This document shows, piece by piece, positions 1-64,000 of a DNA stretch of 64,000 nucleotides (position 1 is its first letter; each line of letters begins with the position of its first letter). The notes under the pieces were generated by a model, which did no database searches, was not told the DNA's origin, and worked only from the letters and a program-made list of their open reading frames with translations. Source of the stretch: Alphaproteobacteria bacterium (GTDB lineage Bacteria > Pseudomonadota > Alphaproteobacteria > Reyranellales > Reyranellaceae); NCBI GenBank assembly GCA_016869975.1, contig VGCZ01000014.1, positions 1 to 64,000 of the forward strand, in the 5' to 3' direction. Both the position numbers and the translations under genes were made by a program.

Positions 1-529
1 AGAGCAGCCAGCGCTCCAGGCTCTTGCGGTCGTCATGGTCGATCCGGCCACGCAAGGTCGGCACCGTGCCCGTGACATGCGCCTTCTCGGTGTGGCCGTC
101 CTGCACGAACGTCACCCGGTCGCGGCGCAACAGGGTCGGCAGCGGCGGGTAGAGCGAGCCGCGCAGCCTGCGGCCATCGATGCAGTAGTCGAAAGCCGTG
201 CGGTAGCCGCCGATATCGTCGCTCGGGCTCAGCGCGGCGATCTCCTCGATGGTGGCCTGGTGCACGATGTAGTCGGCGTCGAGCCGCAGCACCCAGGGCG
301 TGGCGATGCCGGTCTCCTGCACCGCGTAGGTCCATTGCCGCTCGTGACTGTCGAACGTGCGGGTGAGCCAGCGGACATTGGGGTAGCGCGCCGCGATCGC
401 CGCCGTCTCGTCGTCGCTGCCGCTGTCGACGACGACGACCTCGCGCGCCCAGCCGAGCCGGTCGAGGTTGCGCCCGATGTTCGGCGCCTCGTTCCAGGTC
501 AGGATCACCGGCGTGATCTGATCGAGCAT
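1..529 (-). CDS. Glycosyltransferase family 2 (WaaE-like), 3' end beyond the window
   Basis: This gene reads leftward off the window edge; 176 codons are visible. It starts with MLDQITPVILTWNEAPNIGR, the N-terminal strand and 'TxNE' motif of GT-A glycosyltransferases. VVVVDSGSDDET (about residues 31-42) and the DxD-like LRLDAD (about 81-86) match the nucleotide-sugar and metal sites. This arrangement is typical of WaaE/KdtX-like GT2 enzymes, which add a sugar to lipopolysaccharide core or exopolysaccharide on the cytoplasmic side of the membrane. The donor and acceptor cannot be read from the sequence. It is the left-most member of the polysaccharide locus. An AT-rich 87-base spacer separates it from the FkbM gene on the same strand. 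Confidence 0.85.
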   Translation of the reverse strand, partial: MLDQITPVILTWNEAPNIGRNLDRLGWAREVVVVDSGSDDETAAIAARYPNVRWLTRTFDSHERQWTYAVQETGIATPWVLRLDADYIVHQATIEEIAALSPSDDIGGYRTAFDYCIDGRRLRGSLYPPLPTLLRRDRVTFVQDGHTEKAHVTGTVPTLRGRIDHDDRKSLERWLL

Positions 530-616
530 CGTCAACTGAATTGATCGCCGCAAATTACTGAAATAGCGGATATTTCATCAAATTTCTCAGATGATGCTAT
601 AATTCAAATCATAGCC

Positions 617-1438
617 TCAGGCCAGCGATTTTCCCGACATGCGATAGCAGTAGACGCACTGCCCCTCGACGATCCAGTCGAACGGGCGGGCGGCGAGCGC
701 GGCGAAGGCCAGGCGGCCGGCGCCTTCGCCCGGTGTCGCCCAGTCGCTGGGCATGAAGATCACTTGGTGGGTCCTGTCGAGCCACTCGAGGCCGCCACGG
801 AACACCGCCTTCTCGGCGCCTTCGATGATCAGCTTGACCACCAACAATTCGCTGGCCCCGGCCTGTTCCATCAGCTGGTTGATGGTGACCGTCGGCACCG
901 TCGGGACCTCGCCACCCCCCTCGCCGCTCGGTTCGCCGACACGCGCCGCCCAGGGCTCCAGGCCCGCCCGGCGCAGCGACAGCGTGGTCGCGCGGTCCCA
1001 CAGCCCGGCCTGAACCGGAACGATGTTCGGCCAAGCCGCCGTGTTACGCTGGATCATCGCGAAATTGTCGGGATCCGGCTCGACCGCGAAGATCGTCGCC
1101 TCGGGATAGTCGCGTGCCAGCCATAGACTCGACAGGCCGATATAGGCGCCACCGTCGACCACGGCGCTGGGCCGGGGCGCCACCCGCGCATAAGCGTGCA
1201 GCGCGCGAGATTGCGGGAGACGTCGCTGGTCGAGCGTGCCGCGGAGAAAGACCTGCTCGAAATTGGCGATGTCGGTGGTACCGGCCCGCAACCAGATCGG
1301 GTGATCGAATCCGGCAACGCGCACGGCCCGCAAGTCCGCCCCTGGCGCAACCAACGCCCACCACGCCCTCAATCCCGCCCGCAAGCCGAACCGGTCAACC
1401 GCCCGGTAGAGCAGACGGAGCCCATCCTTCAGTGTCAT
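617..1438 (-). CDS. FkbM family SAM-dependent methyltransferase
   Basis: This 273-residue protein has the class I methyltransferase core: SAM motif I VVDGGAYIG (93-101), the ribose-binding acidic strand FAVEPDP (117-123), and the family's C-terminal signature at 201-209, read here as VKLIIEGAE. In most FkbM proteins this last motif is K-I-D-x-E-G-x-E; an Ile stands where the Asp is usual. FkbM proteins O-methylate sugars or polyketides. Beside glycosyltransferases, a role in methylating a polysaccharide residue is inferred. It is divergent from the sugar phosphotransferase gene, sharing a 233-base upstream region. Several frames are open on the other strand, but only this one gives a recognisable fold. 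Confidence 0.88.
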   Translation of the reverse strand: MTLKDGLRLLYRAVDRFGLRAGLRAWWALVAPGADLRAVRVAGFDHPIWLRAGTTDIANFEQVFLRGTLDQRRLPQSRALHAYARVAPRPSAVVDGGAYIGLSSLWLARDYPEATIFAVEPDPDNFAMIQRNTAAWPNIVPVQAGLWDRATTLSLRRAGLEPWAARVGEPSGEGGGEVPTVPTVTINQLMEQAGASELLVVKLIIEGAEKAVFRGGLEWLDRTHQVIFMPSDWATPGEGAGRLAFAALAARPFDWIVEGQCVYCYRMSGKSLA

Positions 1439-1671
1439 CCGAATTCCACCATCACCAGTATGATATTGATTCTGCTTGAAAAAGCCAGAATTCCAGAGAT
1501 ATACTGCAACTTGTCCACGATCACCGGGTTCGGCTATCGTGGGCGGCGAGCGGTTGACCGCGCGCCTGGATTATCTCACAATAACGGACACTTAGATCGC
1601 GATTTTCATAAGCGGCACCGATTGCGGCGCCGGTCAGTCGCTATTGAAGGCTCCCGTACGGCGGGGACACT
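1439..1671. promoter_or_regulatory. Divergent intergenic region, probable promoters for both flanks
   Basis: This 233-base region separates the leftward methyltransferase from the rightward phosphotransferase. It is visibly richer in A+T than the flanking genes, especially 1440-1505 and 1570-1620. On the minus strand, AATATCAT about 30 bases before the methyltransferase start resembles a -10 element. The plus-strand gene has GGGGAC just before its ATG as a weak ribosome-binding site. No gene was recognised inside. Calling it promoter DNA rests on position and composition only. Confidence 0.35.
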
Positions 1672-3090
1672 ATGGATAAGTCGAAGGCATATTCCGAGAC
1701 CAAGCTCCTCTGGCTCACCCGGATCGCCGACATCCTCGCGCCAGCCGTGGTCGCCTGGGCCGCCATCGCCGCCTGGCTGCCGCAGCATTTTCACCAGTTC
1801 GACGACCAGTATTTCCTCGCCATGGCGGCCAGCTCGTTGCTGGTAGCCAACGTCTTTCATGCGCTCAATCTCTACTCGATCCGCAGCCTGTCCAGCGTGC
1901 CGCGGCAGATCGGCCGGGTCACTGTGGCCTGGACCGCCGTGCTCGCCCTGCTGATCGCCGCCGCCTTCGTCACCAAGGTCTCGGCCAACTTCCCGCGCGG
2001 TTGGGCCATCCTCTGGTACGTCTGGACCCTGGGCGGCTTCATCGCCGTGCGTTTCGTGGTGGCCGGTGTCATCGCCCGCTGGATGGAGTCCGGCAGGCTG
2101 ACCCGCGACATCGCCGTGGTCGGCGCCGGCCCGCATGGCCGCCGGCTGATCCAGCATCTGCGCGAGGCCGGCGGCGCCGACTACCGCATCGTCGGCGTCT
2201 TCGACGACCGCGCCCAGCGCGAGATGGAGCCGATCGAGGGCGTGCCAGTACGCGGCACAGTCGACGACCTGATCGAATACGCCCGCGGGCACCATGTCGA
2301 CCAGATCGTCGTCGCGTTGCCCTGGGCGGCCGAGCTGCGCGTCATGGGCATCCTCAAGCGGCTGTGGGAGCTGCCGATCGACATCCGGCTGGCGCCCGAC
2401 ATGATCGGCTTCCGGCTGGCGCACTGCTCCTATAGCGAGCTCGGCAACGTGCCGGTGCTAAACGTCTTCGACAAGCCGCTGTCGGAAGACAAGCTGCTGC
2501 TCAAGCGTATCGAGGACATCGGCCTGGCGCTGCTGCTGCTGCTCGCCTTCTCGCCGATCATGTTGGCGACCGCGATCGCCATCAAGCTGGACAGCCATGG
2601 GCCGATCCTGTTCCGCCAGACCCGCTACGGCTTCAACAACCAGCGCATCCAGGTCTGGAAGTTCCGATCGATGTACGCCGACGATTGCCGCGACATCGCG
2701 CCGGTCCAAGTCGGCCGCGACGATCCGCGCATCACCCGGGTCGGCCGCTTCATCCGCCGAACCTCGATCGACGAGCTGCCGCAGCTTTTCAACGTGCTGG
2801 GCGGCAGCATGTCACTGGTCGGCCCGCGCCCGCACCCCATCGACACCAAGGCCGAGAACGTGCTGTTCGAGGAAGCCGTCGCCGAATACGCCGCGCGCCA
2901 TCGCGTCAAGCCCGGCCTGACCGGCTGGGCCCAGGTCAATGGCTGGCGCGGCGAGACCGACACGATCGAGAAGATCCGCCGGCGCGTCGATCACGACCTC
3001 TACTACATCGAGAACTGGTCTTTGCTGCTCGACATCAAGATCGAGCTGATGACCATCGTCACGGTGCTGCGCGGCAAGAACGCGTATTGA
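1672..3090 (+). CDS. Undecaprenyl-phosphate sugar phosphotransferase (polyprenyl glycosylphosphotransferase)
   Basis: This integral membrane enzyme would transfer a sugar-1-phosphate (classically glucose or galactose) from a UDP-sugar to undecaprenyl phosphate, the first step of repeat-unit assembly. The 472-residue length is usual for WcaJ/PssY-type proteins. The order is four hydrophobic N-terminal segments (about 15-120), a Rossmann-like middle domain (IAVVGAGPHGRRL, about 145-157), one more membrane segment (LALLLLLAFSPIML), then the catalytic domain with KFRSMYAD, TSIDELPQLFNVL, MSLVGPRP and KPGLTGWAQVNG. All core motifs are intact. It heads the rightward polysaccharide genes. Which sugar is used is not readable. 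Confidence 0.93.
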   Translation: MDKSKAYSETKLLWLTRIADILAPAVVAWAAIAAWLPQHFHQFDDQYFLAMAASSLLVANVFHALNLYSIRSLSSVPRQIGRVTVAWTAVLALLIAAAFVTKVSANFPRGWAILWYVWTLGGFIAVRFVVAGVIARWMESGRLTRDIAVVGAGPHGRRLIQHLREAGGADYRIVGVFDDRAQREMEPIEGVPVRGTVDDLIEYARGHHVDQIVVALPWAAELRVMGILKRLWELPIDIRLAPDMIGFRLAHCSYSELGNVPVLNVFDKPLSEDKLLLKRIEDIGLALLLLLAFSPIMLATAIAIKLDSHGPILFRQTRYGFNNQRIQVWKFRSMYADDCRDIAPVQVGRDDPRITRVGRFIRRTSIDELPQLFNVLGGSMSLVGPRPHPIDTKAENVLFEEAVAEYAARHRVKPGLTGWAQVNGWRGETDTIEKIRRRVDHDLYYIENWSLLLDIKIELMTIVTVLRGKNAY

Positions 3091-3095
3091 TCTTC

Positions 3096-3190
3096 CCGTC
3101 GTCCTGAGCGCAGCGAAGGACCTCGCGGTATGGCGGTCACATCGATAGAAGGTGTCCGGTCGCACGGCCGCAAGGTTCTTCGCCGCGCTA
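3096..3190. repeat. Degenerate palindromic intergenic repeat (CCGAGCGCAGCGAGG family)
   Basis: CGTCCTGAGCGCAGCGAAGG at 3099-3118 is matched, inverted and with a few changes, by AGGTTCTTCGCCGCGCT near 3172-3188. This is the same element seen in better condition at 7126, 8826, 21018 and 55301. It fills most of the gap between the phosphotransferase and the GT4 gene, on the same strand as both. Confidence 0.6.
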
Positions 3191-3233
3191 CTGGGGCCGC
3201 GGACGGCCCCGGGGACAACAAGACGTAGAAGCG

Positions 3234-4436
3234 ATGCGCATCCTGCTGCACGATAACTCCGGCCATCCCTTCCAGGTCCAGCTCGCGCGCGAGCTGGCGC
3301 GGCGCGGCCATGTCGTGCGCCATCTCTTCAACGCCCGCTTTCAGACGCCGCGTGGCTCGCTCACGCAGCTGCCCGGCGACCCCACGACCTTCGAGGTCGC
3401 CGCCATCGATCCCGGTCGGCCAATGGCGAAGTACGACTACTTCACCCGTTTCCGCCAGGAGCGCGCCTATGGCCGGCTGCTCGAGCGCGAGCTCGGCGCC
3501 TTCCAGCCCGATGTCGCCCTGCTCAGCAACACCCCGCCCGATTCCCTGCTGGCTCCGCAGCGCTGGTGCCGCGCGAATCACCGCGGCTTCGTCTTCTGGG
3601 TGCAGGACATCTACGCCGAGGCGATCGCGCGGCTCGTGGCGCCCAAGCTCGGTCCGCTCGGCGCGCCCGTGGTCTGGCACTACCGGCGCCTCGAGGCCGG
3701 ATTGCTGCGCCGCAGCGACCAGGTCGTGGCCATCACCGACGATTTCAAGCCATTGTTGAAGAGCTGGCGCATCGAGGAGAGGCGCGTCTCGACGATCGAG
3801 AACTGGGCGCCGCTCGAGGAGCTGCCGCCGCGCCCTCGCGACAACGACTTCGCGCGCCAGCACGCGCTGAACGACAAGCTTGTCTTCATGTACTCGGGCA
3901 CCCTGGGGCTGAAGCACAATCCCGGCCTGCTGCTTGGCATCGCCGAACGCTACCGCGACGATCCCAGGGTGCGGGTGGTGGTGATCTCCGAAGGTCTGGG
4001 CGCCAACTGGCTGGCCGAGCGCAAGCGGACGGAACGGCTGGACAATCTGCTGCTGTTGCCGTTCCAGCCCTTCTCGCGGATGCCCGACATGCTGGCCTCC
4101 GCCGACGTGCTGATGGCGATCCTCGAGCCCGAGGCCGGTGTCTACTCGGTGCCCTCCAAGGTCCTGACCTATCTCTGCGCCGGCCGCCCGCTGCTCGCGG
4201 CGATGCCGTCTGAAAACCTCGCCGCGCGCACCATCGCCGCGCAGGACGCCGGCCTCGTCGTCGCGCCCGACGACGCCCAGGGCTTCGCCGGCGCCGCGTC
4301 TCGTCTGCATGACGACCCGGCGATCCGGACAACGCTGGGTTGCAATGGCCGCCGTTACGCCGAAGCTACCTTCGACATCCACAAAATCGGTGACCGGTTT
4401 GAGGTGATCCTTTCTAAAGCCAGCCACCTGAAATAA
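3234..4436 (+). CDS. Glycosyltransferase family 4 (WcaI/WbuB-like)
   Basis: This 400-residue GT-B fold enzyme begins MRILLHDNSGHPFQVQLARE, the acceptor-side Rossmann domain. The C-terminal donor domain carries FMYSGTLGLKHNP (about 221-233), LLLLPFQPFSRMPDMLASAD and the GT4 E-x7-E region around ILEPEAGVYSVPSKVLTYL. FVFWVQDIYAEA in the N-terminal half resembles the WVQDLYPD motif of WcaI/WbuB-type enzymes that add deoxy- or amino-sugars. It presumably extends the lipid-linked sugar begun by the upstream phosphotransferase. Donor and linkage are unknown. The ATG at 3234 is the first that keeps the complete N-terminal strand. Confidence 0.88.
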   Translation: MRILLHDNSGHPFQVQLARELARRGHVVRHLFNARFQTPRGSLTQLPGDPTTFEVAAIDPGRPMAKYDYFTRFRQERAYGRLLERELGAFQPDVALLSNTPPDSLLAPQRWCRANHRGFVFWVQDIYAEAIARLVAPKLGPLGAPVVWHYRRLEAGLLRRSDQVVAITDDFKPLLKSWRIEERRVSTIENWAPLEELPPRPRDNDFARQHALNDKLVFMYSGTLGLKHNPGLLLGIAERYRDDPRVRVVVISEGLGANWLAERKRTERLDNLLLLPFQPFSRMPDMLASADVLMAILEPEAGVYSVPSKVLTYLCAGRPLLAAMPSENLAARTIAAQDAGLVVAPDDAQGFAGAASRLHDDPAIRTTLGCNGRRYAEATFDIHKIGDRFEVILSKASHLK

Positions 4437-4561
4437 GCCCATGGTTCGATGGGCCTAGCGATTGCGGCTCGCTGCCTGTACGCCTACCAAATGTGGAAAG
4501 TGACCCCGTCACTTAATTAAGCGATACCTCATAAAATTCTCGCAAAGCTCTGCAAAATTTA

Positions 4562-4567
4562 TATAAT
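4562..4567 (+). promoter_or_regulatory. Candidate -10 box (TATAAT) before the epimerase gene
   Basis: A perfect TATAAT lies 38 bases before the preferred ATG of the epimerase gene, in a 169-base A+T-rich gap (4437-4605). No convincing -35 hexamer sits at 16-18 bases. A perfect six-base inverted repeat (4437-4442 with 4449-4454) follows the GT4 stop but lacks a T-run. The region may separate two transcription units within the locus. Confidence 0.4.
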
Positions 4568-4605
4568 CATTGCCGATTTCATGCATGAATTTACGGGTGT
4601 TAGTG

Positions 4606-5631
4606 ATGCGTGACGACGACATTGTCCTGGTGACCGGCGCCGGCGGATTTATCGGTGGTCACCTTGTGGAGCATCTGCGCTCGGCCTTCGGCGTCACCCG
4701 GATTCGTGCGGTCGACATCAAGCCCCTCGACGAATGGTATCAGCTGCACGATGGGGTAGAGAACCTTCAGCGCGACATGAGCAAGCGCGAAGCCGCCTTC
4801 GCCGCCGTGAAGGGCGCGCACCAGGTCTATAACCTCGCCGCCGACATGGGCGGCATGGGTTTCATCGAAACCCACAAGGCCGAGTGCATGCTGACGGTGC
4901 TGATCAACACCCATCTGCTGATGGCCGCGCAGCAGTATGGCGTCGAGCGCTACTTCTTCTCCTCGTCCGCCTGCGTCTACGCCGCCGACAAGCAGACCGA
5001 CGCGGCCGTCACCGCGCTGAAGGAAGAGGACGCCTACCCCGCCATGCCCGAAGACGGCTATGGCTGGGAGAAGCTGTTCAGCGAGCGCATGTGCCGCCAC
5101 TTCCGCGAGGACTACGCCCTGCAAACGCGCATGGCCCGCTACCACAACGTCTACGGCCCCAACGGCACCTACGATGGCGGGCGCGAGAAGGCGCCGGCCG
5201 CGATCTGCCGCAAGGTCATCCAGGCCAAGCTTTCGGGGCGGCACGAGATCGAGATCTGGGGCGACGGCGAGCAGACCCGTTCCTTCATGTACATCGACGA
5301 CTGCACCTGTGGCAGCGTGCGCCTGATGAACAGCGACGTGGTCGAGCCGATCAACATCGGCAGCGACGAGCTGGTCTCGATCAACACCCTGGTCGACATC
5401 GTGGAGAAGATCGCCGGCATCAAGCTGAAGCGGCGCTACAAGCTCGACGCCCCCAAGGGCGTGCGCGGGCGCAACAGCGACAACGACATGATCAAGCGCG
5501 TGCTCGGCTGGGCCCCCTCGGTCCGCCTCGAGGACGGCATGGAAAAAACCTATCGCTGGATTCACGACCAGATGGTATCGGGCGGGATGTCCACGGCCAA
5601 CGGCGCGCCCAGGTTCGCCGTCGCCAGTTAA
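4606..5631 (+). CDS. GDP-mannose 3,5-epimerase-like NAD-dependent epimerase
   Basis: This extended SDR (341 residues from the chosen ATG) closely follows plant GDP-D-mannose 3,5-epimerase, which makes GDP-L-galactose and GDP-L-gulose. Visible are the NAD motif TGAGGFIGG (10-18), YNLAADMGGMGFIE, the SSACVY motif with the catalytic Cys at 123, YGWEK with Tyr152 and Lys156, GGREKAPAA with Lys195, and GVRGRNSDN near 285-293. The Cys, both Lys and the Arg are the epimerisation residues known from the plant enzyme. The next gene makes GDP-mannose, its substrate. Upstream in-frame ATG (4585) and TTG (4570) are possible; 4606 is preferred because GGGTG lies about eight bases before it. Confidence 0.88.
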   Translation: MRDDDIVLVTGAGGFIGGHLVEHLRSAFGVTRIRAVDIKPLDEWYQLHDGVENLQRDMSKREAAFAAVKGAHQVYNLAADMGGMGFIETHKAECMLTVLINTHLLMAAQQYGVERYFFSSSACVYAADKQTDAAVTALKEEDAYPAMPEDGYGWEKLFSERMCRHFREDYALQTRMARYHNVYGPNGTYDGGREKAPAAICRKVIQAKLSGRHEIEIWGDGEQTRSFMYIDDCTCGSVRLMNSDVVEPINIGSDELVSINTLVDIVEKIAGIKLKRRYKLDAPKGVRGRNSDNDMIKRVLGWAPSVRLEDGMEKTYRWIHDQMVSGGMSTANGAPRFAVAS

Positions 5632-5649
5632 CCTCGAGTGGTATAGCGG

Positions 5650-7101
5650 ATGGCGCAGCCGGATCCGTCTACGTCATCCCATCTGATCCAGCCGGTCGTC
5701 CTGTCCGGCGGATCCGGCACACGGCTCTGGCCGCTTTCGCGTGAAGCCTACCCCAAGCAGTTCCTGCCGCTATCCGGCGAGCACTCCCTGCTGCAGCAGA
5801 CCGTGCTGCGCGTCAGCGATCCGGCCCGCTTCATGCCGCCGGTGATCGTGTGCAACGCTGAGCATCGCTTCCTGGTCGCCGAGCAGATGCGCGCCATCGG
5901 CGTCAAGCCGGCCGCCATCGTGCTCGAGCCGGCGGCGCGCAACACCGCGCCGGCCGTCGCGATCGGCGCCATGATGGCCGCCGCCGGCGGCCCCAACCGC
6001 CCGATCCTCGTGCTGCCTTCGGATTCGCTGATCCGCCGCCCCGACGCCTTCCAGGAGGCGATCGCCAAGGCCACATCGGCGGCGGTGCTGGGCGGTTTCG
6101 TCACCTTCGGCATCGCGCCGACCGCGCCAGAGACCGGTTACGGCTACATCAAGATCGGCGCGGCGCTGCCGAATGCACCGGGCTGCCATGTCGTCGAGCG
6201 ATTCATCGAGAAGCCTGATCTCGCCCGCGCCCGTCAGTTTCTCGCCGACGGCGGCTACGCCTGGAACGGCGGCACCTTCCTGCTGCGCGCCGACCTCTAT
6301 CTCAGCGAACTCAACCAGTTCGAGCCCGAGATCGTCGCCGCCTGCATCGCAGCCTTCAAGGGCGCCGCGCGCGACCTCGACTTCATCCGCCTCGACGGCG
6401 AGGCCTTCGGCAAATCGCCCTCGAAGTCGATCGACTACGCGGTGATGGAGCGCACCCAGCGTGCCGTGACGGTGCCGGTCGACATGGGCTGGAGCGATAT
6501 TGGCTCGTGGGCGGCGCTGCACGAGCAATCGCCACAGGACCCGCACGGCAACGTCGCGGTCGGCGATGTGTTGACCGAAGATACGAAGAACAGCTACGTG
6601 CGCGCCGAGCCCGGTGTGATGGTCGCGACGCTCGGCGTCGAGGACCTCGTCGTGATCGCCACCGGCGACGTGGTGATGGTGACACGGCGCGAGCGCGCCC
6701 AGGACGTCAAGAAGCTGGTCGAGCGCGTCAAGGCCAGCGGCCGCTCCGAGGTGGTGACGCACGCCAAGGTCTTCCGCCCCTGGGGCTACTACGAGACCGT
6801 CGATATCGGCGAGCGCCACCAGGTGAAGCACATCCAGGTGCTGCCCGGCCGTGCGCTCAGCCTGCAGAAGCACAACAAGCGCGCCGAGCACTGGGTCGTG
6901 GTACGCGGCGTCGCGCGCGTCACCCGCGGCAACGACATCTTCGAGCTCTACGAGAACCAGTCGACCTACATTCCGCTCGGCATCCGCCACCGCCTCGAGA
7001 ACACCGGCAGCGAGCCGCTGCACCTGATCGAGGTGCAGTCTGGCAGCTATCTCGGCGAGGACGACATCGAACGCTTCGAGGACAAGTACGGCCGGGCGTG
7101 A
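5650..7101 (+). CDS. manC: Mannose-1-phosphate guanylyltransferase / mannose-6-phosphate isomerase
   Basis: This 483-residue bifunctional enzyme isomerises fructose-6-P to mannose-6-P and forms GDP-mannose from mannose-1-P and GTP. The N-terminal nucleotidyltransferase has LSGGSGTRLWPLSR (about 19-32) and YPKQFLPL; FIEKPD and NGGTFLLRAD are further family motifs. The C-terminal cupin isomerase has RPWGYYETVD, LPGRALSLQKHNKRAEHW with the metal-binding Gln/His/His set, and IPLGIRHRLENTG. The length is typical of ManC/XanB/AlgA. It starts 18 bases after the epimerase stop, so they are probably co-transcribed. No phosphomannomutase gene is in the window. Confidence 0.96.
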   Translation: MAQPDPSTSSHLIQPVVLSGGSGTRLWPLSREAYPKQFLPLSGEHSLLQQTVLRVSDPARFMPPVIVCNAEHRFLVAEQMRAIGVKPAAIVLEPAARNTAPAVAIGAMMAAAGGPNRPILVLPSDSLIRRPDAFQEAIAKATSAAVLGGFVTFGIAPTAPETGYGYIKIGAALPNAPGCHVVERFIEKPDLARARQFLADGGYAWNGGTFLLRADLYLSELNQFEPEIVAACIAAFKGAARDLDFIRLDGEAFGKSPSKSIDYAVMERTQRAVTVPVDMGWSDIGSWAALHEQSPQDPHGNVAVGDVLTEDTKNSYVRAEPGVMVATLGVEDLVVIATGDVVMVTRRERAQDVKKLVERVKASGRSEVVTHAKVFRPWGYYETVDIGERHQVKHIQVLPGRALSLQKHNKRAEHWVVVRGVARVTRGNDIFELYENQSTYIPLGIRHRLENTGSEPLHLIEVQSGSYLGEDDIERFEDKYGRA

Positions 7102-7125
7102 ATCCCGGCCGTCGCTCTGCCCCTC

Positions 7126-7194
7126 CTGTCATCCCGAGCGTAGCGAGGGATCCAGGCCGCTTCCCTAGATCCGTCGCTACGCTCGGGATGACAG
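7126..7194. repeat. Palindromic intergenic repeat (CCGAGCGCAGCGAGG family)
   Basis: CTGTCATCCCGAGCGTAGCG begins the left arm, and its near-complete inverted copy ends at 7194. The arms are about 27 bases with a short spacer. The element sits between manC and the GNAT gene, ending five bases before the GNAT start codon, so it would form a stable hairpin in a read-through transcript. Confidence 0.85.
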
Positions 7195-7198
7195 AAGG

Positions 7199-7672
7199 AT
7201 GATTCGCATCCCCTCACCGGCCGACGAGGCCGCCCTTCTCGCGCTCAACAACGCGCACGCCGCCGAGCTGTCGGAGCTCGATGCGCGTGAGCTGAGCCGC
7301 CTGCTGTCGATCGCGATGGCCGCGCGCGTGATCGGCGACGCCGAGGCCTTCCTGCTGACCTTCGACCAGGACGCCGACTACCACAGCCCCAACTTCCTGT
7401 GGTTCCGCCAGCGCTACAAGCGCTTCGCCTATGTCGATCGCGTCGTCGTCTCGCCGACAGCGCGACGCGGTGGCCATGCGCGCCGCCTCTACGAGGAGCT
7501 GTTCGCGATTGCCCGCGCGGCCGGTCATACGCGGATCTGCTGCGAGGTCAACAGCGATCCGCCCAATCCGATCTCCGATGCCTTCCACGCACGGCTGGCC
7601 TTCACGGTCTGCGGCGAAGCCCGCCTCCCCGACCGCGGCAAGAGTGTACGATACCTGATCCGCACACTCTGA
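7199..7672 (+). CDS. GNAT family N-acetyltransferase
   Basis: This 157-residue protein fits a single GNAT fold. YVDRVVVSPTARRGGHARRL (about 78-97) contains beta-4 and the acetyl-CoA pyrophosphate loop (R-x-x-G-x-A/G). It would transfer an acyl group from acetyl-CoA to an amine, with unknown substrate. It follows manC after a palindromic repeat that occupies the place of a ribosome-binding site (only AAGGATG precedes the ATG), so translation may be weak or depend on hairpin structure. Confidence 0.8.
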   Translation: MIRIPSPADEAALLALNNAHAAELSELDARELSRLLSIAMAARVIGDAEAFLLTFDQDADYHSPNFLWFRQRYKRFAYVDRVVVSPTARRGGHARRLYEELFAIARAAGHTRICCEVNSDPPNPISDAFHARLAFTVCGEARLPDRGKSVRYLIRTL

Positions 7673-7673
7673 G

Positions 7674-7708
7674 TTTCCTTCTCCTCGCCTTCGTGGGGAG
7701 AAGGAAAG
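7674..7708. repeat. Short hairpin repeat, CTTCTCCCC/GGGGAGAAG family
   Basis: TTTCCTTCTCCTCGCC is followed by a tight loop and a GGGGAGAAGGAAA arm. A second copy lies at 30984-31018. The right arm also supplies the GGAGAAGG purine tract used by the enolase-superfamily gene starting at 7720, so the repeat may affect its translation. Confidence 0.65.
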
Positions 7709-7719
7709 GGAGGGATGGC

Positions 7720-8823
7720 ATGAAGATCACGCGCATTGAAGCCTTCCAGGTCGCGTGGAACCCCAACGACCGGCCACAGCAGCGCAGCGCCTTCGTCCTG
7801 GTGCATACCGACGACGGCATCACCGGTATGGGCGAGGCCTCGCCCATGCAAGGCGGTCGCGCCTCGCTGGGCATGATCCGCTACGACATCGCGCCCCTGC
7901 TGATCGGCCAGGATCCGCTCGACCACGCCGTGCTGCTCGACCAGGCGATGCACACCCTGGTGAAGCTTGGGCCGGAGGGCGCGCTAACCGGTGCGCTGGC
8001 GGCGCTCGACATCGCGCTGTGGGACATCAAGGGCAAGCGCACCGGATTGCCGATCTACAAGCTGATCGGCGGCGCGTGGAAGACGGCGATCCCCTTCTAT
8101 GCCTCGATCGGCGGCAACGGCGAGCGCAGCGTCGATCAAGTCTGCAAGGTGGTCGAGCAGCGCATGAAGGATCAGCCGGCGGCGGTGAAGATCCGCTTCG
8201 ACAACCCGCGCACCGCGCTCGACGCCGATATCCCCGGCGACATCGCCAAGGCGCGCGCTGTACGCAAGCTGGTCGGCGATGGCTTCCCCTTGGCCTTCGA
8301 CGCCAACAACGGCTACTCGATCGCCGGCGCGATGCGCGTGGGTCGCGCGCTGGAGGAGCTGGGCTACTGGTGGTTCGAGGAACCGGTGCAGCACTACCAT
8401 GTCAAGGCGACAGGCGAGCTCGCGCAACGCCTCGACATCACCGTGTCGGCCGGCGAGCAGACCTACACCTTGTCAGCGCTGGCGGATCTGATCGACTCGG
8501 GTGTGCGCATGGTGCAGCCCGACATCGTGAAGATGGGCGGCATCACCGGCCTGCTGCGCTGCGCCGCGCTGGCCCACGCGCTCGGCGCCGAGCTGGTGCC
8601 GCACCAGACGCAGCCGACCATCGGCCACGTCGCCAACCTGCATGTAAAGGCGTCGCTGCTGCAGAGCGTGAAACCGGCTGAATGGAACGACCCATCAACG
8701 CGCACGCACGCGGTCTTCGAGAACCCACCGGTGCCGGTGAACGGGCTGTTCAAGCTATCGAACGAGCCGGGGCTCGGCCTGCGGTTCAACGAGGCAGAGT
8801 TGGCGAAGCGGCGGGTTGATTGA
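7720..8823 (+). CDS. Mandelate racemase/muconate lactonizing enzyme (enolase superfamily)
   Basis: This 367-residue member of the MR/MLE family would abstract the alpha-proton of a carboxylate. The N-terminal capping domain (about 1-125) is followed by the barrel with metal ligands in LAFDANNGYS, WWFEEPV and TVSAGEQTYTL, acid/base residues in AAVKIRFDN and VQPDIVKMGG, and a His in LVPHQTQPTIG, as in racemase-type members. The substrate is probably a sugar acid or similar carboxylate and cannot be fixed. The start is the ATG at 7720 after GGAGAAGGAAAGGGAGG; an ATG at 7715 is out of frame. Confidence 0.88.
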   Translation: MKITRIEAFQVAWNPNDRPQQRSAFVLVHTDDGITGMGEASPMQGGRASLGMIRYDIAPLLIGQDPLDHAVLLDQAMHTLVKLGPEGALTGALAALDIALWDIKGKRTGLPIYKLIGGAWKTAIPFYASIGGNGERSVDQVCKVVEQRMKDQPAAVKIRFDNPRTALDADIPGDIAKARAVRKLVGDGFPLAFDANNGYSIAGAMRVGRALEELGYWWFEEPVQHYHVKATGELAQRLDITVSAGEQTYTLSALADLIDSGVRMVQPDIVKMGGITGLLRCAALAHALGAELVPHQTQPTIGHVANLHVKASLLQSVKPAEWNDPSTRTHAVFENPPVPVNGLFKLSNEPGLGLRFNEAELAKRRVD

Positions 8824-8825
8824 CC

Positions 8826-8906
8826 CCGTCATCCCGAGCGCAGCGAGGGATCTCCTCGACTCTACGCTCGATTGCCGGAGATCCCTCGCTGCGCTCGGGA
8901 TGACGG
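8826..8906. repeat. Perfect palindromic repeat between convergent genes
   Basis: This is the best copy of the repeat family: 30-base arms (8826-8855 and 8877-8906) are exact inverted complements around a 21-base spacer. Each arm carries CGTCATCCCGAGCGCAGCG. It lies three bases after the stop of the enolase-superfamily gene and 15 bases from the stop of the convergent decarboxylase gene. It could serve as a bidirectional terminator, although no T-run follows. Confidence 0.9.
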
Positions 8907-8921
8907 CTGCTTTTGCGGCCG

Positions 8922-9890
<969 letters not shown>

Positions 9891-9957
9891 GGAAAGACTG
9901 TCCTTCCGACGGGATCGTTGAGGGGGGAGGTGGTTTGTTGGTTCTCGGCGATGGCGT

Positions 9958-10758
9958 CTATTGCGCGGCGATGCGCGCCCAGCCGGGAGTCCCGGTGCAC
10001 AGGAAGCGATGGCTCTCGCCTTCGAGCACCACCGCCGTGAGCACGCCGCTGGCGAAGGCGCCGGTATCGACGCCGATGCGATTGGGCCGGACCTCCGGTG
10101 CGTCGACCGGCGTGTGGCCATGCACCACGACCTTGCCGTGGTCGAGGGCGCTGTCGAGGAAGGTGTCGCGGATCCACAGCAGATCTTCCTGGCGCTGCGC
10201 CGCGAGCGGCACGCCCGGGCGCACGCCAGCGTGCACGAACATGTAGTCGCCGGCCTCGACCGAGGTCTTGAGCGCCCTCAGGAAGGCAACATGGGTTATC
10301 GGCATGATCTCGACCAGCTGCCGCCGCATGTCCTCCCAGCGGGCGAAGCCGATGGTGTCGGGCTGCGCCCGCACGCCGTAGCTCAGCAAGGTGGCGTCGC
10401 CGCCGTAGCTCGACCAGCTCGGCCCGATCATCGGGTCGTCGAGGAATTTCAGCAGCGCCTCGTCGTGGTTGCCCATCAGCCGCACGCTCTCGAAGCCGGG
10501 CAGCGGCGCGCGCATCAGATGCTCGATGACCTCGCGGCTATCGGGCCCGCGGTCGATGTAGTCGCCGAGATAGATCACCACGTTGGTGCCGTCATGCGGA
10601 TGGCGCGTGCTGTCCTCGAGGATGTCGCGGTGCAGCGCCGTCAGCAGGTCGAGGCGGCCGTGGATGTCGCCGATGGCGTAGACGCGATACCCTGCCGGCA
10701 CGGCCGCGCGCCGCGCCGGTTGCGTCTTTCGCCCGCCGCCGAACCATCTGCCGATCAT
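9958..10758 (-). CDS. PPP-family metallophosphoesterase (serine/threonine phosphatase-like)
   Basis: This 266-residue protein has the full PPP signature: GDIHGR (about 32-37), [12 protein letters not shown] (about 66-77), [10 protein letters not shown] (about 94-103), VHAGVRPG and VHGHTP, supplying the two-metal site. It resembles bacterial PrpA/ApaH-type enzymes that dephosphorylate phosphoproteins or cleave dinucleoside polyphosphates. It is 67 bases upstream of the UDP-xylose synthase gene on the same strand, so co-transcription is plausible and a regulatory link with polysaccharide synthesis can be suggested, not shown. Confidence 0.9.
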
Positions 10759-10815
10759 CGGCCGGCACAGTATCGCGAATCGTCCTATGTTTCCATGGAA
10801 GACTTCGGGTCAAAC

Positions 10816-10842
10816 GCCTGTCAGGCTTAGAGAATCGTCTAA
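10816..10842. promoter_or_regulatory. Paired inverted repeats, candidate operator
   Basis: GCCTGtCAGGC (10816-10826) is directly followed by TTAGAgaatcgTCTAA (10827-10842); both are exact inverted repeats. They sit in the 141-base region between the divergent phosphatase and acyl-CoA ligase genes, inside an A+T-rich patch. A dimeric repressor such as a TetR/FadR-type regulator is possible; no such regulator is encoded next to it. Confidence 0.4.
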
Positions 10843-10899
10843 GTTCAATAGAGTTGATATAACCCTGCGCAAGGGGCCGGCGAAGCGGAGGAACGGGGT

Positions 10900-12462
10900 T
10901 TGACGATCGCGACACCAAGGATCATCGCCGACATCGCGCGCAAGCACGCCGCCGAGCGGCCGCGGGAGATCGCCGTCGTCTTCGAGGATGTGCCAACGAC
11001 CTACGGCGCGCTCGACCGGCTCTCGAACCAGGTTGCCAACGGGCTTATCGCCGAAGGACTGAAGCCACAGGCGCGCGTGGCGCATCTCGACAAGAGCAAC
11101 GGCGTGTTCTTCGAGCTGCTCTATGGCTGCGCCAAGTCCAACACGGTGATGGTCTCGGTGAACTGGCGGCTGGCGGCGCCGGAGATCGCCCACATCGTCA
11201 ACGACGCCGAGGCCGAGATCCTGTTCGTCGGCGAGGAGTACTTCCCCGTCGTCGAGAAGATCCTGGGCGACCTTAGGACGGTGCGCATGATCGTCGCCTT
11301 CAGCGGGGCGCATCCCCGGTTCGAGTCCTATGAGCGCTGGCGCGATCGGCAAGCCGCCACCGACCCGATGCTGCCGATCTCGCCCGACGACGTGGCGGTG
11401 CAGTTCTACACCTCGGGGACGACCGGCCTGCCCAAGGGCGCGCAGATCACCAACGCCAATCTGCTGGAACTGCTGCCGACCTGGACGCCCTCCTGGCACA
11501 TGGGGCCGGGCGTCGCCAACATCATCATCCTGCCGATGTTCCATATCGGCGGCGCCGGCTGGGCGCTGGCCGGCACCTATGCCGGCTGCACCAACTACGT
11601 GATGCGCGAGGTCGTGCCGCTGCAGATCCTCCGGATGATCGAGGAACGGCGCATCGAGGTGCTGCTGCTGGTGCCGGCGATCATCCTGTTCCTGGTGCAG
11701 ACGCCGCAGATCCGCGAGACCGACCTGTCGTCGCTGAAGATCATCGTCTATGGCGCCGCCCCGATCCCGGCCGATCTGCTGCGCCAGGCGATGAAGATCT
11801 TCCCCTGCGGCTTCCAGCAGGTCTATGGCGCGACCGAGACTACCGGCGCCATCACCCTGCTGCCGCCCGAGGATCACGATCCCAACGACCCGAAGAAGCT
11901 GCTGTCCTGCGGCTACGCGCAAGAGAATGTCGAGATCCGCATCGTCGGCGAGGACGGCAAGGACTGCGCGCCCAACCAGGTCGGTGAGATCGCGGTGAAG
12001 TCGCGCCAGGTGATGAAGGGCTACTGGAAGCTGCCCGAGGCCACCGCGCGCGCCATGCGCGAGGGCTGGTACTTCACCGGCGACGCTGGCTATCTCGACG
12101 AGAAGGGCTACCTCTATATCTACGACCGCGTCAAGGACATGGTGGTCTCGGGCGGCGAGAACATCTATCCCGCCGAGGTCGAGAGCGCGCTGTTCGGCCA
12201 TCCCGCCATCGCCGACGTCGCGGTGATCGGCGTACCCGACGAGCGCTGGGGCGAGGCGGTCAAGGCGATCGTCGTTAAGAAGTCTGGCGCCGAGATCACG
12301 CCGGCCGAGCTGATCGCCTGGGCGCGCGAACGCATCGCCGGCTACAAGCTGCCCAAGTCGGTGGACTTCGTCGATGCCCTGCCGCGCAACCCCACCGGCA
12401 AGATCCTCAAGCGCGAGCTGCGCGAGCCTTACTGGCAGGGCAAGGAGCGGCGGGTCAATTGA
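10900..12462 (+). CDS. AMP-forming acyl-CoA synthetase
   Basis: This 520-residue ligase activates a carboxylic acid through an acyl-adenylate to its CoA thioester. Motifs in order are the ATP loop FYTSGTTGLPKGAQI (about 168-182), YGATETTGA (about 308-316), YFTGDAGYLDEKGYLYI, DRVKDMVVSGGENIYPAEVE, and the C-terminal NPTGKILKREL with the catalytic Lys. Substrate chain length is not determinable. The start is TTG at 10900, six bases after GGAGGAACG. It overlaps the downstream HAD gene by four bases (TTGA), so the two are translationally coupled. Confidence 0.92.
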   Translation: MTIATPRIIADIARKHAAERPREIAVVFEDVPTTYGALDRLSNQVANGLIAEGLKPQARVAHLDKSNGVFFELLYGCAKSNTVMVSVNWRLAAPEIAHIVNDAEAEILFVGEEYFPVVEKILGDLRTVRMIVAFSGAHPRFESYERWRDRQAATDPMLPISPDDVAVQFYTSGTTGLPKGAQITNANLLELLPTWTPSWHMGPGVANIIILPMFHIGGAGWALAGTYAGCTNYVMREVVPLQILRMIEERRIEVLLLVPAIILFLVQTPQIRETDLSSLKIIVYGAAPIPADLLRQAMKIFPCGFQQVYGATETTGAITLLPPEDHDPNDPKKLLSCGYAQENVEIRIVGEDGKDCAPNQVGEIAVKSRQVMKGYWKLPEATARAMREGWYFTGDAGYLDEKGYLYIYDRVKDMVVSGGENIYPAEVESALFGHPAIADVAVIGVPDERWGEAVKAIVVKKSGAEITPAELIAWARERIAGYKLPKSVDFVDALPRNPTGKILKRELREPYWQGKERRVN

Positions 12463-13124
12463 GCATCAAGGCCCTCATCTTCGACTTCGACGGTACCATC
12501 GTCGACACCGAGACGCCGGAGTTCGAGTCGTGGCGGCTGGAATACGCCGTGTTCGGCGTCGAGCTGCCGCTGGCGCTATGGGCGTCGCTGATCGGCACCA
12601 CGACGCCGGGCGCCTTCGAGCCCTACTCGTGGCTCGAGAGCAAGATCGGCCGGGCGCTTAATCGCGAGACGCTGCGCACGCGCCGCCGCGCGGTGATGAT
12701 GGATCTGATCGCCGCCGAGCGGCCGCGCCCCGGCATCGAGGACTGGCTGGCTGGCGGCCGCCAACGCGGTCTCAACCTGGCGGTCGCCTCGGCGTCGCGC
12801 CGGCCCTGGGTCGAGCAGCATCTGACCAATGTCGCCCTGCTGGAGCGCTTCGATCACCTTGCGACCGGCGATCAGGTCGAGCGGTCGAAGCCGGCGCCCG
12901 ACGTCTACCTGCTGGCGGCGCAAAAGCTCGGCATCGCGCCACACGAGGCGATCGCCATCGAGGATTCGCGCAACGGCGTCGCCGCCGCCAAGGCCGCCGG
13001 CATGTTCACCATCGCCGTGCCCAACCCGATGACGGTCGACCTGGATTTCTCCGAGGCCGATCTGCGCGTCGACAGCCTCGCCGGGCTCGACCTCGCCGAG
13101 GCGATCCGACGCGCTGGCGGCTAG
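12459..13124 (+). CDS. HAD-superfamily hydrolase (beta-phosphoglucomutase/phosphatase-like)
   Basis: This 221-residue protein carries all HAD motifs: FDFDGTIVDTE (about 7-17, nucleophile Asp), a serine in LAVASASRRP, Lys in RSKPAPDVY, and IEDSRNGVAAAKAAG with the acidic pair. The insertion between motifs I and II indicates a helical C1 cap, as in phosphoglycolate phosphatase or beta-phosphoglucomutase. The substrate is unknown. The TTG start overlaps the stop of the acyl-CoA ligase. Its stop shares the bases CTAG with the stop of the convergent GST gene. Confidence 0.88.
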   Translation: MSIKALIFDFDGTIVDTETPEFESWRLEYAVFGVELPLALWASLIGTTTPGAFEPYSWLESKIGRALNRETLRTRRRAVMMDLIAAERPRPGIEDWLAGGRQRGLNLAVASASRRPWVEQHLTNVALLERFDHLATGDQVERSKPAPDVYLLAAQKLGIAPHEAIAIEDSRNGVAAAKAAGMFTIAVPNPMTVDLDFSEADLRVDSLAGLDLAEAIRRAGG

Positions 13125-13798
13125 GCCGGCACGCCGAGGAAGCCGCGATCGAGCTTCATGCTCTCGGCCGCGGCCTTCTCCGACTCGAGCGCGGCGCCGA
13201 AAGCCTTGTCCGACAGCATGCGCCGGAAGTACGCGGCGAGTTTCGGATAGCGCATCCTGTCGATGTCGTAGCCGAGATAGTGGAAGTTCACGAGATTCGA
13301 GGCGATGGCGATATCGGCGATCGACATCTGGCCGCCGGCGAACCAATCGCCGCCGAGCGCGGCTTCGAGATAGGCGAGCTTGGCGGGCGCCACGTCGTCG
13401 AGGATTGTGGCGACTGCCGCAGCATCGGTCGGCTGCTTGAGGATGCCCGGCCGGATCACCTTGTTGAAGAACAACCCATGGACCACGTCGCGAAAGATCG
13501 TGCCGCCGGCGTATTCCTCGAACCACCGCGCCTGAGCGTAGGCCTTATCATCCCGCGGGTAGATCGGCGGAGCCGGGTGCAGGCGGTCGAGATAGGCGCA
13601 GATCACCGCCGAGTCGGCGAGCTTGAAGCCGCCGATATCGGCCACCGGGATCTTGCCGGTCGGGCTGAGCGAGGCCCAGTCCGCTGGCGGGTTGAACGGA
13701 ATGACGGGCTCGACTCGGAATTGCAGGCCCTTGTGCAGCGCGGTGACGATCACCTTGCGGGTGTGCACCGAGACCGGAACGCCGTAGATGGTCAGCAT
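13121..13798 (-). CDS. Glutathione S-transferase family protein
   Basis: This 225-residue protein begins MLTIYGVPVSVHTRKVIVTA, the thioredoxin-like N-terminal domain with a Ser in the catalytic region. TGKIPVADIGGFKLADSAVI (about 50-69) holds the cis-Pro and the glutathione-binding D/ES motif. The all-helical C-terminal domain follows from about residue 85, with SIADIAIASNLVNF as the N-capping motif. It conjugates or reduces substrates with glutathione; which ones is unknown. The frame stays open upstream, but the ATG at 13798 fits the family N-terminus. Confidence 0.88.
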   Translation of the reverse strand: MLTIYGVPVSVHTRKVIVTALHKGLQFRVEPVIPFNPPADWASLSPTGKIPVADIGGFKLADSAVICAYLDRLHPAPPIYPRDDKAYAQARWFEEYAGGTIFRDVVHGLFFNKVIRPGILKQPTDAAAVATILDDVAPAKLAYLEAALGGDWFAGGQMSIADIAIASNLVNFHYLGYDIDRMRYPKLAAYFRRMLSDKAFGAALESEKAAAESMKLDRGFLGVPA

Positions 13799-13849
13799 GG
13801 CTCTAACCTCTTCCGCCCCCGGGTTCAGACGAGGACGCGTGTCCCCCTT

Positions 13850-13871
13850 CCGGGAGCGGGGGCGCTCCCGG
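13850..13871. terminator. GC-rich hairpin in spacer between GST and MerR genes
   Basis: CCGGGAGCG (13850-13858) and its exact inverted copy (13863-13871) enclose a GGGG loop in the 105-base spacer between two leftward genes. No T-run follows on either strand, so it could be a factor-dependent terminator or an RNA-stability element. Confidence 0.35.
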
Positions 13872-13903
13872 GCCAGTCTCAAGATGTCGCTGTATCGAGG
13901 CGG

Positions 13904-14719
13904 CTAGCCGGCGCGCTCCACCGGGAACTGGATCTCCACCACCACGTCGCCGCCCTGGAACGGCGGCTCGAGGAACACCTCGCGGCACGGGCCGCAGATG
14001 CTGAAGCCGTTGGCCTCGATCCACTGGCCCAGCGCGCCGAAGGCGCGATGGCCGTCGAGGTCGGTGTCGCGGCGCACGACGGCGGCCATCGACGGTACGG
14101 CCGGCAACTCTCTCAGGCTCAGCGCGCGGCCGTCGGCCAACGACACCCGGCGATTGATGGCGCGCGTCAGGCTGAAGCCGATCTCCAGGTCGAGCCGCTC
14201 GTCGTCGAAATCGGAATGCGCCAGCACGATCAGCTTGTCGCGCGGTGCCTCCGGCACGCGCGCGCTCACTTCGCGCAGGGTGGCGATCACCGGGTCCATG
14301 CCGGCGAACTGGCTCCGAATGGCGAGGAAGGGTTGCGCCGCCACCGGCTTGACCAGCACATCGAAGGCCCGGCCGCCGTCGCCCTCGTCGATCTGGCGCA
14401 AGCGTGCCTCGATGCGCCGCAGCCGATCCTCGCCCTCGCGCAGCTCGGCCTCGACCTCGGCCTTCTTCAGCGCCAGCATGCGGCGGATCTCGTCGGTCGA
14501 GATGTCGTCGTCGACGAAACGCGCGATCTGGTCGAGCGCCAGGCCGAGATCCTTCAGCGCCAGAATGCGGTTAAGCCTGGGCAGCTGCGTGGCGCTGTAG
14601 AAGCGGTAGCCGGTCTGCGGGTCGATGCGCTGCGGATGCAGCAGCCCGAGCCCGTCGTAGTAGCGCAGCAGACGCGCCGAGACGCGGGCGATCTGCGAGA
14701 ACTCGCCGATCCTGAACAT
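13904..14719 (-). CDS. MerR family regulator with GyrI-like effector-binding domain
   Basis: This 271-residue regulator has the MerR winged helix at its N-terminus (FRIGEFSQIARVSARLLRYY, residues 2-21, then GLLHPQRIDPQTGYRFY), a dimerisation coiled coil at about 75-110 rich in Glu/Arg, and a C-terminal GyrI/AraC-type ligand-binding domain (about 120-271), as in BmrR. It lacks the Cys pair of metal-sensing MerR proteins, so an organic effector is likely. A strong inverted repeat at 14762-14778 and a leader hairpin covering its ribosome-binding site suggest autoregulation. The frame stays open upstream through the VOC gene, but only this start yields MerR. Confidence 0.92.
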   Translation of the reverse strand: MFRIGEFSQIARVSARLLRYYDGLGLLHPQRIDPQTGYRFYSATQLPRLNRILALKDLGLALDQIARFVDDDISTDEIRRMLALKKAEVEAELREGEDRLRRIEARLRQIDEGDGGRAFDVLVKPVAAQPFLAIRSQFAGMDPVIATLREVSARVPEAPRDKLIVLAHSDFDDERLDLEIGFSLTRAINRRVSLADGRALSLRELPAVPSMAAVVRRDTDLDGHRAFGALGQWIEANGFSICGPCREVFLEPPFQGGDVVVEIQFPVERAG

Positions 14720-14728
14720 CGCGGGAGC

Positions 14729-14752
14729 GCCTCCGACCGTTGCACCGGAGGC
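14729..14752 (-). promoter_or_regulatory. Leader hairpin covering the merR ribosome-binding site
   Basis: In the transcript direction, GCCTCCG (14752-14746) pairs exactly with CGGAGGC (14735-14729). The second arm contains GGAGGC, the only Shine-Dalgarno sequence before the MerR ATG at 14719, nine bases away. Folding would hide it, so translation could depend on RNA structure or leader length. Confidence 0.5.
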
Positions 14753-14761
14753 GACCTTGCG

Positions 14762-14778
14762 GCTTGACGCTACGTCAA
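14762..14778. promoter_or_regulatory. MerR-type operator, CTTGACG-CTA-CGTCAAG
   Basis: This perfect 17-base inverted repeat lies 43-59 bases upstream of the MerR start codon, overlapped on the minus strand by two TTGAC -35-like sequences in tandem. MerR regulators characteristically bind such palindromes between -35 and -10 elements of their own promoter. The position and symmetry support autoregulation. It also separates the upstream VOC gene from merR as transcription units. Confidence 0.55.
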
Positions 14779-14799
14779 GGTCAAGCGGGTTTTTCAGCC

Positions 14800-15495
14800 C
14801 TACTCCGCCGCGACCTGGACCGGCGGCGTGGTCTCGCTGCGCACACGGGTGTATTCCTCGTCGGGCATCGCCACCATCTGCCTGTAGCGCGCCTCCGGAT
14901 AGACCATGTGCGGCTTGGCCGGATCGATCGGCGGCTGCGGCAGCGGCTTGCCCGACTCGTTGCGGTAGGTCGCGGGCTTCTTGAAGCGCGCCAGCTCGGC
15001 CTCGCTGATGCCGGCTAGGCGCACCACCTCGGGATCGATCCAGGCGCGCGCGTCGATCGGCGCGGCTGAGGTCGACAGCTCGAGGCTGAGATTCTCGGGA
15101 CCGGCGAAGTAGATCGACTTGCAGAAGCCGTGATCGATCGGGCCGAAGACGTTGATGCCGCGCGAGCGGATGCGATCGCGCATCGCCAGCAATTCGGCGT
15201 CGTCCTTCACGTTGAGCGCCAGGTGCTGCATCACACCAGCGGCGCAGGGCGCGCCGGCGTTGCCCGAGTGGGTGACGCCGATCTCGGGCTTGACCTTGGC
15301 GATATCCGGCGATTGCACGAAGGCGATCGAGCAGGTGTCGTTGAGCTTGACGAAGCCGTGCCAGGCGCCTTTCACGCCATGCATCCAGTAGAGCGCCACC
15401 AGCTCGGTGCCCAGCACGTCGCTGAAGAAGGCGATCTGCGTCTTGATGTCGGCGGTAGTCACGGCGAGATGGTGCAGGCCGTCCGGCTTGGTCAT
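14800..15495 (-). CDS. VOC (glyoxalase/dioxygenase) family protein
   Basis: This 231-residue protein has two vicinal-oxygen-chelate halves. Metal ligands are suggested by His in GLHHLAVTTADI (about 6-17), His in VMQHLALNVKD, and Glu in NLSLELS. FFSDVLGTELVALYW is the usual helix after the first strand. The C-terminal 60 residues are a non-VOC, Pro-rich extension. The family includes glyoxalases, extradiol dioxygenases and epimerases; the reaction here is unknown. The ATG at 15495 follows GGGAGGA. It is divergent from the Fe-S gene, with starts 77 bases apart. Confidence 0.82.
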   Translation of the reverse strand: MTKPDGLHHLAVTTADIKTQIAFFSDVLGTELVALYWMHGVKGAWHGFVKLNDTCSIAFVQSPDIAKVKPEIGVTHSGNAGAPCAAGVMQHLALNVKDDAELLAMRDRIRSRGINVFGPIDHGFCKSIYFAGPENLSLELSTSAAPIDARAWIDPEVVRLAGISEAELARFKKPATYRNESGKPLPQPPIDPAKPHMVYPEARYRQMVAMPDEEYTRVRSETTPPVQVAAE

Positions 15496-15571
15496 GGCAG
15501 GTCCTCCCGATGGATACCCCATGCTGCGCTCGCCGATTGTCCCGGACAAGTCCCGGGTTGTATGCTGCGGC

Positions 15572-16903
15572 ATGTCCTCCTACGAAGCCTATCTCGACGG
15601 CGTCGGCCGCGAGGCGATGGATCGCTGCACATCGTGCGGCAAATGCGTCGAGGTCTGCCCGACCGCGGCAGAAATCGGCCTCGATCGCGCCGCCGCCGTG
15701 CGCATCGTCGAGGAACTCAAGGCCGTCACCGCCGGCGAGGCCTATCCCGAGAACGCCGGCCGCTGGATCGAGGCCTGCAACGGCAGCGCCCAATGCGTCG
15801 CCGCCTGCCCCGAGCAGATCAACGTGCGGCAGTGGATGTCGGTGGCGCGAATCAAGAAACGCACCGGTACGGTGCCCGAGTCCGAGCGCCGCGCCGCGGG
15901 CGCGCAGAAATACCGCAACATGGCGCACGCCATGCGCCTGCTCGCCAGCATGCAGATCCCGTCGGAGGCGATGAAGCGCATCACCGCGCGCGGCGAGGGC
16001 CGCAATTGCGAACTGCTGTTCTATACCGGCTGCAACGTGCTACGCACGCCGCACATTGTCTTCAACATCATGGACATCCTCGATGTCCTCGGCGTGCGAT
16101 ACGATGTGATGGGCGGCGCCGCCAATTGTTGCGGCATCTACCAGTTCAACGAGGGCGACACCCGGACGCACGAGCGCATCGCCGGGCGCACCTACGAGAG
16201 CTTCGGCCAGAGCGGCGCCGGCCAGGTGCTGACCTGGTGCCCGACCTGCACCAAGCAACTCGCCGAGACCCGCCACGACGCCGCGCCGCGCGATTTCGGC
16301 ATCGGCCATGTCACCGCCTTCCTCGCCGCCAACATCGAGCGCATGCGCCCGCGTTTCGTCGACCTGCCCAAGCGCCGCGCCGTCCTGCACGAGCACGACT
16401 CGCTGGCCGGCGTCACCGGCCATGTCCGCGCGCTGATGGCAGCGATCCCCAACCTCGAGGTGGTCGAGATCCCGCAGCACCGCGACTGGGGCTACACCTG
16501 CCAGGCCGGCAAGGTCTGGCCCGGCAAGGCCGCCGAAATCCACGAACTCGTGGCCGAAGGCGCGGCCTCTGTTGGCGCCGACCTGCTGGTGACGACCTAC
16601 CACTCCTGCCACCGCCAGCTCGTCGGCGCCGAGGCCCGATATCCTTTCCAGGTGATGAACTTCACCGACCTGCTGGCCGAAGCGCTGGGCAAGGGCGGCC
16701 GCCACGACTGGTTCAAGCAATACAAGCTGGGCGGCGACATGCAGCAGGCGGTCGAGCTGGCGCGCGGCTACCTCCAGCAGAACGGCGTCGAGCTGCGCGA
16801 TGAGGATGTCGCCACACTCACCGCCGAGGTCTTCGGTGAGAACGGCTTCAACGGCGAGCGCACCGCCTTCGAAGACGCGCTGCGCCAGCTCGCGACGCCG
16901 TAG
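15572..16903 (+). CDS. (Fe-S)-binding protein with CCG domain (GlcF/HdrD-like)
   Basis: This 443-residue redox protein has a canonical 4Fe-4S motif CTSCGKCVEVCP (19-30) and a second, CNGSAQCVAACP (69-80), in which Ser72 replaces the second Cys. A CCG domain follows with YTGCNVL, NCCGIYQF and WCPTCTKQL, as in heterodisulfide reductase and glycolate/lactate oxidase iron-sulfur subunits. The second CCG domain is degenerate (YHSCHRQL). Such proteins pass electrons from a flavoprotein dehydrogenase to quinone or a disulfide, but no flavin partner is adjacent. The ATG at 15572 gives the family N-terminus. Confidence 0.85.
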   Translation: MSSYEAYLDGVGREAMDRCTSCGKCVEVCPTAAEIGLDRAAAVRIVEELKAVTAGEAYPENAGRWIEACNGSAQCVAACPEQINVRQWMSVARIKKRTGTVPESERRAAGAQKYRNMAHAMRLLASMQIPSEAMKRITARGEGRNCELLFYTGCNVLRTPHIVFNIMDILDVLGVRYDVMGGAANCCGIYQFNEGDTRTHERIAGRTYESFGQSGAGQVLTWCPTCTKQLAETRHDAAPRDFGIGHVTAFLAANIERMRPRFVDLPKRRAVLHEHDSLAGVTGHVRALMAAIPNLEVVEIPQHRDWGYTCQAGKVWPGKAAEIHELVAEGAASVGADLLVTTYHSCHRQLVGAEARYPFQVMNFTDLLAEALGKGGRHDWFKQYKLGGDMQQAVELARGYLQQNGVELRDEDVATLTAEVFGENGFNGERTAFEDALRQLATP

Positions 16904-16979
16904 GGCCGAACCGCGAAACGCGACCATCGACGGCCCGCGCTTGCGGCGATAAACAGGCGGCCAACGAAGGAAACGCCCG

Positions 16980-18044
16980 ATGACCGCCCTGCCCGCCAAC
17001 CTCACGCCTGTACGACCCAACCACGTCTTCGACGAGGCGGCGCTCGCCGCCTTCATGAAGGACAAGGTCGAGGGCTACAAAGGGCCGCTGCGGGTGCTGC
17101 AGTTCGAGGGCGGCCAGTCGAATCCGACCTTCCATCTCACCGACGGTGGCGGGCGCGAATACGTGATGCGCAAGAAGCCGCCGGGCAAGCTGCTGCCCTC
17201 GGCGCACCAGGTCGACCGCGAGTACCGCGTGATCAAGGCGCTGGGCGAGAACACCGACGTACCAGTGCCCAAGGCCTATGCGCTGTGTCAGGACACCAAC
17301 GTCATCGGCGTCGACTTCTACATCATGGAGTTCAAGCCCGGCCGCATCCTCGACGATCCGATGATGCCCGGCATCGCGCCGGCCGATCGCGGCAAGATCT
17401 TCGATTCGATGAACGACGTGCTCGCGCGCATCCACAACGTCGACTACAAGGCGATTGGCCTCGGCGACTATGGCCGCGAGGGCCAGTACATCCAGCGCCA
17501 GATCGGCCGCTGGACCCAGCTCTACGACCTCTCCCAGACCGAGCACATCGAGTCGATGGAGAGCCTGAAGAAGTGGCTGCCGGGCAACATCCCCGAGGGC
17601 GACGAGACGCGCATCAACCACGGCGACTATCGCCTGGGCAACACCATCGTGCATCCCACCGAGCCGCGCATCGTCGCCGTGCTCGACTGGGAACTCAGCA
17701 CGCTCGGTCACCCGCTCGCCGACCTCGGCTACAACTGCATGACCTACCATTTCGGCAAAGGCTTCGGCGCGTCGAGCGGCTATGCCGGCCAGGACCTCAA
17801 GACGCTCGGCATTCCCAGCGAGCAGGACTACATCGCGACCTACGCCAAGCGCACCGGCCGCGACGGCATCCCGCACTGGGATTTCTATCTTGCCTTCTCG
17901 CTGTTTCGCCTCGCCGGCATCGTCCAAGGCGTCTACAAGCGCGGCCTCGACGGCAACGCCTCCTCAACCACCGCCACCAAGTACGGCAATCGCGCCCGCT
18001 ACATGGCCGACATGGCCTGGGACCTGGTGAAGCACAGAGCCTGA
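16980..18044 (+). CDS. ACAD10/APH-type phosphotransferase family protein
   Basis: This 354-residue kinase-like protein has the aminoglycoside/choline kinase fold. FEGGQSNPTFHLT (about 42-54) is the nucleotide loop and YVMRKKPPGKLLPSAHQVDR (about 61-80) matches the 'RKKPPGxLLxSAHxxxRE' signature of ACAD10-like proteins. INHGDYRLGN is the catalytic loop (HGDxxxxN) and VLDWELSTLGHPLADLGYN the metal-binding DxD/E region. Homologues beside acyl-CoA dehydrogenases are thought to phosphorylate 4-hydroxyacyl substrates. No dehydrogenase is next to it here. GAAGGAAA precedes the ATG. Confidence 0.9.
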   Translation: MTALPANLTPVRPNHVFDEAALAAFMKDKVEGYKGPLRVLQFEGGQSNPTFHLTDGGGREYVMRKKPPGKLLPSAHQVDREYRVIKALGENTDVPVPKAYALCQDTNVIGVDFYIMEFKPGRILDDPMMPGIAPADRGKIFDSMNDVLARIHNVDYKAIGLGDYGREGQYIQRQIGRWTQLYDLSQTEHIESMESLKKWLPGNIPEGDETRINHGDYRLGNTIVHPTEPRIVAVLDWELSTLGHPLADLGYNCMTYHFGKGFGASSGYAGQDLKTLGIPSEQDYIATYAKRTGRDGIPHWDFYLAFSLFRLAGIVQGVYKRGLDGNASSTTATKYGNRARYMADMAWDLVKHRA

Positions 18045-18108
18045 TGGGACCGCCGGCGTACCGCCGGCATCGTGAAATGAGCCGGCGAGGCGCCGGCGCT
18101 CCTGATGA

Positions 18109-18128
18109 CGCTACGCCCGGAATGACGG
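18109..18128. repeat. Half-copy of the CCGAGCGCAGCGAGG palindromic repeat
   Basis: CGCTACGCCCGGAATGACGG matches one arm of the repeat family. It lies where the phosphotransferase and the convergent MFS gene meet and covers the MFS stop codon. Between 18048 and 18096 are additional GCCGGC-rich inverted repeats that may act as a bidirectional terminator. Confidence 0.5.
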
Positions 18129-19352
18129 AGTCATTGGCCGCAACCGCCCGGCGCGCATCATCAGCCACACGACGATGGCGACGTTGAGCACGTTCCACGC
18201 CACGCCATTGACGAAGGCGACGCTGTAGGAGCCGGTGAGGTCGAAGATCGCGCCCGACAGCAAGCCGCCGCCGGCCATGCCGAAGATCCCGGCCATCAGG
18301 ATCATCCCGACGCGCTGGCCGGCCTCCGCCGGCGGGAAGTACTCCCGCACGATCATGGTGTAGCTCGGCACGATGCCGCCCTGCACGAGGCCGAACAGCG
18401 CCGTGACGGCGTAGAGCGACCACAGCCCGTCGAACACGAGATAGAGCGACAGCGCCAGGCCCTGCAGGGTCGAGCCCAGCAGCAGCGTGTACAGGCCGCC
18501 CAGGCGGTCGGCGATGAAGCCCGAAGCGATGCGGCTGATGATGCCCAGCCCCAGCATCACCGACAGCATCTCCGCGCCGCGCGCCACGCCGTAGCCGAGG
18601 TCGTTGCAGTAGGCGACGATATGGACCTGCGGCATCGCCATCGCCACGCAGCACGCCGCCTGCGCGAGTGCCAGCAGCGCTGTCAGGCTGCCCAATGACA
18701 GTCCGAGATTGCCGCGGCCCGCCGCGATCGGCGTCGGCGCCATCATCACCGACTTGGGCGGACGCCGGCGCAGCACCAGCACCAGCGGCAGCATCGCGGC
18801 AATGCTGAAGAGGCCGATATAGAGATGCGTCTCGCGCCAGCCCACAGTCTCGACGTAGTGCTGGATGACGTTGGGCCAGAACGCGCCCGCGAGGTAGTTG
18901 CCCGAGGCGGCAAGCGCCACGGCGATGCCGCGCCGCTTGGTGAAGAAATGCGAAATGTCGGCCATCAGCGGGCCGAACGTCGTCGAGCTGCCCAGCATGC
19001 CGATCATCACGCCCTGCACGATCGCGAACTGCCACAGGCTCTCGGTCTGGCTTGAGACGATGTAGCCCAGGCCCAGCGACAGCGCACTGCCCAGCATCGG
19101 CCAGGCGATGCCGAACCGGTCGACCAACCTGCCCATCAGGACGGCGCCAAAGGCGAAGCCGACCATGGTCAGCGTGTAGGGCAGAGAAGCCTCGCCGCGC
19201 GCGGCCTGGAACTCGGCCTGCACCGTGGGCAGCACCACGACCACCGACCACATGCCGACGCCGCCCAGCGCGCCCAGCGCGACGCAGGCCGCCAGCCGCC
19301 ACCATGCATACGGCGAGTCGATCTCGGCCGTATCCGCACCCACGCCTGCCAC
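18111..19352 (-). CDS. MFS transporter
   Basis: This roughly 413-residue integral membrane protein has twelve predicted hydrophobic segments, beginning LAACVALGALGGVGMWSVVV. GAVLMGRLVDRFG, following the second segment, is the MFS motif A loop. The substrate is unknown; the sequence resembles OFA/monocarboxylate-type carriers. GTG at 19352 is preferred because CGGAGGGAG lies five to six bases before it; a GTG nine codons upstream (19379) lacks such a site. It is convergent with the phosphotransferase gene and divergent from the carboxyltransferase gene. Confidence 0.87.
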   Translation of the reverse strand: MAGVGADTAEIDSPYAWWRLAACVALGALGGVGMWSVVVVLPTVQAEFQAARGEASLPYTLTMVGFAFGAVLMGRLVDRFGIAWPMLGSALSLGLGYIVSSQTESLWQFAIVQGVMIGMLGSSTTFGPLMADISHFFTKRRGIAVALAASGNYLAGAFWPNVIQHYVETVGWRETHLYIGLFSIAAMLPLVLVLRRRPPKSVMMAPTPIAAGRGNLGLSLGSLTALLALAQAACCVAMAMPQVHIVAYCNDLGYGVARGAEMLSVMLGLGIISRIASGFIADRLGGLYTLLLGSTLQGLALSLYLVFDGLWSLYAVTALFGLVQGGIVPSYTMIVREYFPPAEAGQRVGMILMAGIFGMAGGGLLSGAIFDLTGSYSVAFVNGVAWNVLNVAIVVWLMMRAGRLRPMTPSFRA

Positions 19353-19463
19353 GCGCTCCCTCCGTTCGTTGGGCGGCACCCTATCATTGCCCGCCGCCCC
19401 GCCCGCCCGTTAGATGCGCAGAGCGGACAATCGAATTGTGCCGATCGCGGCAAGACAGGGACC

Positions 19464-20993
19464 ATGGCCCACGACGAGAGCATCGCCGAGTTCAACCGCC
19501 GCACCGCCCGCGCGCTGGCTGGCGGCGGTCCGGAGCGCAACGCCAGGCGCAAGACCCAGGGCCTGATGACCGCGCGCGAGCGTATCGCCGCCTTCCTTGA
19601 CCACGGCAGCGAGCACGAGGTTGGCCGTTTTGCGGTGTCGGCGAACCCCGACGATCGCGAGAACACGCCGCAGGACGGCCAGCTACACAGCTTCGGCACG
19701 GTTGACGGCAGGCCGGTCGCGGTTGGCGCCAACGACCTGACGGTCAAGAGCGCCTCCTCCGCCGAGATCAACTCCAAGAAAGCGACATGGCTGCTGAAGG
19801 CCGCGATCCGGTCCGGCATGCCGCTGGTCCATCTCGGCGCCTGCGGCGGCGCGCGCATGCCCGACGCGATCGGCGCGCGCGGCATGGGCATGTTCGGCAT
19901 CGAATTCCAGTTCGATCGTCGCCGCCAGATCCCGATGATCTCAGGCATCGCCGACCCCAGCTTCGGTGGCAGCTTCTGGATGGCCTGCCGCTCCGACCTG
20001 GTGGTGATGAAGAAGGGCGCGATCATGGCCGTCGCCAGCCCGAAGGTGAATCGCGTGGCGATCAGCGAAGCCTCGGACTGGCAGGAGATCGGTGGCTGGG
20101 AGATGCACAGCGAGGTCACCGGCCTGTGCGACATGGCGGTCGATACCGAGGAGGAGATGCTGGCGGCGATCCGGCGCTATCTCTCCTACCTGCCCTCGCA
20201 CCAGAACGAGGCACCGCCAATCGCGGCGGTGCCGACGGGCTCGGGCGATGACGCAGCGAGCCTGCTCGACATCGTGCCGGAGAGCCGTGCCAAGGTGTAC
20301 GACGTGCGCCGTGTGATCCGCGCCGTGGTAGACAAGGACAGCTTCTTTCCGATCCGCGAGCGCTGGGGTCGCTCGGTGGTGACAGGACTCGCACGCATCG
20401 ACGGTCACGCCGTCGCCATCGCCGCCTGCAATCCGCTGCACAAGGGTGGCTCGCAGGACGCCGACAGCAGCGACAAGTGGACCAACCTGATCGTGCTGGC
20501 CGACAGCTTCAACCTGCCGATCGTGATGTTTGCCGACACGCCGGGTTTTCTCATCGGCGTCGATGGCGAGCGCCAGAAAGTCGGCGCGCGCATCATGAAC
20601 AACATGCAGGCGCTCGAGCTCACGACCGTGCCGAAGATCGGCGTGATCCTGCGCAAGAGCTACGGCCAGGCCTATGTCAACTGGGGCGGCGGTCAGACCG
20701 ACGAGTTGGCGGCGTGGTTCAGCGCCGATATCGGCTTTGTCGATCCGGCGGTCGGCGTCAGCGTCGTGCACAATCTGCGCTTCGAGGACGATCCCGAGCG
20801 TTACCGCCGGCTCGAAGCCGAGATGAAGCGTGGCAACAGCGCCTACGATCTCGCCGGTGGCTTCTACGCCCAGCAGGTCATCGACCCGCGTCACACCCGC
20901 GAATACCTCGTGCGCGCGCTGGCCGTCCACAGCAGGCGCCGCACAGGCGGCGTCGGCCAGCATCTCATGGCGACTTGGCCGCGCGTGACTTGA
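19464..20993 (+). CDS. Acyl-CoA carboxylase carboxyltransferase (beta) subunit
   Basis: This 509-residue crotonase-fold protein matches the beta subunit of propionyl-/methylcrotonyl-/geranyl-CoA carboxylases. It moves CO2 from biotin to an acyl-CoA. The N-terminal half has LMTARERIAAFLDHGS (about 33-48) and the oxyanion-hole region HLGACGGARMPDAIG; the C-terminal half has FADTPGFLIGVDGE (about 354-367), YGQAYVNWGGG and the usual acyl-CoA loops. No biotin carboxylase/BCCP subunit is adjacent, so the partner must be elsewhere or the gene is an orphan. GACAGGGACC is the only purine-rich stretch before its ATG. Confidence 0.9.
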   Translation: MAHDESIAEFNRRTARALAGGGPERNARRKTQGLMTARERIAAFLDHGSEHEVGRFAVSANPDDRENTPQDGQLHSFGTVDGRPVAVGANDLTVKSASSAEINSKKATWLLKAAIRSGMPLVHLGACGGARMPDAIGARGMGMFGIEFQFDRRRQIPMISGIADPSFGGSFWMACRSDLVVMKKGAIMAVASPKVNRVAISEASDWQEIGGWEMHSEVTGLCDMAVDTEEEMLAAIRRYLSYLPSHQNEAPPIAAVPTGSGDDAASLLDIVPESRAKVYDVRRVIRAVVDKDSFFPIRERWGRSVVTGLARIDGHAVAIAACNPLHKGGSQDADSSDKWTNLIVLADSFNLPIVMFADTPGFLIGVDGERQKVGARIMNNMQALELTTVPKIGVILRKSYGQAYVNWGGGQTDELAAWFSADIGFVDPAVGVSVVHNLRFEDDPERYRRLEAEMKRGNSAYDLAGGFYAQQVIDPRHTREYLVRALAVHSRRRTGGVGQHLMATWPRVT

Positions 20994-21017
20994 CCCTCCC
21001 TGTCACCTGAGTACTCG

Positions 21018-21099
21018 CCGTCATCCCGAGCGTAGCGAGGGGATCTTCTCGAGCGGAGTCTCGCCGGAGGGAGAGGCCTCGCTGCGTTCGGAATGATGG
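21018..21099. repeat. Palindromic intergenic repeat between convergent genes
   Basis: CCGTCATCCCGAGCGTAGCG at 21018 and the inverted, slightly diverged arm at 21076-21099 make another copy of the family. It fills most of the gap between the stop of the carboxyltransferase gene (20993) and that of the convergent alkylsulfatase-like gene (21111). Confidence 0.85.
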
Positions 21100-21110
21100 T
21101 GAGGATCGCT

Positions 21111-23033
21111 TCACCGCGGATAGGGCGCAGGCGTCAGGATGTCGAACATCAGCGGGAAATCGTCGAGCATGGCGAAGAGAAGTTCGAGGACCGCCGCGTC
21201 TCCCCCGACCTTAAGCCCGCCATTCTCGATCGATTGCGCCACGGTCGATTGCCTGACCATCAGCGAATCGAGGACCGGCCGTGTGGTGGTCACGACCAAG
21301 GTGGAGTCGGTCGCCGGCCCGGGCGTGTGCGTGAGTGTCGAGTGCTCGAGGTTCAGCACCAGTGATTGACCGGTGTCGCTGAACCGCCAGTCGATGACGA
21401 AGCGATGGCCCGCCGCGCGGTCCGCGTTCAGCCGCACGGCCATGAAGTCAAAGAACGTCTCGGTCGTGATGGCGCGCACGAGGTCGGGGCTTAGGATGGT
21501 ACGGGGGTTGAGCTGTAAAGGACCCATGCGCAGCTCACGCGCGCCGAAGAGATAAGCGTTGCGCCAGGTCGCCGACTCGGCCTGATAGCCAAGCTGCTCC
21601 AGCGCATCGGCGCAGAGCTCGCGCGCGTCGCGGTTGGTGGGGTCGGCGAAAACCACCTGGTTCATCACCTGCGCCACCCAGCGGAATTCGCCTTTGGCGA
21701 AGTCCGCGCGCGCCTTGGCGATCACCGCGTCGGCGCCGCCCATATACTCGACCAGTTTGCGCGCGCCAGGCACCGGCGGCAGCGGATTGAGATTGGCAGG
21801 GTTGCCGTCGTACCAGCTGAGATAGCGCTGAAAGACCGCCTTGGCGTTGTGGCTGACCGTCCCGTAATAGCCGCGCACCGTCCAGTCGCGCCGAAGCTCC
21901 TGGGGCAGCTGCAAGGTCTCGGCGATCTCCGCCGGGCGCAGGCCGAGATTGGCCATGCGCAGCGCCTGGTCGTGGATGTGCTTGTAGAGGTCACGCTGGC
22001 GCGCCAGGAAGGCCATCACCTTCGCGCGCCCCCAGGTCGGCCAGTGATGCTGCGCGATCAGCGCCTCGGTGCGATCGCCATACATGCGCATCGCCTCGGA
22101 GATGTAGCGCGACCATAGCCTAGTATCGCGCGCCACCGCGCCACGCAGCGGGATGAAATTGTGCAGGAGCGGCGTGGCGTTCTCCGCCATGTTCAGCACG
22201 CCGAACTGCGGGAAGAACATATGCATCTCGGCCGGCGCCTCGCTCTCCGGCGCGAGTTGGAACTCGATCTCGACGCCGTCGATCACGCGGCACTCGGTCG
22301 CCCGCACGATCAGATCGTTGGGCGGGATCAAGGTCACCTGCCCGCGCGCGATGTTCTTGCCCAGCCCGGCATCAACCTGGCCGCGCTCGCCCGGCGGCAG
22401 CAGCGGGCCGAACTGGAACATGGCGCGGCGCGTCATCGCCACGCCGGCCAGCACGTTCTCGCCGCCCACCGCCTCCATGAAGCCGTCCGGCGCGATGACC
22501 TTCACGCGACCGGCCTTGGCGTCCTCCTCCGTCGCCACGCCCTTGGCGCCGCCGTAGTGGTCCACATGGCTGTGGGTGTAGATCACCGCATGGACGGGCC
22601 GCTTTGGGCGGTTCTGGAAATACAGATCGAGACCGCAGCGCGCGACCTCGGCCGTGCCCAGCGGGTCGATCAGGATCAGCCCGGTCTCGCCCTCGATGAT
22701 CGTCATGTTGGCGAGGTCGACGCCACGGATCTGGTAGACGCGGTCGACCACCTTGAACAGGCCATTGTTCAGATTGAGCTGGGCATTGCGCCACAGGCTA
22801 GGATTGACCGTCGGCGGCGCTTCGCGCCCGTTCAGGAACGTGTAGGCGCCGAGGTTCCACATCACCGAACCGCCCGGCGTGCGCACCACGCCGTCGGGCA
22901 GCGCCGCGATCAGGCCGCGCGCCGCCTCGGCGTAGTCCTGACGATCCTCGAACGGCAGCTGATCGAGCACCGCGCGATTGGCGGCGACCGTCGACGCCTC
23001 GGCGTTCTTCGGCTCGGTCGGCGCGTCGGTCAT
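21111..23033 (-). CDS. Alkyl/aryl-sulfatase-like metallo-beta-lactamase fold hydrolase (SdsA1/BDS1 family)
   Basis: This 640-residue protein matches SDS hydrolases that cleave primary or secondary alkyl sulfates. The zinc motif THSHVDHYGGAKG (HxHxDH) lies near 153-165. FLNGREAPPTVNPSLWRNAQ before it is a conserved N-terminal stretch, the central helical dimerisation domain runs from about 380 to 510, and the C-terminal 120 residues form the SCP-2-like domain. Unlike secreted SdsA1 it has no signal peptide, so it should act in the cytoplasm. It is divergent from an MFS gene that could import its substrate. GGGGGGAGAC lies before the ATG. Confidence 0.88.
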   Translation of the reverse strand: MTDAPTEPKNAEASTVAANRAVLDQLPFEDRQDYAEAARGLIAALPDGVVRTPGGSVMWNLGAYTFLNGREAPPTVNPSLWRNAQLNLNNGLFKVVDRVYQIRGVDLANMTIIEGETGLILIDPLGTAEVARCGLDLYFQNRPKRPVHAVIYTHSHVDHYGGAKGVATEEDAKAGRVKVIAPDGFMEAVGGENVLAGVAMTRRAMFQFGPLLPPGERGQVDAGLGKNIARGQVTLIPPNDLIVRATECRVIDGVEIEFQLAPESEAPAEMHMFFPQFGVLNMAENATPLLHNFIPLRGAVARDTRLWSRYISEAMRMYGDRTEALIAQHHWPTWGRAKVMAFLARQRDLYKHIHDQALRMANLGLRPAEIAETLQLPQELRRDWTVRGYYGTVSHNAKAVFQRYLSWYDGNPANLNPLPPVPGARKLVEYMGGADAVIAKARADFAKGEFRWVAQVMNQVVFADPTNRDARELCADALEQLGYQAESATWRNAYLFGARELRMGPLQLNPRTILSPDLVRAITTETFFDFMAVRLNADRAAGHRFVIDWRFSDTGQSLVLNLEHSTLTHTPGPATDSTLVVTTTRPVLDSLMVRQSTVAQSIENGGLKVGGDAAVLELLFAMLDDFPLMFDILTPAPYPR

Positions 23034-23133
23034 GAGTCGTCTCCCCCCGTCCTCTCGCTGGCACCATACACTGATTGTGCGGAGACAAGATTAGCGATGG
23101 ACGCGGCGCGCGACGCGACGGCATGTCGAGGTC

Positions 23134-24357
23134 ATGGCCACGAGCACCCCTACCATCGACGAGACCGCGCGCGGCTACGCCGGCTGGAAGACCGTCTTCG
23201 CCTGTTTCCTGCTGGCGGTGACCGCCTGGGGCTTCGGCTTCTACGGCCACACGGTCTACCTCGCCGAGCTGCGCAAGCTCTACGGCTGGCCGACCTCGCT
23301 GATCTCGATCGCGACCACGGTCTATTACCTGCTGGGCGGCGAGATCGTGATCTGGGTGAGCGACGCGGTGCGCCGCTTCGGGTCGCGCAACGTGGCGCTG
23401 GCAGGCCTTCTGACCCTGTGCGGATCGGGCGCGCTGCTGGCGCTGGTGCGCGAGCCCTGGCAACTCTACGGCGCCTTCCTGCTGATGTCGTTCGGCTGGG
23501 CCACCACCAGCATCGCCATCATCAACGTCATCCTCGGCCTGTGGTTCAGCGCGCGACGCGGCATGGCGATCAGCTTCGCGCTCAACGGCGCCAGCGTCGC
23601 CGGCATCGTCTTCGGGCCGGCCCTGGTGGCGTTGATCGGGGCCTTCGACTTCGCCACCGCCATGCCGATCGCCGCTGTCGCCACCCTGCTGATCGTCGGC
23701 CCGGCGATCCTGCTCTGGGTCGATCGGCCGCCGCACGGCTCCGGCATCGCCGCCGTATCGCCCGCCGCGTCGGGCGCCTGGACGCGCCAACGCGCGTTGC
23801 GCAGCGCGCAGTTCTGGACGGTGGCCGCGCCCTTCGCGCTCGCCCTGCTGGCCCAGGTCAGCTTCCTCACGCATCTCATCGCGTTTCTTGAGCCGAGCAC
23901 AGGCCGCTACCTCGCAGGCGTGGCGCTGTCGATTGCCTCGATCTGCGCCGTGGTTGGCCGCGTCGGGCTGGGCTTCTTCATCGACAGGCTCAACCAGCGC
24001 GTTGTGACGGCGGTGTCGCTGGCCAGCCAGGCGGCGGCGCTGTTCCTCATGATCCACGCCACCGACACCGCGGCGCTGATCGCGTTGGCCGCGCTGTTTG
24101 GCCTCTCGGTCGGCAATCTGATCACGCTGCCGTCGCTGATCGTCCAGCGCGAGTTCGAGGCCGGCTCGTTCGGCATGCTGATGGCACTGGTGGCGGCCAT
24201 CAACCAGTTCACCTACGCCCTCGGGCCGGGGCTGCTGGGCGTGGTCAAGGATTTCGCCGGCGGCTACCCGACAGCGCTCGGAGTCTGCATCGCCTGCCAG
24301 ATCCTGGCGATCATCATCATCCTCTCCAGGCGTTCGCCACGCGAACCGATGGCTTGA
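23134..24357 (+). CDS. MFS transporter (OFA/monocarboxylate-like)
   Basis: This 407-residue membrane carrier has twelve hydrophobic segments, starting WKTVFACFLLAVTAWGFGFY. FYGHTVYLAELRKLYGWPTS and GLGFFIDRLNQRV resemble carriers of oxalate/formate or monocarboxylates. Cargo is not determinable. It is divergent from the alkylsulfatase-like gene (starts 100 bases apart), so transport of a sulfate ester or its product is a reasonable inference. The start at 23134 follows GAGGTC and gives a short cytoplasmic tail of about 15 residues. Confidence 0.87.
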   Translation: MATSTPTIDETARGYAGWKTVFACFLLAVTAWGFGFYGHTVYLAELRKLYGWPTSLISIATTVYYLLGGEIVIWVSDAVRRFGSRNVALAGLLTLCGSGALLALVREPWQLYGAFLLMSFGWATTSIAIINVILGLWFSARRGMAISFALNGASVAGIVFGPALVALIGAFDFATAMPIAAVATLLIVGPAILLWVDRPPHGSGIAAVSPAASGAWTRQRALRSAQFWTVAAPFALALLAQVSFLTHLIAFLEPSTGRYLAGVALSIASICAVVGRVGLGFFIDRLNQRVVTAVSLASQAAALFLMIHATDTAALIALAALFGLSVGNLITLPSLIVQREFEAGSFGMLMALVAAINQFTYALGPGLLGVVKDFAGGYPTALGVCIACQILAIIIILSRRSPREPMA

Positions 24358-24430
24358 CCGGCCGTCACCACACTGAGACGTTCACATCGGACACTGACAA
24401 GCGACCCAGATCGTTCCGGTGGAGGCCGTC

Positions 24431-25267
24431 ATGACCGTACACGTGGCTCAGATCTCCGACACGCATCTCAGCGAGGCCAAGCCGTTCTTCAACGCCAACT
24501 TCGAGCGCTTGGGCGAGGCGCTGCGCACCGCTAAGCCGGACCTGGTGATCAACAGCGGCGACATTTCGCTCGATGGCGCCGACCTCGACGCCGATCTGCG
24601 CCGCGGGCATTCACTACACGCGGCGCTTGGCCTCGACTGGCTGGCGATCCCCGGCAACCATGACATCGGCGACAGCCAGGGTATCGGCTCGAAGGAGCCG
24701 ATCGACGCGCGGCGTCGCGACCGTTACCGCGCGGTCTTCGGCGAGGACTATTGGACCCACGACATCCCCGGCTGGCGGCTAATCGGCGTAAACGCCCAGC
24801 TCGCGGGCTCCGATCTCGCCGCCGATTCCGACCAAAGCGATTTCGTGCGCCACGCCGCAGCGACCGCCAACGGCCGATCGATCGCGCTCTTCGTGCACAA
24901 GCCGCTGTACGACGTCTCGCCGACCGAGACCGAACTCGGTGGCCGCTTCCTGCCACCGGCGGCGCGTGGCGGCCTGCTCTCGACGCTCAATGGCGCGGCG
25001 CTGCGCCTCGTCGCCTGCGGTCACGTGCATCAGTTCCGCGACACAAAGGGCGACGGCTGGCGCGATGTCTGGGCGCCGTCGACAGCGTTCATCCTGCCGG
25101 ACTTCTTCCAGCCGGTGTTTGGCTCAAAGGTCGTCGGCTATGTCGATCATGCCTTCCATGCCGACGGCACGGTCGACAGCCGCCTGGTGCTGCCGCCCGG
25201 GATGGCGCTGCACAATATCGAGACGATCCCGGAAGCCTACGGCGACCTGCGCGCGCGCAAGCACTAG
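24431..25267 (+). CDS. Calcineurin-like metallophosphoesterase
   Basis: This 278-residue cytoplasmic phosphoesterase has the five class motifs: QISDTHLSE (about 6-14, D-x-H), VINSGDISLDGAD (GD), IPGNHDIGD (GNH[DE]), the His in FVHKPLYD, and ACGHVHQFRD (GHxH). It resembles Icc/CpdA-type 3',5'-cyclic nucleotide phosphodiesterases, but the substrate is open. GGAGG sits five bases before the ATG at 24431, which is preferred over the in-frame GTG at 24419. Its stop shares CTAG with the stop of the convergent desaturase gene. Confidence 0.87.
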   Translation: MTVHVAQISDTHLSEAKPFFNANFERLGEALRTAKPDLVINSGDISLDGADLDADLRRGHSLHAALGLDWLAIPGNHDIGDSQGIGSKEPIDARRRDRYRAVFGEDYWTHDIPGWRLIGVNAQLAGSDLAADSDQSDFVRHAAATANGRSIALFVHKPLYDVSPTETELGGRFLPPAARGGLLSTLNGAALRLVACGHVHQFRDTKGDGWRDVWAPSTAFILPDFFQPVFGSKVVGYVDHAFHADGTVDSRLVLPPGMALHNIETIPEAYGDLRARKH

Positions 25268-26235
25268 ATGTGCGCCGGCCCCCGCGCGCGGCCTGGGTCG
25301 TGCGGGCCGTCGATCAGCTTCGAGGTGGCGCGCCGGAGCACCTCGATATAGCCGCGGCGCAGCTCCATCTTCGGGCCGAAGCCGCCGCCCAGCAGCGCGC
25401 GATGGGCGGCCGGCAGGCGCCAGCACGGCACGAACAGGAACAGGTGGTGCTCGAGGTGATAGTTCACCCAATAGGGCGCGATCAGCAGCCGTTCGAGCCA
25501 GCTCGCTTTCGTCGTGCGGGTGTTGCGCAGCGGATCGTCGTTGTCGGGCACGACGGCGTGCTCGGCGATGTTCCTGACGCGGCTGACAAGCTGATACCAG
25601 GTCGCCATCGGCAGCAGCCACAGCGCCGGATAAAGCCACCAGTAGCCCAGCGCGCCCAGGCCCGCGAGCAGGACGGCGTTGGTGATGAAGAAACCGCGCT
25701 CGTTGCGCAGCAGGTTCAGCAACCGCGCGCCCAGACCGAGGTCGCGCGGGCCCATCGCGCGAACGACCTGCTCGCGGCGGCGTTGATAGGCGGTCTGGCC
25801 GGTCATGTCGCGCAGCACCTTGCGCCACAGGCTGTTGCGCGTGATCGGGAACGGCGCGGACAGGCCGAGATCGGGGTCCTCGGGCTGCTGGGTGTGGCGA
25901 TGATGCGTCAGGTGATAGGGCCGGTACAGCGCCAGGCTGGCGCCCACCGGCGCGCCACACAGCCAGGTGCCGGCCCAGTCGTTGAGCCGCCTGTTGTCGA
26001 ACAACAGGCCGTGCGCGGCGTCGTGCATCAGGATGGCGAGGCCGAGCTGGCGCGCGCCGATGACCATGACCGCGACGATGAAGGTCAGCGGATTGGGCCA
26101 CCACACGAAAAGCGCCATGGCGCCGAGGATCAGGCCCCAGGCGTGCAGCACCAGCAGCGCGCCCACGAGGTCTGACTTGCCGCGCAGAGAGGCGATCTGC
26201 TCGCTGTTGATGTAGTCGTGTGGTTTGGCCAGCAT
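25264..26235 (-). CDS. Membrane fatty acid desaturase-like protein
   Basis: This 323-residue di-iron membrane enzyme has the three histidine boxes: MHDAAHGLLF (HxxxH), YHLTHHRHTQ (HxxHH) and NYHLEHHLFLF (HxxHH), with four hydrophobic segments placed as in acyl-lipid desaturases and carotenoid hydroxylases/ketolases. It would insert a double bond or hydroxyl into a lipid chain using O2 and an electron donor. The third box with Glu (HLEHH) favours the desaturase family. Chain and position specificity are unknown. It is convergent with the metallophosphoesterase gene and divergent from the alpha/beta hydrolase gene. Confidence 0.88.
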   Translation of the reverse strand: MLAKPHDYINSEQIASLRGKSDLVGALLVLHAWGLILGAMALFVWWPNPLTFIVAVMVIGARQLGLAILMHDAAHGLLFDNRRLNDWAGTWLCGAPVGASLALYRPYHLTHHRHTQQPEDPDLGLSAPFPITRNSLWRKVLRDMTGQTAYQRRREQVVRAMGPRDLGLGARLLNLLRNERGFFITNAVLLAGLGALGYWWLYPALWLLPMATWYQLVSRVRNIAEHAVVPDNDDPLRNTRTTKASWLERLLIAPYWVNYHLEHHLFLFVPCWRLPAAHRALLGGGFGPKMELRRGYIEVLRRATSKLIDGPHDPGRARGPAHI

Positions 26236-26300
26236 GTCCGGTGAAACTGAGCGGCCATCGCCGCCCTGTCAACGCGGCACGGATGCCTTAAGCTCGGTCC

Positions 26301-27200
26301 ATGATCGTCAAACACATCCAGACCGACGTCCTCGATATCGCCTGGGAGGATCACGGCTCGGCCGTCCGCGCGCCGGTGATCCTGCTGCACGGCTTTCCCT
26401 ACGACGTGCGCGCCTACGACGAGGTGGCGCCCAGGCTGGCGACGGCCGGCATGCGCGTGCTGGTGCCCTATCTCCGCGGCTACGGCCCGACGCGCTTCCT
26501 GTCGACGGCCACGCCGCGTTCGGGCGAGCAGGCGGCGCTCGGCCACGACCTCCTGCAATTCATGAACGCGCTGCGCATCGAGCGCGCCACCGTAGCCGGC
26601 TACGATTGGGGCGGCCGCGCCGCCTGCATCGTCGCGGCGCTGTGGCCGGAGCGCGTCGCCGGATTGGTGAGCTGCGGTGGCTACAACATCCAGGATATCG
26701 CCGCCTCGGTCGAGCCGGTCGCCGCCGAGCAGGAGCATCGCTTCTGGTATCAGTACTACTTCCACACCGAACGCGGCCGCGCCGGGTTGACGAAGAACCG
26801 CCGCGACATCTGCCGCCTGCTATGGCGCTTGTGGTCGCCGGAATGGCAGTTCGACGAGGCGACCTTCGAGAGGACCGCGCCGTCCTTCGACAACCCTGAC
26901 TTCGTCGACGTCGTCATCCAGTCCTACCGTCACCGCTACGGCTACGCGCCGGGCGATCCGGCAATGGCGCCGATCGACGCCAGGCTGGCGACGAAGCCGA
27001 AGATCACCGTGCCGACCAAGGTGCTGCATGGCGGCCACGACGGCGTCGGCCCGGCCGAGCAGTCGGAGCGGCACCAGCGCTTCTTCACCGGCCCCTACCA
27101 GCGCCGCCTGCTGCCGCGCATCGGTCACAACGTGCCGCAGGAAGCGCCGATCGACTTCGCAGCCGCCGTCCTCGATCTTGCCCGGGAACACCGCCCTTGA
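26301..27200 (+). CDS. Alpha/beta hydrolase (epoxide hydrolase/haloalkane dehalogenase-like)
   Basis: This 299-residue hydrolase has the HGFPYDVRAYDEV oxyanion loop (about 32-44) and VAGYDWGGRAACI (about 99-111). The nucleophile elbow reads G-Y-D-W-G-G, so the nucleophile is Asp, as in epoxide hydrolases and haloalkane/fluoroacetate dehalogenases, not Ser. A cap domain spans about 130-215, and IGHNVPQEAP near the C-terminus has the catalytic His. It hydrolyses an epoxide or carbon-halogen bond by family knowledge; which one is inference. Its stop overlaps a truncated Rossmann gene by four bases (TTGA). Confidence 0.88.
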   Translation: MIVKHIQTDVLDIAWEDHGSAVRAPVILLHGFPYDVRAYDEVAPRLATAGMRVLVPYLRGYGPTRFLSTATPRSGEQAALGHDLLQFMNALRIERATVAGYDWGGRAACIVAALWPERVAGLVSCGGYNIQDIAASVEPVAAEQEHRFWYQYYFHTERGRAGLTKNRRDICRLLWRLWSPEWQFDEATFERTAPSFDNPDFVDVVIQSYRHRYGYAPGDPAMAPIDARLATKPKITVPTKVLHGGHDGVGPAEQSERHQRFFTGPYQRRLLPRIGHNVPQEAPIDFAAAVLDLAREHRP

Positions 27201-27349
27201 CCTCGATCGCGCGAATCGGCGCCACCGGCAACGTCGGCGGTCGCATCCTCGACAAGGCGCTCGGCCGCGGCCATCAGATCACCGGCACGACCCGCGACGC
27301 GACCAAGCTGCCGCCGCGCACCAACCTCACGCCGCGGGCGGTCAACGCC
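27197..27349 (+). pseudogene. N-terminal fragment of an NmrA/YwnB-like NAD(P)-binding protein
   Basis: The first 45 or so codons from TTG at 27197 encode a Rossmann start, IARIGATGNVGGRILDKAL, then RGHQITGTTRDATKLPP, as in the roughly 210-residue SDR-like YwnB/NmrA proteins. The homology stops near 'NLTPRAVN', and the frame then reads through bases that belong to an oppositely oriented gene start. The remaining three quarters of the protein are missing. The TTGA overlap with the preceding hydrolase suggests it was once co-translated with it. The right edge of the fragment is approximate. Confidence 0.6.
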
Positions 27350-27418
27350 GCAGGGACAGCGATCAGGAAATCTCGGGCTGACGGTGCGCGGCAGGCTGAC
27401 ATCGAAGCTGGTCGCCAT
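27350..27418 (-). pseudogene. Start of an unidentified gene, truncated after about 20 codons
   Basis: On the minus strand, GGGAGGGATT is followed at once by ATG (27418) and the codons MATSFDVSLPRTVSPRF plus a short Cys-containing stretch (RCPC). After about 20-24 codons the sequence becomes the antisense of the truncated Rossmann gene. A strong ribosome-binding site attached to such a short native piece indicates a 5' remnant. The original product was not recognised. The left edge is approximate. Confidence 0.4.
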
Positions 27419-27450
27419 AATCCCTCCCCCAAGGGGCGGTTACGCGCCCG

Positions 27451-28695
27451 TCAATACGTCAGGCCCGCCTCCTTGCCGACGGTACGCGCGCCGCGTACCT
27501 GCTCGACGCAGGCGCGCAGGTCCTCGAGATATGTCCGCCACGACTCGCGGTGGATCGGATTGACGTGCATGTGGATGCCGGCCGGTTCGGCCTGGCGGCC
27601 GATGAACCAGCCACGCGCGACCATGGCGTCGCTCACCGCGCCGATATCGAGCCCGGGATCCGTGGCGCGCGTGACGAAGATGCACAGCTCGCTGGGCTCC
27701 AGCGCCGCCAAGCCGGGGATCGCATTGACGCCGTCCATCAGCGCCTTCTTCGTGTCCATGACGATACGCGCGCACTCCAGGTAGCCGGAATCGCCGAGGT
27801 ACTGGATCACCGACCACGCCGCCGCCACCGCGCCGCCGGGTCGCGTGCCCTGCATGGTGTAGGCGAGGTACTGGCCGCGCTCCCAGTCGCGGAAATCGAA
27901 GGTCTGGTACTTCTGCTTCAGCTCGTCCGAGCGCAGCATCATCAGCGACGCGCCCTTGGGCGCCATGCCGTGCTTGTGGAGGTCGGCCGACATGCTTGTC
28001 ACACCGGGCACCGAGAAATCCCACTCCGGCACCGCATAACCCAGCTTCTTCACCCACGGCGAGAGGAAGCCGCCGACGCAGGCGTCGACGTGCAACCACA
28101 GGCCACGACGCTGCGCCAGCGCGCCCAGCTCGCGGATCGGATCGAACACGCCGAAGGGATAGTGCGGCGCCGAGCCAACGATGCCGATGGTCTTGGAGTC
28201 GAGCGTCGCCTCCATCGCCGCGACGTCGGCCTTGAAGTCGTTGCGCGCGGTGCGCACGCGGCGCACCTCGATGCCCAGCGCGTGGCCGGCGCGGCTGAAG
28301 GCGGGATGCGCGGTCCTGGGCACCACGAAATTGGGATCGCGCACGCCTTTCTCGGCGCGGGCCCAGTCGCGCGCCGTCTGCAACGCGAGGAAGATGCTCT
28401 CCGAGCCACCCGACGTGAATGTGCCGGCCGCGCCGTCCGGCGCATTGACCGTCTTCAGCCCGAATTCGACCACGTCGGTCTCGAGCTTCGCGAGGCTGGG
28501 AAAGGCGCGCTTGCCGAGATTGTTCTCGGTCCAGAAAGACGTATAGGCCTTCTTCTGGACGTCGTTGAGCGCATCGTCGAGGTAATAAAAGTAGAGGGCC
28601 ATGCGCCCGCCGCGCCAGGAGAAGTCCTTCGCCTTGGCCGCTTCGAGATCGGCCGCGATCTCCTCCCAAGCACGCCCTGTCGCCGGCAACACCAT
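27451..28695 (-). CDS. PLP-dependent decarboxylase/lyase (sphingosine-1-phosphate lyase-like)
   Basis: This 414-residue fold-type I PLP enzyme has TFTSGGSESIFLALQTARDW (about 91-110) binding the cofactor phosphate, LWLHVDACVGGFLSPW with the pyridine-N Asp (about 203-218), and SMSADLHKHGMAPKG with the Schiff-base Lys (about 234-248). The 'SADxHKxGxAPKG' form is typical of sphingosine-1-phosphate lyase and related group II decarboxylases. It may cleave a phosphorylated long-chain base or decarboxylate an amino acid. Membrane segments of eukaryotic lyases are absent. It lies downstream of a membrane-protein and M20-peptidase group on the same strand. Confidence 0.87.
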   Translation of the reverse strand: MVLPATGRAWEEIAADLEAAKAKDFSWRGGRMALYFYYLDDALNDVQKKAYTSFWTENNLGKRAFPSLAKLETDVVEFGLKTVNAPDGAAGTFTSGGSESIFLALQTARDWARAEKGVRDPNFVVPRTAHPAFSRAGHALGIEVRRVRTARNDFKADVAAMEATLDSKTIGIVGSAPHYPFGVFDPIRELGALAQRRGLWLHVDACVGGFLSPWVKKLGYAVPEWDFSVPGVTSMSADLHKHGMAPKGASLMMLRSDELKQKYQTFDFRDWERGQYLAYTMQGTRPGGAVAAAWSVIQYLGDSGYLECARIVMDTKKALMDGVNAIPGLAALEPSELCIFVTRATDPGLDIGAVSDAMVARGWFIGRQAEPAGIHMHVNPIHRESWRTYLEDLRACVEQVRGARTVGKEAGLTY

Positions 28696-28843
28696 GGTAG
28701 TCCCCGCTTCAACCGTGGGAGAACGCTATCACATCCGCTGAAAGCGGTAACACATTCCGCGCGCTTGCCGCGTCGCGCGGCGCGGCCAGTCTCACGCACG
28801 CGATATTCTCTCCCCCACCGACGATCCGGATCGCCCGTAGCTA

Positions 28844-29779
28844 TCAGTCGCGCACGACCTCCAGACGCGCGCCGTCGAGCCACGCGATCCATAGCGACAG
28901 CAGGCGCGCCGACACCGCGCCGAGCAGCCAGAAGAGCGCGACCATGATCGACGCGAGCCACGCCAGCTTCGTCATCAGCGCGGCCGGCGAACGACCTTTC
29001 GCCCCTCGCGGGTCGCAGCCCTCGCACGCCCAGACGATCTCCATCACGATCGATAGCGGCCAGGCGGCCACGAGCACGAGGGCGATCAGCACGACGCCGC
29101 GGCCCAGCAGCAGCGTGCGCGGATGGGCAAGACGGGCGGGCGTCAGGCCGGCGCGGAAGCCGACCATCGCCTCCTCAGGATCGATCCGGCGGATCGCACG
29201 GAGGCACAGCGCCCATCCGATCAGCATCGCCAGAACGCAGACGTCGCTGGTGTGGTAGATCGCGGCGGCGACCGCCCCGTCGCCGCTGTTCCCGGGCGCC
29301 CCGATCCTCTCCTGCCAGGCGGCGGGATTGATGGCCGCGCCCAGTCCCAGGCGATCCGCCCACGCCACCACGTAGGACGGGGCACCGCGGCGCGCTTCGG
29401 TGACGATGATGGGCACATAGACGGACAGCCCGGTCACCGCGAAAACCGTGGCCAAAATCCACAGCAGGAGTCGCACTCCGCGTCGTGGGTCACGGCTGAC
29501 GCGTCGCGGCCGCGACGGGATCGCCTTGACCGCCGGGACGCCCTTTCGCGCGACGACGACTCGCACGCGGCGCGCGGGCCGCGTCAGCGCGCCGTCGCGC
29601 CAGGCGAACCACAGCCGGACGAAGTCGGCGAACAGCGCCGGAATGAGGATCCCCGGCCACGCCTGCGGCAGCGACGGCGAATAGAAGGACGCGGCTGTCG
29701 TCGTCGCGGTGATCGGCAAGTACATCGCGATCGCCCACAGCGGCAGCGTCGCGTAGCCCGGGATCGTCGCTGGGGCCAC
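28844..29779 (-). CDS. Uncharacterised multi-pass membrane protein
   Basis: This 311-residue protein was not assigned to a family. About six hydrophobic segments are visible: LPLWAIAMYLPITATTTAA near 12-30, a second at about 38-58, then after a basic loop (RRVRVVVARKG ... RRVSRDPRRG) LLLWILATVFAVTGLSVYV, one near 155-175, VVLIALVLVAAWPLSIVMEI, and LASIMVALFWLLGAVSARLL near the C-terminus. A GTG start at 29779 is supported by GGGAGGA eight bases upstream; the frame stays open further, but there it runs antisense to nothing recognisable. A 41-base gap follows the M20 peptidase gene, so they are probably co-transcribed. Confidence 0.72.
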   Translation of the reverse strand: MAPATIPGYATLPLWAIAMYLPITATTTAASFYSPSLPQAWPGILIPALFADFVRLWFAWRDGALTRPARRVRVVVARKGVPAVKAIPSRPRRVSRDPRRGVRLLLWILATVFAVTGLSVYVPIIVTEARRGAPSYVVAWADRLGLGAAINPAAWQERIGAPGNSGDGAVAAAIYHTSDVCVLAMLIGWALCLRAIRRIDPEEAMVGFRAGLTPARLAHPRTLLLGRGVVLIALVLVAAWPLSIVMEIVWACEGCDPRGAKGRSPAALMTKLAWLASIMVALFWLLGAVSARLLSLWIAWLDGARLEVVRD

Positions 29780-29820
29780 GGCTTGCGTCCTCCCGTCAGG
29801 CGCGGCCGCCCGACGCCCCC

Positions 29821-30966
29821 CTACTCCAGCGTCTCGAACAGCCGCGTCGCGAGATACGTGCGCGACATCAGCGAGGAGTAGTAGATCTGCTCGTCGATGG
29901 CGTGCGCGCCCTTGCCGTCGGCGCCCAGACCGTCGAGCGTGGGAATGCCCAAGGCGGCGGTGAAGTTGCCGTCGCTGCCGCCGCCGGTCAGCGGCACGTC
30001 GTTGAGCTCCTTGCCGATCTCGGCGTAGATCGCGCGCGCCTTGTCGAACAGCGCCTGGATGCCGGCGTCCTTGCGGTAGGGCGGCCGGTTCATGTCGCCC
30101 TCCACGGTGACCTCGACCTCCTGGCCGATCGCCTTCAGCCCGAGCAAGGTCGCCGTCATCTCGGCGGCGGTCTCGGGATCGGGCACGCGCAAATCGACTT
30201 CGGCTGAGGCCTCGGCCGACACGACGTTGACGCCAGTGCCGCCGCTGACCAGGCCGACATTGAGCGTGATGCCGCGAGCATAATCGGTCATCGCCTCGAT
30301 GCGCACGATCTGGCGCGCCAGCTCGAGAATGGCGCTGCGGCCGTCCTGGTGACGCACACCCGCGTGGCTTGCGCGTCCCTTGACCGTAACGACGAAGCGC
30401 CCAACGCCCTTGCGCGACGTCACGACGCGATCGCCGTCGCGGCCCGGCTCCATCACCAGCGCGTACTTGGCATTGCGCGCCGCCGCCTCGATCCGCGCGC
30501 GCGAGGTCGGGCTGCCGACCTCCTCCTCGGGGATGAACAGGAAGGTCACCGGCAGCTTGCTTTTCTTGCCTTGCCGCATCAGGTGGCGCATCGCGTAGTA
30601 GGCGATGTAGCCGCCGGCCTTCATGTCGTAGATGCCCGGGCCGAAGATCGCGTCGCCTTCGCGACGCACCTTCAGCTCCTTGGCGATCATGCCGATGGGA
30701 TGCACGGTGTCGAGATGGGCCAGCACCAGGATGCCCGGCCCCTCGCCCCACGGCGTCTTGCATTCCAGGATGTCGCCGAAGCCGTCACGGCCGGGCGTGC
30801 GCTCGATCTTCATGCCGAGACCCGACATCTGGCCCTCGACCTTGTCGACCACGCGGTTGACCGCCGCCGCGTCGTGGCTCGGGCTCTCGATCTCGACCCA
30901 CTCGACGATGCCGGCGAGCACCTCGTCGGCGTCGATGCGCGGTTCATTCTTCAGCGGTGCGTTCAT
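29821..30966 (-). CDS. M20 family metallopeptidase (carboxypeptidase G2-like)
   Basis: This 381-residue zinc hydrolase has LVLAHLDTVHPIG (His and Asp metal/catalytic residues, about 82-94), the general-base pair in FLFIPEEEVGSP, LVMEPGRDGD, VKGRASHAGVRHQDG at the dimerisation-domain boundary, and the last metal His in GAHAIDEQIY near the C-terminus. It resembles carboxypeptidase G2, which removes C-terminal glutamate from folates or peptides. The substrate is not certain. No signal peptide was seen. It leads the leftward group with the membrane protein. Confidence 0.9.
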   Translation of the reverse strand: MNAPLKNEPRIDADEVLAGIVEWVEIESPSHDAAAVNRVVDKVEGQMSGLGMKIERTPGRDGFGDILECKTPWGEGPGILVLAHLDTVHPIGMIAKELKVRREGDAIFGPGIYDMKAGGYIAYYAMRHLMRQGKKSKLPVTFLFIPEEEVGSPTSRARIEAAARNAKYALVMEPGRDGDRVVTSRKGVGRFVVTVKGRASHAGVRHQDGRSAILELARQIVRIEAMTDYARGITLNVGLVSGGTGVNVVSAEASAEVDLRVPDPETAAEMTATLLGLKAIGQEVEVTVEGDMNRPPYRKDAGIQALFDKARAIYAEIGKELNDVPLTGGGSDGNFTAALGIPTLDGLGADGKGAHAIDEQIYYSSLMSRTYLATRLFETLE

Positions 30967-30983
30967 GTCCCCCAGCTCCTGTA

Positions 30984-31018
30984 CTTTCTTCTCCCCGCGA
31001 AGGCGGGGAGAAGGAAAG
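30984..31018. repeat. Short hairpin repeat, CTTCTCCCC/GGGGAGAAG family
   Basis: CTTTCTTCTCCCCGC is followed by a short loop and GCGGGGAGAAGGAAAG, pairing with a single bulge. It is a second copy of the element at 7674 and lies between the SDR gene and the M20 gene, both leftward. It may separate the two units. Confidence 0.65.
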
Positions 31019-31027
31019 CAGATCAGA

Positions 31028-31945
31028 TCAGATCGGATCCCAGGTGAAGTACTCGGGCGAGCGCTTCATGTCGATGAAGGCGGGCTTCAGCGCCGGCACC
31101 GCCGTCTCGGCGATCTTCTCCAGGGTCCAGCCGTCCGACATGTGCACCGAGCGCACCGGGCGGTTGGCCGAGAACAGCATGATCTCGTTCATGCGCACGC
31201 CGAAGATCTGCGAGGTCACGCCCTCGGCGGCGTCGCTCAGCAGGAACACCGCCATCGGCGCGACCTTGGCCGCAGTCATCTTCTTCGACCGCTCCAGGCG
31301 CGCGACCTGCTGCGGCGTGTCGGCGGGGATGGTGCCGATCATGCGCGTCCAGGCGAAGGGCGAGATGCAGTTGGAGCGCACGTTGAACGCCGCCATGTCG
31401 AGCGCGATCGAGCGCGACAGACCCACGATGCCCATCTTGGCCGCGGAGTAATTCGCCTGGCCGAAATTGCCGACCAGGCCGGAAGTCGAGGTGAAATGCA
31501 CGAAGGCGCCCGACTTCTGCTCCTTGAAGAAGTTGGCGGCAGCGCGGCTGACGTTGAAGCAGCCGTTGAGATGCACGTCGATGACCTGCTTCCAGTCGAG
31601 ATGGCTCATGCGGTGGAAGATGCGGTCGCGCAGAATGCCGGCGTTGTTGATCACGCCGTCGATCCGGCCGAAGGTCTCGACCGCTTGCTTGATCATCGCC
31701 TCGGCCGAGGCTGGATCCGACACGCTGCCGAAATTCGGCACGGCGACGCCGCCAGCGGCCTTGATCTCGTCGCACACCTTCTGCGCCGGCGTGGCGCTGC
31801 CCGAGCCCTCGCCGTCGACAGCGCCGCCCAGATCGTTGACCACGACCTTGGCGCCCTCGGCGGCGGCCAGGATCGCCATTTCGCGCCCGATGCCACCGCC
31901 CGAGCCGGTCACCAGCACCACCTTGTCCTTCAGCATGTTCGGCAT
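31028..31945 (-). CDS. SDR family 3-hydroxyacyl-CoA dehydrogenase-like oxidoreductase
   Basis: This 305-residue short-chain dehydrogenase has the cofactor loop VLVTGSGGGIGREMA (about 10-24), VVNDLGGAVDGEGSGS, NNAGILRDRIF, a catalytic Ser in HFTSTSG and Tyr-x3-Lys in NYSAAKMG. The NDLGG and NAGILRD motifs match the N-terminal (3R)-hydroxyacyl-CoA dehydrogenase domain of peroxisomal multifunctional enzyme type 2 (HSD17B4), suggesting beta-oxidation of bulky or branched acyl-CoA. GGGGAGGAG lies before the ATG. It is followed 40 bases later by an MFS gene in the opposite orientation of expression order but on the same strand. Confidence 0.9.
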   Translation of the reverse strand: MPNMLKDKVVLVTGSGGGIGREMAILAAAEGAKVVVNDLGGAVDGEGSGSATPAQKVCDEIKAAGGVAVPNFGSVSDPASAEAMIKQAVETFGRIDGVINNAGILRDRIFHRMSHLDWKQVIDVHLNGCFNVSRAAANFFKEQKSGAFVHFTSTSGLVGNFGQANYSAAKMGIVGLSRSIALDMAAFNVRSNCISPFAWTRMIGTIPADTPQQVARLERSKKMTAAKVAPMAVFLLSDAAEGVTSQIFGVRMNEIMLFSANRPVRSVHMSDGWTLEKIAETAVPALKPAFIDMKRSPEYFTWDPI

Positions 31946-31987
31946 GTCAGGGCTCCTCCCCTCTCAATCAAATCGCACGCAGGCGTT

Positions 31988-33265
31988 TTAGGCCGATTGC
32001 CCTGTTGATGGAAAGCGCGGCCCGCGCAGCAAACGGGCGGCCAGCAATGCGGCAAAAGCAAAGGGCAGCTGCGCCAGGATCAGCGGCATGGGAATGGCGC
32101 AGGCCTTGGTGGTGCAGCCGATCCATTCGCCGACCAGCGGCAGGGCGCGGTCATGGCCGCCGAGACCGGTCGTGATCGCCACCGCGACCGTGCCCAGCGC
32201 GCCCATGCCCATCTGCGCCAACCCGACCAGCGAGGAGGCGGTGCCGGCCAGCCGCGGATAGAGGCCGACGGCGCCGGCGTTGGCGTTGGGCACGACCAGG
32301 CCGGAGCCAAAGGAGCAGAGCATGAACGGCACCATGATCGACCACCACTCGAGGACGCCGCCGATCGACAGCGTCGCGATGATGGACAGCCCGGCGATGT
32401 GGAACAGCGGTGCCACCTGCAGGATCGTGGTCGGCCGTACGCGGCCGATGAGGCGGTTGTTGGCGAAGCCGCCCAGGGTGAAGCCAACGACGCCAATGAC
32501 GCTGAGATAGCCCACGGTGCGCGGCGTGAAGCCCAGCGTGTCCTGCAGGATAAATGGCGTGGCGACCATCATGCCGAAATTGATCCCGAAGACGAAGCCC
32601 ATGGTCAGCGAGAAGCCGAGGAAGCGGCGGTCGCGCAGCATCTCGCCGCTGCCGCGCGCGAAGCCCAGCAGGTTGAGCGTCACGGCGCGGTGCTTGTTGG
32701 TCTCGCCCACGCCCAGCGCGACGATGACGAACAGGCCCAGCCCGAAGGCCGTCAGCGCCCAGAAGGTCGCCTGCCAGCCGAACCATTCGCCGAGATGGCC
32801 ACCGATCAGCGGCGCGAGCGCCGGCGCGACGTTGACGCCGATCGAGATCCAGCTCATCACCCTTGGCAGCTCGGCGAACTCGTAGATGTCGCGCGTCAGC
32901 GCGCGGCCGATCACCGAGCCGGCGCAGGCGCACAGCCCCTGCATGACGCGCAGCACAAAAAGCTGGCCGATCGTACCCGCCAAGGCGCAGCCCGCCGAGG
33001 TCAGCGCGAACAGCAGCAGGCCGACCAGCAGCACGGGGCGGCGGCCAAAGCGGTCGCTGAGCGGGCCGAAGAAGATCTGGCCGGCGGCGAAGCCCAGCAT
33101 ATAGGTCGTCAAGGTCAGCTTCACGTCGTCGGGCGTGGCGCCCAGTGACGCGCCCACCATCGGCAGCACCGGCGAATAGATGCTCATCGACAGCGGCCCG
33201 AACGAGGCCAGCGCCACCAGCAGGACGGTGTAGCTGGCCGAGCGCGGAACCAGGGCGAAGCTCAC
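31988..33265 (-). CDS. Bcr/CflA-type MFS multidrug efflux transporter
   Basis: This 425-residue, twelve-segment membrane protein begins VLLVALASFGPLSMSIYSPV, with LPMVGASLGATPDDVKLTLT and GQIFFGPLSDRFGRRPVLL (motif A), the N-terminal signature of drug:H+ antiporters of the Bcr/CflA group. It probably exports small toxic compounds; the substrate is unknown. The GTG start at 33265 overlaps the stop of the upstream transglutaminase-like gene by four bases (GTGA), so the pair is translationally coupled. The longer open frame upstream is the antisense-free overlap region and has no homology. Confidence 0.88.
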   Translation of the reverse strand: MSFALVPRSASYTVLLVALASFGPLSMSIYSPVLPMVGASLGATPDDVKLTLTTYMLGFAAGQIFFGPLSDRFGRRPVLLVGLLLFALTSAGCALAGTIGQLFVLRVMQGLCACAGSVIGRALTRDIYEFAELPRVMSWISIGVNVAPALAPLIGGHLGEWFGWQATFWALTAFGLGLFVIVALGVGETNKHRAVTLNLLGFARGSGEMLRDRRFLGFSLTMGFVFGINFGMMVATPFILQDTLGFTPRTVGYLSVIGVVGFTLGGFANNRLIGRVRPTTILQVAPLFHIAGLSIIATLSIGGVLEWWSIMVPFMLCSFGSGLVVPNANAGAVGLYPRLAGTASSLVGLAQMGMGALGTVAVAITTGLGGHDRALPLVGEWIGCTTKACAIPMPLILAQLPFAFAALLAARLLRGPRFPSTGQSA

Positions 33266-34002
33266 GGGCGCGCCGCCGCCTTCGTCTCCGCTTCCCCCTC
33301 GGCGCCGAAATCGCCCTCGATCGCCCCGCCACTCATCGCCACGTGCATCCGGGGATATTCGCGGCGGAAGCACTCGGCGATGGTGTCGAACGGGATGTCT
33401 GCATAGACGCCGCGATAGGCGAGGTACTCCATGTGCCGGCGGCCGGCCATGTCGTAGGGGTGATAGATCGAGTCGCTCCGGCCATCCCATTCCAGCGGCT
33501 TCAGCCCGAAGCGCTCGGTGAGCTGGCGATTGAAGGCCGGCGTCGCCTTGATCCAGCGCCCCTCAAGGCCGATGTCGACATAACCGTGGAAATAGAACAC
33601 GTCGGTGCCCATGAATTCGGTCATGCGCTTGGTCGTCATGTGGTTGCGCACGTCGGCGTATCCGACCCGCGCCGGCACGCCCACCGCGCGACAGGCGGCG
33701 GCCATCAGCCCGGCCTTGTTAATGCAATAGCCGTGCCTCGCCGCCAGGGTCGCGCTCGCTTTGTAGGCGTCGGGCCGCAGGGGCGTGGTGTAGGGATCGT
33801 AGCGGATGTCGTCGCGCACCGCGTGATACAGGCGCAGCGACTTCTCGCGCGGGTCGCCGGACTCGCCAACGATGTCGCGCGCCCAGGCCGTGACGGTGGG
33901 GTGATCGCTGTCAATCAGCGCGCCGGGCTTCAGCCAGTCGGCCGGCCCGGTGCCATCCATCACCACGTCGTCGCGCGGAAAGGTTCTGAGGTCGATGGTC
34001 AT
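33262..34002 (-). CDS. Transglutaminase-like domain protein
   Basis: This roughly 246-residue protein carries a papain-like transglutaminase core: the nucleophile Cys in AARHGYCINKAGLMAAACRA (about 97-116), with PARVGYADV after it, and the His in VFYFHGYVDIG. The usual third-residue motif (D-P) reads KATPAFN here, as in several bacterial relatives, so catalysis is plausible but unproven. Bacterial members are proteases or amidases rather than cross-linkers. The ATG at 34002 with GGGGC nine bases before is preferred over an ATG 42 codons upstream. It is translationally coupled to the MFS gene. Confidence 0.82.
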   Translation of the reverse strand: MTIDLRTFPRDDVVMDGTGPADWLKPGALIDSDHPTVTAWARDIVGESGDPREKSLRLYHAVRDDIRYDPYTTPLRPDAYKASATLAARHGYCINKAGLMAAACRAVGVPARVGYADVRNHMTTKRMTEFMGTDVFYFHGYVDIGLEGRWIKATPAFNRQLTERFGLKPLEWDGRSDSIYHPYDMAGRRHMEYLAYRGVYADIPFDTIAECFRREYPRMHVAMSGGAIEGDFGAEGEAETKAAARP

Positions 34003-34092
34003 CGCAGCCCCATGCCCGCCGCGCGCACGGCCGTCAACCGCCGTTGCGCCGCGCCACTCGCGGCCCGAAAGTGAGGCCAGGAGGACCGACCG

Positions 34093-35253
34093 ATGAAGCG
34101 CAGCGAAGACCGAATCCTGGTGACCCATGTCGGCAGCCTGCCGCGCCCGGCCACGCTCGACGACCTGCTGATCCGCCAGGAGGCCGGCGAGCCGGTCGAC
34201 GAGGCGCTGCTGGCGCGCGAGGCGGCGGAGGCGGTGCGCAGCGTCGTGGCCAAGCAGATCGAGGCCGGCATCGACATCGTCAACGACGGCGAGCAGCCGC
34301 GCGTCGGCTTCCAGACCTACATCGTGCGCCGCATGTCTGGCTTTGGCGGTGAGTCCAAACGGCCGCGCGCCAAGGACATGCAGGAGTTCCGTGTCTACGC
34401 CCGCCAGCTCGCCCAGCGGCTGTCACGCCGGCCCAAAGTCGCCAACGCGCCGCAAGCCGTCGCCGACGTCCGCTACGGCACGCTCGACGAAGCGAAGGCC
34501 GAGGCCGAGATGATGCGCGCGGCATTGAAGGCGCAGAAAACTCAGCCGCTCGAGACCTTCATGACCGCGCCTTCGCCCGGCATCATCGCCACGACGATGC
34601 TCAACGCGCACTACGACAGCCACGAGGCCTATGTCATGGCGCTGGCGCGCGAGCTCAAGCGCGAGTACCGCTTCGTCGTCGACCAGGGCTTCACCCTGCA
34701 GATCGACGCGCCCGACTTGGCCATGGAACGCACCATGCTGTTCCAGGACAAGTCGCTGGCGGAGTTCCTCGCCATCGTCGAGCTGCATGTCGCGGCGATC
34801 AACGTGGCGCTTGATGACATCCCGCGCGAGAAGGTCAGGCTGCATTGCTGCTGGGGCAACTGGGAAGGGCCGCATATCCACGACTTGCCGCTCGCCGATA
34901 TCCTGCCCCTGCTCTACGCCGCCAAGGCCGGCGCGCTCAGCCTCGAATTCGCCAATCCGCGCCACGCGCATGAATACCCGGCGTTCAAGCGCTCCCCCCT
35001 GCCCGCGCACATGACCCTGATGGCCGGCGTGCTCGACACCACGACGAATTTCGTCGAGCACCCCGAGCTGATCGCCAACCGGCTGTGCGAAGCGGCGGCG
35101 GCGGTGGGCGATCGCGAGCGGGTGATCGCCAGCACCGATTGCGGCTTCGGCACCTTCGCCGGCTCCGCCTATGTCGCTGAGGACGTGGTCTGGGCCAAGC
35201 TCGCCGCCGCGCGAGAGGGCGCGAACACCGCGACGAAGCGACTGTGGGGTTGA
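34093..35253 (+). CDS. MetE C-terminal-like / epoxyalkane-CoM-transferase-type zinc methyltransferase
   Basis: This 386-residue TIM-barrel protein matches the catalytic domain of cobalamin-independent methionine synthase. LVTHVGSLPRP (about 9-19), IDIVNDGEQPR (about 59-69), VRLHCCWGNWEGP with the zinc His and Cys, LSLEFANPRH with the Glu, and STDCGFGTF with the last Cys ligand are all present. The folate-binding N-terminal half of MetE is missing. Stand-alone versions include epoxyalkane:coenzyme M transferase and other thiol alkyltransferases, so methionine synthesis is not assured. No cobalamin or SAM riboswitch is evident upstream. Confidence 0.88.
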   Translation: MKRSEDRILVTHVGSLPRPATLDDLLIRQEAGEPVDEALLAREAAEAVRSVVAKQIEAGIDIVNDGEQPRVGFQTYIVRRMSGFGGESKRPRAKDMQEFRVYARQLAQRLSRRPKVANAPQAVADVRYGTLDEAKAEAEMMRAALKAQKTQPLETFMTAPSPGIIATTMLNAHYDSHEAYVMALARELKREYRFVVDQGFTLQIDAPDLAMERTMLFQDKSLAEFLAIVELHVAAINVALDDIPREKVRLHCCWGNWEGPHIHDLPLADILPLLYAAKAGALSLEFANPRHAHEYPAFKRSPLPAHMTLMAGVLDTTTNFVEHPELIANRLCEAAAAVGDRERVIASTDCGFGTFAGSAYVAEDVVWAKLAAAREGANTATKRLWG

Positions 35254-35261
35254 ACCACCAT

Positions 35262-35284
35262 CGTCATCCCGAGCGCAGCGATGG
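35262..35284. repeat. Single arm of the CCGAGCGCAGCGAGG repeat
   Basis: CGTCATCCCGAGCGCAGCGA begins here, nine bases after the stop of the MetE-like gene, but no second arm follows. It marks the boundary where lower-GC accessory sequence begins. Confidence 0.6.
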
Positions 35285-35291
35285 GCCGGTA

Positions 35292-35798
35292 CTAGTGCAA
35301 GCGGGCAGGCCCAAGATGCTCGAACTGGACTTCGACATAATCGGAGTCTCTCGGCCCCTTCGGGCCTGGGACTTTCTCCGTTCCCGCTTTCGGCTGACAA
35401 TACGGTCGATCACTATAATAGGCCACAGGGTTCATCGACTGCGTTATGCAAGCGTCGTGCGTCTTGTCGTCGGTGATTTCCAGACGGCAATTCCATTGGG
35501 CGAGCGTTGGGACTTCGTTTTCGGGGACCGTAACGACGACAGTCACGGTTGCGCTGAAGGGTCCACTCGCTGGCATCGTCAGTGGAGTCCAGTCGGACTT
35601 CCCGGTCGCCACGATCTTGCCCTTTCCGGCGACGCTGCAATACCCACGATAGAATTTAACTTGCGGCATCACGTTCATCAGCTTCACCGGCAGCTTGAAG
35701 GTGATCTGGCGTCCGGCGGCCGCGCTCGGTGCTGCGGTGGCAAACAACATGAGCCCGGCCGCCAAGAATGCCGACGTCAATCGTGCGTGCAGCATCAT
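35292..35798 (-). CDS. Small secreted protein with four cysteines, unknown function
   Basis: This 168-residue protein begins MMLHARLTSAFLAAGLMLFA, a clear signal peptide with probable cleavage after the Ala-rich stretch near residue 27. The mature part is predicted beta-rich (ATVTVVVTVPE) and has four cysteines (about 54, 104, 117, 134) that could form two disulfides. No family was recognised. The ATG at 35798 has GAGAGGA eight bases before it, better than the ATG at 35807. The gene starts 14 bases after the stop of the PELSFTG-repeat gene, making a two-gene operon. The base composition is lower in GC than flanking genes. Confidence 0.7.
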   Translation of the reverse strand: MMLHARLTSAFLAAGLMLFATAAPSAAAGRQITFKLPVKLMNVMPQVKFYRGYCSVAGKGKIVATGKSDWTPLTMPASGPFSATVTVVVTVPENEVPTLAQWNCRLEITDDKTHDACITQSMNPVAYYSDRPYCQPKAGTEKVPGPKGPRDSDYVEVQFEHLGPARLH

Positions 35799-35811
35799 GG
35801 TACACATCCTC

Positions 35812-36141
35812 TCATGGACCGCGGCCCGTAAACGAAAGTTCTGGCGTCGTGATGATGGCCGGAATTATCGGCGGAGGTGGGGACGGCTCACCTGCCCGCC
35901 CGGTGAACGAAAGCTCTGGCGTTGTGATGGTGGACGGAATGACCGGCGGTGGCGTGGGCGGCTCGCCCGCCCGCCCCGTGAACGAAAGCTCCGGCGTTGT
36001 GATGGTGGACGGAACGACCGGCGGTGGCGTGGGCTGGTTCTGTGCGAAAGCATTAACGCCGCTTGCGGCGAATGCAGCGAGCATCAGCGCCAAGTGCAGG
36101 CCGGTGCATGGACCGGAGACGAGCAACGCGTTTCGGCGCAC
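35812..36141 (-). CDS. Secreted proline-rich protein with three 25-residue repeats (TTPELSFTG)
   Basis: After a signal peptide (basic RRN start, hydrophobic LALMLAAFAASGVNAFA, cleavage before QNQ), the whole mature protein is three tandem copies of a 25-residue unit: a PTPPPVIPSTI-like proline stretch followed by TTPELSFTGRAGE. The last copy ends at the stop. It is likely extended and either cell-envelope-attached or secreted; the function is unknown. GTG at 36141 is preferred, seven bases after GAGGGG; the in-frame ATG at 36156 has no ribosome-binding site. A perfect FNR/FixK box lies upstream. It is the first gene of a two-gene operon. Confidence 0.72.
   Translation of the reverse strand: MRRNALLVSGPCTGLHLALMLAAFAASGVNAFAQNQPTPPPVVPSTITTPELSFTGRAGEPPTPPPVIPSTITTPELSFTGRAGEPSPPPPIIPAIITTPELSFTGRGP
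35815..36033 (-). repeat. Three tandem 75-bp coding repeats
   Basis: Units at 36033-35959, 35958-35884 and 35883-35815 are in frame and encode the 25-residue PELSFTG repeat. The two upstream units are closest to each other; the last is more diverged at its start and cut at its end by the stop codon. Differences are mostly at third positions, suggesting selection to keep the protein sequence. Confidence 0.9.
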
Positions 36142-36172
36142 CCGCTTACCCCTCATTCACGAGACTGTGCCA

Positions 36173-36215
36173 TTCATATCACTGCGCTTCGATCTGCACC
36201 TTTGATCTAGATCAA
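36173..36215 (-). promoter_or_regulatory. FNR/FixK box with matched -10 element
   Basis: TTGATctagATCAA at 36202-36215 is an exact match to the FNR/Anr/FixK consensus TTGAT-N4-ATCAA, inside an 18-base perfect palindrome (36200-36217). On the minus strand TATGAA (36178-36173) is centred 33 bases further on, as expected for a class II site near -41.5 with its -10. The start site would be near 36167, giving a roughly 25-base leader to the GTG at 36141. No such -10 is found toward the rightward ORF. Oxygen-limited activation of the secreted-protein operon is inferred. Confidence 0.7.
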
Positions 36216-36274
36216 AGATGCCTTAACCGCGACGCTTTCGGCTTGGCGATGCCGGCTTTGGGTCAAAACCAGAC

Positions 36275-36541
36275 ATGACCGTTCCTCGGCGTTATGTTTA
36301 TTTTGCCTGCGAGGGTGGACATCCTAGTCACAGCTTGATCGCTCTGGCTGACTTCACTGGTGTCGCTTGTGTGGGCAGGCACGGATTGTCCTGGGTAAAC
36401 AAAGATATCGCGAGCGACGAAGTCCGAATTCTCGGAATTGAGAATGGAATAATCCGAGTGCAGGGCTTTGTTGCACCCCGCAATGCAAGTGTGCAGTTCG
36501 AGATTGATGTACGAAGCGGCAAAGTTCTAACTGGCCGATGA
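36275..36541 (+). CDS. Small hypothetical protein, unknown function
   Basis: This 88-residue ORF has no recognised family. It begins MTVPRRYVYFACEGGHPSHS and is predicted to be mostly beta strand (SVQFEIDVRSGKVLTGR at its end). It has no signal peptide and two Cys. The DNA here is lower in GC than its surroundings, consistent with acquired sequence. No good ribosome-binding site precedes the ATG, which lowers confidence. It ends five bases before the convergent thioesterase stop, a spacing typical of real genes. Confidence 0.5.
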   Translation: MTVPRRYVYFACEGGHPSHSLIALADFTGVACVGRHGLSWVNKDIASDEVRILGIENGIIRVQGFVAPRNASVQFEIDVRSGKVLTGR

Positions 36542-36545
36542 GCGC

Positions 36546-36989
36546 TTACGGCGCCGCGTTGACCAGGAAGTGAATCTGCGCCGCCGCCACCGGCCGCGAG
36601 CGGTCCTCCTGCCAGGCCTCGACTGAGACGTTGACGACGCGGCGACCCTGCTTGGTCACGGTGGCCTTGGCGATCGTGTCGACCGGGCGGCCGGAGCGCA
36701 GGTAGTCGACGGTGATGTTGACGATCTTGGGCAGGCTCTCGTTGTCGAGCTCCCACAGCAGGTGGAAGATCGCCGCCATCTCCATCAACGCGCCGATCGT
36801 GCCGCCATGCAACGCCGGCAGATGCGTGTTGCCGATCAGCTCGGGCTTGTAGCGCATGCGCGTGAGCAGCTCGCCGGTCGAGTTCTCCGGCGCCATGCCC
36901 ATCCACTGGGCGTAGGGAATCGCCTCGGCCAGCGCCGCGAGGTCGCCCGCGTCGCGCGCCTTGCGCAGGCGGTCGAGACGCAGGCTCAC
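36546..36989 (-). CDS. PaaI family hotdog thioesterase
   Basis: This 147-residue protein has the PaaI hotdog fold: ALHGGTIGALMEMAAIFHLL (about 59-78) is the HGG-x-l/x5-D/E region, with Glu in the central helix, and ITVDYLRSGRPVDTIAKATV is the following strand pair. It would hydrolyse acyl- or aryl-CoA thioesters to free CoA. It overlaps the upstream paralogue by four bases (ATGA) and so is co-translated with it. The two may form homo- or heterotetramers. They follow an acyl-CoA dehydrogenase gene. Confidence 0.85.
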   Translation of the reverse strand: MSLRLDRLRKARDAGDLAALAEAIPYAQWMGMAPENSTGELLTRMRYKPELIGNTHLPALHGGTIGALMEMAAIFHLLWELDNESLPKIVNITVDYLRSGRPVDTIAKATVTKQGRRVVNVSVEAWQEDRSRPVAAAQIHFLVNAAP

Positions 36990-37468
36990 GGCGCCTCCTT
37001 GGCGAGACGCGCGCCAATGGACTGGGCCTGCAGCACCGAGCCCTTGGTGCCCATCATGAAGGTGCCGGCCGACGAGGCGATGGGATCATCGGGATCGCCG
37101 TGATGGGCCACGGCGCGCGTGAAAGCCACGTTGTTGGTGAGCTTGAAGCACGTGGCCTCGGCGATCACCGCCTGCCGGGGCGTCGCCGGCTTGATGTAGT
37201 CGATGCGCAGATCGAGCGTGGCGAAGGGCGACGGCTCGGTCAGCATGGTGGCGACCGCCATGCCGCTGCACGCGTCAATCATCGTCGTCAGCGCGCCGCC
37301 GAACAGTACGCCGGTCTCGGGATTGCCCACGAGATGCGGCTGCCACTCCAGCTTCATCGTGGCGACACCCCGGCGCACGCCCACGACTTGCAGGCCCAGC
37401 GCCTTGTTCTGCGGGATCGTGTCGGAGAACCACGCCTGAAACACCGACAGTTTGAGCTCGTCGGCCAT
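36986..37468 (-). CDS. PaaI family hotdog thioesterase (second copy)
   Basis: This 160-residue protein has VGNPETGVLFGGALTTMIDA (about 47-66) as the helix region with Asp as probable base; the usual HGG reads FGG here, a change from the neighbour. LDLRIDYIKPATPRQAVIAE is the paired strand. It presumably hydrolyses a CoA thioester made by the adjacent dehydrogenase pathway. It starts eight bases after the acyl-CoA dehydrogenase stop and overlaps the next thioesterase, so all three form one operon. Confidence 0.85.
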   Translation of the reverse strand: MADELKLSVFQAWFSDTIPQNKALGLQVVGVRRGVATMKLEWQPHLVGNPETGVLFGGALTTMIDACSGMAVATMLTEPSPFATLDLRIDYIKPATPRQAVIAEATCFKLTNNVAFTRAVAHHGDPDDPIASSAGTFMMGTKGSVLQAQSIGARLAKEAP

Positions 37469-37475
37469 CGCGGAC

Positions 37476-38654
37476 CTACAGCCCCATCTGCCGCGCCGCC
37501 AGGTCCTTCATGATCTCCAGCGAGCCGCCGCCGATGGTCATCACCTTGGTCTCGCGGTAGATGCGCTCGACCTTGGCGCCGCGCAGGTAGCCGGCGCCGC
37601 CGAAGATCTGCATCGCCTCGTTGGCGACGTATTCCAGCGTGGTCGTTGCGAGGTTCTTCAGCATGCAGATCTCGGCCACCGGACGCTCGCCCTGGTGCAC
37701 GCGCCAGGCCAGCAGCTCCAAATTGGCCTTCACCGCGTTCACCTTCATCGCCATGTCAACGATCTTGTGGCGGATCACCTGGTTGGCAATCAAAGGCTTG
37801 CCGAAGGTGTGGCGCTCGCGCGCGTAGGCGATCGCCTCGTCGAGGCACACGCGGGCAAAGCCGTGGGCGCCCGCCGCCAGGCCGATGCGCTCCTGGTTGA
37901 AGTTCAGCATGATGCCGATGAAGCCTCGGTTCTCCTCGCCGATCAGATTCTCGACAGGCACCTTGACGTTGTCGAAGAAGAGCTGCGCCGTGTCCGACGC
38001 CCACCAGCCCATCTTGCGCAGCTTGGTGCGCGAGAAGCCTGGCCGGTCGCGCTCGATCAGCAGCAGCGAGACGCCCGACGCGCCCGGTCCGCCAGTGCGC
38101 ACCGCCACGGTGTAGTAGTCGGCGCGGAACCCTGATGTGATGAACATCTTCTGGCCGTTGACGACGTAGTGGTCGCCCTCGCGCCGCGCCGTAGTCTTCA
38201 GGTTGGCGACGTCGGAGCCGCCGCTGGGCTCGGTGATGGCGAGCGCGCTGATCTTTTCGCCGGCCAGGATCTCGGGCAGCACCTTGCGCTTCATCCAGTC
38301 CGGCCCCAGCGCGGCGATCGGCGGGGCGCCGATGGAGTGGCTCATCAACGAGGCGTTGACGCCGCCGCTGCCCGCCTTGGCGAGTTCCTCGCTGACGATG
38401 ATGCGGTAGAACGGGTCGGTCGGGACGCCGCCGAATTCCTCGGCGTAGCCCAGCTGCAGCAATCCGATGGAAGAGGCTTTGCGGTAGAGTTCGCGCGGAA
38501 ACTCGCCGGCCTCGTCCCATTCGTCGACATAGGGCGCGATCTCCCGGCTCACGAAGCGGCGCAGGGTGTCGCGAAACGCCTCGTGCTCGGCGGTATAGAA
38601 CGGGCTCGCCGGCGCGGCCGGCGGTGGGAGGGTTTCCCGCATGGCGGCACTCAT
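37476..38654 (-). CDS. Acyl-CoA dehydrogenase (long-chain/isovaleryl-type)
   Basis: This 392-residue FAD enzyme oxidises an acyl-CoA to the 2-enoyl-CoA, passing electrons to ETF. It has ALAITEPSGGSDVANLKTTA (about 137-156) and FITSGFRADYY for FAD/substrate binding. The usual catalytic Glu near the C-terminus is absent (MTIGGGSLEIM in place of IYEGTSEI), but Glu255 in NFNQERIGLA matches the position used by long-chain and isovaleryl-CoA dehydrogenases. GGAGG lies 12 bases before the ATG. It is divergent from the Liv operon and heads the dehydrogenase-thioesterase operon. Confidence 0.92.
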   Translation of the reverse strand: MSAAMRETLPPPAAPASPFYTAEHEAFRDTLRRFVSREIAPYVDEWDEAGEFPRELYRKASSIGLLQLGYAEEFGGVPTDPFYRIIVSEELAKAGSGGVNASLMSHSIGAPPIAALGPDWMKRKVLPEILAGEKISALAITEPSGGSDVANLKTTARREGDHYVVNGQKMFITSGFRADYYTVAVRTGGPGASGVSLLLIERDRPGFSRTKLRKMGWWASDTAQLFFDNVKVPVENLIGEENRGFIGIMLNFNQERIGLAAGAHGFARVCLDEAIAYARERHTFGKPLIANQVIRHKIVDMAMKVNAVKANLELLAWRVHQGERPVAEICMLKNLATTTLEYVANEAMQIFGGAGYLRGAKVERIYRETKVMTIGGGSLEIMKDLAARQMGL

Positions 38655-38709
38655 GGTTCGATATCGCCTCCAGATCTCCCGCCCTTCATAAACAGATTCA
38701 CGGAAACCT

Positions 38710-38726
38710 GTCTCGCCCCGCGAGAC
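38710..38726. promoter_or_regulatory. Perfect inverted repeat GTCTCGC-CCC-GCGAGAC, candidate operator
   Basis: This 17-base palindrome lies in the 154-base region between the divergent acyl-CoA dehydrogenase and livH starts. Its size and location suit a dimeric repressor controlling both operons. On the minus strand TTTATGAAG, a possible -10, is about 17 bases downstream. No regulator gene is adjacent. Confidence 0.4.
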
Positions 38727-38808
38727 GCGGCGGCTTTACAGCGCGGGACGACTCCGATATTGGCGAAGGAGTGATGGCGACGCGAGATCGCCCGCGGGAG
38801 GACGGAAG

Positions 38809-39681
38809 CTGGTCACGTTCCTGCAGTTGCTGCTCAACGGAGTCGCGGTCGGCTGTATCTATGGCTTGGTCGCGCTCGGCTTCGTGCTGATCTACAAGGC
38901 GACCGAGCTGGTCAACTTCGCCCAGGGCGACTTGCTGATGCTGGGCGCCTTCGTCGCCTACATGGCCATCGCATGGTGGGGCTGGGACTATTGGCTGGGC
39001 TTCGGCCTCGCCGTGGTCGTCGTCGCCCTGTTCGGCGCCCTGCTCGACCGCAGCGTCCTGCGCAAGGTGATCGGCCAGCCGCAATTCGCCGTGGTCATGC
39101 TGACAATCGGCCTGGGCGCGATGTTCCGCACCTTCGCCAGCGTCACCTGGGGCTCGGAGATCTACACGCTGACGACGCCGTTCGACGGCAAGACGGTGAT
39201 CGCCGGCGCCACCTTCAGCGACCAGTACCTGTCGATCGTCGTCGGTACCATCCTGCTGTGTGGCACGCTCTACGCCTTCTTCAACTACACCCGGATCGGC
39301 GTGGCCATGCAGGCGACGTCGCAGAATCAGCTCGCCGCCTACTACATGGGCATTCCGGTCAAGCTGATCTTCTCGTTCATCTGGGCGATCTCGGCGGCGA
39401 CGGCGGCGGTGGCCGGCATCCTGCTGGCGCCAGTCACCCTGATCGATATCAACATGGGCTTGGCGGTGGCGCTGAAGGCCTTCGCCGCGGCGGTGCTGGG
39501 CGGCTTCGGCTCGATCCCCGGCGCGCTGGTCGGCGGCATCGTCATCGGGCTGATCGAGCTCTTCGCCGGCCGCTTCCTGCCAGACGGCTTCAAGGACGCG
39601 GCCCCCTACGTCGTGCTGCTGCTCATGCTCGCGGTTCGCCCGCAGGGCCTTTTCGGCTCGCTTGGCCGCAAGAAAGTGTAG
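38809..39681 (+). CDS. livH: Branched-chain amino acid-type ABC transporter permease LivH
   Basis: This roughly 290-residue inner-membrane permease has eight hydrophobic segments and the signature LLLNGVAVGCIYGLVALGFV at its start, then NFAQGDLLMLGAFVAY. AVLGGFGSIPGALVGGIVIG near 225-244 holds the EAA-like coupling helix. A CTG at 38809 is the likely start: GGGAGGA lies six bases before it and the first codons then read VTFLQLLLNG, matching LivH N-termini; the next candidate, TTG at 38827, is 24 bases from that site. It opens the livHMGF-ligase-binding protein operon. Confidence 0.9.
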   Translation: MVTFLQLLLNGVAVGCIYGLVALGFVLIYKATELVNFAQGDLLMLGAFVAYMAIAWWGWDYWLGFGLAVVVVALFGALLDRSVLRKVIGQPQFAVVMLTIGLGAMFRTFASVTWGSEIYTLTTPFDGKTVIAGATFSDQYLSIVVGTILLCGTLYAFFNYTRIGVAMQATSQNQLAAYYMGIPVKLIFSFIWAISAATAAVAGILLAPVTLIDINMGLAVALKAFAAAVLGGFGSIPGALVGGIVIGLIELFAGRFLPDGFKDAAPYVVLLLMLAVRPQGLFGSLGRKKV

Positions 39682-39690
39682 GGGCGGCCG

Positions 39691-40826
39691 ATGCGTTTCC
39701 TGTTCAAGACCTCGTACAATCAGGATGTCGGCCTGTTTCGCGACAAGGTCGACCTGTTCTGGTACAGCCTGCTCGGCGTCGCAGCGCTAGGCCTGCCCCT
39801 GCTGATGTCGACCTACTACGTCACCGAGATCAGCCTGGTACTGATCTACGCCATTTGCGGCATCTCGCTGATGGTGCTGGTGGGCTATACCGGGCTGGTG
39901 TCACTTGGCCACGCCGCCTTCCTCGGCATTGGCGCCTATGCACACGGCTACTTCCTCAAGATCGGCATTCCCTGGATCCCGTCGGTCGCCATGGCCGTCG
40001 TCATCACCACCGCCTGCGGCCTGATCGTTGGCCTGCCCGCGCTGCGGATGACCGGCATCTATCTCACGATCGCGACGCTGGCCTTCGCGCTGATCATCCA
40101 GGAGGTCTTCAACCACTGGACGGCGGTGACGCAGGGCTTCGATGGCTTGCCCGTCGCCATGCCGGTGATCTTCGGAATCTCGGTCAGCAAGGCCAATTTC
40201 TATTACCTCTGTCTCTTCTTCCTCGTCCTGTCCTTGTGGCTCACGCGCAACCTGCTGCGCTCGCCCACCGGCCGCGCCTGGGTGGCGATCCGCGACAGCG
40301 AAATCGCCGCGCAGTCCATGGGCGTGCACTTGGCGATCTACAAGTCGATCGCCTTCGCCTACTCCGCAGGCCTGATGGGCCTGGCCGGCGCGCTTTACGC
40401 CCACAAGATCTCCCATCTCGCGCCCGACATCTTCAACATCCTGCTGTCGATCAACTTCCTGCTGCTGGTGATCGTGGGCGGGCTGGGCTCGCTGCACGGC
40501 ACGATCTTCGGCGCGATCTTCGTCGTGTTGCTGCCGCCGATCATCTCGATCCTGCGCGACGAGATCCCGGCCAGCCTCGGCGCCGCCGCGACCTCGACCG
40601 GCATCGCCGCGATCGGCGCCATCGGCAAGGCGATCGGCGGCTTCCTCGCCAAGCCCGGCGTCGAGGCCGGCATCCTGGGCCTGATCCTGGTGCTGGTGAT
40701 CCTGCTCGAGCCGCTGGGCATATATGGCCGCTGGGTGAAGATCCGCGTCTTCTTCTCGACCTTCCCCATGTACAAGCGCGCCACCTTCAAGCGGCAGAAG
40801 AGCTACATGAAGTCGGAGCGTCTCAG

Positions 40827-40830
<4 letters not shown>
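39691..40830 (+). CDS. livM: Branched-chain amino acid-type ABC transporter permease LivM
   Basis: This 379-residue permease partners LivH. It has about nine hydrophobic segments; LMVLVGYTGLVSLGHAAFLG (about 51-70) is the family signature, and IVGGLGSLHGTIFGAIFVVL (about 264-283) the coupling region. An N-terminal 30-residue cytoplasmic extension and a basic C-terminal tail (FKRQKSYMKSERLR) are seen. It begins nine bases after livH and overlaps livG by GTGA. Confidence 0.93.
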
Positions 40831-41585
<755 letters not shown>

Positions 41586-41591
41586 GCCGCC

Positions 41592-42365
41592 ATGACCGAG
41601 GCCCAGCTCAAAGTCAGCAACATCGAGACCTACTACGGTCCGATCATGGCTATCCGCGGCGTCTCCTTCGAGGTGCCCAAGGGCGACATCGTCACCATCC
41701 TGGGCGCCAACGGCGCCGGCAAGACCACGGTGCTGAAGACCGTCAGCGGCGTGATGGATCCGCAAAAGGGCTCGGTGACCTTCGAAGGCCGCGAGATCCA
41801 GCGCATGGACCCCGACAAGGTTATGCGCCTGGGCATGAGCCACGTGCCCGAGGGCCGCGAGGTCTTCCCGTTCCTGAGTGTACGCGAAAACCTGCGCATG
41901 GGCGCGTACACAAGGCGCGATCCCGACGGGGTCGCCAAGGACCTGGAGACGGTGTTCGGCTACTTCCCGGTCCTGAAGGAGCGCGCCGATCAGAGGGCGG
42001 GCTCGCTGTCGGGCGGGGAGCAGCAGATGTTGGCGATCAGCCGCGCGCTGATGGCCAATCCGCGCATGATGCTGCTGGACGAGCCATCGCTCGGCCTGTC
42101 GCCCAAGCTGGTGAAGGAAATCTTCGACATCATCGTGCGCATCAACAAGGAGCGCGGTGTCACCATCCTGCTGGTCGAGCAGAACGCCAACATGGCGCTT
42201 CAGGTCGCCGACTACGGCTACGTGCTGGAGGTCGGCCGCATCGTCATGGCCGACACCTGCGAACGCCTCCTGCAAAAGGAGGACATCAAGGAATTCTACC
42301 TGGGCATCAAGGAAGAAGGCGCCCGCGGACAGCGGCGTTGGAAGAAGCGCAAGACGTGGCGCTGA
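41592..42365 (+). CDS. livF: ABC transporter ATP-binding protein LivF
   Basis: This 257-residue ATPase has Walker A GANGAGKTTVLK (about 36-47), SHVPEGREVFPFLSVRENL (Q-loop region, family-typical), signature SLSGGEQQMLAISRALMANP and Walker B MMLLDEPSLGL, with the switch His replaced by Gln in LLVEQNANMA, as usual for LivF. Its C-terminus has an extra basic tail (RRWKKRKTWR). It begins six bases after livG and is followed, 62 bases later, by the acyl-CoA ligase. Confidence 0.94.
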   Translation: MTEAQLKVSNIETYYGPIMAIRGVSFEVPKGDIVTILGANGAGKTTVLKTVSGVMDPQKGSVTFEGREIQRMDPDKVMRLGMSHVPEGREVFPFLSVRENLRMGAYTRRDPDGVAKDLETVFGYFPVLKERADQRAGSLSGGEQQMLAISRALMANPRMMLLDEPSLGLSPKLVKEIFDIIVRINKERGVTILLVEQNANMALQVADYGYVLEVGRIVMADTCERLLQKEDIKEFYLGIKEEGARGQRRWKKRKTWR

Positions 42366-42427
42366 GAGCCGGGATGCGGTAGGTAAGACGGAACGAAATC
42401 AGGCCAAGCCAGGGAGGGCCGCCGGAG

Positions 42428-44278
42428 ATGAACGCGGATGTCCACGCGGGCTCGATCAAGAAGATCGAGGTCGAGGGCTGCGACACCATCCCGAAGCTGT
42501 TCTGGCATCAGGTGTGCGCGCGCGACGGCAAGACGGCCTTCCGCGAGAAGACGCTGGGCATCTGGCGTTCGACCAGCTGGCGCGAGTACGGCGAGCGGGC
42601 GCGTGCGGTCGGTATGGGGCTGGCCAGTCTCGGCCTGGCGCACGGCGACGTGGTGTCCATCCTCGCCGACACGATCCCCGAGTGGCTCTACGCCGACATG
42701 GGCATCATGGGCGCCGGCGGCGTGTCCAACGGCATCTACCCGACCGACGCGGCGAAGCAGGTTGAGTATATTCTCAACGACAGTGCCACGCGCTTCGTGT
42801 TCGTCGAGAACGAGGAACAGCTCGACAAGTTCCTCGAGGTGCGCGGGCGTTGTCCGAAGATCGAGAAAGCTTTCATCTTCGACATGGAGGGGCTGAGCGA
42901 GTTCAGCGACCCGCAGATCCTGTCGTTCGAGGAACTGCTGAAGCTGGGTGGCGAATACGACAAGGCCCACCCCGGCAAATGGGAGAAGCTGGTCGCCGCC
43001 TCGCGTGCCGAGGCGCTGGCGATCCTCGTCTACACCTCAGGCACGACCGGCCCGCCCAAGGGCGCGATGCTCTCGCATCGTAACGTGATTTTCCAGCTCG
43101 CCAACGCCGACGCCTTCATCCCGATGGAGACGAATGGCGAGCAACTCGCCTTCCTGCCGCTCTGTCACGTCGCGGAGCGCACCTTCACCGCCTTCCTGCC
43201 GCTGCGCTCCGGCGCCATCGCCAATTTCGCCGAAAGCGTCGAGACGGTGCCGGACAACGTGCGCGAGGTGGCGCCGACGACCTTCTTCGCCGTGCCGCGC
43301 ATCTGGGAGCGCTTCTACTCCGGCATCGCCATCCGCATGAAGGAAGCGACCTGGCTAGGCCGCACCGCCTATGCCTGGGCGCTGGGCGTCGGCATGAAGA
43401 TCGCCGAGGCGAAGCTCGAGGGTCAGGAGCCTTCGGCTCTGCTGAAGCTGCAATTCGCCGTCGCCGATTACTGCGTGCTCGACAACATCAAGCGCGCCAT
43501 CGGCATGCATCGCGTGCGTTTCGCCGGCACCGGCGCCGCGCCGATCGCGCCCGACCTAATCCGCTGGTACCGCGCGCTGGGTATCGACATGCGCGAAGTC
43601 TATGGCCAGACCGAGAATTGCGGCGTGGCCACCGGCATGCCCGACCGCATCAAGCTCGGCACCGTCGGCGTCGCCGCGCCCAACACCGAGCTCAAGCTGT
43701 CGCCCGAGGGCGAGATCGTGCTGCGTGGGCCACACATCTTCATGGGCTACCTGAATCAGCCGGAGAAGACGGCCGAGACCCTGCGCGATGGCTGGCTGCA
43801 CACCGGCGATGTCGGCACCATTGACAACGAAGGCTACTTGCGCATCACCGACCGGATGAAGGACATCATCATCACAGCCGGCGGCAAGAACGTCACGCCC
43901 TCGGAGATCGAGAACCAGCTGAAATTCTCGCCCTATATTTCCGATGCGGTGGTGATCGGCGATCGGCGCAAGTTCCTGACCTGCCTGGTGATGATCGACT
44001 ACGATAGCGTGTCGAAATACGCACAGGACAGCAACGTGCCATTCACCGACTTCACCTCGCTTTGCCGCGCGCGCGAGGTGCAGGACCTGATCTGGTCGGA
44101 AATCGAGAAGGTCAACCAGGGTTTCGCGCGGGTCGAGACGATCAAGAAGTTCCGCCTGCTGGAGCATCAGCTCTCGGCTGAGGACGACGAGGTCACCCCG
44201 ACCATGAAGCTCAAGCGCAAATTCGTGAACGAAAAGTACAAGGGGCTTATCGATAGCATGTACGCGGAAGCCGCGTAG
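42428..44278 (+). CDS. Long-chain-type acyl-CoA synthetase within the Liv operon
   Basis: This 616-residue AMP-forming ligase belongs to the FAA/long-chain group by length and motifs: ILVYTSGTTGPPKGAMLSHR (about 200-219) binding ATP, VYGQTENCGVATGMPD (about 388-403), WLHTGDVGTIDNEGYLRITD, and IITAGGKNVTPSEIENQLKF. No final 'TGKI' Lys motif is obvious, as in this subgroup (TPTMKLKRKFV). Placed between livF and the binding-protein gene, it probably activates the acid that the transporter brings in. GGAGGGCCGCCGGAG precedes the ATG. Confidence 0.92.
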   Translation: MNADVHAGSIKKIEVEGCDTIPKLFWHQVCARDGKTAFREKTLGIWRSTSWREYGERARAVGMGLASLGLAHGDVVSILADTIPEWLYADMGIMGAGGVSNGIYPTDAAKQVEYILNDSATRFVFVENEEQLDKFLEVRGRCPKIEKAFIFDMEGLSEFSDPQILSFEELLKLGGEYDKAHPGKWEKLVAASRAEALAILVYTSGTTGPPKGAMLSHRNVIFQLANADAFIPMETNGEQLAFLPLCHVAERTFTAFLPLRSGAIANFAESVETVPDNVREVAPTTFFAVPRIWERFYSGIAIRMKEATWLGRTAYAWALGVGMKIAEAKLEGQEPSALLKLQFAVADYCVLDNIKRAIGMHRVRFAGTGAAPIAPDLIRWYRALGIDMREVYGQTENCGVATGMPDRIKLGTVGVAAPNTELKLSPEGEIVLRGPHIFMGYLNQPEKTAETLRDGWLHTGDVGTIDNEGYLRITDRMKDIIITAGGKNVTPSEIENQLKFSPYISDAVVIGDRRKFLTCLVMIDYDSVSKYAQDSNVPFTDFTSLCRAREVQDLIWSEIEKVNQGFARVETIKKFRLLEHQLSAEDDEVTPTMKLKRKFVNEKYKGLIDSMYAEAA

Positions 44279-44323
44279 AACGCCGCCCAAAGGGGCTGTG
44301 TCATCAACGGGAGGAACGAAGAG

Positions 44324-45490
44324 ATGCGTCAGAAACTGGCAATCGCAACGGTCGCGGCGCTCAGCGCGGTGATCGCCACCGGCGCCGCCGCGCAGACACG
44401 TGGCGTATCCAAGACCGAGATCATCCTGGGTATGCCGACCGACATCAGTGGCGTGGCGGCGACCTACGGCGTGTCATCCTCGAACGCGGTGCGCATGCGC
44501 GTCGAGGAGCTCAACGACGCCGGCGGCATCAATGGCCGCAAGATCAAGCTGATCGTCGAGGACCAAGCCTACCAGGTCCCCAAGGCGGTACAGGCCTGCA
44601 ACAAGCTGATCAACCGCGACAACGTCTTCGCCTTCGTCGCGGCGCTGGGCACGCCGATGAACAACGCCTGCTTCAAGGACCAGTTCGCGGCCAACGTGCC
44701 CAACCTGTTCCCGCTGTCGGCGGCACGCTCGATGTACGAGCCGTTCGAGCGCCTGAAGTTCTACGGCGCGGCGTCCTACGTCGACCAGATCCGGTCGGCC
44801 GTGCAGTACTTCGTCAAGGAGAAGGGCAAGAAGGCCGTCTGCGTGATGTATCAGGACACCGACTTCGGCAAGGAGATCCTGATCGGCGCCGAGATCCAGA
44901 CCAAGCAGCTCGGCATGAAGGTGGTCGAGACCGCCGCTCACAAGCCGACCGACCAGGACTTCACGGCACCGATCACCAAGTTGAAAGCCGCCGGCTGCGA
45001 CCTGATCCTGATGGGCACCATCGTGCGTGACTCGATCGTGCCCTACAACACGGCGCGCAAGATGGGCTGGACCGATGTCGACTTCGTCGGCTCGGCGGCA
45101 GTCTACGACCTCGTCGTCGGCGCCGCGCAGGGCATGGAGGGCTTCTACGGCATGGGCCTGACCGAGATGCCCTACGCCGACAGCTCGGTCGAGAGCGTCA
45201 AGAAGTTCGTCGCCGACTACAAGAAGAAGTTCAACATCGACCCGAACATCGGCGCGGTCTACGGCTATGTCGCCGCCGACCTCACCGCCGTGGGCATCAA
45301 GAACGCCGGCGCCGACCTGACGCTGGACAGCTTCATCAAGGGCATGGAAGCGATCAAGGGCTACAAGGACATCTTCAACGGCCCGGAGGTGACCTTCAGC
45401 GACAAGATCCGCCAGGGCGCGAGCTCGTCGTTCCTCGCGGTGGTCAAGGGCGGCCGTTGGACCCGCGTGACGCAGCCGCTCGGTTTCTGA
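44324..45490 (+). CDS. LivK-type periplasmic substrate-binding protein
   Basis: This 388-residue periplasmic protein begins MRQKLAIATVAALSAVIATG with cleavage after AAA (AAAQT). The mature chain has the type I periplasmic binding fold: EIILGMPTDISGVAATYGV (about 32-50), NDAGGINGRKIKLIVED, and MYQDTDFGKEI. Such proteins with LivHMGF often bind aromatic acids or other carboxylates rather than amino acids; the neighbouring acyl-CoA ligase favours that. GGGAGGAACG precedes the ATG. It is the last gene of the operon and is followed by a strong terminator. Confidence 0.93.
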   Translation: MRQKLAIATVAALSAVIATGAAAQTRGVSKTEIILGMPTDISGVAATYGVSSSNAVRMRVEELNDAGGINGRKIKLIVEDQAYQVPKAVQACNKLINRDNVFAFVAALGTPMNNACFKDQFAANVPNLFPLSAARSMYEPFERLKFYGAASYVDQIRSAVQYFVKEKGKKAVCVMYQDTDFGKEILIGAEIQTKQLGMKVVETAAHKPTDQDFTAPITKLKAAGCDLILMGTIVRDSIVPYNTARKMGWTDVDFVGSAAVYDLVVGAAQGMEGFYGMGLTEMPYADSSVESVKKFVADYKKKFNIDPNIGAVYGYVAADLTAVGIKNAGADLTLDSFIKGMEAIKGYKDIFNGPEVTFSDKIRQGASSSFLAVVKGGRWTRVTQPLGF

Positions 45491-45512
45491 TCGGCGGTTC
45501 CATCAAGCGAGA

Positions 45513-45542
45513 GGCCCGGGCAAGTCCCGGGCCTTTTCTTTT
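45513..45542 (+). terminator. Rho-independent terminator of the liv operon
   Basis: GGCCCGGG (45513-45520), a five-base loop CAAGT, and CCCGGGCC (45526-45533) form a perfect stem followed by TTTTCTTTT. It lies 22 bases after the binding-protein stop and closes the liv operon. Confidence 0.92.
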
Positions 45543-45597
45543 GTCCCCGCGCGCTCCGCGCGGCTAATCTCTGCGCGATCCCTGAAGGAGGAACGAC

Positions 45598-46368
45598 ATG
45601 GCGGGACGCGTCGCGGGCAAGGTCGCGCTGGTCACCGGCGGCGCGTCGGGGCTGGGCCTGGCGACGGCCAAGCTGCTGTCGGGCGAAGGCGCGAAGGTGG
45701 TGATCACCGACGTGCAGAAGGATAAGGGCCCGAAGGCGGCGGCTGAGATCGGCGGCGGCGCGGTATTCCTCGAGCACGACGTCACCAGCGAATCGCGCTG
45801 GAAGGAGGTCGTCGACGAGACGATGAAACGGTTCGGCAAGCTCAACGTGCTGGTTAATTCCGCCGGCATCGCCTGGCCCGACGGCTCGATCGAGACCGTC
45901 ACGCTGGCGGACTTCAAACGCATGATGAGCGTGAATTGCGAGGGTACTTTCCTAGGCTGCCAGAACGCGATCCGCGTCATGAAGGGCAATGGCCAGCCCT
46001 GCTCGATCGTCAACATCTCCTCGGTCGCCGGCCTGGTGAGCGGCTGGCAGATGGCCGCCTACTCGCCGTCCAAGGGCGCCGTGCGCCTGCTGACCAAGAG
46101 CGTGGCCCTGCACTGCGCGCGTGCGGGATACGACATCCGCTGCAACTCCGTGCACCCCGCGTTCATCGACACGCCGATGGTCCAGCAGGGCATCGCCGAG
46201 GACAAGGATCCGGAGAAGGCGCGCAAGCGGCTGCTGCGCATGGTGCCGATGGGCAAGATCGGCGAGCCTAACGACATCGGCTACATGATCCTCTACCTCG
46301 CCTCCGACGAATCGAAGTTCACGACAGGCGCCGAGATGGTGGTCGACGGCGGCTGCACGGCGATGTGA
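45598..46368 (+). CDS. SDR family oxidoreductase, tandem paralogue 1
   Basis: This 256-residue classical SDR uses NAD(P): VALVTGGASGLGLATAKLL (about 9-27), NSAGIAWPDGS, catalytic Ser in VNISSVAG, and Tyr-x3-Lys in AAYSPSKGAVRLLTKSVALH. NSVHPAFIDTPMVQQG resembles 3(or 17)-beta-hydroxysteroid and cyclopentanol/cyclohexanol dehydrogenases. It would oxidise a secondary alcohol; the substrate is unknown. GAAGGAGGAACGAC precedes the ATG. The next two genes encode clear paralogues. Confidence 0.9.
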   Translation: MAGRVAGKVALVTGGASGLGLATAKLLSGEGAKVVITDVQKDKGPKAAAEIGGGAVFLEHDVTSESRWKEVVDETMKRFGKLNVLVNSAGIAWPDGSIETVTLADFKRMMSVNCEGTFLGCQNAIRVMKGNGQPCSIVNISSVAGLVSGWQMAAYSPSKGAVRLLTKSVALHCARAGYDIRCNSVHPAFIDTPMVQQGIAEDKDPEKARKRLLRMVPMGKIGEPNDIGYMILYLASDESKFTTGAEMVVDGGCTAM

Positions 46369-46372
46369 GGGC

Positions 46373-47185
46373 ATGATGGCGGATCTCGACAACCTCGTCG
46401 CCATCGTCACCGGCGGCGCCTCCGGCATCGGCGCGGCGACCTGCCGGCTGCTGGCGCGCGAAGGCGCAGCAGTGGTCGTGGCCGACGTTCAGGACGATCT
46501 GGGCGCGAAGGTCGCGAACGAGATCGGCGGCATGGCCGTTTTTCGGCGCCTCGACGTCGCCAGCGAGGCCGACTGGCGGCGCGTGATCGACGACACGCTG
46601 CGGCACTTCGGCCGCCTCGACATCCTGGTCAACAACGCCGGCGTTTCCGGCGGCCAGGGCAGCGTCGAGACGACCACCGTCGAGAACTGGGAACACGTGC
46701 ACGCGGTCAACCTCGACGGCGTGTTCCTGGGCTGCAAGTACGGCATCGAGGCGATGAAACGCACCGGGCCGGCCAAGGCCGCGTCCAAGGGCGCGATCGT
46801 CAACATCTCCTCGATCGCCGGCCTGGTCGGCGCCGCCGGACCCTGCGCCTACACCGCCAGCAAGGGCGCGGTACGGCTGCTGACCAAGAGCGTGGCCCAG
46901 CAATGCGCCGAGAAGGGCTACGCCATCCGCTGCAACTCGATCCATCCCGGCGGTATCGACACGCCGATCTTCAATCCGCTGTGGCAGATGATGGGCCACG
47001 AGCAGGGCAAGGCCTTCATCGGAGCGCGCCATCCCATCGGCCACATGGGCGAGCCCGAGGATATCGCCGAGGCTGTGCTCTACCTCGCCTCCGACCGGTC
47101 GCGCTTCGTCACCGGCTCGGAGCTGGTCGCCGATGGCGGCATCACATCGGGAATCCAGCGGAGGATGCTCAATGCCCCGCGTTGA
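46373..47185 (+). CDS. SDR family oxidoreductase, tandem paralogue 2
   Basis: This 270-residue paralogue has VAIVTGGASGIGAATCRLLA (about 9-28), NNAGVSGGQGS, VNISSIAGLVG and CAYTASKGAVRLLTKSVAQQ. NSIHPGGIDTPIFNPLWQMM differs from its neighbours in the substrate loop, suggesting a different substrate. Two adjacent ATG codons (46373, 46376) are possible; GAGG is only two or five bases away respectively, so 46376 may be the real start. Its 3' end overlaps paralogue 3 by 14 bases. Confidence 0.88.
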   Translation: MMADLDNLVAIVTGGASGIGAATCRLLAREGAAVVVADVQDDLGAKVANEIGGMAVFRRLDVASEADWRRVIDDTLRHFGRLDILVNNAGVSGGQGSVETTTVENWEHVHAVNLDGVFLGCKYGIEAMKRTGPAKAASKGAIVNISSIAGLVGAAGPCAYTASKGAVRLLTKSVAQQCAEKGYAIRCNSIHPGGIDTPIFNPLWQMMGHEQGKAFIGARHPIGHMGEPEDIAEAVLYLASDRSRFVTGSELVADGGITSGIQRRMLNAPR

Positions 47186-47939
47186 CGGCAAGGTGGTGAT
47201 CGTCACCGGCGGCGCGTCTGGCATCGGCGCCGAAAGTGCGCGGCTGATCGTGCGCGAAGGCGGCAAGGTCGTGATCGCCGACCTCAACGAGGCCGCCGGC
47301 ACGGCGCTGGCCGCCGCGCTGGGCGACAGCGCTCTGTTCTGCCGCCTCGACACCACGGTCGAGAGTGATTGGCAAGCCTGCGTCGCCGCCACGGTGAAGC
47401 GCTTCGGCGGCCTGCATGGCGTGGTCAACGCCGCTGGCGTGGGCGTCGGCGGCGACGTCGAGGAGGTCTCGCTTGAGGAGTTCCGCCGCGTCTACCGCAT
47501 CAACGGGCTGGGCGTGTTCCTCGGCTGCAAGCACGGCGTGCTGGCGATGAAGGGTAACCCGGCCGACCAGCCGGGCTCGATCGTCAACATCTCCTCGGTG
47601 CTGGGCCTGCGCGGCATGGCGCGCGCTCCCGCCTATGCCGCCAGCAAGGGCGCGGTGCGCCTGCTGAGCAAGAACGTGGCGATCCACTGCGGCACCATGG
47701 GCTATCCAATCCGGTGCAATTCCGTGCATCCCGGCTGGATCGACACGCCGATGATCGCGCCGCGGCTGGCCATGACCATCGACAACATGAGCGGCCGGCA
47801 ATACCTCGAGAGCCTGCACCCCATGGGTCGCCTGGGCCGGCCCGAGGAGATCGCCCGGCTGATCCTGTTCCTGATCTCTGACGAATCCTCGTTCAGCACC
47901 GGGGCCGAGTTCGTGGCCGATGGCGGCGTGACGGCCTGA
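47172..47939 (+). CDS. SDR family oxidoreductase, tandem paralogue 3
   Basis: This 255-residue paralogue has VVIVTGGASGIGAESARLIV (about 8-27), NAAGVGVGGDVEEVS, VNISSVLGLRG and PAYAASKGAVRLLSKNVAIH. NSVHPGWIDTPMIAPRLAMT is again the steroid/alicyclic alcohol dehydrogenase-type loop. GGAGG seven bases before the ATG at 47172, inside the end of paralogue 2, decides the start over an in-frame ATG at 47133. Coupled translation of paralogues 2 and 3 is likely. Confidence 0.9.
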   Translation: MPRVDGKVVIVTGGASGIGAESARLIVREGGKVVIADLNEAAGTALAAALGDSALFCRLDTTVESDWQACVAATVKRFGGLHGVVNAAGVGVGGDVEEVSLEEFRRVYRINGLGVFLGCKHGVLAMKGNPADQPGSIVNISSVLGLRGMARAPAYAASKGAVRLLSKNVAIHCGTMGYPIRCNSVHPGWIDTPMIAPRLAMTIDNMSGRQYLESLHPMGRLGRPEEIARLILFLISDESSFSTGAEFVADGGVTA

Positions 47940-48004
47940 GCCTTGCCCGCGGGCCGGCCGCGTGATACCCGGCGTCATCCCCCTACTTCGAAAGAGAGAG
48001 CGTC

Positions 48005-48643
48005 ATGGTGCCAGCCGACATCCGTTTCGACGACGACGACGATGATGACGATGACGACGACAAGAAGAAGAAGGCCGACAAGGGCGAGGCCCGTGACAAG
48101 ACGCCGGCGATCGAGGAGCGGCTGTTCAAGGCGCGAACCGTCCTGATCTATGGCGGCATCGACCAGAAGCTGGCGCGCGAGGTCTCGGCCCGCCTGCTGG
48201 CTCTGCAATCGGCCGGCGACGATCCGATCACGATCTACATCAACAGCCAGGGCGGCCATGTCGAATCGGGCGACACGATCTACGACATGATCAAGTTCGT
48301 GAAGCCTGACGTACGCGTGGTCGGTACCGGCTGGGTGGCCAGCGCCGGCGCCCTGATCTACGCCGCAGCCAAGCGCGAGAACCGCTACAGCCTGCCCAAC
48401 ACCCGCTTTCTGCTGCACCAGCCGTCGGGCGGCGCCATGGGCTCAGCCTCGGATTTCGCCATCCAGGCCAAGGAGATCCTGCGCATGCGGCGACGGCTCA
48501 ACGAGATCTTCGCCGCCGAGACTGGCCAGCCGCTGGAACGGATCGAGAAGGATACGGAACGCGACTACTGGATGAGCGCGCAGCAGGCGGTGGAGTACGG
48601 CCTGGTGGGCAAGATCGTCCAGAACGCCACTCAGCTCGGCTGA
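48005..48643 (+). CDS. clpP: ClpP-like serine protease with N-terminal Asp11-Lys4 tract
   Basis: This 212-residue ClpP homologue keeps the catalytic triad Ser113 (VASAG), His138 (LLHQPSGG) and Asp187 (DTERD), with the same 25- and 49-residue spacings as E. coli Clp[19 protein letters not shown] is the oligomer core. Its N-terminus replaces the propeptide/axial loop with eleven consecutive Asp (9-19) then four Lys (20-23) and a charged linker. This would sit at the chamber pore where Clp ATPases dock. It stands alone, with no clpX or tig gene near it, so it is probably an accessory ClpP. GAAAGAGAG precedes the ATG. Confidence 0.9.
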
Positions 48644-48673
48644 TCTCGACCAAGGCCTCGGCACAAACACGAG

Positions 48674-48698
48674 CGGCCGGCGATCAGCCGGCCGTTTC
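48674..48698 (+). terminator. Probable terminator after the ClpP-like gene
   Basis: CGGCCGGC (48674-48681), loop GATCA and GCCGGCCG (48687-48694) form a perfect eight-pair stem 30 bases after the stop, followed by a short TTTC. The weak T-run makes it a moderate candidate. Confidence 0.65.
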
Positions 48699-48721
48699 GA
48701 TTCCGGGTCGGACCCCGGGCG

Positions 48722-48766
48722 GTCAGGCGCTCAAAAGTCAGGCGCCCAAGAGTCAGGCGATCGTGA
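48722..48766. repeat. Three direct repeats of 15 bases (GTCAGGCG core)
   Basis: GTCAGGCG recurs at 48722, 48737 and 48752, each followed by a seven-base variable part (CTCAAAA, CCCAAGA, ATCGTGA). The last copy overlaps the stop codon of the small membrane protein gene on the other strand. The array is short and may be slippage-prone DNA or a binding array. Confidence 0.6.
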
Positions 48767-48878
48767 TGACGCGCAGCGAGGCCGGAACGGCGAGCATCAC
48801 GAACGCCAGCGCGATGCCGATCTCGACAAACGGCGTAACAAGCTTGCGGACTCTGGGGGAATCGGCGGCGACGAACAT
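48753..48878 (-). CDS. Small single-pass membrane protein (41 residues)
   Basis: This short ORF begins MFVAADSPRVRKLVTPFVEI with a hydrophobic segment IGIALAFVMLAVPASLRVIT running to its end. The start is supported by GGAGAGAGACG directly upstream, a stronger ribosome-binding site than most long genes here have. A longer in-frame ATG (48995) lacks one. The function is unknown; it resembles the many unnamed one-helix membrane peptides of alphaproteobacteria. Confidence 0.62.
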   Translation of the reverse strand: MFVAADSPRVRKLVTPFVEIGIALAFVMLAVPASLRVITIA

Positions 48879-49223
48879 CGTCTCTCTCCAAAATAAACGG
48901 TCGACAATGCGCGCCTGTGCCGGGGGAGCGAACGCGTCGTTGTTTTCATCTGACGACGCCCCTCGCAAATATCGAAGAGCGCTGTCGGTTGACATCGACC
49001 AGCCCAGCCGGTCTTCGTCTTGCCGATGTATAAATTGCCCCTCCTAATGTTAAATGTCAATTCAATTCCGAAAGCCAATTCAAGGATAATCTTTACCAAA
49101 CAGCATCTTATGGGCTTTTCATAAGCCATCGCCCCAGACGACGACTCGCGTCGCTGCATGAAAAATGATTGATTTCAGTATATTAGGAGTGATTACTCAT
49201 GAGAAACCTCGGTCTTTCGCGTC
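48879..49223. other. A+T-rich 345-base region, no gene seen; promoter for the small protein
   Basis: From about 49020 to 49200 the sequence is strikingly A+T-rich for this chromosome. On the minus strand, reading toward the small membrane protein, TTGACA (49060-49055) is followed 20-22 bases later by TTTATA/TATACA, a promoter-like pair with over-long spacing; AGGAGGGG lies between them. Short ORFs cross the region but none has convincing codon use. The distance from the promoter-like pair to the start of the small ORF is about 150 bases, leaving room for a structured leader or a small RNA. Confidence 0.4.
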
Positions 49224-49994
49224 CTAGCCTCCGATCGTCACGCCGGCGTCGGCGATGATCGTCTGGCCGGTGATAAAGGCACCGGCTTTGGACGCCAGCA
49301 GCACGGCGATGCCGCCGATATCCTCTGGCTCGCCGATGCGGCGCAGCGGCGCCGATTGCAGGCGCTTGTTGAGGTAGACCGGATCGTCCCACAGCGCCTT
49401 GGCGAAGTCGGTCTTCACCAGGCCCGGGGCGATGGTGTTGATGCGGATGTTGTCCGGCCCCAGCTCGATGGCGAGGTTGCGGGCGAGCTGCATGTCGGCC
49501 GCCTTGGAGACGCAGTAGGCGCCGATCACCGGCGACCCACGCACACCGCCTATCGACGAGACGATGATGATCGCCCCGTCCTTCTTGGCGCGCATGTCGG
49601 GCACCGACTGGTTGATCAGCCAGATGTTGGACAGGATGTTGTTCTGCATCACCTTCATGAAGACGTCGTCGGGCATCTTCTCGGTCGAGCCGTAATACGG
49701 GTTGCTGGCCGCGTTGCAGACCAGGATGTCGATCGGCCCGAGCTGGCGGCGGGTCTCGGCGACCAGCCGCTCGCACTGCGCCTTGTCGGAGATGTTGCAG
49801 CCGATGGCGATGGCCTGGCCGCCGGCGGCGTTGATCTGGCCAGCCACCTCCTCGCACACCGGCAGCTTGCGGCTCGACACCACGACCTTGGCGCCCTGCA
49901 GCGCCAGCTGCTCGGCGATCGACTTGCCGATGCCCTTGCTCGAGCCGGTGACGATGGCGACCTTGCCGGTGAGGTCGAAAAGCGGCGACGCCAT
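49224..49994 (-). CDS. SDR family oxidoreductase
   Basis: This 256-residue classical SDR has VAIVTGSSKGIGKSIAEQLA (about 12-31), CNAASNPYYG, IVSSIGGVRGSPVIGAY with the catalytic Ser, and YCVSKAADMQLARNLAIELG with Tyr-x3-Lys. The ISDK/NPYYG features resemble the DHRS4/short-chain enzymes acting on carbonyls or 3-hydroxyacyl chains. The substrate is unknown. It lies 81 bases downstream of the large acyl-CoA dehydrogenase gene on the same strand, so it may act in the same pathway. GGAGGCAAATCC precedes the ATG. Confidence 0.88.
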   Translation of the reverse strand: MASPLFDLTGKVAIVTGSSKGIGKSIAEQLALQGAKVVVSSRKLPVCEEVAGQINAAGGQAIAIGCNISDKAQCERLVAETRRQLGPIDILVCNAASNPYYGSTEKMPDDVFMKVMQNNILSNIWLINQSVPDMRAKKDGAIIIVSSIGGVRGSPVIGAYCVSKAADMQLARNLAIELGPDNIRINTIAPGLVKTDFAKALWDDPVYLNKRLQSAPLRRIGEPEDIGGIAVLLASKAGAFITGQTIIADAGVTIGG

Positions 49995-50075
49995 GGATTT
50001 GCCTCCGGATGACTGGATGGACGCAAGGTGGCGCGCCGCCCACGCGGCCGCAAGCGCACCGGGCCGCGCGGTTCG

Positions 50076-51881
50076 TCAGGCGAACCACTCGCTCCGCATC
50101 GAGAGCATCGTGTCGTCGAGCCTGACCAGCATCGAGGCGAGATAGGCCGAGCGCGGCACCTCGTAGGTGAAGAAATAGCGGCAGGCCGCGAGCTTGCCGG
50201 CGCGGAAGGCGCGCTCTTCGGCGGTCGCGGGCGGCGGCAGATCGCGCACGGCGCTGGCCTGCCACAGCCACATCCAGCCCATCACCAGCAGGCCGAACAG
50301 GTCAAGGAAATGGAAGGCGTTGGCCAGCGCCAGCGACGCCTGCCCTTTACCCATCGCGCCCAGCAAGGTGGCGCGCGTCGCCTCGACCGTCTCCACCAGG
50401 CCGGCGAGGTCGCGGGCCATCGGCCTGAGCTCGTCGTGCGCCTCGGCGATGGCGATGGCGCGCGCGATCTCCGCTTTCACGGCGTTCCAGCCGGCACCGC
50501 CCTTGATCGCCATCTTGCGACCCAGGAGGTCGATGGCCTGGATGCCGTCGGTGCCCTCGTGGATCGGGTTGAGCCGCTGGTCGCGATAATACTGCTCGAC
50601 CGGATAGTCGCGGGTGTAGCCATACCCGCCGAGGATCTGCACGGCATGCTCGTTCGACTTCAGGCAGACCTCCGACAGCCAGCCCTTGACGATCGGGGTG
50701 AGCGTATCGAGCAGCAGCTCCAGCCGCGCCTTCTGCGCGGCATCACCGGCCATGGCGATGCGATCGACCAGCGAAGCGGCGTAGAGGCACAGATGCAGGC
50801 CGCCCTCGCTCACCCATTTCTGGTGCAGCAGCATGCGCTTGACGTCGGCGTGCTCGACAATGGGGATCATCGGCGAGGCCGGATCCTTGCTGTCGGGCGC
50901 GCGCCCCTGCGGCCGGCCGCGCGCGTACTCGAGCGAGAAGAGATACGCGGCATAGGCCAGCATCACCGCGCCCTGGCCAACGCCGATGCGCGCCTCGTTC
51001 ATCATCTGGAACATGTATTCCAGGCCGCGATGCGGCTGGCCGAGCAGATAGCCGACGGCGCCACCCTTCTCGCCGAAATTCAGCACCGTGTTGGTCGTAC
51101 CGCGGTAACCCATTTTGTGATTGAGACCGGCCAGCCTCACGTCGTTGCGCTCACCGACGCTGCCATCCGGATTGACCGTGCGCTTGGGCACGATGAACAG
51201 CGAAATACCCTTCACACCGGGCGGACCGCCGGGGATCTTGGCCAACACCATGTGCACGATGTTCTCGGAGAGCTCGTGGTCGCCGCCGGAGATCCACATC
51301 TTGTTGCCGATCACGCGATAGCTGCCGTCGGGCTGCGGCTCAGCGCGGGTGCGGATGTCGGCCAGCGACGAGCCCGCCTGCGGCTCGCTCAGGCACATCG
51401 TCCCGAAGAAGCGGCCGGCCAGCATCGGCGCCATATAGAGCGACTTCTGCTCCTGCGAGCCGAAGCTCTCGATCAGGTTGGCCGCGCCGACGGTGAGGAA
51501 CGGGTAGCCGGCGCTGCCGATATTGGCCGACTGGAACATGGCGTTGCACGCCTGCGCCACGGTCAACGGCAACTGCATGCCGCCCAGCTCGTAATCCTTG
51601 GTCGGCGCGAAGAAGCCGGCGTCGCGGAAGGCGGCGAGCGCCTCGGCGACCTCGGGGATCATGCTCACGGTGTTGCCGTCGAAGGTCGGCTCGTTCTTGT
51701 CGGCCTTGGCATTGTGCGGATGGAACTTCTCCAGCGCCAGGCGATGCGCCGTCTCGATCGCCGCCTCGAACGTCTCGCGACTGTGATCGGCGTAGCGAGC
51801 TTGCTGGGTGAACGCCCCGACATCGAGCAGGTCGTAAAGCACGAAGGCCAGGTCGCGGCGGTTGATCAGGGGACTTGTCAT
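50076..51881 (-). CDS. Large acyl-CoA dehydrogenase (DmdC/FadE-like, 601 residues)
   Basis: This flavoenzyme has an N-terminal helical domain of about 80 residues, the central domain with GTMCLSEPQAGSSLADIRTR (about 158-177) and VIGNKMWISGGDHEL, the C-terminal helical domain with GGYGYTRDYPVEQYYRDQRL and YRDQRLNPIHEGTDGIQAID carrying the catalytic Glu (HEG), and an extra C-terminal domain of about 120 residues. This architecture is that of the DmdC (3-methylmercaptopropionyl-CoA) and related dehydrogenases. The substrate is not fixed. It may supply the substrate for the adjacent SDR. Confidence 0.92.
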   Translation of the reverse strand: MTSPLINRRDLAFVLYDLLDVGAFTQQARYADHSRETFEAAIETAHRLALEKFHPHNAKADKNEPTFDGNTVSMIPEVAEALAAFRDAGFFAPTKDYELGGMQLPLTVAQACNAMFQSANIGSAGYPFLTVGAANLIESFGSQEQKSLYMAPMLAGRFFGTMCLSEPQAGSSLADIRTRAEPQPDGSYRVIGNKMWISGGDHELSENIVHMVLAKIPGGPPGVKGISLFIVPKRTVNPDGSVGERNDVRLAGLNHKMGYRGTTNTVLNFGEKGGAVGYLLGQPHRGLEYMFQMMNEARIGVGQGAVMLAYAAYLFSLEYARGRPQGRAPDSKDPASPMIPIVEHADVKRMLLHQKWVSEGGLHLCLYAASLVDRIAMAGDAAQKARLELLLDTLTPIVKGWLSEVCLKSNEHAVQILGGYGYTRDYPVEQYYRDQRLNPIHEGTDGIQAIDLLGRKMAIKGGAGWNAVKAEIARAIAIAEAHDELRPMARDLAGLVETVEATRATLLGAMGKGQASLALANAFHFLDLFGLLVMGWMWLWQASAVRDLPPPATAEERAFRAGKLAACRYFFTYEVPRSAYLASMLVRLDDTMLSMRSEWFA

Positions 51882-51973
51882 GTTAGCGGCACGTATAGCC
51901 GATCAATGATCCGTCACCAATCACCGGCGCCATCTCACCGCATGAGCGACCGCGAACACGACTACGCCACGCC

Positions 51974-52948
51974 TCAATCGAGCTTGATGTCTGCCGCCTT
52001 GACGATAGGCGCCCAGCGATCGGCCTCGGCGCGCACGAACTCGGCGGTCGATGCCGGCGTCGAGTCCGTCACCGGCACGATGCCCTGATCCGCCAGCGCC
52101 TTGAGCAAGGCGGCGTCGGCCATTGTTTCCCGGACGGCGGCGGCTAGCCGAGTGACAACCTCCGCCGGCAGACCGGCAGGCCCCGCGAGGCAATGCCAGA
52201 GCACGGCTTCGAAAGGCTGGCCGCCCAACAGTTCCGACACGGAGGGGACCTGCGGCGCGAGCACGGTGCGCTGGGCGGTGGCGACGGCCAGCAGCCGCGC
52301 GCGGCCGGAGCCATGGAACGGCAGCGCGCTGCCCAGGGTCGTGACCACCATGGCGATCTGGCCGGCCAGCAGGTCGGTCATCGCCGGGCCGCTGCCGCGA
52401 TACGGCACGTGGGTCAGCGATACGCCGCCCAGCGCCGTCTTCAGCCGCTCGGTGGTGAGATGCAGCAACGTGCCGCTGCCGGGCGAGCCATAGCTCAGCG
52501 TACCGGGCTTCGCGCGCGCCACCGCGATCAGGCCCATCAGCGAGTCCGGCTGCTGGAGATGGCCGATGAACGCCGCCGGCCCGCCGCCGACATGGGCGAT
52601 GTAGGTGAAATCCTTCACGACATCGTATTCCGGCTTGGCCGCCATCGAGGCGTAGAGCGCCTGCGTGGAGCCGGTGCCGAACAGCAGCGTGTAGCCATCC
52701 GGCTTGGCGCGCGCGACGCCGGCCGAGCCGATGACTCCGGCCGCACCGGCCTTGTTCTCGACCACGACAGGCTGGCCGAGCGCACGCGACAGCCGCTCCG
52801 CAAACAGGCGGCCGTAGACGTCGGTCGGGCCACCGGGCGGAAAGGCGATCACGAGGCGGACGGGCTGCGAGGGCCACGCCTGCGCGCGGGCCAGCGACGG
52901 CAGGGCCAACGCGGCAGCGCCGGCGGCGATCAGGGAACGACGACGCAT
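51974..52948 (-). CDS. Bug/TctC family extracytoplasmic substrate-binding protein
   Basis: This 324-residue periplasmic protein begins MRRRSLIAAGAAALALPSLA, a Tat-like signal, with cleavage after ARA. The mature chain has QPVRLVIAFPPGGPTDVYGR, VVVENKAGAAGVIGS and KPDGYTLLFGTGS, the Bug ligand-binding signature. The partner membrane proteins TctA/TctB are not nearby, as is common for orphan Bug genes. It probably binds a carboxylate. The next gene downstream of its promoter region, GlcG-like, starts on the same strand upstream of it. Confidence 0.9.
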   Translation of the reverse strand: MRRRSLIAAGAAALALPSLARAQAWPSQPVRLVIAFPPGGPTDVYGRLFAERLSRALGQPVVVENKAGAAGVIGSAGVARAKPDGYTLLFGTGSTQALYASMAAKPEYDVVKDFTYIAHVGGGPAAFIGHLQQPDSLMGLIAVARAKPGTLSYGSPGSGTLLHLTTERLKTALGGVSLTHVPYRGSGPAMTDLLAGQIAMVVTTLGSALPFHGSGRARLLAVATAQRTVLAPQVPSVSELLGGQPFEAVLWHCLAGPAGLPAEVVTRLAAAVRETMADAALLKALADQGIVPVTDSTPASTAEFVRAEADRWAPIVKAADIKLD

Positions 52949-52966
52949 GTGAACCTCCCCGGATAG

Positions 52967-53458
52967 TCAGAGCCCCGCCGATCGCCAGTTCTCGGCCGGC
53001 GCGGCGGGATGCGAGACGAGACCGGCGGCCCGCACGCCCATGATCGCGGCGTATTCGTCGCGATCGGAGGCGTCGCCGCTGATGCCGATCGCGCCGATGG
53101 CGTGGCCCTGCGCGTCGATCGCCAGTACGCCGCCCGGCACCGGCACGAAGCGGCCGTCGGAGGCCGCCGCCAGCGCGCCCTGGAAGGCCGGACGATTGCC
53201 CAGACGGTCGCGCAAGGTGCGGCTTGAGATACCCATGCCCAGCGCCCCCCACGCCTTGCCCAGCGCGATATCGAAGCGCAGCACGCCGCAGCCATCCTCC
53301 CGCTTGTAGGCGACGAGCTGACCGCCGGAATCGAGTACCGCGACGGTGAGCGGCAACAGCTCGGCGGCGCGCGCCGCGGCGAGCGCGCCGGCGATCATCG
53401 CGTCGGCCTGCGCCAAGGTCAGGCTCGAGCGCACGGGAAATAGGGTGTGGTCGTTCAC
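52967..53458 (-). CDS. GlcG/HbpS family heme-binding-like protein
   Basis: This 163-residue protein matches the GlcG/HbpS (DUF336) family. It has SLTLAQADAMIAGALAAARA, VAVLDSGGQLVAYKREDGC (about 39-57), VPGGVLAIDAQGHAIGAIGI and SGDASDRDEYAAI. Family members bind heme or act in glycolate/propanediol and dioxygenase-linked gene sets. No signal peptide is visible. It is 18 bases upstream of the Bug gene on the same strand, an association frequent in proteobacteria, suggesting one operon. Confidence 0.87.
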   Translation of the reverse strand: MNDHTLFPVRSSLTLAQADAMIAGALAAARAAELLPLTVAVLDSGGQLVAYKREDGCGVLRFDIALGKAWGALGMGISSRTLRDRLGNRPAFQGALAAASDGRFVPVPGGVLAIDAQGHAIGAIGISGDASDRDEYAAIMGVRAAGLVSHPAAPAENWRSAGL

Positions 53459-53489
53459 GGCCTCGCGGTCTCCCTCGAGTCAGATCTCA

Positions 53490-54041
53490 TCAGCATAGCC
53501 GAGACGACGCATCGAGCCGCAGCTCAACAGACGGCTCGGTCCGACCGGTCGCGAGGCAACCACGGTCGGCGCGGCCGGTTTCGACGAAACCGAGCTTACG
53601 AAGCACATGACCGGACGCCGGATTCTCCGCGAAGTATCCGGCGACGATCGACGTGAAGCCCGCGACACCGAAGCCGTAGTCGAGCACCGCGCGCCCGGCC
53701 TCGGTCGCCAGGCCCTGACCCCACTGGGCTACCGCGAGGTAGTAGCCCAGCTCCGCCTCATCGGGATCCTCGGTCGGGCTGAGGCCGGTCATGCCGATGA
53801 GCCTCGTCGTCGATCGCAGTGTCAAAGCCCAGACGATCTCGCGCGGCGCGATCTGGTCGAGGAAGAAGCGCGCATCAACCTCCGTGTAGGGATGAGGAAC
53901 GCGCGCCAGGTTTCGCGACACGCGCAAATCTCCCACGGTGTCGATGATCGCGGGCATATCTGCGTCTACGGGCTGGCGCAGCACGAGTCGCCTGGTCGTC
54001 AGTACGGGGCGCTCGCCGGCGAAACGTGTCGTATCCCCCAT
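53490..54041 (-). CDS. RimJ/RimL-type GNAT acetyltransferase
   Basis: This 183-residue protein begins with LTTRRLVLRQPVDADMPAII (about 14-33), the N-terminal signature of RimJ/RimL-like enzymes. GYYLAVAQWGQGLATEAGRA (about 99-118) contains the acetyl-CoA pyrophosphate loop, and NPASGHVLRKLGFVETG the beta-6/beta-7 NxxSxxxxxKLGF motif. It acetylates an N-terminus or small amine; the substrate is unknown. It lies 31 bases upstream of the GlcG-like gene on the same strand. Confidence 0.87.
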   Translation of the reverse strand: MGDTTRFAGERPVLTTRRLVLRQPVDADMPAIIDTVGDLRVSRNLARVPHPYTEVDARFFLDQIAPREIVWALTLRSTTRLIGMTGLSPTEDPDEAELGYYLAVAQWGQGLATEAGRAVLDYGFGVAGFTSIVAGYFAENPASGHVLRKLGFVETGRADRGCLATGRTEPSVELRLDASSRLC

Positions 54042-54097
54042 CCCTTCCCCATCGGCTCATCGCGGCGCTATGCTGGCACGCGACAGGGAGAGCTCAT

Positions 54098-55294
54098 ATG
54101 CCGCATGACGTGTTGGACGCGCTGAAGCCGTCCGAGGCCGAGATGATCGCGATCCGCCGCGACATCCACAAGCACCCCGAGACCGCCTTCGAGGAGGTGC
54201 GGACGGCCGACATCGTCGCCGCCAAGCTCACCGAATGGGGCATCCCGATCCATCGCGGGCTCGCCACCACCGGCGTGGTCGGCACGCTCAAGGGCGCCCG
54301 GCCGGGCCAGAAGACCATCGGCCTGCGCGCCGATATGGACGCCCTGCACCTGCAGGAGAAGAACGACTTCGCGCACCGCTCGGTGATCGACGGCAAGATG
54401 CACGCCTGCGGGCATGACGGGCACACCGCGATGTTGCTGGGCGCGGCCAAGCATCTCGCGGCCAATCCCGACTTCGCCGGCACCATCCACTTCATCTTCC
54501 AGCCCGCGGAGGAAGGCCTTGGCGGCGCGCGGGTGATGATCGAGGAAGGCCTGTTCGACCTGTTCCCCTGCGACGCGGTCTACGGCATGCACAACATGCC
54601 CGGCGTGCCCACAGGCCACTTCGCCATCTGCCCCGGTCCGATGCTGGCGGCCAGCGATTCGTGGACGGTGACCTTCAAGGGCACCGGCGGCCACGGCGCG
54701 CTGCCCGAGCGCGGCACCGATCCGACGACGCCGATGGCCAGCTTCATCCTCGCCATCCAGGGCATCATCGGCCGCAACGTGCCGTCGTCGCAGACGGCGG
54801 TGCTGAGCGTCGGCCATATCGCCGCCGGCACCTACGGCTCACCCAACGTGATTCCGTCCGACGTGCTGGTGCGTGGCACGGCGCGCAGCTACAGCCCCGC
54901 CGTGCGCGACTTGCTGGAGCGCCGCATGGGCGAGATTGCCAAATCGACCGCCGAGGCCTGGGGCTGCACGGCCGAGTACACGTACCAGCGCCGCTACCCG
55001 CCGCTGGTCAACGCCAAGGAGCAGACAGCGATCGCCGTGAAGGCGGCGCAGGCCACGGCGGGCGTCGACAAGGTCAACGGCAAGATGACGCCGATGACCG
55101 GCGCCGAGGACTTCGCCTTCATGCTCGAGAAGCTGCCCGGCGCCTACATCTTCATTGGCAACGGCGGCGACGCCGAGGGCGGTTGCCAGCACGTCCACAC
55201 GCCGGTCTACGACTTCAACGACAAGGCCCTGCTCACCGGCGCGGCCTACTGGATCAACTTGGTAAGGCAGGAACTGGGCGACGACGCGGCCTGA
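54098..55294 (+). CDS. M20D amidohydrolase (hippurate/N-acyl-amino acid hydrolase)
   Basis: This 398-residue metalloenzyme has RRDIHKHPETAFEE (about 19-32), the metal-binding CGHDGHTAMLLGAA with Cys and His near 107-110, FQPAEEGLGGA with the Glu pair, VYGMHNMPGVPTGHF, KGTGGHGALPERGTDP at the dimer domain, and the last metal His in HVHTPVYDFND. It hydrolyses N-acyl amino acids such as hippurate. GGGAGAGCTCAT precedes the ATG at 54098. It is divergent from the GNAT gene and followed by a palindromic repeat. Confidence 0.92.
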   Translation: MPHDVLDALKPSEAEMIAIRRDIHKHPETAFEEVRTADIVAAKLTEWGIPIHRGLATTGVVGTLKGARPGQKTIGLRADMDALHLQEKNDFAHRSVIDGKMHACGHDGHTAMLLGAAKHLAANPDFAGTIHFIFQPAEEGLGGARVMIEEGLFDLFPCDAVYGMHNMPGVPTGHFAICPGPMLAASDSWTVTFKGTGGHGALPERGTDPTTPMASFILAIQGIIGRNVPSSQTAVLSVGHIAAGTYGSPNVIPSDVLVRGTARSYSPAVRDLLERRMGEIAKSTAEAWGCTAEYTYQRRYPPLVNAKEQTAIAVKAAQATAGVDKVNGKMTPMTGAEDFAFMLEKLPGAYIFIGNGGDAEGGCQHVHTPVYDFNDKALLTGAAYWINLVRQELGDDAA

Positions 55295-55300
55295 CCCATC

Positions 55301-55382
55301 CCGTCATTCCGAGCGCAGCGAGGAATCTCCCGCCAAGGAGACTTCGGCTCGAGGCGCCCCCCTCGCTACGCTCGGGATGACG
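55301..55382. repeat. Palindromic intergenic repeat (CCGAGCGCAGCGAGG family)
   Basis: CCGTCATTCCGAGCGCAGCG starts at 55301 and the inverted arm ends with CTCGGGATGACG at 55382. The arms match over about 22 bases with small differences. It follows the M20 stop by seven bases. The rest of the gap (55383-55501) holds no recognised gene. Confidence 0.85.
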
Positions 55383-55501
55383 CATCAATGCGCCTGGGAC
55401 GGCGTATGCTTGGGCCGAATCCTGGGACCGCAGTGGCGATCCCGGCGGGACATGTTATGACAGTGCGACAGGAATAACCGCACCCACCAGAGGAAACGCC
55501 A

Positions 55502-57133
55502 ATGCTCGGCCTGATGCAGGACCGTCCGCTGCTGATCTCGCAGATCATCGATTTCGCCGCCAATTACTATTCCGACGTCGAGATCGTCTCGCGCACCGTC
55601 GAGGGCCCCATCCATCGCTATGGCTACGGCGACGCGCACAAGCGCTCCAAGAAGCTGGCCGAGGCGCTGCAGGGGCTGGGCATCAAGCTGGGCGACCGCG
55701 TCGGCACCATCGCCTGGAACACCTACCGCCATTTCGAGTGCTATTTCGGCATCTCAGGTATCGGCGCGGTGCTGCACACCATCAATCCGCGCCTGGCGCC
55801 CGACCACATCACCTACATCGCCAACCACGCCGAGGACCAGATCATCCTCGTCGACCTGAACTTGCTGCCGATCGTCGAAGGCGTGATCGACCACCTCAAG
55901 ACGGTGAAGCATGTCGTGGTGATGACCGACCGCGCGCACATGCCGTCATCGTCCAAGATTCCCAGCCTGCTGTGCTACGAGGAGCTGATCGCCGACAAGC
56001 CGGGCACGCTGCGTTGGCCGGACTTCGACGAGAAGACCGCCTCGTCGCTCTGCTACACCTCGGGGACGACGGGCAATCCCAAGGGCGTGCTCTATTCGCA
56101 CCGCTCGACGCTCATCCACACGATGATGGCGTCCAACGGCTCGGTGATTCCGATGGATCCCGACACCACGGTGCTTCCCGTGGTGCCGATGTTCCATGCC
56201 AACGCCTGGGGCCTGGTCTACGCCGCGCCGATCTGCGGCGCCAAGCTGGTGTTCCCCGGCGCCAAGCTCGATGGCGCCAGCGTCTACGAGCTGCTCGACA
56301 AGGAGCGGGTGACACTGAGCGCCGGCGTGCCGACGGTGTGGCTCGCCCTGCTCGACTACTGCGCCCAGAACAAGCTCAAGATGTCGTCGGTCAAGCGCAC
56401 CCTGATCGGCGGCTCGGCGGTGCCGATCTCGATGATCTCGCGCTTCTGGAACGAGCATGGCGCCGAGGTCGTGCAAGGCTGGGGTATGACCGAGATGAGT
56501 CCGCTCGGCACCACGACGCGCTTCAACCGCGGCGAGCGCCAGTTGCCCGACGCCGAGCGCTTCGCCATCACCGCCAAGCAGGGCCGGCCGGTCTTCGGCT
56601 GCGAGATGAAGATCGTCGACGACGAGGGCAACGACCTGCCGCAGGACGGCAGCGTCTCCGGCAACATGGTAGTGCGCGGTCCCTGGATCGTGAAGGGCTA
56701 CATGAAAGGCGACGGCAAGAGCCAGTTCGGCAAAGACGACTGGTTCGCCACCGGCGACGTCTGCAAGATCGAGAAGGACGGCTCGGTGGTGATCACCGAC
56801 CGCTCCAAGGACGTCATCAAATCGGGCGGCGAGTGGATCTCCTCGATCGATCTCGAGAACGCCGCCATGGGCTGCCCCGGCGTCGCCGAGGCCGCGGTGA
56901 TCGGCGTGGCGCATCCCAAGTGGGACGAGCGGCCGCTGCTGATCGTGCATCCCCGGCCGGGTACCAACGTCACCAAGGAGCAGGTCCTCGAGTTCCTGCA
57001 GGGCAAGATCGCGAAGTGGTGGATGCCCGACGACGTGCAGTTCGTCGAGGCGATCCCGCACGGTGCAACCGGCAAGATCCTCAAGACCAAGCTGCGCGAG
57101 CAGTTCAAGGACTACAAGCTGCCGACGGCCTGA
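55502..57133 (+). CDS. AMP-forming fatty-acyl-CoA ligase
   Basis: This 543-residue ligase has [20 protein letters not shown] (about 180-199) for ATP binding, [16 protein letters not shown] (about 323-338), [38 protein letters not shown] and the C-terminal [14 protein letters not shown] with the catalytic Lys. The 'WISSIDLEN' variant is typical of medium/long-chain FadD-like ligases in alphaproteobacteria. It would feed the enoyl-CoA hydratase/dehydrogenase and thiolase encoded downstream. AGAGGAAACGCC precedes the ATG. Confidence 0.93.
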
Positions 57134-57152
57134 CGCCGCAGGAAGGAGCCCG

Positions 57153-58118
57153 ATGACGACGCGCCGACGCAGCTTCCTCGTCGCCGGCGCCGCGGCGTCG
57201 TTCGGCTTGTCCGGGGCCGCCCGCGCGGCCTGGCCGGACAAGCCGATCCGCTTCGTCGTGAGCTTCGCGCCCGGCACGGCGACCGACAACCTCGCCCGCG
57301 TGCTCGCGGAGTCGATCGCCGCCGATCTCAGCCAGCCGATCGTCATCGACAACAAGCCGGGCGCGCAGGGCTCGATCGGCGCCAACCAGGTCGCCAAGGC
57401 GCCGGCCGATGGCTATACGATCCTCGTCGGATCGGCGACGACTCAGGCCGCCGCCGCGTCGCTGCTCAAGACGATACCCTACGATCCCGTTCGAGACTTC
57501 GCGCCGATCACCAAGCTCGGCCACATCGCCCAGGTCCTCGTCGTACCGGCGGAGTCGCCGCACCGCGACGTGGCGGCGCTGGTAGCGCATGCGCGCGCCC
57601 ATCCCGGCAAGGTGAACTACGGCACCGGTTCGAGCGGCAATCTCCTGCCCTCGGCGACGCTCGTGAAGCGGCTGGGCCTGGATATCGCGCGCGTCACCTA
57701 CCGCAGCCCGCCACAGGCGATGGCCGACGTGCTGGGCGGCAGCGTGCAGTTCATGTTTATCGACGTCTCGGCGGCGCTGGGCCAGATCCGAGCCGGCAAG
57801 CTGCGCGCGTTGGCGGTCAGCTCGGCCCAGCCCAGCGCGTTGTTGCCGGGGGTCCCTTCCATCGCCGCGACCTTGCCCGGCTTCGAGCTGTTGACCTGGT
57901 TCGCAATGTATGCGCCGTCCGGTACGGATGGGGCGATCGTCGCACGCCTCAACGCATCCGCCCGCAAGGCGCTGGCCGATACCGCGATCGCCTCGCGCCT
58001 CGCCGACATGGGCTTCGAGGTCTACGGCTCGACGCCCGACGAGCTGCGCGCCTTCACCGCCGCCGAGGTCGCAAAATGGCGCACGCTGGTCGCCGAGACC
58101 GGAATCGAGCCGGAATAG
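57153..58118 (+). CDS. Bug/TctC family substrate-binding protein (second)
   Basis: This 321-residue periplasmic protein begins MTTRRRSFLVAGAAASFGLS, a twin-arginine-type signal, with cleavage after ARA. IRFVVSFAPGTATDNLARVL, VIDNKPGAQGSIGANQVAK and ADGYTILVGSATTQ are the Bug signatures. No TctA/TctB genes are near. GGAAGGAG six bases before the ATG at 57153 decides the start. It lies between the fatty-acyl ligase and the MBL gene with tiny gaps (19 and 3 bases), so all three are co-transcribed. Confidence 0.9.
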   Translation: MTTRRRSFLVAGAAASFGLSGAARAAWPDKPIRFVVSFAPGTATDNLARVLAESIAADLSQPIVIDNKPGAQGSIGANQVAKAPADGYTILVGSATTQAAAASLLKTIPYDPVRDFAPITKLGHIAQVLVVPAESPHRDVAALVAHARAHPGKVNYGTGSSGNLLPSATLVKRLGLDIARVTYRSPPQAMADVLGGSVQFMFIDVSAALGQIRAGKLRALAVSSAQPSALLPGVPSIAATLPGFELLTWFAMYAPSGTDGAIVARLNASARKALADTAIASRLADMGFEVYGSTPDELRAFTAAEVAKWRTLVAETGIEPE

Positions 58119-58121
58119 ACG

Positions 58122-58862
58122 ATGGCGATCGATTTCACCTTTCTCGGCTGCGGAGATGCCTTCGGCAGCGGCGGGCGCTTCAACACCTGCTTCCATGTGA
58201 AAGCGCCAAGCGCGACGTTCCTGATCGACTGCGGCGCCAGCTCGATGATCTCGATCCGCAAGCATGGTATCGATCCCAACGCCGTCGACGCGATCCTGAT
58301 CACGCATCTGCACGGCGACCATTTCGGCGGCTTGCCCTTCTTCATCCTCGACGCCCAGCTCGGCAGCCGGCGCAGCCGGCCTTTGACCATCGCCGGTCCG
58401 CCGGGGCTGCGCGATCGGCTGTTCCAGGCGATGGAGGTGTTCTTCCCCGACTCCAGCGGCATCGCGCAGAAATTCGATCTGACCATCGTCGAGTTCACGC
58501 CCGACGAGCCGGCGACGCTCGGCGCGCTGACCGTGATGCCGCATCTCGTGCGCCATCCCTGCGGCGCGCCGCCGCTGGCGCTGCGCGTGGAGGTCGACGG
58601 CAAGTCGCTGTGCTACACCGGCGACACCGAATGGGTCGACGCCATCGTCGACGCGGCCAGAGGCGTCGACCTGTTTGTCTGCGAGACCTATTTCGACGAC
58701 AAGCCTGTGCGTTTCCACCTCAACTGGCAGACGGTGAAGCGGCATCTGCCCGATATCGGCGCCAAACGCGTGGTCGTGACGCACATGAGTCCAGAGATGC
58801 TTTCGCGCGTCGGCTCGCTGGGCGTCGAGGCGGCCGAGGACGGATTGCGCCTGTCGGTCTGA
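58122..58862 (+). CDS. MBL-fold metallo-hydrolase (RNase Z/phosphodiesterase-like)
   Basis: This 246-residue protein has TFLGCGDAFGSGGRFNTCFH at its start, AILITHLHGDHFGGLPFFIL (HxHxDH zinc motif, about 59-78), MPHLVRHPCGAP, SLCYTGDTEWVD with the bridging Asp and VVTHMSPEM with the last His. This set is that of the RNase Z/AtsA/PhnP-like group. The substrate is not determinable; it may hydrolyse a phosphodiester, lactone or thioester. It starts three bases after the Bug stop, so it is translationally linked. Confidence 0.87.
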   Translation: MAIDFTFLGCGDAFGSGGRFNTCFHVKAPSATFLIDCGASSMISIRKHGIDPNAVDAILITHLHGDHFGGLPFFILDAQLGSRRSRPLTIAGPPGLRDRLFQAMEVFFPDSSGIAQKFDLTIVEFTPDEPATLGALTVMPHLVRHPCGAPPLALRVEVDGKSLCYTGDTEWVDAIVDAARGVDLFVCETYFDDKPVRFHLNWQTVKRHLPDIGAKRVVVTHMSPEMLSRVGSLGVEAAEDGLRLSV

Positions 58863-58934
58863 GGCGGTACGAGTTCCCCAACACTCAGAACGCGCTTTCG
58901 CGGCGCGGAATGAAGCTTCGGAGGGAAAAACGAC

Positions 58935-61031
<2,097 letters not shown>

Positions 61032-61068
61032 TCTAGGCTAGGATCGCAGAAACACCCAGGAGGGACAC

Positions 61069-62253
<1,185 letters not shown>

Positions 62254-62280
62254 GCCCGGGCGTCATGCCAGGATGAGCGA

Positions 62281-62315
62281 GGGCGGGACCGCAAGGTCCC
62301 GCCCTTGTTTCTTTC
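62281..62315 (+). terminator. Rho-independent terminator after the thiolase gene
   Basis: GGGCGGGACC (62281-62290), loop GCAA, and GGTCCCGCCC (62295-62304) form a perfect ten-pair stem followed by TTGTTTCTTTC. It lies 27 bases after the thiolase stop. Confidence 0.93.
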
Positions 62316-62344
62316 AACGCTCCGACTCGCGACGAGTAGCTGAT

Positions 62345-62623
62345 ATGGAGCCCGAAGCCCCTCTGCTGGTCCTACACACCGCCGACGCCGAAGGCGAATG
62401 GAGCAAGCGCACTGTCCGCGCCGAGTTCCATTCCGATAACCTTATCCTCCACGGTGTGGGGGACGACCTAGATGCCGTCGCGATCGACGCCGGCAGCGTC
62501 CCTCTCTCGATCGACCGGCTTTATGCCTGCGCCGCGAACAACCTCGCACGACTTTACCGCTTCAGGCTCGATCAACGTATCCAACCTCAGCGGTCTGCTG
62601 CTGTCGACAGCCATGCCCATTGA
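62345..62623 (+). CDS. Small hypothetical protein
   Basis: This 92-residue ORF begins MEPEAPLLVLHTADAEGEWS and is predicted to be largely beta (AEFHSDNLILHGVGDDLDAV). No signal peptide or family was recognised. The ATG at 62345 lacks a strong ribosome-binding site, and the C-terminal part (ARLYRFRLDQRIQPQRSAAV) is less convincing. It follows the thiolase terminator and so has its own transcription if real. Confidence 0.4.
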   Translation: MEPEAPLLVLHTADAEGEWSKRTVRAEFHSDNLILHGVGDDLDAVAIDAGSVPLSIDRLYACAANNLARLYRFRLDQRIQPQRSAAVDSHAH

Positions 62624-62717
62624 GGTAGCCCCGACCGCTCCGGCAGTGAATGCCTGTCGGTGCGAACGCCTTGCCCCAGCGCCCTGGCGTGCTCCATGAC
62701 GCCGTCATTGCGTCCCC

Positions 62718-62764
62718 GGAGCGTAGCGTACCCAAAGCCGACGCTACCGGATACACTACGCTCC
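62718..62764. promoter_or_regulatory. Inverted repeat in the leader of the PhyH-like gene
   Basis: GGAGCGTAGCGTACCC (62718-62733) is mirrored by GGATACACTACGCTCC (62749-62764), with two mismatches. The second arm ends directly before the AGGAGG ribosome-binding site (62765-62770). A hairpin here may be a diverged copy of the intergenic repeat or control translation. Confidence 0.45.
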
Positions 62765-62778
62765 AGGAGGAGCGTCTC

Positions 62779-63576
62779 ATGAACCTCACGCCCGAACAGC
62801 TGGCGCAATACGACCGCGACGGTTTCCTGGTTTTCCCCGGACTGTTCGACCGCGAGGAGATCGCCGTGCTGCGGCGCGAGGTGGCGCGACTGTCGACCGT
62901 TCAATCCGAGGAAGTGGTACGCGAGCACACCGGCGGCGTGCGCACGGTCTTCCGCGTGCACGAGGCCGATGGCGCGACGCGCTCCGCGCCGTTCCGCGCC
63001 CTGGTGCGCACGCCGCGCGTGCTGCGGCCGGTGCGGCAGGTGATCGGCACCGACGAGGTCTACGTCTATCACACCAAGATCAACACCAAGCCGGCGATCG
63101 AGGGCACGGTGTGGCAGTGGCACCAGGATTACGGCTCGTGGAAGCGCGACGGATGCCCGCGGCCGGACATGGCGACGTTCAACGTGATGATGACCGACAC
63201 CACCGAGATGGGCGGCGCGCTGTACCTGATCCCGGGCAGCCACAAGCTCGGCCGCATCGAGCCGGTCTACGACGAGTCGACCGCCTACAAGTTCTGGGCG
63301 ATGCCGAAGCAGCGCATCATCGAGATCCTGCGCGGCTCGCCCGAGCCCGTTGCGGTGACCGGCAAGGCCGGCACCTGCGTGCTGTTCCACTGCAACACGC
63401 TGCACGCCTCAGGGCACAACCTGTCGGCCGACGATCGCTGGCATATCTATGTCTCCTGCAACGCCTGCGCCAACGCGCCGGCCTTCGGCCCCGACTCGCG
63501 CCCCGATTGGGTAACCTCGCGCAACACCGCGCCTCTGCCGCTCGAGGCAGAGGACGGCGTGCTGCGCGCCGCCTGA
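62779..63576 (+). CDS. Phytanoyl-CoA dioxygenase (PhyH) family protein
   Basis: This 265-residue Fe(II)/2-oxoglutarate-dependent oxygenase has LAQYDRDGFLVFPGLFDREE (about 8-27), the facial triad His and Asp in WQWHQDYGSW (HxD, about 113-122), the distal His in HASGHNLSADDRWHIYVS, and GGALYLIPGSHKLG. The family hydroxylates phytanoyl-CoA, ectoine, or other small molecules; the substrate is unknown. CAGGAGGAG nine bases before the ATG at 62779 decides the start. It is followed nine bases later by a GNAT gene, probably co-transcribed. Confidence 0.92.
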   Translation: MNLTPEQLAQYDRDGFLVFPGLFDREEIAVLRREVARLSTVQSEEVVREHTGGVRTVFRVHEADGATRSAPFRALVRTPRVLRPVRQVIGTDEVYVYHTKINTKPAIEGTVWQWHQDYGSWKRDGCPRPDMATFNVMMTDTTEMGGALYLIPGSHKLGRIEPVYDESTAYKFWAMPKQRIIEILRGSPEPVAVTGKAGTCVLFHCNTLHASGHNLSADDRWHIYVSCNACANAPAFGPDSRPDWVTSRNTAPLPLEAEDGVLRAA

Positions 63577-63585
63577 TCCGCGCGC

Positions 63586-64000
63586 ATGCGCGCCCCCGTG
63601 ATCGTCCGCCGCGCGAAGCAGGGTGATGAAGCGGCCCTGGCCGCGCTCTATCGCGAGATGCAGACGCACTACGAGTCGAGCGACCCACCCGGCGGCGCCG
63701 ACGCCTCCGCGACCTATGCCGTCGGCGCGCAAGAGCGTCAGCCCTTCACCCTCGTCGCCGAGCGGGACGGCCGGCTGGTGGGCTTCGCCAATCTGACGCC
63801 GGTGTTCTACGGCACGGCCTATCAGTGGCTGCTGTTCCTCAAGGACGTCTTCGTCGGCGAGGCCGGACGCGGTTCCGGCGCCAGCACTGCGCTGCTGCGC
63901 GCGATGGCCAAGGTCGCGCGTGACGAGGGCTACTGCCGAATCGATTGGACCACCGATCCCGGCAATGTCGGCGCGCAACGGCTCTACGATCGGTTGGGCG
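63586..64000 (+). CDS. GNAT family N-acetyltransferase, 3' end beyond the window
   Basis: The visible 138 codons begin MRAPVIVRRAKQGDEAALAA, a typical GNAT start. LVAERDGRLVGFANLTPVF (about 62-80) is the beta-2/beta-3 pair, LLFLKDVFVGEAGRGSGAST (about 86-105) contains the acetyl-CoA loop R-G-x-G-x-A/G, and NVGAQRLYDRLG, at the window edge, is the final NxxAxxLYxxxG motif. Little of the protein is missing. The substrate is unknown. It starts nine bases after the PhyH-like stop. Confidence 0.87.
   Translation, partial: MRAPVIVRRAKQGDEAALAALYREMQTHYESSDPPGGADASATYAVGAQERQPFTLVAERDGRLVGFANLTPVFYGTAYQWLLFLKDVFVGEAGRGSGASTALLRAMAKVARDEGYCRIDWTTDPGNVGAQRLYDRLG

Follow-up and report, generated by a model that had tools for sequence, protein, structure and literature searches.

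The FixK-type box and its surroundings

In the window, by which we mean the whole 64-kb stretch of DNA that was analysed, an insertion lies between a methionine-synthase-like gene, which ends at 35253, and a thioesterase gene, which ends at 36546. It carries a palindromic FNR/FixK box, a pair of genes for putative secreted proteins and an 88-aa open reading frame (ORF). The features are as follows.

35262-35285, no strand: intergenic palindromic repeat, left half only, adjoining the insertion; the entire hairpin is found at the same place in the same-genus genome G003
35285-36545, no strand: species-specific insertion of about 1.26 kb, GC 58%, between two genes that neighbour each other in three other genomes of the genus
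35292-35807, minus strand: second gene of the pair, with 171 aa from the first possible start or 168 aa from ATG 35798, a signal-peptide-like N-terminus and a beta-rich domain
35812-36156, minus strand: first gene of the pair, with 114 aa from ATG 36156 or 109 aa from GTG 36141, a signal-peptide-like N-terminus followed by three 25-aa Pro-rich repeats ending in TTPELSFTGR
36166-36167, minus strand: transcription start predicted from geometry only, which puts the dyad centre at -41.5 to -42.5
36173-36178, minus strand: -10-like hexamer TATGAA with TG (36181-36180) one base upstream, making an extended -10; its centre is 33.5 nt from the dyad centre
36200-36217, no strand: FNR/FixK box, perfect palindrome CTTTGATCTAGATCAAAG with the core TTGATCTAGATCAA at 36202-36215, found by pattern, palindrome and dyad scans
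36275-36541, plus strand: divergent 88-aa ORF on the same insertion, a doubtful gene with a third-position GC of 0.47

The initial annotation had described an exact FNR/FixK box within an 18-base perfect palindrome. The pattern and palindrome scans confirmed this, as the 18 bp pair without a mismatch and contain the exact TTGATN4ATCAA dyad. The surrounding dyad extends over 36196-36221 (92% in the repeat and dyad scan). The box is the sole match in the window both to this motif and to TTGAYN4RTCAA, while Markov models of the window (order 1-5) predict about 0.006-0.06 chance occurrences of the exact 14-mer per 64 kb. The 4.84-Mb genome contains five exact sites, compared with none for a reversed control pattern. 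Three are intergenic: the box described here and those at PPK2 and at cytochrome c/Hsp20. The other two are probably chance matches: one lies within a CHAT-like ORF and the other overlaps the start codon of clpB (names from reading the sequence). Since two of the five matches lie in or on the start of genes, an exact match alone does not prove function.

The position of TATGAA on the minus strand, which had also been pointed out earlier, agrees with the layout of class II CRP/FNR promoters, where the dyad lies near -41.5 and the -10 element about 32 nt from its centre. At many other FixK-type sites the best -10-like hexamer is centred about 31.5-32.5 nt away, and most of these hexamers match the consensus weakly. 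The spacing of 33.5 nt is slightly above the ~32 nt of most of these sites, which counts against our reading. However, it falls inside the tolerated range, because the pioABC operon of Rhodopseudomonas palustris needs for its expression a FixK box at -44.5, as shown experimentally (PMC3050613). There is no obvious -35-like element upstream of TATGAA, and the box sits in its place.

The two minus-strand ORFs are separated by 4 nt. The first gene probably starts at GTG 36141 rather than at ATG 36156, because AGGGG (36149-36153) stands 7 nt ahead of the GTG. The best start of the second gene is ATG 35798, with GAGAGG (35808-35813) upstream. The Pro-rich units of the first protein are encoded by three in-frame tandem repeats of 75 bp (35822-36046). 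Among the variable columns of these copies, 9 of 15 fall on codon position 3 of the first gene's frame, which suggests that the 114-aa protein is translated; one plus-strand frame gives a similar result. This protein belongs to no family in Pfam or NCBIfam and had no convincing homologue in 60 relatives, where its weak low-complexity matches were rejected for lacking the TTPELSFTG repeat.

The 171-aa protein also has no Pfam or NCBIfam family. No homologue was found in the 60 relatives, in a class-wide sample of 385 genomes or in the genome_contigs, viral_contigs, plasmids and phages collections, and sub-threshold matches in these searches were rejected as chance-like. Its single-sequence structure prediction has a beta-sandwich-like core (residues 32-112, pLDDT about 75). 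Since the model gave no Foldseek match at E<=0.001, it does not point to a function. The earlier description of two secreted proteins of unknown function is upheld in that both are apparently exported, with the signal-peptide-like segments judged by eye. The wider claim of an envelope or secretion programme is not supported, because the locus encodes no more than two small proteins, each with an apparent signal peptide, in an orphan operon on a species-specific insertion. No orthologues of either protein were found ahead of which the conservation of the box could be compared.

In the same-genus genomes G001, G002 and G003 the flanking genes lie side by side, separated by about 85, 20 and 93 bp, and nucleotide identity to these genomes is about 87-92% on both sides of the insertion. 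One gain in the window's lineage explains this more parsimoniously than three losses. The GC content of the insertion (58%) is lower than that of its surroundings (about 66%) and falls to 52% in the intergenic stretch holding the box. Third-position GC is 0.70-0.71 in the operon and 0.9 in the neighbouring genes. A repeat scan revealed no terminal inverted repeats or target-site direct repeats standing out at the insertion ends, so we name no mobile element. The half hairpin next to the insertion belongs to a dispersed palindromic repeat beginning GTCATCCCGAGC, which also occurs at G000:C16:5837-5871 and in the L059 gap; a relative has it whole at the intergenic place where the window keeps half.

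The FixK-like regulator and its candidate targets

The genome encodes a single FNR/FixK-type protein (C1:1717-2403), composed of the Pfam domains cNMP_binding and HTH_Crp_2. Its best NCBIfam match, ahead of FnrL and Fnr, is FixK NF050806, with 213 bits against an equivalog cutoff of 300, which it does not reach. The recognition helix is ETVSR, as in FNR, and the N-terminal cysteines of FNR proper, an Fe-S sensor, are missing. Ahead of the gene lie fixJ (256 bits, PRK09390 cutoff 255) and a gene for a second receiver protein. Upstream of fixJ is the C-terminus of a histidine kinase cut by the contig end, presumably the C-terminal part of FixL. Because it lacks the cysteine cluster and is encoded beside FixLJ, the FixK-like regulator would not sense oxygen itself; oxygen is most likely sensed by FixL. 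Of the FNR/FixK control proposed initially, the type of box and the presence of a cognate regulator in the genome stand, with the qualification that this regulator is FixK-like and not itself the sensor. We also considered a second CRP-family protein (contig C16, CRP-like by profile) and rejected it, since CRP sites (TGTGA-N6-TCACA) do not match the box.

The same type of box is present in intergenic regions ahead of recognised FixK/FNR targets in this genome. Such sites stand in front of hemN, the Usp/Zn-alcohol dehydrogenase pair, the cytochrome c/Hsp20 pair, PPK2 and the gene for a P-type cation ATPase, and there may be others at a further Usp gene and a fatty-acid hydroxylase gene. The FixK regulon predicted for Alphaproteobacteria includes Hsp20, class I cytochrome c, Zn-alcohol dehydrogenase, FixJ and FixL, and the predicted FNR regulon includes Usp and the oxygen-independent coproporphyrinogen oxidase HemN (PMC2908626). 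In same-genus genomes a FixK-type site precedes ccoN and Usp. We did not find ccoN in the genome under study, whereas two same-genus genomes have it with FixK boxes. The organism has kept FixLJ-FixK yet seems to be without the classic cbb3 target.

Two further loci were noted. The sole COX1-family oxidase found in the genome (G000:C23:51355-52704) belongs to an aa3-type cluster. A narGHJI-like cluster (G000:C1:101384-106634, names from reading the sequence), whose narG apparently lacks its 5' part, may represent a nitrate reductase locus that has decayed; the PPK2 gene and its exact FixK box lie just beyond it.

Interpretation and alternative explanations

Beyond the existence of the site and of the regulator, everything proposed below is inferred, including any physiological role. 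The palindrome at 36200-36217 is probably the operator at which FixK activates a class II promoter; this promoter would drive an orphan operon of exported proteins, recently recruited to the extended FixK regulon. Under low oxygen FixL would phosphorylate FixJ, which would then induce fixK. The FixK dimer would bind the palindrome centred near -41.5 and contact RNA polymerase, and the transcript would start near 36167 on the minus strand and run through the two genes, whose small products would be exported. As operon and promoter share a lineage-specific insertion of ~1.26 kb, they would be a recent addition to the species-specific ('extended') part of the regulon.

FixK could also bind here to repress, or bind silently, with the genes expressed by other means or hardly at all. 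Several FnrL sites in Rhodobacter sphaeroides do repress (PMC2908626), and an extended -10 such as TG plus TATGAA could work alone. We nevertheless regard this as unlikely, since the distance between box and -10 fits activation and the place of a -35-like element is taken by the box. The palindrome is symmetric and the 88-aa ORF starts about 60 bp away, so a functional box might serve this ORF mainly or in addition. This is quite improbable: a -10-like hexamer is missing from the plus strand at the equivalent class II distance, which makes activation in that direction less likely, and the ORF has no clear ribosome-binding site, no relatives in Pfam, NCBIfam or homology searches, and a codon-position GC that differs from that of host genes. 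Its structure model was too poor for use.

The palindrome might instead have arisen by chance in an AT-richer non-coding stretch (52% GC) of a decaying or foreign insertion. The two other exact genomic matches that are intragenic and the orphan character of the genes would agree with this. However, just about 0.0004 exact matches are expected in a 1.26-kb stretch of the insertion's composition, and the -10 is correctly spaced, the genes that follow have ribosome-binding sites and the genome encodes a cognate regulator, so we give little credence to a coincidence. It also counts against a FixK operator that a perfect palindrome on a foreign-looking insertion might be bound by a different factor.

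FixK control of the orphan operon is best read as one more ordinary case of an extended FixK regulon gaining members, which is a known phenomenon. It is correct, as stated initially, that known FixK regulons lack these two genes; this is also to be expected, as extended FNR/FixK regulons differ even between close species (PMC2908626). A more far-reaching idea, which we consider conceivable but doubtful, is that two orphan exported proteins, complete with a FixK promoter, came in or originated as one finished unit, the 1.3-kb insertion, and became part of the oxygen regulon in a bacterium seemingly without the usual cbb3 oxidase target, giving it a lineage-specific surface function at low oxygen.

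If orphan genes on an insertion brought with them a perfect site for the oxygen regulator already present, or evolved one, this would be a clean example of regulon growth. If true, the entry of a new gene pair into a global regulon would be datable, the pair being present in one species and absent from three congeners, and we would have an initial hint of when these two uncharacterised exported proteins are active. Otherwise the case is one of ordinary FixK biology.

Comparison with known FixK and FNR systems

The promoter most resembles the class II promoters of FixK and FixK2 in Alphaproteobacteria, such as pioABC of R. palustris and the FixK2 targets of Bradyrhizobium diazoefficiens. The common features are a 14-bp TTGA-N6-TCAA box near -41 to -45, a -10 element only, and FixLJ-FixK genes (PMC3050613, PMC9104804). 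In contrast to these, the targets here are orphan, apparently exported and located on an insertion, and the promoter is predicted from sequence. Promoters of the Fe-S proteins FnrL and FnrN have a DNA site indistinguishable from our box, but the regulator of this genome lacks N-terminal cysteines and is encoded beside fixJ. As in the extended FNR/FixK regulons described by Dufour et al. 2010 (PMC2908626), species-specific genes would have joined a conserved oxygen regulon, whose core-type targets are present here too. Unlike in those regulons, one small insertion here holds both the added operon and the promoter.
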